Shown piece after piece: positions 1 to 26,180 of a stretch of 26,180 nt of DNA. The notes under the pieces were generated by a model. That model was not told the DNA's origin, searched no databases, and saw only the letters and a program-made list of their open reading frames with translations. Source of the DNA: a virus; the IMG/VR virus record IMGVR_UViG_3300009128_000117, positions 1 to 26,180 of that record; one strand, given 5' to 3'. Each line of letters starts with the position of its first letter. Position 1 is the stretch's first letter. Position numbers and translations under genes: made by a program.

Positions 1-815
1 GCATCATCGCCGTTGGAATAAAAACGAGGCGTTGATCCGTACAGTTGTTGTGCCGACGACATGGCGTTTTCCATTAACGCTTTTTTCATCGTGGGATCGC
101 TCATGAGTATATTCGGATCGAAATCGACACGGGGTACGACAAATGGTTTTTTCAGATCATCTATCGTGTATGTAGATTGTAATCCCATACTGCGGATGGC
201 TCTGTTTTTCGCTCCCGATTCTGCCAATGCCAGTTTGAACTTCTTTTTGACAAGCATGGCTTTTCTGGTCTGGAAATCAATCATTTTTTCGCATTCATCC
301 GTTCCGTATTCGTACTTTTTCTTGTTGACGTAGAACCTGCCATTCATTGCTTTTTCTTCGAGGGCAAATCTGGTTTCGTCTTCGATTGCCTCCAGATCGA
401 TTTCTTTGTCCCCGACAATGGTTTTGATTGTGCCGTCTGTCTGTTTGTATACTCCGACTGCCCGATATTCTACTCTTTTAGGATCGCTTCGGTCATCTAT
501 CCTTTTTGTATCGGATGGAATCCAGCTAATTCCTAAAGCATGCGCAATTCGGTCTAAAGTCGGTTTAGCGAGGGCGTATTGATCTTCCCATTTACCCCTG
601 ACCTGCTTAGTCCCTACTTTGTAGATTTCACCGTCATTCGGGTCTGCGGATATGGTGACCATTTCCAGCGTGACTCTCTGTAACGGAGATATCTCCATAA
701 TCGTGTCCGTCGGTGTCAATTTATTGAATTGATCCGATGGAAACTGCTGATTAATATTCAAGACTCTACCTGTCTTTTTTGGTGCTGGTAGGTCTTGACT
801 TGTGTTTTGTGTCAT
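1..815 (-). CDS. Phage early protein, possibly recombination-related (3' end cut by window edge)
   Basis: An open frame on the minus strand begins with ATG at 815 and stays open to the window edge, giving 271 visible codons. The start is preceded by an AGAGGAAAG ribosome site. The N-terminal 15 residues are polar and low-complexity, followed by a compact domain with motifs LTPTDTIMEISPLQRVT (residues 33-49) and KPTLDRIAHALGISW (84-98). A basic stretch near 184-195 leads to LALAESGAKNRAIRSMGL (195-212) and KPFVVPRVDFDP (223-234). I do not recognise the family with certainty. The Ala-rich helix ending in RAIR followed by a small domain resembles the layout of some phage single-strand-annealing proteins, and the position at the end of the early operon suits recombination or replication. 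That function is inference only. A terminator lies directly upstream, so the gene may have its own promoter or depend on readthrough. Confidence 0.8.
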   Translation of the reverse strand, partial: MTQNTSQDLPAPKKTGRVLNINQQFPSDQFNKLTPTDTIMEISPLQRVTLEMVTISADPNDGEIYKVGTKQVRGKWEDQYALAKPTLDRIAHALGISWIPSDTKRIDDRSDPKRVEYRAVGVYKQTDGTIKTIVGDKEIDLEAIEDETRFALEEKAMNGRFYVNKKKYEYGTDECEKMIDFQTRKAMLVKKKFKLALAESGAKNRAIRSMGLQSTYTIDDLKKPFVVPRVDFDPNILMSDPTMKKALMENAMSSAQQLYGSTPRFYSNGDD

Positions 816-874
816 GGTTACTTTCCTCTTGTGTTATGGTTGACGATAGATGGTGTATCTGTCGTTGTCATTGT

Positions 875-914
875 AAAACCCGACGGTTTCTCCTTAAAAA
901 TCCGTCGGGTTTTT
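875..914. terminator. Bidirectional rho-independent terminator
   Basis: A perfect 12-bp inverted repeat (AAAACCCGACGG at 875-886, CCGTCGGGTTTT at 902-913) encloses a 15-base loop and is flanked by T runs in both reading directions. It follows the stop of the 931-1263 gene and precedes the 815 start, so on the minus strand it would end or attenuate early-operon transcription before the last gene. On the minus strand the loop contains AAGGAG, and a 17-codon frame (871 down to 818) runs from just after the stem to 2 bases before the 815 start codon. Confidence 0.85.
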
Positions 915-930
915 GTTATGGCGTGTCTCC

Positions 931-1263
931 TCATCCGAATAATCCTCCTTGTTTATCAGGATCATTCCAGTTTTTAATTTCTTCTTTTACTTGTTTCGCC
1001 ATCTGATGCCGTTTCTCCCACAGCCGACCCCTGAGTTCGGGGTTTTCTTCCTGTAGCTTTTGCCGGCATCGGCGTACCGATTCCTGATTCGGCAACGACC
1101 CCTCTGCCAGCATGCGTAATAAATCCTGCGCCGATGCAAGGTTTACATCGATGTACTTCCGCTGGATCACTTCATTCCAAATGTTGGCGAGAAGCCTGTT
1201 GTCGTCATCACGTAACTCATCATTGATTGATAAGTAATGTTTGACTCTATCTAATACGTTCAT
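931..1263 (-). CDS. Conserved phage protein of unknown function
   Basis: The frame could start further upstream, but ATG at 1263 has a good ribosome site (AGAGGA) and gives 110 residues beginning MNVLDRVKHYL. The sequence is charged and helical, with no membrane segment. The stretch SVRRCRQKLQEENPELRG in the second half resembles a small protein I associate with phage early regions beside methyltransferase and replication genes; its role is not known to me. It overlaps the upstream small membrane protein by 17 bases and is the last gene before the terminator at 875-914. Its tail is acidic and Gly-rich (DPDKQGGLFG). Confidence 0.8.
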   Translation of the reverse strand: MNVLDRVKHYLSINDELRDDDNRLLANIWNEVIQRKYIDVNLASAQDLLRMLAEGSLPNQESVRRCRQKLQEENPELRGRLWEKRHQMAKQVKEEIKNWNDPDKQGGLFG

Positions 1264-1375
1264 CGCTGTCCTCTTTCCCCGTCGCTGATATGAATACCAA
1301 TAAGACGAACAGAATAATATGGATAACACGGAGTCCTAAGAGTCCGTAGGGCTGTGCGTTTAAGAAGTCAATCAT
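1247..1375 (-). CDS. Small single-pass membrane protein
   Basis: ATG at 1375 is preceded by AAAGGAG at suitable spacing and overlaps the stop of the upstream gene in an ATGA arrangement, so I chose it over the longer frame. The product has 42 residues: a short N-terminal polar segment, one hydrophobic stretch (about residues 16-33, LRVIHIILFVLLVFISA) and a charged tail KEDSDERIR. One membrane crossing with a charged C-terminus is all that can be said. Small membrane proteins in early phage operons sometimes act in exclusion or host modulation, but nothing here proves this. Confidence 0.6.
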   Translation of the reverse strand: MIDFLNAQPYGLLGLRVIHIILFVLLVFISATGKEDSDERIR

Positions 1376-1575
1376 GATACGACTCCTTTCGCTTCCAGCC
1401 ACCAATCCCGTGCTTTCCGGCATTGCTCTAAGGTAGGCTTGACGCAACTGAATAATGTGCCGTCGGTGTGCCTGTAATCATACTGGACGAGGTTTTTGGT
1501 TTTCCGCAGGATGGTTGTCAGATAAGTCTGCCATTGTTCCTTTCCTGCACTTAAAGTGTTAGGTTGTAATGTCAT
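1372..1575 (-). CDS. Small phage protein of unknown function
   Basis: A 67-residue soluble protein. ATG at 1575 follows a TAGGAG ribosome site. The sequence has several aromatic and basic residues, with EQCRKARDWWLEAKG near the C-terminus, and no recognisable motif. Its TGA overlaps the next ATG (ATGA), implying translational coupling to the small membrane protein. It follows the methyltransferase gene after a 34-base gap. Confidence 0.65.
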   Translation of the reverse strand: MTLQPNTLSAGKEQWQTYLTTILRKTKNLVQYDYRHTDGTLFSCVKPTLEQCRKARDWWLEAKGVVS

Positions 1576-1609
1576 TGTGTATTCTCCTATGTTTCAATGT
1601 GTTACACCC

Positions 1610-2710
1610 TTACCATACCTCCAACCTATTATTACATGTATTTGCATTTGCATAAGAAAATAGCTCCTGCTGGGCAAATCTCTTTTTGGCTATCTTGATA
1701 TAATCCTCATTCAGTTCAATGCCTATCCATCGTCTCCCCAATCTCTCAGCCACCCAACCTGTTGTCCCACTTCCGAAGAATGGATCGAGGACGATATCCC
1801 CTACTTTTGAGCCTGCTTTTATGCATAATTCAGGTATCTTTGGTGGGAATACTGCGAAGTGTGCTTCTTTGTATGGTTTGGTGTTTATTGTCCAGACAGA
1901 GCGTTTGTTGCGACCAGATTGAAATTTGTCGTCCCTATATCCTATCCTGTTCTCGATGTTCCTTGCTGATTGCCCGTCCTTATTAAATCCCTTACTACTA
2001 TTCCACTCCCTTGCTTCTTCCCTTATCGCATCAGCATCATAATAATACTTCGCCGATTTTGTGAGTAAGAAAATATACTCGTGTGATTTTGTGCATCTGT
2101 CAGTTACGCTTTCAGGCATTGGATTTGGCTTGTGCCATATAATGTCCTGTCTTAAATACCATCCGTCTTGTTGGAGAGCAATGGCAAGTCTGGCAGGGAT
2201 CATGCATAAATCTTTCGGTTTTAATCCTTTCACAAATGGTTTTGTAAATGAGTTGGTGACGACATTTTGGTTTTTGGTGGTTTCTGTATTTCCTTGCTTG
2301 TGTCCGTTGTATGTATCCCCGATATTCAGGAAAACCGTTCCGTCTTTTCTCAAAACTCTTTTAATTTCTCTGAAAACTTCAACCAAATTTTCTATGTATA
2401 ATTCAGGTGTTTCTTCAAGACCAAGTTGCTGGTCTATGCGTTTTGCTCCACAACGATTGCATACTGCTTTATAAATAACATCACCTATTGCGCCCGCAAG
2501 TTTTTTTTGTCCTGTCGAGCAATTTTCTGAATGTTTATTGTCTCTCTTGTGTGAGCAATTCGGTGTCCCTCCTACCCATGTACCCGTTCCGTAATCACGG
2601 AGTCCCCAATAAGGAGGTGAGGTGATAGCCGTCTGCACGTAGTTGTCTGGTATTTCCTTGAGTTTGTGGAGTACGTGTCCGTGCAGGATGGTGTTAGGTC
2701 GATATTCCAA
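1610..2710 (-). CDS. Beta-class DNA methyltransferase (N4-cytosine or N6-adenine), orphan
   Basis: A 366-residue SAM-dependent DNA amino-methyltransferase. The catalytic motif IV TSPPYW is at residues 30-35, and the SAM-binding motif [11 protein letters not shown] lies near the C-terminus, an order typical of the beta class. TSPPY is commonest in N4-cytosine enzymes but also occurs in N6-adenine ones, so the target base is not settled. The middle has the familiar phage-type stretch [13 protein letters not shown] followed by [11 protein letters not shown]. Between motif IV and the next core segment there is an insert with Cys residues (NCSHK, NCSTG, CNRCGAK) that may bind zinc. The start is TTG at 2710, overlapping the upstream gene by 17 bases and preceded by GGAAGGG. 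No restriction endonuclease is adjacent, so it probably protects phage DNA from host restriction or regulates expression. Confidence 0.92.
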
Positions 2711-3011
2711 GACGTTTGACCCTTCCTTTGATCATGCCTGCCCGGCGTGGTTCTTTAGATGCTAAATTGATTAATCGCTTGTGGTACTCATCCGGATCGG
2801 TTTGTGAAAGATTCACGAGCCGGGTGTTGTAAGCCTTCCTTGCTCTTACTTTCCAGCTTTCTGGCTTGATTCCCTGTGCCTTTTTATCCTCTGCCCTTTC
2901 CTTCGCTTTTCGGATAGCAAATGCGGTACGGCAGTTTTGGCAATAATCACTGTACCCGTCATGGAATCTGCCACAGCGTATGCACGGCATCCGTATGTCT
3001 TGGTTACACAT
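2694..3011 (-). CDS. Small zinc-ribbon protein
   Basis: ATG at 3011 gives a 105-residue protein; an upstream in-frame TTG at 3050 is possible but would overlap the preceding gene by 47 bases and has its SD too close. The N-terminus carries two Cys pairs, CIRCG and CQNC, about 16 residues apart, a typical zinc ribbon. The rest is rich in Lys and Arg and probably helical, suggesting nucleic-acid binding. It overlaps both neighbours by a few bases. Its function is unknown; by position it belongs to the early regulatory or replication set. Confidence 0.7.
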
Positions 3012-3201
3012 GCTTTCTGTGAAATTTTTGCCTCTGGATATAAATTTCAAGTTCTCCCCTGTCTATTCGGTATACTCTGCCGAATTTGTGAGACGGAATA
3101 ACTCCTGTCCTGATGAGTTCAAGTGTCTTTTTGTAGGATAATTGGAGTTCGCTGGCTACCGTCTTCGGTTTCATGAATCGTTTTAAACTTTGGTCTGCCA
3201 T
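3004..3201 (-). CDS. Excisionase/MerR-like helix-turn-helix protein
   Basis: A 65-residue DNA-binding protein of the HTH_17/excisionase type. It has MKPKTVASELQLSYKKTLEL (recognition HTH), then GVIPSHKFGRVYRIDRGELEIYI, the usual wing and final helix. It starts at ATG 3201, two bases after the stop of the previous HTH gene. It is the second of two such proteins in tandem. Either could be the recombination directionality factor that works with the integrase, or a Cro-like early regulator. Confidence 0.8.
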   Translation of the reverse strand: MADQSLKRFMKPKTVASELQLSYKKTLELIRTGVIPSHKFGRVYRIDRGELEIYIQRQKFHRKHV

Positions 3202-3203
3202 CT

Positions 3204-3413
3204 TTAATCCACAGCCATATATGCATCGAGGTCTACTTTTCGGAAGCGGTACATCCCACCGACCTTTTTGGCACGGATTTTTCCCTCCCTCCTCAACCGC
3301 ATGATGTAATCGTAGGGCATATCAAGATATTTCGCCGCTATCTGTGGTCTCATATACTCTTGGTATATTGTTTGTACTTCTTTTCTATCTGTTGTATATT
3401 CTTGTGTATTCAT
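3204..3413 (-). CDS. Excisionase/MerR-like helix-turn-helix protein, first gene of leftward operon
   Basis: ATG at 3413 gives 69 residues; the frame opens slightly earlier, but that would extend into the promoter. After a polar N-terminus the HTH_17 pattern is clear: MRPQIAAKYLDMPYDYIMRL, then REGKIRAKKVGGMYRFRKVDLDAYM. No good Shine-Dalgarno precedes the start, and the predicted transcript leader is only about 20 bases. As the first gene transcribed from the early promoter opposite the repressor, it sits where a Cro or Cox-type protein is expected. I infer a regulator or excisionase role. Confidence 0.75.
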   Translation of the reverse strand: MNTQEYTTDRKEVQTIYQEYMRPQIAAKYLDMPYDYIMRLRREGKIRAKKVGGMYRFRKVDLDAYMAVD

Positions 3414-3428
3414 TGTTAAAAGGTTTTT

Positions 3429-3456
3429 TTGTTGGTGAGAATATAACAACTATGGT
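3429..3456 (+). promoter_or_regulatory. Possible repressor promoter giving a leaderless mRNA
   Basis: A TATGGT -10-like hexamer at 3451-3456 ends 6 bases before the repressor ATG at 3463, so transcription could begin at the start codon itself. A weak -35 candidate TTGTTG is at 3429-3434. No Shine-Dalgarno precedes the ATG, which agrees with a leaderless message like that of lambda cI made from PRM. This is inference from spacing. Confidence 0.4.
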
Positions 3457-3469
3457 TTGCACATGTCAA
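3440..3469 (-). promoter_or_regulatory. Strong early leftward promoter overlapping repressor start
   Basis: On the minus strand a consensus -35 TTGACA (3469-3464) and a -10 TATATT (3445-3440) are separated by 18 bases. The -35 box lies inside the first codons of the repressor gene, so the repressor promoter and this one overlap back to back. A partial dyad GTTGGT/AACAAC with ends at 3431 and 3450 covers the -10 region and is a possible operator. Confidence 0.7.
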
Positions 3470-3834
3470 GTAAAAAGATAACTAAGGTTTCTATTGCAGA
3501 GAAACTGATTACTTATAGAGGTGAGATGAGCCGTCGAAGGTTTGCATCTGAGTTGAAGGTTTCTGATGCATTGATATCCAAATATGAAAAAGGTTCTGAA
3601 CCCGGATTAGACTTCCTTTTCCGCCTTCAGGAGCATTCTGGAGTGTCTATTCATGAATGGGTTACCGGCGATTCTGCCGATATCGTTGCATCCTCACTTA
3701 AGATTAAACGCTTAAAAAAAGAAAAGTCTAATTTGGCTGGTCGCTTTAGCGATTTGCTTAAGGACATTGAAAGTCTGGATAAATCTGATCAAAGAGCGGT
3801 TGTTCGTATGGTTAGAGGTTTGAAAACAGGCTAA
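3463..3834 (+). CDS. XRE-family phage repressor without autocleavage domain
   Basis: A 123-residue DNA-binding protein. Residues about 8-60 form an XRE/Cro-type HTH (EKLITYRGEMSRRRFASELK, then VSDALISKYEKGSEPGLDFL). The C-terminal half is charged and helical and probably dimerises. There is no S24/LexA-like peptidase domain, so RecA-driven self-cleavage is not expected. ATG at 3463 is chosen over TTG at 3457 because of the promoter spacing. It faces the leftward early operon across a 49-base promoter region and leads the rightward operon that ends with the integrase, the usual place for the lysogeny repressor. Confidence 0.82.
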   Translation: MSSKKITKVSIAEKLITYRGEMSRRRFASELKVSDALISKYEKGSEPGLDFLFRLQEHSGVSIHEWVTGDSADIVASSLKIKRLKKEKSNLAGRFSDLLKDIESLDKSDQRAVVRMVRGLKTG

Positions 3835-3835
3835 T

Positions 3836-4498
3836 ATGCTGTGGTGGGATAAAGTTCGTTTATCTCTTAGTCCTGATACTGTGACTGTTATTGAGGATTT
3901 TATGGTGGATGGCTTGGTTATACAAAATATTCACCCTCGTCGTTTAGCACAGCTTGCATTTCGATATAATTTTAATGATCCTGCTGTTCTTAATTTGGAT
4001 TGGGAAGCGGTTTGTCAGTATTATTCCGTAAAGTTGCATACGATTGAGTTCTTACGCAATCTACCTGCTGATGGTTATGTCGTAGGAAATTCTCATGACG
4101 ATTCCTGCTCTACATGTTCAGAGATTGTGGAGAGTAAAGTTTATGCGGTCAAAGATGCTCCTGATTTACCCTGCTGTGAATTCTGTCGTTGTTGCTGGAC
4201 ACAGTTTCTCCCTGATATGTCCTATATTAAAAATGGTAGGATTGAGTGTGTTCTTGGCAACGAGACTGAAGTTGAACGAGTAATGTGGATCAAGGAAAAC
4301 CGTAAACTGTTTAATGGAAAATATGAAACTCCAAATTTAGTGGACGAATCAACCGAAGGCAAGAAACTCACAAAAAAGCTGTCTGATAATTTTCGGAGTC
4401 TATTGATTAACGATCCAGAACGGTTAAAGTTTTTGATTGAGCATGACCGTCCAACATTGAAAATACTATTAAATAAAGAAAGGATAAAACATGGCTAA
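3836..4498 (+). CDS. Cys-rich protein of unknown function in lysogeny operon
   Basis: A 220-residue protein that I do not recognise. ATG at 3836 is one base after the repressor stop, implying coupled translation. The N-terminal third is hydrophobic-mixed and probably globular. The centre has closely spaced cysteines (CSTC, then CCEFCRCCW about 28 residues later), suggesting a metal-binding site. The C-terminal 70 residues are Lys-rich and helical. There is no signal peptide or membrane segment. Its position between repressor and integrase genes suggests expression in the lysogen, for example as a repressor partner or a host-modifying protein. That is inference. Confidence 0.7.
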   Translation: MLWWDKVRLSLSPDTVTVIEDFMVDGLVIQNIHPRRLAQLAFRYNFNDPAVLNLDWEAVCQYYSVKLHTIEFLRNLPADGYVVGNSHDDSCSTCSEIVESKVYAVKDAPDLPCCEFCRCCWTQFLPDMSYIKNGRIECVLGNETEVERVMWIKENRKLFNGKYETPNLVDESTEGKKLTKKLSDNFRSLLINDPERLKFLIEHDRPTLKILLNKERIKHG

Positions 4499-4727
4499 AG
4501 GGATAAAAAGTACAGCGGTTATTAAGACAGCGTCGTTGGTAGATGATCCGAACGCCAGACCCCGTTTTAACGAGGATATGTTGGCTGTGTTACATGTGGA
4601 TGATGTCGGGCAATGGGCAGTCTATGCCGGTAAAGTATCTGATGGTGTCGATAAGCATGGCGATAAAGTCCCCGAAGATATGGCACGATTTTTATTTCCG
4701 TATTGGTCTGGTTTGTACCGTGAATAA
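4491..4727 (+). CDS. Small protein of unknown function
   Basis: A 78-residue soluble protein starting MAKGIKSTAVIKTASLVDDP. Its ATG at 4491 overlaps the upstream gene by 8 bases and follows GAAAGGATAAAAC, an acceptable ribosome site. The composition is balanced, with acidic clusters and a hydrophobic C-terminus (FLFPYWSGLYRE). No motif is recognised. Confidence 0.65.
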   Translation: MAKGIKSTAVIKTASLVDDPNARPRFNEDMLAVLHVDDVGQWAVYAGKVSDGVDKHGDKVPEDMARFLFPYWSGLYRE

Positions 4728-4977
4728 TCTCCTCCCCTTCCAGCTTACCATTCGTTATAATATCAAAAAGCAGATGAAGGTTTCTGGTTTGAGTCAGAAA
4801 ATGTTATCCTCCTCCGTTGGATTGACTCCCGTTGCTGTGTCTCGAATAATGAGCGGAATCACCCCTCTCACGGAACGGCATATCATTATGTTTTCTGAAG
4901 CGTTGCAGGTTGACCCTGAAGTGTTTTTTGCGGATGTTTATGATTCTGAAAAAATAAAGAGGTTGGCAAATGGATAA
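4720..4977 (+). CDS. Second XRE-family HTH regulator
   Basis: The frame opens at 4543, but the part before about 4720 lies out of frame over the previous gene and does not look coding. GTG at 4720 overlaps the upstream stop and gives 85 residues. The XRE/HigA-like HTH is clear: YNIKKQMKVSGLSQKMLSSS, then VGLTPVAVSRIMSGITPLTE, ending in SEALQVDPEVFFAD. It may be a second repressor of the switch or an antitoxin-like regulator, but no toxin partner is recognised next to it. No clear Shine-Dalgarno is present; translational coupling is likely. Confidence 0.75.
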   Translation: MNNLLPFQLTIRYNIKKQMKVSGLSQKMLSSSVGLTPVAVSRIMSGITPLTERHIIMFSEALQVDPEVFFADVYDSEKIKRLANG

Positions 4978-5230
4978 ACTAACCCGTGAGGAATCCCGTG
5001 TTGTTCGGGAGCAATTATTGGATCGTTGGGTGAATTTAATTGATGCTGTTACTGATGCCGAACGGAAAAAGGATACCGACGTTATTACATTGAAGCGTAT
5101 TTCCTCTTTGCTGAAGGAAGTTGGCGGTCTCAGCACATTAACTGGCTTTAGCGATTATATCTGCAAGGAATGTGGTCTTTTAATAAAATTCCCGGAATAT
5201 GGGTGTCGGTGTAAGAATATCGATGGCTAA
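4970..5230 (+). CDS. Small protein with C-terminal zinc-ribbon cysteines
   Basis: An 86-residue protein. ATG at 4970 overlaps the stop of the HTH gene by 8 bases. The N-terminal 60 residues are charged and helical (MDKLTREESRVVREQLLDRW), and the last 25 carry CKECG and CRC, a likely zinc-binding pair set. Its stop overlaps the integrase start. Function unknown; the context suggests the regulatory or lysogeny set. Confidence 0.65.
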   Translation: MDKLTREESRVVREQLLDRWVNLIDAVTDAERKKDTDVITLKRISSLLKEVGGLSTLTGFSDYICKECGLLIKFPEYGCRCKNIDG

Positions 5231-6242
5231 AATATATAAACGTCCCAATAGCCTGTTCTGGTGGGTCACCAGCGGAACACCACCTAATCGGGTACGAAAG
5301 CCGACGACGTTCAAAATTGAGGAGTACCGGAAGTCTGAGGTTCAGAAAATAATAGACCGTGCAGGTATTAATAAATTTATGGCGGCTTTGGGTGAGCCTG
5401 TTAAGAGTGTAAAATTATCCGTCCTTTATGACTCCTACAAAAAAGAAGTGGATATTCGGTATAGCCACGTTCCCGGCGATGCGAAGAATATAAAAAAAAT
5501 TGCTAACCGATTCATGGAGAAAATGGGTAAGAATAAAATCGTCTCTGACATAAGTCCTTTTGATATTGAGACATTTTTATTGTTTCGGTTGAAAAAAGTG
5601 GCGATATCAACGGTCAAAAAAGATAAGGCTTTTATTGGTCGAATGTTCGATGTGGCAAAGTCACAGGAATGGATCGCTGTTAATCCTGTAAGGAAGGTTC
5701 GTAAAAATCTTTTACCGAAGGAAACGCCACGTAACCGTAAAATTAACCGTCGTCCTTTACCCTTGCCTTTGATTAAGAAAGCTATTAAGAAGTCTAAGAA
5801 CGACCGTGACATTCGGTTCTGGTGGACAATGTTGCTTACGGGTGCTGATGCAGGAGATTCTGCATCGATTAAGGATGCTCAGATTGATAAGGATAATAAA
5901 ACGATCACATTTATTCGTGGAAAGAATGGCGAGGAAACCGAGACGATCCCTCTCCATCCCAAGTTGCTTTCCTTCGACCTTGTGAATATCATCCCCGACA
6001 TCACGAATTGGAAAATCAGGCAAAGCCGTGAGCGGTTTCAGGTTTTAATGAAAGAAGTAGGGTATGATGGTCGGGTAGATTTTAAATCTCTCAGGCACAC
6101 GTTTAACCATCTCTTGTCTCGGAATGGTTTAGGTGAAAATGACCGATCTAAATTGCTTGGTCATCAATCAATGAAAACGAACCAGTCTTACACCCATAAA
6201 GATGTGGAGCGTCTCCGGAATGCGATTGATAAGATTGCCTGA
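5223..6242 (+). CDS. int: Tyrosine-family phage integrase
   Basis: A site-specific recombinase of 339 residues, starting at ATG 5223, which overlaps the previous stop; an ATG eight codons upstream is also possible. Residues 1-55 are a short basic arm-binding type region, about 60-165 the SAM-like core-binding domain, and about 180-339 the catalytic domain. Box II is present as K288-S-L-R291-H292, followed by LLGH (His314) and the nucleophile Tyr323 in QSYTH. A beta-hairpin Lys is likely K234 (IRGK). The segment where box I Arg is expected reads TGADAGD (206-212), with Asp209 where TG-x-R normally has Arg. The gene ends 149 bases from a tRNA-derived attachment core, as expected for an integrase acting on its own attP. 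Confidence 0.93.
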   Translation: MAKIYKRPNSLFWWVTSGTPPNRVRKPTTFKIEEYRKSEVQKIIDRAGINKFMAALGEPVKSVKLSVLYDSYKKEVDIRYSHVPGDAKNIKKIANRFMEKMGKNKIVSDISPFDIETFLLFRLKKVAISTVKKDKAFIGRMFDVAKSQEWIAVNPVRKVRKNLLPKETPRNRKINRRPLPLPLIKKAIKKSKNDRDIRFWWTMLLTGADAGDSASIKDAQIDKDNKTITFIRGKNGEETETIPLHPKLLSFDLVNIIPDITNWKIRQSRERFQVLMKEVGYDGRVDFKSLRHTFNHLLSRNGLGENDRSKLLGHQSMKTNQSYTHKDVERLRNAIDKIA

Positions 6243-6249
6243 AAAGTTG

Positions 6250-6270
6250 TGTGACATTTCTGTGACATTT
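6250..6270 (+). repeat. Putative integrase arm-binding repeats, left arm
   Basis: TGTGACATTT occurs at 6250-6259 and again at 6261-6270, helical-phase spacing of 11 bases. Similar copies recur in the same orientation on the other side of the core. Confidence 0.5.
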
Positions 6271-6294
6271 TTTACTTATATTGGTTCTATATCG

Positions 6295-6320
6295 TTCCAC
6301 TTGTTTCCACTTAATTCCAC
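6295..6320 (+). repeat. Triple TTCCAC repeat in attP left arm
   Basis: TTCCAC is repeated at 6295-6300, 6305-6310 and 6315-6320, exactly 10 bases apart. An inverted copy GTGGAA is at 6436-6441, at the edge of the tRNA-like core. This may be a binding site for integrase, excisionase or a bending protein. Confidence 0.45.
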
Positions 6321-6351
6321 TGGGATTATGGAATTTTTGTGGTGGTTTTCC

Positions 6352-6387
6352 CGACGAGAAACGGGAGGTATTATCCTCCCGTCGTCG
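6352..6387. terminator. Strong hairpin after integrase, possible terminator
   Basis: CGGGAGG at 6362-6368 pairs with CCTCCCG at 6375-6381 across a 6-base loop, and CGACGA (6352-6357) pairs with TCGTCG (6382-6387) with a 4-base bulge. No U-tract follows, so it may be a weak or factor-assisted terminator of the integrase transcript, or an accessory structure of the attachment site, which begins 4 bases later. Confidence 0.45.
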
Positions 6388-6390
6388 ATG

Positions 6391-6435
6391 TCGGAGCGAC
6401 AGGATTTGAACCTGCGACCCCTGCAACCCCATTGC
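6391..6435 (-). other. attP core: 3' part of a tRNA-Pro(GGG) gene
   Basis: On the minus strand this reads as an anticodon loop ATGGGGT (6432-6426, anticodon GGG), the 3' side of the anticodon stem, a variable loop, the T arm GCAGG-TTCAAAT-CCTGT, and the acceptor strand CGCTCCG with discriminator A at 6391. The anticodon stem is only partly paired on its 5' side, and there is no D arm and no upstream CGGAGCG acceptor strand, so this is not a working tRNA gene. It is the kind of tRNA 3' segment a phage carries to restore the host gene after integration. Confidence 0.8.
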
Positions 6436-6472
6436 GTGGAATGTGTCGCTATATGTGGAGTTACAGGAATAA

Positions 6473-6492
6473 TGTGCCATTTATGTGTCATT
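6473..6492 (+). repeat. Putative integrase arm-binding repeats, right arm
   Basis: TGTGCCATT at 6473-6481 and TGTGTCATT at 6484-6492, with an 11-base period, match the TGTGACATT pair on the left arm with one variable base. Confidence 0.45.
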
Positions 6493-6542
6493 AGCTCGAA
6501 TTATTATGCCGTTTGTTATCCCTTTATTTTGTACGTTATGCT

Positions 6543-6884
6543 ATGAAAACGGAACGCCAATTTACTGATTTAATCGATATTCTACAACTTCCTACTTTCT
6601 ATCTCCACCCGCCTGATTCAATGCCCTTGACGGAATCTTCGTCTTTTGAATTAAAATTTAAGTGTGATGCAAAATTGTCATTCCGTCGCCTATCCAAACT
6701 GCATCATCCTGATCATGGTGGCGATCCTGCTTTGTTCCGATCTGTTTATCATGCTTACCGATCCATTCATCGCTATAAACTGGAAAATAAACCTGCTTTT
6801 TCAGGTGTCGGCATTTCTGTATCCATATCTGGCGTATCCTTAATGTCAAAATCCGACGGAGGCTGGACGTGGGTTAAAAAATAA
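6543..6884 (+). CDS. J-domain (DnaJ-like) protein next to attP
   Basis: ATG at 6543 gives 113 residues; an in-frame TTG further upstream is less likely. Residues about 41-80 match the end of a J-domain: SFRRLSKLHHPDHGGDPALF with the HPD signature at 55-57, then VYHAYRSI. HPD is the motif that stimulates Hsp70/DnaK ATPase in known J-proteins. The N-terminal region is shorter and less typical, and the C-terminal 35 residues are a Ser/Gly-rich tail. No Shine-Dalgarno is visible. In the integrated state this gene would lie at the prophage end away from the integrase, a usual place for accessory genes. It may recruit host DnaK for phage replication or assembly. Confidence 0.7.
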   Translation: MKTERQFTDLIDILQLPTFYLHPPDSMPLTESSSFELKFKCDAKLSFRRLSKLHHPDHGGDPALFRSVYHAYRSIHRYKLENKPAFSGVGISVSISGVSLMSKSDGGWTWVKK

Positions 6885-6915
6885 AGGCAGACTCAGGTTT
6901 CCCCAAGCCTGCCTT
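6876..6915. terminator. Bidirectional terminator between converging genes
   Basis: AAGGCAG (6884-6890) pairs with CTGCCTT (6909-6915). On the minus strand the stem is followed by a T-rich run (6883-6876), making it the terminator of the 19-kb late operon. On the plus strand it follows the J-domain gene stop directly, with a weaker T tail. Confidence 0.8.
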
Positions 6916-6945
6916 ATTCGAGGTTAGGCGGCGGTTTCCTATCCT

Positions 6946-7122
6946 CTACGTCTTTTGTTCATTTATGAGTTCCGATAAGAGTTCGATGTTCCCTTCTACT
7001 TTAAGAAGTGTCGCCCGTAGATTCTGCCTTTGTATTAGTAGATTGTTCAATCTTCCATCTAAGGTAGGTTTTTCCTTCGGCATTTCCTCTTGCTTATTTT
7101 CCTCTTGCTTATTTTTGTCCAT
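6946..7122 (-). CDS. Small protein at the end of the late operon
   Basis: A 58-residue frame starts at ATG 7122 after AAAGGA and overlaps the fibre gene stop by 14 bases. The N-terminal 18 residues are made almost wholly of Lys, Glu, Gln and Asn (KNKQEENKQEE), and the rest is a likely coiled coil (LDGRLNNLLIQRQNLRATLL). It is followed by the operon terminator. Function unknown; its place just after the fibre genes would suit a fibre assembly chaperone, but that is a guess. Confidence 0.6.
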   Translation of the reverse strand: MDKNKQEENKQEEMPKEKPTLDGRLNNLLIQRQNLRATLLKVEGNIELLSELINEQKT

Positions 7123-9394
7123 AGTGATCCTTTATCTTCATGATTAAGTCAGCTTTACTGTCATTTTGCACAAACTCTATCCCAGTTGTGGTCATCCATT
7201 CCTGTATGTCCTGTTTGAGCCATGTTTCATCTGGCATGTCATGTGGCAAATCTTTATTCTCCAATTGTTTTACTTTCTCGGATAATTCCTGTATGGCTTT
7301 GATCATCGGTGCGATGAATTCGATGTAGCGTAATCCAAAGGTGTCTGTATCTTCGTCGTGGATGTATCCGGCGAAGTTTTCGGTATCTATCCCTTGTTCA
7401 TCCAGTACCTCTTTTACCTTTTGAGCAACCAGCCCATAATGCTTTCTGTGGTGTTTTAATTCTGGCTGTATCACGAAGTCCTCTTTTTTGTCTGAATCTG
7501 GTACAGTTCGTTCTTCGCTTACCCTCTCTACGTCTTTCCATTGAAAGGATACAGGGGTTAATTGGTTAATAAATTTCAAGCCTAACCCGGACGGCTGAAT
7601 ATCCTTTTTATTGTTTTCGTCTGATGTTTGTATCGTCCCGTTAGTTGCATAGATGTCCTTAAACCGTTTACTGCTTGTCCCCAAATCACATCCGCCATCC
7701 GACCCGCTTCTTAATATCTCAAGAAGTGAATTACCTATAACCGCTTCCTTGTCGGCGTTTATGTGTGCTTGGTATCCGATAGCTATGCTGTTATCATAGT
7801 TCCCATTGGAATCAGAGAAAGAGCCAATACACGTCAGAGATGATATGTCTGTTAATGTGCTATTAAGGGCTGAATATCCGATGGCAACATTATGACTTCC
7901 GTCAAATTCTTTTCCTGCGTATACACCCAATGCACAGTTAAATAAACCGTTGCTATTTTGTAATGATTCGCTACCAATTGCTACATTATTGTATCCTACT
8001 ATATTTTCCATCGCATTGTAACCAACGGCTGTATTGTATGAATAGTTATCGGCAGTAGAGAGACAATTGACACCTATCCCAACATTTTTATTTCCGGTAA
8101 GATTAGCACTAAGTGAACCAGCCCCAACGGCGACATTCTCTCCTCCAGTTGAATTAAATAATGCAGAATAACCGATAGCTATGTTATTATTACCACTTGC
8201 TTCCATCTGTGCTTGATCACCAATAGCTATATTCTGCATACCAATGGTAGTACTAAACAGTACATCTTTGCCAATGCCGATATTACCCGATGCTAAGAAG
8301 TTTAAATTGTGTAAAACATTTGCGCCTATCCCAATATTTGCATTATTTGGGTATGTCATGTTTTGAATATGGCTAAAAGATATAATATCTGTATTAAAAT
8401 GCCTGTTCTCCAGACAGTTGTCAGCCAGCTTTGCGCCTGTGATTGTATTGTTGATGAAGGCATCTGCTGTCAGCGTTCCCGGATTTGCTACCCATTTTAC
8501 GCCCATAATGCTGTCGCCTCTTTTTTCGGTGATATCCATCGAAGCACCATCGTACATCACTTGAGCCAGCAGGAGTTCGTGCTGGTGTGCATTGTTGACA
8601 GGGCTGTCCTGTGTTATGGTGATTTTGTAGGAATCTTTAACTTGTGTGTATGCTGTGTCATCACCTACAGGGTATCCTGCGAGGAAATTCCCAACGGAGT
8701 GTTCTACCTGAAGGTATTCTATAATCACGTTATAGGCTTGACTGTTGGCTGGGACGTTATGACCTACAGTTGTCCCGACGTAATTGTGGGGGTATGCGCT
8801 TTCGCTTAATCCAAATATTTCATAGGTCGCATCATTTGCAGATGGTGCAGTAAATGCAATTTTAGAGTTCTGCCCTACCGTTGAGGATTTGATTGTAATA
8901 TACGTTCCGCTGTTATCGGGGTTACCTGCTCCGTCAGATCGGAAGGCTATTGTCCCGAAGCCTGCTTTGTTTATTGCCTCTGCTATCTCATATACTTGTG
9001 TACTTGAGGGTGTTGTAGCTTCAGAACTGCAATCAATTTCTAAAACGCCTGCTTCATCTATGTTTAGTTTGATGTTTTTATTCGTGGATAGATCTATTCC
9101 GCCTGTGAGATTGTTTCCTGTGACAATCGCCGATCCTGCATCATCGATAGGTAGATAGATTCTCTGACCCCATTTGTCGTAGGCTACTCCTGCTTTGACG
9201 GCAATCTTACCTCCGCCCTGATCTATAACCTGAAGTCCTGTCTCTGCGACGTTATTTATAACAATCCCGCCGTCTGGATTCATAAAATCCACATAACGAT
9301 CCAGTATCGCCTGCGAGATGGCTTCTTTGTTATCATTAAAGACGTTATCGATTAACCCTGTGGAGAATATCCCTCCCGGTATTGTTTTGCTCAT
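7109..9394 (-). CDS. Tail fibre with YadA-like repeats and S74 intramolecular chaperone
   Basis: A 761-residue receptor-binding or side fibre. Residues 1-330 are a particle-attachment and shaft region. The region about 350-560 has roughly a dozen degenerate repeats of the N-x-AIG-x-x-AL type (NNIAIGYSALFN, NNVAIGSESLQN), like the beta-roll head of trimeric YadA adhesins. Then comes a peptidase S74 domain: TSDENNKKDIQPSGLGLKFI with the Ser and Lys of the self-cleavage dyad, followed by HYGLVAQKVKEVL and GLRYIEFIAPMIKAIQEL. In known S74 proteins this part guides trimer folding and is released by autocleavage. The C-terminal 40 residues (DIQEWMTTTGIEFVQNDSKA) look like a small HeH/SAP-type helical module after the chaperone coiled coil. 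The start ATG has a GGAGAG ribosome site. Confidence 0.88.
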   Translation of the reverse strand: MSKTIPGGIFSTGLIDNVFNDNKEAISQAILDRYVDFMNPDGGIVINNVAETGLQVIDQGGGKIAVKAGVAYDKWGQRIYLPIDDAGSAIVTGNNLTGGIDLSTNKNIKLNIDEAGVLEIDCSSEATTPSSTQVYEIAEAINKAGFGTIAFRSDGAGNPDNSGTYITIKSSTVGQNSKIAFTAPSANDATYEIFGLSESAYPHNYVGTTVGHNVPANSQAYNVIIEYLQVEHSVGNFLAGYPVGDDTAYTQVKDSYKITITQDSPVNNAHQHELLLAQVMYDGASMDITEKRGDSIMGVKWVANPGTLTADAFINNTITGAKLADNCLENRHFNTDIISFSHIQNMTYPNNANIGIGANVLHNLNFLASGNIGIGKDVLFSTTIGMQNIAIGDQAQMEASGNNNIAIGYSALFNSTGGENVAVGAGSLSANLTGNKNVGIGVNCLSTADNYSYNTAVGYNAMENIVGYNNVAIGSESLQNSNGLFNCALGVYAGKEFDGSHNVAIGYSALNSTLTDISSLTCIGSFSDSNGNYDNSIAIGYQAHINADKEAVIGNSLLEILRSGSDGGCDLGTSSKRFKDIYATNGTIQTSDENNKKDIQPSGLGLKFINQLTPVSFQWKDVERVSEERTVPDSDKKEDFVIQPELKHHRKHYGLVAQKVKEVLDEQGIDTENFAGYIHDEDTDTFGLRYIEFIAPMIKAIQELSEKVKQLENKDLPHDMPDETWLKQDIQEWMTTTGIEFVQNDSKADLIMKIKDHYGQK

Positions 9395-9410
9395 AATTCT
9401 CTCCTAATCA

Positions 9411-10763
9411 TTAATAATGGTTCTGTTTTGGACTGTAACTGATTTTTAAGCCCATTGAAAAGTGTCCGCCGTAACTGTAGCTATTGTAAACTTTTAATTC
9501 TCCGGTCATACTATCTACCCACAAATAAACATAATCAACATAACCTCCAGTATGATAAAGATAACACTTCGGCGCTACCCCTCCGTCTTCGGTGTAAAAA
9601 CAGACATGTACTTTATATGCATTAGTTTGAATATCAGCCCTTATGTCATGGTCTTGCGACGAACCCGGCAGATAAGTGTTTGAGTTATTCCGGATGTATC
9701 CTTCTACCACCACCCACCTGTCTCTCCAGTCTATTGATGTATCTATCGTGGTTGAAGCCGCCGCCGATGCTGTGTGCTTGTCGAACCATATTGTCCCACC
9801 TCCGTGCAGATCCGCTGGCGGATTATCTAACGCCCTATTAGCAGTACTCGTCCTAACGTTATCCAAGTCATCAGCGTCTTTGCCATCAACTTTGTCAGCA
9901 TCAATGTTCATCGCATCGTGCTGTGCTTTTGTGTGATCCTCTTCGTTAACATATTCATCGTCATGTGCGTGTACTACTGGTGCAAATTCTGAAGCGTGTT
10001 TTCCGTCCACTTTGTCGGCATCTAATCCGTTACCGCCTCCTGTTCCTTTGCCGAGCAATGATGAATGTATTTTTCCTGCTGATATGCTGTCTGAAATAAT
10101 CGCAAGATTATTGTTTCCGTTTCCGGGTGCTTTTCCTGCAACAGTAGAGGCATCTTTCCCCGTGAGACTGTCTGGAATCTTTTCCAGAGGGACAAGACCA
10201 TCTCCATCCAGAATCATTAAATTGCTCGGTGCATCGTTTGCATGTTTCCCATCGACTTTATCTGCATCGAAATTTGTTATTTTTGGCTTTGCTGAAACGA
10301 CGGATTGTGCTGTGTCATTGAGCAATAAGGTATTATTGATATCTGCTTTGGTGTTTAGTGTACTGCCGATTTCTTGCAGAACAGCATCGACATTTGCACC
10401 TGTGTAATAAGAACCCGTGTCGGTGATCGTAACCTGAGACGCAATAACGCCATGCGGATTGTCTGTTCTTAAGATATGGTCTTTTATCATATCTCCACCG
10501 TGAAGATATATACCCCTCAGTTGATACGAACCACCGCTATCGACGTATACGGAATAAATATCTTGTGGAATAGCATCTGCTCCTACCGCTGTGGAAAGTG
10601 CATATCTGCCACTTGACCCGATTTCTGTTAATTCGTATTCATCTGCAGGTGTTCCTAATGTCCCGCCATATTTAAGTAGTTTTACGTTCAGGTTTGAATC
10701 AAGTGATCCTGATGCATAATCAATGATTGGAATAATAATATTCGGTGCGCTTTGTGTTCCCAT
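9411..10763 (-). CDS. Tail fibre protein with DADKVDGKHA repeats
   Basis: A 450-residue fibre with a good start (AGGAGCATATT-ATG). The N-terminal 110 residues probably attach to the baseplate. Then come fibre-type segments: NPHGVIASQVT and TGANVDAVLQEIG, followed by three copies of [N/D]-x-DADKVDGK[H/D]A (around residues 167, 248 and 288), a repeat common in phage side fibres. The C-terminal 130 residues are rich in aromatic and polar residues (THTASAAASTTIDTS-like, WRDRWVVVEGYI, CYLYHTGGYVDYVYLW) and would form the tip domain. It lies between the I-like baseplate protein and the S74 fibre, so the two fibre proteins may assemble end to end. Which one binds the receptor cannot be told. Confidence 0.82.
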   Translation of the reverse strand: MGTQSAPNIIIPIIDYASGSLDSNLNVKLLKYGGTLGTPADEYELTEIGSSGRYALSTAVGADAIPQDIYSVYVDSGGSYQLRGIYLHGGDMIKDHILRTDNPHGVIASQVTITDTGSYYTGANVDAVLQEIGSTLNTKADINNTLLLNDTAQSVVSAKPKITNFDADKVDGKHANDAPSNLMILDGDGLVPLEKIPDSLTGKDASTVAGKAPGNGNNNLAIISDSISAGKIHSSLLGKGTGGGNGLDADKVDGKHASEFAPVVHAHDDEYVNEEDHTKAQHDAMNIDADKVDGKDADDLDNVRTSTANRALDNPPADLHGGGTIWFDKHTASAAASTTIDTSIDWRDRWVVVEGYIRNNSNTYLPGSSQDHDIRADIQTNAYKVHVCFYTEDGGVAPKCYLYHTGGYVDYVYLWVDSMTGELKVYNSYSYGGHFSMGLKISYSPKQNHY

Positions 10764-10772
10764 AATATGCTC

Positions 10773-11795
10773 CTAATTAAGTATTTCTTTTTGCAGGTCG
10801 AATCCTCTGTCGTATTCGCCGTATTGTAATTGTGTTGTGTCCATCCCCTTCATAATAAACTTACGAAATAGGTAGTGACTAAAATCTTCGTATGAGGTCA
10901 GGGTAAGTTCAAACCTGAATTGTGCGTATCTTGCGATGTTTTCACCGTTGACAAATTGATTTTTAATGTATCTTCCGTATTGTGTCCATACGTTTTGGTC
11001 ATCTGAAAATCTGACGTACATTTTTACTTCATGGTCTGTGTCCCATCTGGCGTAGTCTATCCAATCTACTATCCAGTTATATGAATCATAATCTGACCCT
11101 AAGTCTAATATCCCTATCTGATGGAAGTCAGCTTGCGGTTGCTTCGGTTTTAGGCATTCACCAACATATTCGAACCCACTATTCTCAGGATAATCGACTC
11201 CAAGTGGATTTCCATCCTCATCCGTCATCCCTTCAATTGTGACAACCTCACCTGCCAATTCGCTTTTTTCTGCAACAGCATATTGCTCTACAATGTAGTT
11301 GATCCCAATCTGATTGTGGATCGGTAGAATTTTATCTAATTGTGTTAGAAGATTGTTTCTACTAATGTTGGTCGAATTCCATATCTGTATCCATTTTGCA
11401 CCCACACCGCCGACTGCCTCTCCGACACCGATTGGATCAATACCAATAACGTATTGTATAGTTTGAATATAGGGTGTTATTCCACATAGGTGACTTCCTT
11501 CCTGCAATAATCCTACCTCTGATCCTCTCTCTTGGTGTGTTTTTATAGAGTTTTGAATCAATATCCGCAGGACTTCATCGCTATCATCATAATTACGTCT
11601 GATTAACATATCTCCACCAATACTGTCTAAGGCTGATCCGCTTGCTTGTCCCGGCGATGTCGCTGTGGTTAATGACGATAAGGTCTCTACAAATGTATCA
11701 ATGCTCCCTGCGATTGCTCCGAGAAAGGATTGCAGTACCGTGTTGTCTTCGATGAAGTCAGGTAGCTTGTTTTTTAATTTATCTATCGTATCCAT
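10773..11795 (-). CDS. Baseplate protein, P2 gpI-like
   Basis: ATG at 11795 lies two bases after the stop of the J-like gene and gives 340 residues; GTG at 11804 is an alternative with a small overlap. The N-terminal half has features of the gpI/tail protein I group: KLPDFIEDNTVLQSFLGAIA, a helical segment, LDSIGGDMLIRRNYDDSDEV, and ILIQNSIKTHQERGSEVGL followed by a small domain. The C-terminal half (residues about 200-340) contains a beta-rich module with SDYDSYNWIVDWIDYARW that may connect to fibres. Gene order J then I then fibre is the classic P2-like order. Confidence 0.8.
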   Translation of the reverse strand: MDTIDKLKNKLPDFIEDNTVLQSFLGAIAGSIDTFVETLSSLTTATSPGQASGSALDSIGGDMLIRRNYDDSDEVLRILIQNSIKTHQERGSEVGLLQEGSHLCGITPYIQTIQYVIGIDPIGVGEAVGGVGAKWIQIWNSTNISRNNLLTQLDKILPIHNQIGINYIVEQYAVAEKSELAGEVVTIEGMTDEDGNPLGVDYPENSGFEYVGECLKPKQPQADFHQIGILDLGSDYDSYNWIVDWIDYARWDTDHEVKMYVRFSDDQNVWTQYGRYIKNQFVNGENIARYAQFRFELTLTSYEDFSHYLFRKFIMKGMDTTQLQYGEYDRGFDLQKEILN

Positions 11796-11797
11796 AA

Positions 11798-12874
11798 TCA
11801 CCACTGCGTTACGGTAACTTCTCCAAGTAGCGGAAGTGAATAATCTGAAACAATAACATTCTCACTGGGGGCAAATCCTTCTATTGAAATATCATCTACG
11901 CCTTCGGTGTTGTTTATCAGCGTATAAATATCTGACCATTCGATGTCGTCTCCCCAATCTCTTTCCTTGTAATCGAGATAAATGTTCAGATTGTTAAGGA
12001 TGTGGGTTCTTACTGTCGTCAGGTCATACGTTGGTCGGAGACGAACCTGTGCGATGACGGATATTTCCGTCCACACGATATTGCGACAATCTATAATCAG
12101 CCCTAACGGAGAGTATTTTTGCACGGTGTTCTTTATGGTGTCGAGTTCGCCCTGTGAAAATATCCCGCCATTGTCTTTTACCACATAAAGAATAATTGTA
12201 TTGGTACTCACCGATGAATGCCCTTGCTGTGGTTTTGCTTTCAGAACTCTGTCATGAGCCTCCACCGCCCATGCATTGTAACTGGCTTCTATCCCTAATG
12301 ATAAAGCATTAAATTGATTGATGGTGCGTGTGCGTAATAATTCATCGGATTCATAGTCCTGTCCACCCTTCGCCTGTTTAGCATTGGTTACGTCTGTTAC
12401 TCCACTTATGGTGTCTATGATCTCTGTGACAGTTTCCGGCTTCACATTACCTGCCGTCCCCACACTCGTGCATTCTGCGTGGATCGTTACAAACCCGCCA
12501 CCATCGTCACCAATGGCTCTGGATTCGATGGTTTCAAAAATAATACCATCCTTTGTTGCCACCTTAGTTCCTGTAGGAATAACGGTATTTTCCAAACCGA
12601 TAAAATTTACTTCTACCGATGATTTGACGGCTGATCGTCTTTTAATGCTCCGTCCTGCTACAAGTTTATCCAAATCACTTCCGTTTGCGTATAATATCCG
12701 GGATGACCTGTAAAGTTTATGCACATTGTAATACAGTTGTGCTAATTGAGAGGCGATGGCGTTGTATATTGACCTGATAACGCTCCCTGTATTAAAATCT
12801 GTCAGGGATGAGGAATTGTTTCGTCCCCATTTTATCATGTCGGATAATATATCCACCCTTGATTTAATAATCAT
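11798..12874 (-). CDS. Baseplate wedge protein J-like (gpJ/Mu gp47 family)
   Basis: A 358-residue protein with the hallmarks of the J-like family. The N-terminus has SRVDILSDMIKWGRNNSSSL, FNTGSVIRSIYNAIASQLAQ and YANGSDLDKLVAGRSIKRRS. Next come a beta-rich centre with IPTGTKVATKDGIIFETIE and GTAGNVKPETVTEI, and a segment GGQDYESDELLRTRTINQFN. The start ATG follows GGAGAAATAAT and overlaps the upstream gene stop (ATGA). In contractile tails this protein forms the wedge ring together with the gp25-like and I-like proteins, which are its direct neighbours here. Confidence 0.93.
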   Translation of the reverse strand: MIIKSRVDILSDMIKWGRNNSSSLTDFNTGSVIRSIYNAIASQLAQLYYNVHKLYRSSRILYANGSDLDKLVAGRSIKRRSAVKSSVEVNFIGLENTVIPTGTKVATKDGIIFETIESRAIGDDGGGFVTIHAECTSVGTAGNVKPETVTEIIDTISGVTDVTNAKQAKGGQDYESDELLRTRTINQFNALSLGIEASYNAWAVEAHDRVLKAKPQQGHSSVSTNTIILYVVKDNGGIFSQGELDTIKNTVQKYSPLGLIIDCRNIVWTEISVIAQVRLRPTYDLTTVRTHILNNLNIYLDYKERDWGDDIEWSDIYTLINNTEGVDDISIEGFAPSENVIVSDYSLPLLGEVTVTQW

Positions 12875-14058
12875 ATTATTTCTCCTGTCGATGCTGATAA
12901 TTCGGTCTCTATTATGTTGTTCACCGCTTTTACCTGCATGGTTACCCTGATATTTTCTTTACCTATCTTAGTTTTTACGTTTGCAATGTCCTCTACTCTT
13001 GGATCGGTCATAACAACTCTTGATAATTCTATCCCCGATAACCCTTCGGTGATGTTATCTATACTTGCGCCCATAAATCCCGATACTCTGTTCCCATAAT
13101 TTGGAGATTCTGGGATTGCACCCAATGGCGTTGATATAATGTTTTGAAGCGATTGTTTCAATGTGTCTGTGTATTGCAGTGGTTGAAAATCTCCGCTATC
13201 CGTCGTTAAGGTGTTAGACAGGTCTCTGCCAAGCACATTAACGCTTGTATGGGAATCAAGAACATAATTGTCCTGCAATCCTTCTGCCGTTTTGTCCTTG
13301 TATGGTATCTTTATCTTTTTCCCGTCCCATTCATCTCCGTGAATGTCAATAAACCCTAAATCATTAAATTGCATAAGGAGCGGTGCTTTATCGGCAGACC
13401 CTAATTCTCGTAAGGCGATAGTTTCGAGACTTTCGTGTCTATTTGCGATTACCACTTTTATCGGTGTTTGTATCGATTGCGTATCCGCACTTGTGCTGGT
13501 TCGGTAATAAGCAGGTAGCGTTTTCATTGTTTCAAGTTTGTATCGCAGGTCATCGAATAAGTCTAATACACCCCATAAATCTGTCGGCGATGAATAACTT
13601 TTCGTCTCAATAACCATTTTGACTTTTGTCATCGAGTCTTGGTTCAATCTCAGTCCTTTACGCAATGCCCAAGAGATGAGATTCTCTGTCCTCTTTTCTC
13701 TGCTAATGTATTCTGATGCTGTGTCATTCAGTATCTTGTTTACCTTTTGGTACATGCTTTCGATTAAGTCCAATGCATCATTGATGAGGATCATGGTCTT
13801 ATGTACCCTCCTCATGACGGCTTTGGTTGTCGCAATCGCTCCCTTTCCCATATCTCCGAATAAATCCTTGTTATCCAGTATGTCCTTATCCTCTGAGGTG
13901 AATTCATCCACCATGTCGTCGAACATCTCTCCGCTGGCATATTCATGGAGATAGTCTTCGTGGTCGGCAATTTCTGCTAATAAATTCTGTAAACTCACGA
14001 AAGACTTTTTTATCCCTGCGCTGTTTACGGTAGCGGCGAATATGTTGGACTGAATCAT
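12871..14058 (-). CDS. LysM and gp25-like baseplate wedge fusion
   Basis: A 395-residue protein with three visible parts. Residues 1-200 are a helical region. About 203-255 is LysM-like (VVIANRHESLETIALRELGS, then WDGKKIKIPY). About 275-390 matches the gp25/W-like baseplate family: LGRDLSNTLTTDSGDFQPLQ, TDTLKQSLQNIISTPLGAIP, YGNRVSGFMG, and ELSRVVMTDPRVEDIANVK. In simpler phages gp25 is a separate protein of roughly 110-140 residues, so this is a multidomain version. It overlaps both neighbours by ATGA. The LysM part is probably used for protein contacts within the baseplate rather than for peptidoglycan. Confidence 0.85.
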   Translation of the reverse strand: MIQSNIFAATVNSAGIKKSFVSLQNLLAEIADHEDYLHEYASGEMFDDMVDEFTSEDKDILDNKDLFGDMGKGAIATTKAVMRRVHKTMILINDALDLIESMYQKVNKILNDTASEYISREKRTENLISWALRKGLRLNQDSMTKVKMVIETKSYSSPTDLWGVLDLFDDLRYKLETMKTLPAYYRTSTSADTQSIQTPIKVVIANRHESLETIALRELGSADKAPLLMQFNDLGFIDIHGDEWDGKKIKIPYKDKTAEGLQDNYVLDSHTSVNVLGRDLSNTLTTDSGDFQPLQYTDTLKQSLQNIISTPLGAIPESPNYGNRVSGFMGASIDNITEGLSGIELSRVVMTDPRVEDIANVKTKIGKENIRVTMQVKAVNNIIETELSASTGEII

Positions 14059-14708
14059 ATCTTGATACTTGCTAACTCTTTAAACTGTGAATTGTTTTTG
14101 ACTGTTTGCACGGCTTCTGTTACTGCACCTCCTAATGCAATATCATCTACCTTTTTAAGAACGACATTTTGAATTCCTGACGGTACTATCGGCTCTAATG
14201 CTGTTATCTGTAGACTGTATACCCACAGGTTGTTTCTATTCACGTTTTGCGAGATATTAATGGTGTCAAGTGTCACTTTGTAGAAATGCTGGCTGATCCA
14301 GCTTAATAACCACACTTCGGGGAACTTGCCGTCTAAATTCGGGATATGGCTCTGATCTACCAGCCATTCTAAGTATTTTGTCCATCCGAATCCGCTGTAC
14401 CCGATTCCGCCGATAATGGCTTTTGTGTTGTACCCGAATGTTCCGTTGATAGTGAGGGGTGCTGGTGCAACACCAAAATCGTCTACCCATCCGCCTCCCA
14501 TCGTATTCGTGATGGTCATGAGGTATTTTTTAGTTGACATTAGCGATTCAGGGTTTACAGGGAATGTGATAAATAATGGAGGTGTTGTAATCCCTATCCC
14601 GTCAGGTGATATTAACATTATTGTAACCTTATTCGGCGGATGGTTCACCAGCGGGATGTCGAGTAATCGGCTACCCCATGATTTTCCTGTGTTGTCTATT
14701 ATTGCCAT
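14055..14708 (-). CDS. Tail/baseplate protein of unknown subtype
   Basis: A 217-residue beta-rich protein without signal peptide or membrane segment. Residues 45-90 read LFITFPVNPESLMSTKKYLM, TITNTMGGGWVDDFGVAPAP and LTINGTFGY. The pattern (F-PVNPE-S, then G-G followed by ITINGTF) resembles the N-terminal domain of LysM-containing XkdP-like and gp53-like tail proteins. It lies directly upstream of the LysM-gp25 gene in the same operon, so the XkdP-like head and LysM may be split between two genes here. I infer a baseplate hub-to-wedge connector. Confidence 0.65.
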   Translation of the reverse strand: MAIIDNTGKSWGSRLLDIPLVNHPPNKVTIMLISPDGIGITTPPLFITFPVNPESLMSTKKYLMTITNTMGGGWVDDFGVAPAPLTINGTFGYNTKAIIGGIGYSGFGWTKYLEWLVDQSHIPNLDGKFPEVWLLSWISQHFYKVTLDTINISQNVNRNNLWVYSLQITALEPIVPSGIQNVVLKKVDDIALGGAVTEAVQTVKNNSQFKELASIKI

Positions 14709-15259
14709 TAGCTTATCCCTGAAAAAGTTACTGTTCCTGTTCCTCCACCAGCAGACGTCGCATTTGGTATGGAAGTAAATACCGTACCTGTGATTGCATT
14801 AATAATTTTTGTGGCGACGATATCCATTGCTGAAGTCTGCGTGTCCGGTAAACTGCTCATATCAATATCTAATGTCCCGATTGTCATGGCTGGTTGTCCT
14901 GCTATTGTAATAATTTCTGCTGGTACGCTACCGTTGTCGTTTAACTCCAGCGTTATAGATGCAAGAGCCATCTGTGTATTCGTCTCCCAATCGGACAACG
15001 TCTCTATCGGTTCTCCATTCTCTTTGTACAGGTCATCTCCTGTGATATCGTCGGCTGAGGCTATCTCCCATGTGTATGATCCGCTTAGAGGGTCGGAAGA
15101 CGCACCTATAACGCCAACATAAACACCTGCTATTTCGGCGTTATCCTTGATATGCGTTAATAATGCCGTTGCGAAGGCATCATGTGCATCGGTGGCGTTA
15201 TCTATCCCGTCTAATGCGGAAATGAGTTCTGTCTTTAGGTCTGTAGCGTTTAGTGACAT
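14708..15259 (-). CDS. Phage structural-region protein of unknown function
   Basis: A 183-residue acidic protein, poor in Arg and Lys and rich in Thr, Ser, Ala and Ile. The N-terminus is helical (LKTELISALDGIDNATDAHD) and the C-terminal part is Gly/Thr-rich. ATG at 15259 directly follows the spike stop (TAG-ATG). Lying between the spike and baseplate genes, it is probably a virion or baseplate assembly component, but I see no family motif. Confidence 0.6.
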   Translation of the reverse strand: MSLNATDLKTELISALDGIDNATDAHDAFATALLTHIKDNAEIAGVYVGVIGASSDPLSGSYTWEIASADDITGDDLYKENGEPIETLSDWETNTQMALASITLELNDNGSVPAEIITIAGQPAMTIGTLDIDMSSLPDTQTSAMDIVATKIINAITGTVFTSIPNATSAGGGTGTVTFSGIS

Positions 15260-16198
15260 CTAAGTTGTCGTTTTGTTTGAATGTGGTGCGCCTGTGAATA
15301 AGCAGTTATGTATTCCGTTAAAGCAACCAGCTTGACCCGGAACGGTTGAATTCGCTACCGTAACCGTCCCCGATAAATTGACCGTTGAGCCCGTTACGTC
15401 AATATCACCGTCAGACTCTATTGTGGTTTTCCCTGTGGTTGATATGGAGGTGTCGCCCTCTGTAGTTATCGTTATATTTCCCTTGCTCTGAATTGCCGTA
15501 GTCCCCTCTACGGTTGTAATGCTTGTATTCCCAAGTTCCGTTAGAATGTTGGTATCGCTTTCTTTTGAAATAATCTCCGTTTTGCCCGTTGTTGTTATGG
15601 TTGTATCACCCCGTCCGGTGATGGTAAGGTCGCCGTCAGACTCTATGTCTGTTTGTCCCATCGTTTGGATATGCGTTTTTCCGCTTGCATCAATCTCTAC
15701 GTCTCCGTCAGCGTTCAGGATCGTTTTCCCTTTGGAGTTTAGCACGATACGTCCTTCGTCTCCGTAGGCGTGAATAAAAAGGTTGCCCTTGCTCCCGTTC
15801 AGCGTAAGATGAACATCCCCATATTTGTCTGTATGTAGGTTTATTGCTCCTTCACCTGTAGGTTTTCCATCTTCGTCTTTTGCGATTCGATTAATCTGTA
15901 TGTCATTGTTATCCCCTGATGACATTTTGTCGTCGCCACTGATCATAATAACGTCCAGCACTATCGGCTGTTCTGACTGTCCTTCCACAAATGCCAATAA
16001 TACGAGGTCGCCGACCTGTGGCAACCAGTATCCTTTCCCAGCCACCCTCACGTTTTTATAAATGGTTCGGCTTCGGAAGCTTTCGACGAGTACGCTGTGG
16101 TGCTTTGGACTAATCTCCACCACATGAGCGAGTTCAAATAATCGCCTTCCTTTTACGCCGTCTGACGACGGAACAATGCTTGTCTGATTAATTTGCAT
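15260..16198 (-). CDS. Baseplate central spike (gpV-like)
   Basis: A 312-residue membrane-puncturing spike. Residues 1-95 are an OB-fold-like base (FELAHVVEISPKHHSVLVES, then GKGYWLPQVGDLVLLAFVEG). About 100-275 is a long run of short beta repeats with alternating Gly/Asp and Thr/Ile (GDVEIDASGKTHIQTMGQTD, TTITTTGKTEI), as in the triple beta-helix of gp5 and gpV spikes. The C-terminal 27 residues hold GCFNGIHNCLFTGAPH, an apex-type motif with Cys and His that may bind a metal. It overlaps the hub gene (TAATG), as expected for hub and spike partners. Confidence 0.9.
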   Translation of the reverse strand: MQINQTSIVPSSDGVKGRRLFELAHVVEISPKHHSVLVESFRSRTIYKNVRVAGKGYWLPQVGDLVLLAFVEGQSEQPIVLDVIMISGDDKMSSGDNNDIQINRIAKDEDGKPTGEGAINLHTDKYGDVHLTLNGSKGNLFIHAYGDEGRIVLNSKGKTILNADGDVEIDASGKTHIQTMGQTDIESDGDLTITGRGDTTITTTGKTEIISKESDTNILTELGNTSITTVEGTTAIQSKGNITITTEGDTSISTTGKTTIESDGDIDVTGSTVNLSGTVTVANSTVPGQAGCFNGIHNCLFTGAPHSNKTTT

Positions 16199-18207
16199 TA
16201 GTTATTACCTGTTTCCCAATATTTCCATTCCCGGATAAAATGCTCCGTCGTCCCTTTACAAAGTTCTGTGTTATAATACTGTTTCCAGTAGTTCGCCATC
16301 TGCTGTGGCGTATCTTCCTGATCTAATGCAGGCAGGGTGACTGGCACTCTCCAGTATTTTAATCGGCACATTGCAATTGCAAAGTTTTGATTGTTTTTCA
16401 GTTCGTTTTCTATATCTTCAGTTTGTGCTGTCCACATCCAATCCTTACCAACCCCTGTTTTGTCACTGATGGCTTCCTCTAACGCTATTCTCCTGTCGGC
16501 TAAGCTGTTCAAAAAATCATCGTAATTGCTCTTAGCCGTGTCAGGCTCTACTTGCCAATACGAAAAAGCCTCCTCCCCTTCTTTTGTTTTGTATCCCGAT
16601 TCTGCCGCTCCTGTCGCTTCTACCAACACCTTTGAAGAGTCTGAATTCATCGAGGTGTATTTATCATCTGAATCTGCCATCGACGTTAGTACGTCTTCGA
16701 TATCACTTTGTATTTCAGCCTTTACACTTATATCCGTTTCGGGTTTTTTCGCTTCTTTTTCAGGGATATCGGGAACTGTAACCTTTTTATCCTCAATTTT
16801 CGATTGTCCCTCTTTCCACCAAGCCTGTCTGTTTGAATTCGTTGCCCCTCTTGTTAATGTCAGCGTGGATGTATGCGCTCCACCTACCATATAAGTGTTC
16901 TGTACACCCTCTAAATAATACATGATCTCTTTTCCGCTTCGAGTCTGTATCATTACTTTATCTCCGGCACGATAGTCACTATTTCCTGCCACCGTAATTT
17001 GTCCGCTTTTGTATTTGTGGTTATCCTTATACCACAAGTACAGTTTATTTCTGGTGTCGGTGAACCATTCAAAATAAGATTTTGATTTTTCGCCTTCAGG
17101 AAGTGCGCTGAAATCGTTTATAGGTAAGACGTTTGAGGTAAATGTCATTCCTCTGCATCCTAAAGCCTGCATAAGCTGTGGATCAATAAGCGGAGGGAAT
17201 GCCGCATGCTTTTCAAAATATCCAACGAGAGTTTTTTCATTCGGAACGATATCAAAATAGCTGAAGGCTTCGCCGTGTGACTTGGAGATGTTGTACTGCG
17301 TTATAAGATTGTAAGGTATCGTGTGATATTTGTTCTTTTTCCCCAATGTTGTTAGGATCGGATCATCAATAAATACGCTGAATTCGTTCCAACCTCCATC
17401 GACTGAAAATCCACTGTCATCTTCCCATTTTTCTGTATCAAGGCTGAAGGGTGCAGGTCGCATTCGCAGGATAAGTTTTCCGTCCTTACTATCCGTCCAT
17501 AGTTCCTCTAATGGTTGCATAACGCATGACTTTAAGTATTGCCACAGCGTTCCTTCAAATAATTGTAGTCCTGCATTGTAGATTAACCTGCGATATATTG
17601 TAAATAGGTCAGAGGTGTAATCGATCCTGTCGTATAATGAAAATAACGGATTATTATCTTCTTCAGGGTCTTTATACTCCTGTTCTATTGTTTTGTAGGT
17701 GTCTATAATCGTTGTTATCGCATCGATTGCGCTGGCGGCATAAAAATTTTTTTCGTAAGACCCTTTTAGGATAACATCCACTCTTTTGCCCAAATCTTTA
17801 GGCAGGTCTTCTTTTTTTATCCCTCTGAAATATTTAACGTTGTCGAATAACCACACCGCTCCAAGCGATCTGCCTGTGATGCTGATTCGCCGACTGACTC
17901 CACCTGATGATATCGATCCTTTCTCCACGATTCTGTCAACCAGCCCGACCATAAGCGTGGAGTCTTTTTTCATGTCTATTTCGACCAAGTCCATCGGCGT
18001 GATAACGTCGGCGTAGGTGTTTTGCCCGTCTATCGGTCTGTAGACAAGGTCTATCTGGAATGTTCCTGCGGCTTCGTTTATTTGGTTGTTGGTGGTTATG
18101 GACACGATATCCTTAACGTTTTTTAATCCACTACCAACGAGCAATGTCCCTGCCTTTGTGTAGAAGGTTACTTTAGCGTAGGGTAATCTGTGTTTCCAGC
18201 GGGTCAT
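16198..18207 (-). CDS. Baseplate hub (gpD-like) fused to a C-terminal murein hydrolase domain
   Basis: A 669-residue two-part protein. The first 450 residues look like a late-control-D/XkdQ type hub: KVTFYTKAGTLLVGSGLKNV at the start, INEAAGTFQIDLVYRP, a segment on bound-ring chemistry (VGLVDRIVEKGSISSGGVSR), and near 440 GDKVMIQTRSGKEIMYYLEG. A charged linker (about 470-520) leads to residues about 526-669, which have VEATGAAESGYKTKEGEEAF, SYWQVEPDTAK, FAIAMCRLKYWRVP and YWKQYYNTELCKGTTEHFIR. This resembles phage lysozyme/transglycosylase-like domains; Glu530 or Glu536 could be catalytic. It is thus analogous to T4 gp5 in carrying lysozyme on the hub and would open the host wall during injection. 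Confidence 0.8.
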   Translation of the reverse strand: MTRWKHRLPYAKVTFYTKAGTLLVGSGLKNVKDIVSITTNNQINEAAGTFQIDLVYRPIDGQNTYADVITPMDLVEIDMKKDSTLMVGLVDRIVEKGSISSGGVSRRISITGRSLGAVWLFDNVKYFRGIKKEDLPKDLGKRVDVILKGSYEKNFYAASAIDAITTIIDTYKTIEQEYKDPEEDNNPLFSLYDRIDYTSDLFTIYRRLIYNAGLQLFEGTLWQYLKSCVMQPLEELWTDSKDGKLILRMRPAPFSLDTEKWEDDSGFSVDGGWNEFSVFIDDPILTTLGKKNKYHTIPYNLITQYNISKSHGEAFSYFDIVPNEKTLVGYFEKHAAFPPLIDPQLMQALGCRGMTFTSNVLPINDFSALPEGEKSKSYFEWFTDTRNKLYLWYKDNHKYKSGQITVAGNSDYRAGDKVMIQTRSGKEIMYYLEGVQNTYMVGGAHTSTLTLTRGATNSNRQAWWKEGQSKIEDKKVTVPDIPEKEAKKPETDISVKAEIQSDIEDVLTSMADSDDKYTSMNSDSSKVLVEATGAAESGYKTKEGEEAFSYWQVEPDTAKSNYDDFLNSLADRRIALEEAISDKTGVGKDWMWTAQTEDIENELKNNQNFAIAMCRLKYWRVPVTLPALDQEDTPQQMANYWKQYYNTELCKGTTEHFIREWKYWETGNN

Positions 18208-20208
18208 TTAATATGGGGAGAATAAATCGTAAACACCAACGTATTTACCTCTTTCTTCTTTAATTATCTGCTTTGCGTCTTCCGGGCTCACGTGTACGAT
18301 ACCTGTCACTTTATCCTTGATTGCTTGCACCAACCCATACATTCCTTCCGTAGCGTTTAATTTTGCTATTTCAAATTTGATGTCTATTAGCGCACTTTTC
18401 CACCCTTTATCACTCGTATATTTTGATTCTTGCAAGGCGGATTGATAGTCAAATATTTCAGATTCGTTGACATTGCGATTAGTTTTCCACCAGATATCTA
18501 TCGGAGACATCCCTTGTAATTCTGGCGTTCTCGTTGTGAATAAATCTTCTTCTCCGTATTCGTATCTTTCAGACATGGCTTTTGCTATGGCTATTTTGTC
18601 TGAATCAAAATAAATGCCTCCTTTTAAGAGCCCCTTCTTTTTTAAGTCCTTTTTGGTCTCAATAAACCTCTTTTTCATGACTTCAGGATCAAATTGGGAT
18701 TTTCCTAACCCTTCTTTAAGTGTCCCCTTAAATCCTAAATCAAGTTGCTCGATAAGACTATCTTTTAAATTGACCCCATCTATTTCATCGGTATTGTAGA
18801 TCATCCGAAGTTGGTCTTCCATGCCGAGTTCTTTTGCAAATGCCATCGAAGCCATTTCCATATCTCCGCCGTACATCCCTTTAATCTGCGACCACAATGC
18901 TCCTAAGTTATCAGGGTCTGCCATTCCTTTTAACTGCTGGGATCGTAATTTGAAGATACTTGCACCACCCATACCGTCCATCCCTCTGGTTGCTAAGTAT
19001 TTTATCCCCGATTGATCCGCTCTGGTTAGCCCGCCGTGAATCCTCCCCATAAATGACGCACCACGTTGTCCCCTGAATGGTTCACCTAATCCGGCGACTT
19101 GACTTATCCATGCTTGTGTGGCAGGATCATTCACTATCCCTGCCGTTCCTGCGATATTTTGCACGACCCCAAGAACCTGTTGCATATACTCCTCACGGCG
19201 GAATCCACCCATGCCTGCGTTCTGTGCGCCTTTTAATGCTTCGTTTATCATACCCTGATTCATCAAACTGCCTGCATCCTGATAAGTGCCATAACGTGCC
19301 ATCTGTCCGACGTAGGATATAGCCGCCTGCTTATCTATACCCCATATCATTGCCCTGCGTAATGTATCACCCATAGCTTGCTGATCTGTCGTTCCAAATT
19401 CGTCGCCACCGCCCATTTTTTTCCATTCTTTTGAAAGCTGGATAGTCTTTTGTGTCGATTCTCCGATATTAAGTGATAATTGCTTTATTCGGTTATTCAG
19501 GTGGTCTGTATCACCGCCCATATCTTTTAATGCCGCCCTGAAGGGTAGCATGCTTTTATAAAATTGCTTATTCGCTTCTATGCCTTCAGCACCCCATTGT
19601 AATGCTTTAAATCCTAAATACGCCGCTCCTCCGACTAATCCGCCCATAGCCAGTTTCCCTGCTCCGCCCATGCCTTGCATCATCGACGCACCTTGACGCA
19701 TTCCGCCCATAACCATCCCACGTCCAAGTCCGCCTGTCGCAAGACCCTGCATGAGTCCCATACCCGCACCACCTCTATACAGCCCATCACCTCCTGCCTG
19801 ATCACCTCCACTTCCGCCATATTGAGTTCTATAACCCCTCAACTCATCCGCATATTCATCGGTCTCAGTTTCCATCTGTCTCAATACTCTTTTTTGACGT
19901 ATTTTCCATTGTTTTACCGCTTCCTTTTTAGCGGTGGTATCTGCATCACCCATCCTCTGTTCATACTCAAATTGAGTATCTTTTCTGTGTGATGTTATCT
20001 CACGTCTTTGTTGCTGTTCAAGTTCACTAAGCAGACGCATATTCTCCTTAATGTTACCACCTGTCTTTTCAGTAACCTCAGAATAATCCATCTGGAACGC
20101 AGTCAGATTTTGCGTTGCATCAGATACCTGACGTAGCTGATTGATCTGCTTTTGTAAGTCAGCGTCGCCGGTGGCTTTAGCGTTGATATTAATGCCTATT
20201 TCATTCAT
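18208..20208 (-). CDS. Tail tape measure protein
   Basis: A 666-residue protein lying between the tail chaperones and the hub, the fixed place of the tape measure. Residues 1-130 are helical and coiled-coil-like. About 130-210 is a Gly/Met-rich hydrophobic region (GMGLMQGLATGGLGRGMVMG) with a likely membrane-active segment LAMGGLVGGAAYLGFKALQW. The rest is helical and charged. By the usual rule of about 0.15 nm per residue the tail would be near 100 nm. ATG at 20208 is preceded by a weak ribosome site, and a 143-base gap separates it from the chaperone gene, one of the few gaps in the operon. Confidence 0.87.
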   Translation of the reverse strand: MNEIGININAKATGDADLQKQINQLRQVSDATQNLTAFQMDYSEVTEKTGGNIKENMRLLSELEQQQRREITSHRKDTQFEYEQRMGDADTTAKKEAVKQWKIRQKRVLRQMETETDEYADELRGYRTQYGGSGGDQAGGDGLYRGGAGMGLMQGLATGGLGRGMVMGGMRQGASMMQGMGGAGKLAMGGLVGGAAYLGFKALQWGAEGIEANKQFYKSMLPFRAALKDMGGDTDHLNNRIKQLSLNIGESTQKTIQLSKEWKKMGGGDEFGTTDQQAMGDTLRRAMIWGIDKQAAISYVGQMARYGTYQDAGSLMNQGMINEALKGAQNAGMGGFRREEYMQQVLGVVQNIAGTAGIVNDPATQAWISQVAGLGEPFRGQRGASFMGRIHGGLTRADQSGIKYLATRGMDGMGGASIFKLRSQQLKGMADPDNLGALWSQIKGMYGGDMEMASMAFAKELGMEDQLRMIYNTDEIDGVNLKDSLIEQLDLGFKGTLKEGLGKSQFDPEVMKKRFIETKKDLKKKGLLKGGIYFDSDKIAIAKAMSERYEYGEEDLFTTRTPELQGMSPIDIWWKTNRNVNESEIFDYQSALQESKYTSDKGWKSALIDIKFEIAKLNATEGMYGLVQAIKDKVTGIVHVSPEDAKQIIKEERGKYVGVYDLFSPY

Positions 20209-20351
20209 GCAATAATTGCTCTGTGTTAAGTTTGAAGTGTTTATTGCCCGACAGGGCGTGTGTCATTCTTGTTTTGACCCGATCATCCCGACACGTTTTA
20301 CCGTATCGGGAGTCACTTCGGCATCACCACAAGAGGAGGTTGAGGTAGATA
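20209..20351 (-). other. Spacer between tail chaperone and tape measure genes
   Basis: The largest gap within the late operon. It holds an imperfect hairpin at 20287-20310 (CCCGA/TCGGG arms with an inner ACG/CGT) without a T run, and a smaller one GCCC-GACA-GGGC near 20246-20257. Two very short frames are linked by an ATGA overlap at 20263-20266; the second (20266-20201, 21 residues) ends over the tape measure start and could couple its translation. No promoter or terminator is convincing. Confidence 0.4.
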
Positions 20352-20738
20352 CTAACTCTTTACGAGTTTCTTTTCTTTGGGATTGAGATTTATGCCCATG
20401 TCTGCGAGGTCTTCCTCAATGTCCTCTCCGAATGTCTTGCCGGGAACAATCATGTTCCCTCCGCAATTCGGGCATAAAGTTGAACTTGGATAAGGCTGTC
20501 CTTCGTACCCGCATTCCGGGCAGTTTGGTTGCTCAACCTCGTTCTCTTTCCCAATTTCATCTGACAGCATTTTATCTTCAAGATAATCTAATTCGATTTC
20601 TTCATCTGTCATGTCCAAGTACCGGGAATCTTTCGGGGATAAGTTGTATTTCTGTCTGAACCATTTTCTTAACCACCTATGTTCAAGATTCCTTTTCGCT
20701 TTCGCTTTTAACTTCTTTATCTTCTCCCGCTTCTGCAC
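20352..20738 (-). CDS. Tail assembly chaperone, frameshift extension (GT-type)
   Basis: The frame overlaps the preceding one by 56 bases, and its only early start is a GTG at 20738 without a ribosome site, so it is probably made as a fusion to the upstream protein. It encodes 128 residues: a very basic start (KREKIKKLKAKAKR), then WLRKWFRQKYNLSPKDSRYL and DMTDEEIELDYLEDKM, and a zinc-ribbon pair CPECG and CPNCG with an acidic end. Two overlapping frames directly before the tape measure gene are the standard G/GT layout of tailed phages. The extension would bring tape measure and tube together. Confidence 0.75.
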   Translation of the reverse strand: MQKREKIKKLKAKAKRNLEHRWLRKWFRQKYNLSPKDSRYLDMTDEEIELDYLEDKMLSDEIGKENEVEQPNCPECGYEGQPYPSSTLCPNCGGNMIVPGKTFGEDIEEDLADMGINLNPKEKKLVKS

Positions 20739-21060
20739 GGGAGTCTGGGGTACGAAAAAAGCCGGATTCCTTTATCCATGCACCCCACAAACCAAGTAAC
20801 TTCTTGGTGTCGTATTCCGATTCTGCACTCACCCAATCTTTTGGTGCATCTATTATTCGAGCATCTAACTGTACGACGATATCTGCAAGAAACGCCATTT
20901 CTTGGTCTCCCTCATTTATCGAGTTTGCTAAATCTCCATAATGCCCACCTGTTACAGCCTGTTTTTTACCTGCAAGGGATAATTGCTCCCTTATGGTCAG
21001 GCTCTTTTTTAGGGTGTATTCCTGTCCTTCGTATTTAAGGATAACTGTTTCAACCGCCAT
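20683..21060 (-). CDS. Tail assembly chaperone (G-type)
   Basis: A 125-residue protein starting at ATG 21060 with an excellent AAGGAGG ribosome site. The N-terminal half is beta/helical (VETVILKYEGQEYTLKKSLT, TIREQLSLAGKKQAVTGGHY), the middle is helical, and the end is charged (AEAGEDKEVKSESEKES). It directly follows the tube gene and overlaps the next frame by 56 bases. By position and layout it is the short product of the tail chaperone pair that coats the tape measure during tail assembly. Confidence 0.75.
   Translation of the reverse strand: MAVETVILKYEGQEYTLKKSLTIREQLSLAGKKQAVTGGHYGDLANSINEGDQEMAFLADIVVQLDARIIDAPKDWVSAESEYDTKKLLGLWGAWIKESGFFRTPDSRAEAGEDKEVKSESEKES
20752..20760 (-). promoter_or_regulatory. 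Candidate +1 programmed frameshift site
   Basis: In the frame of the first chaperone the minus strand reads GGC TTT TTT CGT, with TTT TTT at 20760-20755. A +1 slip of the Phe tRNA from TTT to TTC leads into GTA CCC CAG, which is open and in frame with the second chaperone. A -2 slip at GAA AAG GAA nearer the stop gives the same frame. The fusion through the first site would be 235 residues. Confidence 0.45.
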
Positions 21061-21072
21061 GATTCAGCCTCC

Positions 21073-21519
21073 TTATTCTTTAACGACGGCAGGCGTATTC
21101 GAATAACTATACTGTCCGTTACCGTTTTCAACAATAATAGCGTTCTCCGTTACGTTTATTCCAGTACTTCCGATCTTGCACCCGTTGTAAGTTTTGAAGG
21201 TCTGCTTTTCTCCGTACTTATCTTTAATCTGGATTTGAAATCCCTCCTGTTCTAAGAATGATTTAGCAACCGTACTTAAAGGTACTTCGTCTGTAATGAC
21301 GTAGCCGCTGTCTACCACTTTCTCTTGCGCAATCACCATCTTACTGAACGTGAAAGAACCTGAAAATCGTGTACGCACCAGTTCCTGCGGATGAAAATGA
21401 CCTATCCCATAAACGGGCTGAAGTCCTGTGTCTTCATTCGGTGCAAAGTTGGTTATAACCCCAACAGAATTGCTTCCGAATAAGATTTCTACTCTTGAGC
21501 CATGTTTTACTTTTGCCAT
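21073..21519 (-). CDS. Tail tube protein
   Basis: A 148-residue protein directly after the sheath gene, where contractile phages encode the tube. It is beta-rich: HGSRVEILFGSNSVGVITNF at the N-terminus, FSGSFTFSKMVIAQEKVVDS in the middle, IQIKDKYGEKQTFKTYNGCK and VTENAIIVENGNGQYSYS at the end, fitting the two-sheet barrel of Hcp-like tube subunits. The ATG has a strong GGGAGGT site. Copies stack in hexamers inside the sheath. Confidence 0.85.
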   Translation of the reverse strand: MAKVKHGSRVEILFGSNSVGVITNFAPNEDTGLQPVYGIGHFHPQELVRTRFSGSFTFSKMVIAQEKVVDSGYVITDEVPLSTVAKSFLEQEGFQIQIKDKYGEKQTFKTYNGCKIGSTGINVTENAIIVENGNGQYSYSNTPAVVKE

Positions 21520-21530
21520 GTTTTACCTCC

Positions 21531-23255
21531 CTATATTACTGAAATAGTTTCAATGAGGAAGAAGTTGAACGGGTTGTTAAACCGCACACTATATTTCACA
21601 TGCCAGCCGTCATCCAATCTGCTTGCGATGATATTTTCCCAAGCGGGCAATGTATTATTCGGGTCTGAATCATTACCTGCGATGATTCCTTCAGCTTCTT
21701 TATCATTAAGATAATTCTGCACGAATGCCATGACAGTATCACGTCCTATCCCTGTTGTTCCTCCGATGAATTGTTTATCAGCCGCTACCCTGAGTTCTTT
21801 CGAGACTTGGTCGCTGGCTCTTATCAAACTGATTTCTGGTGATGCGTTGGTTGTTCCATCCCAGAGATTCAGATTGTTTTGCATGGTGTTGATACCTTGA
21901 TTCACTATAAAGCCGAGTCCCTCGTAGTAACGGGGAGCAAGTACGCCTGCATTAATTAATTGCTCTCTCTCTGCTTTTGTGAAATTGTATTGTAATCCCG
22001 TACAACTGAATACTTTGTGTGTTAACGGTTCTTGAACGGGTAGTCCTGCAATAAGTCCTGCTATTTTAGCGGCAAAGAATTTAGGTGCAATCGCTTCCGT
22101 TCCAGATCCGTCTTCCGTGTAATCTGATATTCCGCATGCGACCAAGATTGATCTTGCGCTGTTCAGCGTTTTGGCTCTTGTAATAGAGTCCGATAATGCC
22201 AATGCTTTCGTGGCTTGATTAGAACCTCCGAATACGGCGATCCTCTCATTCTCGGCATCATTTCTGCAATGACCGTCCACCAATGCGTGATGTGCGGCTA
22301 TATCTGAATCAATGTAGACTATCTGGCAGTTTTGCTCTCTGATTTCTGTCAGCGCATTGCCTATACTGGTCACGTCCCAATCAGTTGCTGAACCTCCTGC
22401 CAAGAACTCATATCCCACTGTGTTGGTTATCTGTGTCCCTGCCGTTTCTACGGATGCTGTAACGTATTCAGAGTTCGTATTTACCCATAACTGTACGATG
22501 TATGGATAAGCGGCTAATTCCTTCTGCACCGTGCAGGCTGCCAGTGCCAAGTCATCGAGGTAGGATGAATCTAATGCTCCTACACCTGCTGGGGCATCTG
22601 CGTAAATCGAGCAACTCCAGTCTGCTACTTCATTAATGGCATTCGCTATCTTGCTTATGGTGTTATATGCACTCAATGAAAAATCAAATGAGAAATCCTC
22701 CGTATAAACAGGCGGTTGTTCTCCATTGCCTATTTTCCCTGTGATTGCTCCATCTGCAACTTCAATTTCCGCATTCGATTTTGAGCATTGTACGCTTAAT
22801 GCGAATCCCAGATTATCTGCGATTTCGAAATCGTCAACGTAATTGATGGTTACCTTAGTCGTGTCATCGTCTGTCCCATCTTCTACTTTAATTTTAATAA
22901 AGTTCGTCCATGCACCGTGATCTCTGGCTGTGAATTTTACACTTCCTTTGGTCAGGCTTCCTTGCACCGCTTGTTGCGCTCTGATAAATCCGACTGCCGG
23001 CGCACCGTCATGCTGTGGCGATGGATTAAAGATGTACCCAATTGATCTGAGGGCATCTCCGGATCGGAGGACTTCTGTTGCTTCCGATTTGTCGGAAAAC
23101 CACAATACTTTATTCGGTTCACCACCTTCACTTTTACCAAGCACGATAACACGTCCCGTTGCCAGAGGATTTGCCTTTGGCGGAATACCCACAATCAGCC
23201 GACTTGCGGCTTGTGGTTCTCTGAGTATCTTGCCGTTGAATTTTATTTGGCTCAT
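21531..23255 (-). CDS. Contractile tail sheath protein
   Basis: A 574-residue sheath. The C-terminal third has typical sheath features: IAPKFFAAKIAGLIAGLPVQ, PLTHKVFSCTGLQYNFTKAE, the strand GLGFIVNQGINTMQ and RASDQVSKELRVAADKQFIG, followed by a helix-rich region (RDTVMAFVQNYLNDKEAEGI) and the strand KYSVRFNNPFNFFLIETISV that would interlock subunits. The N-terminal domain (up to about 100) contains TGRVIVLGKSEGGEPNKVLW. ATG follows AAAAGGAG. It proves that the tail is contractile. Confidence 0.95.
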   Translation of the reverse strand: MSQIKFNGKILREPQAASRLIVGIPPKANPLATGRVIVLGKSEGGEPNKVLWFSDKSEATEVLRSGDALRSIGYIFNPSPQHDGAPAVGFIRAQQAVQGSLTKGSVKFTARDHGAWTNFIKIKVEDGTDDDTTKVTINYVDDFEIADNLGFALSVQCSKSNAEIEVADGAITGKIGNGEQPPVYTEDFSFDFSLSAYNTISKIANAINEVADWSCSIYADAPAGVGALDSSYLDDLALAACTVQKELAAYPYIVQLWVNTNSEYVTASVETAGTQITNTVGYEFLAGGSATDWDVTSIGNALTEIREQNCQIVYIDSDIAAHHALVDGHCRNDAENERIAVFGGSNQATKALALSDSITRAKTLNSARSILVACGISDYTEDGSGTEAIAPKFFAAKIAGLIAGLPVQEPLTHKVFSCTGLQYNFTKAEREQLINAGVLAPRYYEGLGFIVNQGINTMQNNLNLWDGTTNASPEISLIRASDQVSKELRVAADKQFIGGTTGIGRDTVMAFVQNYLNDKEAEGIIAGNDSDPNNTLPAWENIIASRLDDGWHVKYSVRFNNPFNFFLIETISVI

Positions 23256-23268
23256 GATGTATCTCCTT

Positions 23269-23451
23269 TTAGCTTTTCAAAAACTTGTTGAAATCTTTTA
23301 CCCACGTTTCATACGTCCGGGCATTTGCTTTTTCTAACCACACCTTAAATCCGCCCACGAATGTTTTTGAAATGCCGTAATTCACTGCAAATTCACCCAA
23401 TGTGATATTCCGTTTTGGTGCTTCCTTTTTTTCTGTTTTTTTCTTAACCAT
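23269..23451 (-). CDS. Small basic protein before the sheath gene
   Basis: A 60-residue protein starting at ATG 23451 after CAGGAGT. The first 15 residues are mostly Lys and Glu (VKKKTEKKEAPKR), followed by a possible small helical domain (NITLGEFAVNYGISKTFVGG, then FKVWLEKANARTYETWVKDF). The helix-turn-helix look is weak. It lies between the probable tail terminator and the sheath genes with good spacing; function unknown. Confidence 0.65.
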   Translation of the reverse strand: MVKKKTEKKEAPKRNITLGEFAVNYGISKTFVGGFKVWLEKANARTYETWVKDFNKFLKS

Positions 23452-23453
23452 AA

Positions 23454-24341
23454 TTACTCCTGATTAATCTGTTCGCCTTCCGCCCAGACGGCTGTGTCGG
23501 CAGAATTCGCTTGTTTTTCAAGGCTTTGTGTGGTTTCGATACCACAGGCGATGGTCATCATGCCTGTAATTTGGATTCTGTCCCTAACAGACTGGTTGAT
23601 GGCATCACCTTCCATTGTGATGTCTACCCATACCATATCTCCGCCTTCTGCGCTTAATAAATAATTCCTTACCGTCTCTTTATTTTCCCTCAAAATGTTT
23701 GTGATCTTATCCCTTCGGACTGCGGATGGGTCTTCCCAGATAATCTGAATAATATCAAGATCAATTTCGCCGTATGTGGCTTGAGACCCTGTCGCCTGCT
23801 GTAATGCTCCGATATATCGCTGGACTACCTGTCCACCAGACCTGACAACGTAAAAAACGGGGGGCTTATCCACCTCCAAACCGTATTCCCTAAATAACCT
23901 ATAATGTTTTGTTTCGTCCATCCCGACGTTTTTCAGTATCCTTTTCAGTACGGTGATGACTTTGTCTTTTGCATCTATAATACTGCTGGCTACCGTAAAC
24001 CCTGCCGTCGCATCGTCCTCCTTGCCTTCAGAGTATGCATCTGTGTCTGTGTCTTGCACAACGGCATTGTAATAATACTGGCTTCCGTTGTCACATGATA
24101 AATCATGAAAATATTCAGGTCTGTCTTCTCCGTTTGGTGAGAGAATAAATACCTCTATTCCTGTTGGTGTGTTGCCGTTGAAATGATCTTGTATGTTTTG
24201 AACGGTCACGGATGATCCGATTTTGCGAAGTACGTGTACGTCATAATTTGTCGGTAAGATTTCAGGTAGGGTCAGGTGCAGGTCTATCTCCTGCCCAAGT
24301 GGGTGTGCTGATGCTTTTATGTATCTGAGTCCGTCAGGCAT
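23454..24341 (-). CDS. Probable tail terminator/completion protein
   Basis: A 295-residue soluble protein that I cannot place with certainty. The N-terminal 120 residues are beta-rich with DVHVLRKIGSSVTVQNIQDH and YYNAVVQDTDTDAY, like an Ig/FN3-type domain. The C-terminal 170 residues have KDKVITVLKRILKNVG, PPVFYVVRSGGQVVQRYIGA, GEIDLDIIQIIWEDPSAVRR and DRIQITGMMTIACGIE, an alpha/beta arrangement seen in tail terminator or neck proteins. Its place two genes before the sheath supports this. The ribosome site is weak. Confidence 0.5.
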   Translation of the reverse strand: MPDGLRYIKASAHPLGQEIDLHLTLPEILPTNYDVHVLRKIGSSVTVQNIQDHFNGNTPTGIEVFILSPNGEDRPEYFHDLSCDNGSQYYYNAVVQDTDTDAYSEGKEDDATAGFTVASSIIDAKDKVITVLKRILKNVGMDETKHYRLFREYGLEVDKPPVFYVVRSGGQVVQRYIGALQQATGSQATYGEIDLDIIQIIWEDPSAVRRDKITNILRENKETVRNYLLSAEGGDMVWVDITMEGDAINQSVRDRIQITGMMTIACGIETTQSLEKQANSADTAVWAEGEQINQE

Positions 24342-24347
24342 AATGTT

Positions 24348-24758
24348 TTATCCGGTATTTATGGATTTCATCCTTTCAGATAGTTCTATCGCTCTATTCG
24401 GCGTTTGCCTTGCCCACTTGCTGGACAGCATTTCTTCGCCGGCTTTGCTCCACCGTTGTTTTTTTATGTGTTCAATGGTCTTTTTGAACCGGGCAACACC
24501 GTTTAATCCAAGCTGGTACACCATCTCTATAATTACATTCTGTGCTTTCAATGGTGTTTCTCTGAACCACCAAAACGCTTCATAGCACCGGATCGTTATA
24601 TCAGCCAATTTCCGCTCCAAAATGATTGAGGCAATATCCTCATCCAGCCGTAGGTCTTTTATGGCGAATCCGTATCCGATAGTGTCGTGTCCTTCCGTAC
24701 ACCGATACACCCTGTCTCTGTACCCTTCATGGCTCTTTATGGATTCAAGAAGTGTCAT
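24348..24758 (-). CDS. Endolysin, T4-type lysozyme (GH24 muramidase)
   Basis: A 136-residue cytoplasmic-type lysozyme that would cut the MurNAc-GlcNAc bond of peptidoglycan at the end of infection. The N-terminus aligns with T4 lysozyme without gaps: Glu11 in IKSHEG, and Thr26 in HDTIGYG. The residue at position 20 is Cys, not Asp, in VYRCTEG; the E-8-(D/C)-5-T pattern is known in this family and Cys is tolerated. The C-terminal half has GLNGVARFKKTIEHIKK and ARQTPNRAIELSERM. It has no signal peptide, so release depends on a holin. Its start overlaps the stop of the membrane protein gene upstream (ATGA). Confidence 0.92.
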   Translation of the reverse strand: MTLLESIKSHEGYRDRVYRCTEGHDTIGYGFAIKDLRLDEDIASIILERKLADITIRCYEAFWWFRETPLKAQNVIIEMVYQLGLNGVARFKKTIEHIKKQRWSKAGEEMLSSKWARQTPNRAIELSERMKSINTG

Positions 24759-25054
24759 TTATTGTCGCTCCGTAATCCGTCTACAAACTTCTGAATGCCA
24801 TTAACGAGGATATTGTCGATTGCATCAATAATGTAAGGCTCAACAGTCTTGTTCCATATCTTTTTCGTCCATTTCCATTTTGCCAGTCCAAGTGTGCAGG
24901 CTACGCCTAATCCGTACATCATTGCTCCGAATTTTGCCTTAATTACATCATTCGGGATTCTTTTGAGTATCCATGCTACCACGACGGCTAATAATCCGCC
25001 GGTTGCATATTGGATTGCTTCTACACCTGCTTTCGCTATGATCCATTCTAACAT
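24755..25054 (-). CDS. Putative holin, two membrane segments
   Basis: A 99-residue membrane protein directly upstream of and overlapping the lysozyme gene. Hydrophobic stretches are at about 15-32 (IQYATGGLLAVVVAWIL) and about 44-60 (FGAMMYGLGVACTLGLAKW), joined by a short polar loop. The C-terminal tail is charged and amphipathic, about 40 residues. The start follows ATAGGAGT. Two hydrophobic helices, small size and lysozyme linkage fit a class II-type holin, but no family motif is recognised. Confidence 0.6.
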   Translation of the reverse strand: MLEWIIAKAGVEAIQYATGGLLAVVVAWILKRIPNDVIKAKFGAMMYGLGVACTLGLAKWKWTKKIWNKTVEPYIIDAIDNILVNGIQKFVDGLRSDNK

Positions 25055-25063
25055 ATCTAACTC

Positions 25064-25306
25064 CTATTGTTTGTTTAATCTTTCAATGAGTCTAAACACC
25101 ATCATAACCACCCCGCTTGTGATGGCGACGATCCACACCCATTTGAATCTCTCCCACGACTTCCGAAAATCTGTGTTTTTTTCAACATCGCCAAGAAGCC
25201 CTCTGTCTTTTCTGTCTCCCTTTTTTCCACGTAAGGTTTCATCTATCTCCTTAAATGCCTCTTGCAATTCTTCGTATCCAGCCACGATTCCGCTTCCTTT
25301 CGTCAT
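25064..25306 (-). CDS. Small C-terminally anchored membrane protein of the lysis region
   Basis: An 80-residue protein with a helical charged N-terminus (GYEELQEAFKEIDETLRGKK), a basic loop and one hydrophobic stretch near the end (FKWVWIVAITSGVVMMVFRL), then five polar residues. Such a helix-plus-C-terminal anchor layout resembles XhlA-like and other holin-helper proteins. ATG at 25306 overlaps the response-regulator frame by 56 bases and has no strong ribosome site; a GTG about seven codons later would reduce the overlap. It may be a second lysis protein. Confidence 0.6.
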   Translation of the reverse strand: MTKGSGIVAGYEELQEAFKEIDETLRGKKGDRKDRGLLGDVEKNTDFRKSWERFKWVWIVAITSGVVMMVFRLIERLNKQ

Positions 25307-25715
25307 ATTCTTGTAATGCTTTACGTGTTTTCTTTAGGGTCTCCAACATATCTTTCAGCATATCTGCAAATCTTAACTTAGCTTCAATCCGACTCATTAA
25401 TTCTTCAAAATCAAACGGCTTCGCAATTTTGTCCACAAATTCGTCTATTTCGATATCCGACATATCGTTTCCGCTGATGTATATTACCGTCGTGGCGTTA
25501 CCGTTAATTTCTTTTATCATCTTCATTCCGTCGATTATCGGCATTTTAACATCAGCTATCACAAGGTCATACTTCACCTCTTTCGCATATTCAATCGCAC
25601 TTTCCGATGACGTTGTGTAATCTATTTCTATTCCACGAAACTTCTTTTTAAGCCATATTGTTATTAGATCAACAATAAGGCTGTCGTCGTCAACGATTAG
25701 GATTCGGCTACTCAT
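25251..25715 (-). CDS. Stand-alone response-regulator receiver domain protein
   Basis: A 154-residue protein. Residues 4-122 are a complete CheY-like receiver: acidic pocket D9-D10-D11 (ILIVDDDSLI), phosphoacceptor D55 in VIADVKMPIIDG, the conserved Ser at 81 (YISGND), and Lys99 in KIAKPF. All residues needed for phosphotransfer and switching are present. There is no DNA-binding or enzymatic output domain; residues about 115-154 form a basic helix/coiled coil (LKDMLETLKKTRKALQEYDE). It is encoded in the phage late operon between the collagen-like gene and the lysis genes. I infer that it takes phosphate from, or competes for, a host histidine kinase. ATG at 25715 has no clear Shine-Dalgarno. 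Confidence 0.9.
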   Translation of the reverse strand: MSSRILIVDDDSLIVDLITIWLKKKFRGIEIDYTTSSESAIEYAKEVKYDLVIADVKMPIIDGMKMIKEINGNATTVIYISGNDMSDIEIDEFVDKIAKPFDFEELMSRIEAKLRFADMLKDMLETLKKTRKALQEYDERKRNRGWIRRIARGI

Positions 25716-25718
25716 TTT

Positions 25719-26180
25719 CTATTTACTTGCGTTGAATTTCTTTGTTGTTCCGCTTATGACAACCTCAAGTTGTCCTTTACTGTTAAACGTGATGCTTGTG
25801 ACGTTGGAAAGGTGGCTGTTGCCTGTCGCTCCAGTATTACCTTTGTCTCCTTTGTCTCCTTTATCGCCTTTTGCACCGTTACTGCCGTTTGTTCCGGGAT
25901 TACCTTTGTCTCCCTTATCGCCTTTATCCCCTTTTGCTCCGGGTGAACCGGTCGATCCAGCACTACCTGTATCCCCTTTTAAACCTTGTATACCCTGTGA
26001 ACCTGTATTGCCTTTGTCTCCCTTATCACCCTTTGCTCCAGCACTACCTGTATCTCCTTTGTTACCCTTGTAGCCACGAAGCCCTCTATCGCCCTTTGCC
26101 CCTTGTGAAGAAGCAAGCGAAGAATCATCACCAAAAGCATCATGGATATAATTCTTTACGAGTTCTACTTCATCATACAA
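25719..26180 (-). CDS. Collagen-like protein (5' end cut by window edge)
   Basis: A frame open to the right edge of the window, with 153 visible codons; the first codon there is TTG and the true start probably lies outside. After about 25 ordinary residues it has roughly 31 Gly-X-Y triplets (GAKGDRGLRGYKGNKGDTGS; GDKGDKGNTGSQGIQG), a collagen-like triple helix rich in KGD, broken by none or few interruptions. It ends with a 30-residue beta-type domain (SNVTSITFNSKGQLEVVISG). Phage collagen-like parts usually sit in fibres or tail tips. It is placed upstream of the response regulator, with only 3 bases between stop and next start. Confidence 0.8.
   Translation of the reverse strand: MYDEVELVKNYIHDAFGDDSSLASSQGAKGDRGLRGYKGNKGDTGSAGAKGDKGDKGNTGSQGIQGLKGDTGSAGSTGSPGAKGDKGDKGDKGNPGTNGSNGAKGDKGDKGDKGNTGATGNSHLSNVTSITFNSKGQLEVVISGTTKKFNASK

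Follow-up and report, generated by a model that had tools for sequence, protein, structure and literature searches.

The moment at which a phage lyses its host is usually seen as set by a fixed holin clock, for which few inputs are known: lysis inhibition in T4 and N4, and collapse of the membrane potential. The holin of Bacillus PBSX has a partner, XhlA, and neither of the T4 antiholins RI and RIII is known to be a phospho-receiver. Host signalling can reach phage genes through transcription, as in CtrA-mediated lytic deferment, in which a host regulator controls them (PMC9437464). In the Alteromonas phages V22 and A5, a CheY-like gene has been classed by its authors as a class II auxiliary metabolic gene (AMG) in a 'host recognition module' (PMC7289586, PMC10579305), with its neighbours given as hypothetical (PMC10579305), and gp48 of phage R8W has been named PhoB (PMC8228385). 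Among the full texts accessible to us, a body of literature that leaves most subscription journals outside, we found no paper proposing a lysis role for phage response regulators or kinases; the genes are called 'auxiliary metabolic' or 'PhoB', and none is named as a component of a lysis cassette.

The window, by which we mean the whole stretch of DNA analysed here, is a linear IMG/VR record of 26,180 bases and is itself a fragment. At 25251..25715 on the minus strand it carries an open reading frame with an ATG start whose 154-aa product was identified as a stand-alone CheY-like receiver by Pfam, a residue check and an AlphaFold2 model. The PF00072 match covers receiver residues 5-111 and the whole profile (1-111) with 65.9 bits and an E value of 4e-18, far above chance given the curated cut-off of 30.2 bits. 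Checking by position confirmed D9, D10, D11, D55, K57, M58, P59, S81, K99 and P100, and the catalytic set is complete, with the acidic pair D9/D10, the phospho-acceptor D55, S81 and K99. The usual Tyr/Phe 'switch' position is occupied by K96. Receiver families were the only ones above cut-off in Pfam and PHROGs, which indicates that the protein lacks an output domain. Its C terminus is basic, with a net charge of +6 to +7 across the last 14-15 residues, and part of this tail is encoded in a dual-coding stretch, since the next ORF (25064-25306), as first drawn, starts within the gene and shares its final 56 nt.

AlphaFold2 modelling on an alignment of 30 viral receivers gave a mean pLDDT of 91.7, with five strands (residues 4-8, 30-34, 51-55, 76-81 and 95-98), helices at 12-25, 37-46 and 63-71, and a single continuous C-terminal helix of 51 residues (103-153). 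Helices 1, 2, 3 and 5 are thus formed in the model; alpha-4 is absent from it, with residues 82-94 being non-helical. The best sequence match is to PmrA receivers, and the closest solved structures are ordinary receivers, PmrA by Foldseek and Spo0F by VIA-align (Z 19.2, rmsd 1.3 over 110). We rejected the assignment to OmpR/PhoB-type factors because there is no output or DNA-binding domain and residues 103-153 form one helix. The initial annotation, made from sequence alone, had described a CheY-type receiver with DDD, D55, S81 and K99 intact, no output domain and a basic C-terminal helix; the Pfam match and positional check, the restriction to receiver families in Pfam and PHROGs, and the charged, helical tail of the model bear out each of these points. 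The lack of alpha-4 in the model and the lysine at the switch position add to that description.

In the order of transcription, the receiver follows a collagen-like tail gene and is followed by genes for an 80-aa one-TM protein, a 99-aa protein, a lysozyme, two proteins of unknown function and a tail sheath. The collagen-like tail or fibre gene (25719..26180, minus strand; PF01391 E 1e-18, with PHROG tail fibre matches) is cut by the contig end, and its stop lies a few bases ahead of the receiver ATG. The one-TM protein (25064..25306, minus strand), identified from the ORF and a TM scan, has a hydrophilic N-terminal part and a C-terminal TM segment near residue 56, and matched no family in Pfam or PHROGs; from its position and topology, it is the likely partner of the receiver. 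No clear ribosome-binding site precedes the ATG drawn for this gene. The true start may instead be a GTG seven codons in (25283-25285), which comes after AGGAAG and has the better ribosome-binding site. The next gene (24755..25054, minus strand) encodes a small putative membrane protein of 99 aa, whose hydrophobic stretches lie below the TM threshold used and for which no significant family match was found in Pfam or PHROGs; by position it is a candidate holin. Neither the 80-aa nor the 99-aa protein matched a recognised holin or XhlA family in these two databases. The lysozyme gene (24348..24758, minus strand; 136 aa) matched PF00959 with 31.1 bits (cut-off 22.3 bits) and the phrog_7 endolysin family (3.7e-12), and its start overlaps the preceding gene by 4 nt. 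A PF00959 lysozyme and a one-TM protein, co-directional and within one tightly packed operon, make up a lysis cassette by the test that we used.

Downstream of the lysozyme lies a myovirus tail operon with a phrog_279 sheath (21531..23255, minus strand; E 1.5e-58) and a phrog_6 baseplate protein, which places the cassette within a myovirus late operon. This agrees with the earlier description of a receiver amid virion and lysis genes: the collagen-like gene lies upstream, and the one-TM protein, the putative membrane protein, the lysozyme and the tail operon lie downstream. The contig also carries a DNA methyltransferase, tail and baseplate genes, a repressor-like HTH gene and a tyrosine integrase (5199..6242, plus strand; phrog_1 E 3e-31), and given the integrase the phage is probably temperate. 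No HATPase_c kinase gene was found on the 26-kb contig, itself a fragment. Two overlapping ORFs between the tube and tape measure genes (20683-21060 and 20352-20738, minus strand) resemble a frameshifted pair of tail assembly chaperones, and the C-terminal part of the product of 16198-18207 (minus strand) matches phrog_3108, the family of the annotated endolysin gp14 of phage PT15-A5.

Scans of IMG/VR for relatives of the receiver, the sheath and the one-TM protein found only one other contig, which carries the receiver gene at 100% identity; bacterial genomes scanned with the sheath yielded no match, and tblastn of the receiver against INPHARED returned only general superfamily matches and records that look contaminated by host DNA. 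Judged by homology alone, the receiver looks like a single occurrence. The initial annotation had held that capture on one occasion, with no recurrence in related phages, would count against its reading; this is what we see for close homologues, with one identical contig, and not for the arrangement, which recurs.

We scanned IMG/VR with a degenerate receiver signature that required the Asp and the MP..G region and obtained at least 80 loci, whereas patterns restricted to K-M-P or to TTR codons gave few. Among the matches listed, stand-alone receivers (RR below) lie between small membrane proteins, often with 4-nt overlaps. In one locus (L076), a one-TM coiled-coil protein, RR and a 178-aa TM protein precede an M15-like peptidase (a weak match); another (L056) has a one-TM protein, RR and membrane proteins, with an Amidase_2 gene about 1.4 kb downstream; in L034 a PF00959 lysozyme lies upstream of TM, TM, RR and TM genes; L078 has TM, RR, TM and a LysM endolysin; L011 has a PG-binding endolysin, an XhlA-like protein, RR and terminases; and L109 has an XhlA-like protein (phrog_937 5.7e-7) followed by RR. 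A kinase domain occurs in 2/21 lysis-linked receiver records. In L068 (IMGVR_UViG_3300042518_001860, 1267-2237) the order is SLT-like enzyme, one-TM protein, RR and HisKA protein, with the HisKA/HATPase protein directly after the receiver; this phage lysis block apparently encodes a complete two-component system. In L006 (IMGVR_UViG_3300032278_000141, 4969-6345) a hybrid histidine kinase-receiver shares an operon with a GH108 lysozyme; with its N-terminal TM segment and a small TM protein in the operon, it is a phage-encoded sensor in a lysis block. A 15-kb tailed-phage contig (L003, IMGVR_UViG_3300022690_000356, 392-3542) has three separate receivers, one of which precedes the genes for a one-TM protein resembling XhlA and a TM protein resembling a lipoprotein. 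The one-TM protein of the window and that of this contig gave no match in sequence comparison, their likeness being one of topology only.

Among the matches listed, a small TM protein (up to 200 aa) stands beside the receiver in 18/46 viral loci, de-duplicated and with a tight co-directional neighbour, versus 0/32 cellular stand-alone receivers, which were taken from genome contigs via a different query (Fisher P 1.3e-5). Again among the matches listed, pairs with a TM neighbour numbered 25/67 for receivers versus 48/327 for other 100-185 aa genes of the same viral loci (P 4.6e-5; P 0.007 in a gene-level version of this comparison), in a test that was not blind, as the hypothesis arose from the same viral loci and the cellular set and cultured phages came later. 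PF00959 lysozyme and Amidase_2 matches were few in 44 other receiver-bearing records, and no such match came closer to the receiver than about 4 kb; the link to lysis therefore concerns only some viral receivers. A Pfam search of 117 immediate neighbours of receivers revealed no single dominant family, which argues that the arrangement is not one mobile module.

A BFVD structure search with the window model returned as its top viral match the 149-aa receiver of Alteromonas phage V22 (TM 0.73/0.75), an independent route to the receiver-in-lysis-block arrangement. Receivers beside a holin, spanin, XhlA-like protein or endolysin are found in the Alteromonas phages V22, PT15-A5, PB15/XX1924, R8W/H4 and R9Y1, which span several unrelated lineages. 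V22 has fibre, chaperone, papain-like amidase, coiled-coil protein, RR, Rz-like spanin (phrog_4297 7e-6) and 2-TM protein genes; the schitovirus PT15-A5 has a coiled-coil protein, RR, an Rz-like spanin (2.9e-8), a 2-TM protein and an annotated endolysin. These two blocks are homologous and belong to a transferred module that the two phages share (PMC10579305); they are not independent, and we counted them as one lineage. In PB15 the order is XhlA-like protein (phrog_937 1.8e-16), RR, M15 endolysin (phrog_894 1.6e-31) and GTA_holin_3TM (PF11351 3e-16); in XX1924 it is XhlA-like protein, RR, DUF5675 (where PB15 has the M15 enzyme) and GTA_holin_3TM. The T7-like phages R8W and H4/4 have a class II holin (phrog_1356), a one-TM protein, RR, a membrane protein and terminases, with 4-nt overlaps on either side of the receiver, and R9Y1 has fibre, one-TM coiled-coil protein, RR and lysozyme genes. 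Unlike the window, other phages with the receiver arrangement do carry recognised holins. A check suggested in the initial annotation, whether receivers recur next to holin or lysozyme genes, thus came out positive in both metagenomic and cultured phages. Its remark that such receivers are rare in phage late operons did not hold: cultured examples exist, filed as AMG or PhoB (PMC7289586, PMC10579305, PMC8228385).

MW043865 gp48 (L234:14436-14897) and MF278336 gp44 (L235:13325-13786) are named 'DNA-binding response regulator' or PhoB and, at 153 aa, have the length of a receiver only, so they are probably mis-named. Many receiver-bearing 'phage' records (OR84xxxx-OR85xxxx, CAKLQF/CAKLQH, MT835xxx-MT839xxx) resemble contaminating host chromosome, which would inflate counts of phage two-component genes.

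Both the window and several unrelated lineages of phages have a catalytically complete receiver as part of the lysis gene block. All 23 lysis-linked receivers retain the acidic pair, the Asp and the Thr/Ser, and 22/23 retain the Lys; the Asp and MP..G region were built into the scan pattern, so only the acidic pair, Thr/Ser and Lys count as independent evidence, and four cultured receivers among the 23 were not pattern-selected. Lysis-linked receivers have a median of 90 residues after the Asp, compared with 68 in cellular (P 2e-5) and 70 in other viral receivers (P 6e-5). They are polyphyletic, with at least seven changes forced by well-supported branches; a single origin was rejected (AU p 3e-4), with the caution that the alignment has 121 columns and resolution is poor.

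One way to read these data is that the receiver is a decoy for host signalling, which absorbs phosphate from host kinases or binds CheA, flagellar or stress targets and so alters host behaviour late in infection. The complete phosphorylation site, the lack of an output domain, the usual absence of a kinase from the records and the classification of the gene by the V22 and A5 authors as a host-function AMG (PMC7289586, PMC10579305) all fit. Left unexplained are the longer C-terminal tail and the repeated, often 4-nt-overlapping placement, across unrelated phages, among genes for XhlA-like proteins, holins, spanins and endolysins, and we regard a decoy as rather unlikely, together with its corollary that late promoters alone account for the place of the gene in the lysis region. 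It is unlikely, too, that receivers are accessory cargo, repeatedly captured from hosts at the lysis/fibre end of a late operon that acts as a hot spot tolerating extra genes. Polyphyly, the movement of the A5/V22/P24 module between phages (PMC10579305) and the many viral receivers located elsewhere would be expected of cargo; retention of the active site in 22-23/23, the special tail length of the lysis-linked receivers and their enrichment relative to other like-sized genes of the same contigs among the matches listed would not.

The integrase and repressor-like HTH gene of the window phage, and the precedent of the host response regulator CtrA, which controls phage genes in 'lytic deferment' (PMC9437464), could point to a transcriptional or lysogeny regulator that governs late genes or induction together with a DNA-binding protein of the host or the phage. 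We think this very improbable, as the receiver has no DNA-binding domain, its gene lies in the late lysis block and not among regulators, and the same arrangement occurs in R8W, which is described with a rapid lytic cycle (PMC8228385). There is least to be said for a role in the structure or assembly of the tail or virion, with the receiver fold put to a new use, which we hardly credit: the receiver comes after tail-fibre genes, directly or within a few genes, in the window, V22, A5, XX1924 and R9Y1, but the complete catalytic set would be superfluous in a structural protein, and the R8W receiver comes after holin and one-TM genes.

We give about even chances to the reading that we prefer, in which the window protein is a phosphorylation-gated cytoplasmic regulator of lysis timing that uses host phosphodonors and acts on the adjacent one-TM coiled-coil protein or on the holin. 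The receiver would be made late, alongside the lysis proteins, and would take phosphate from a host kinase or from acetyl phosphate; we propose a host donor because a kinase is usually missing from the phage. Depending on whether it is phosphorylated, the receiver would make different contacts, through its alpha-5/C-terminal helix, with the cytoplasmic portion of either the one-TM coiled-coil (XhlA-like) protein or the holin, and holin triggering may thereby be advanced or delayed, so that lysis time would track the signalling or energy state of the host. The tie to lysis drawn in the initial annotation is supported in part, in that the arrangement recurs in metagenomic and cultured phages with the phosphorylation residues kept. 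Against a role in lysis timing, many viral stand-alone receivers are not lysis-linked, the membrane proteins of the window are without a match among holin and XhlA families, the only close relative found for the window receiver is on one identical contig, and cargo genes also gather at the ends of late operons. More tentatively, and at somewhat less than even chances, phages may have independently and repeatedly built a phospho-receiver into the lysis cassette, which would couple holin triggering directly, at the post-translational level, to the two-component or acetyl-phosphate state of the host. With similar reserve, and falling a little short of an even bet, we suggest that this coupling is a previously undescribed kind of lysis-timing device. 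If true, encoding a receiver in the lysis cassette would give phages a general means of sensing host signalling at the final step, and the labels 'auxiliary metabolic', 'PhoB' or 'hypothetical' under which such genes are now listed would have to change. Culturable Alteromonas phages with small genomes carry the receiver beside recognised holins and endolysins, which makes a lysis role directly testable.

The window receiver shares its fold and catalytic residues with stand-alone receivers of the CheY/Spo0F type (PF00072), and differs from them in being a phage gene in a lysis cassette, in lacking alpha-4 in the model, in having K96 at the aromatic-switch position and in carrying about 40 extra C-terminal residues in one helix. 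V22 gp30 and A5 gp11, which are CheY-like, are stand-alone receivers of similar length placed after tail-fibre genes, as in the window; their sequence identity to the window protein is at superfamily level only, and their neighbours, of unknown function in the papers, are identified here as an Rz-like spanin and a 2-TM membrane protein. R8W gp48, from a T7-like phage, resembles the window receiver in having 153 aa, matches to receiver families only and a position two genes after a class II holin; it is annotated as the DNA-binding protein PhoB, yet has no DNA-binding part. Antiholins and lysis-inhibition regulators (T4 RI/RIII; N4 gp62, PMC12642591) are encoded in the cassette and set holin timing, as we propose here. 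N4 gp62 is not a phospho-receiver, and the 'Receiver domain' of N4 merely names part of its pinholin (PMC12642591). CtrA-mediated lytic deferment has in common with our proposal the idea of a two-component regulator that reports host state to phage lysis; CtrA is the host's own regulator and acts on promoters, whereas the receiver of the window is encoded by the phage and has no DNA-binding domain.
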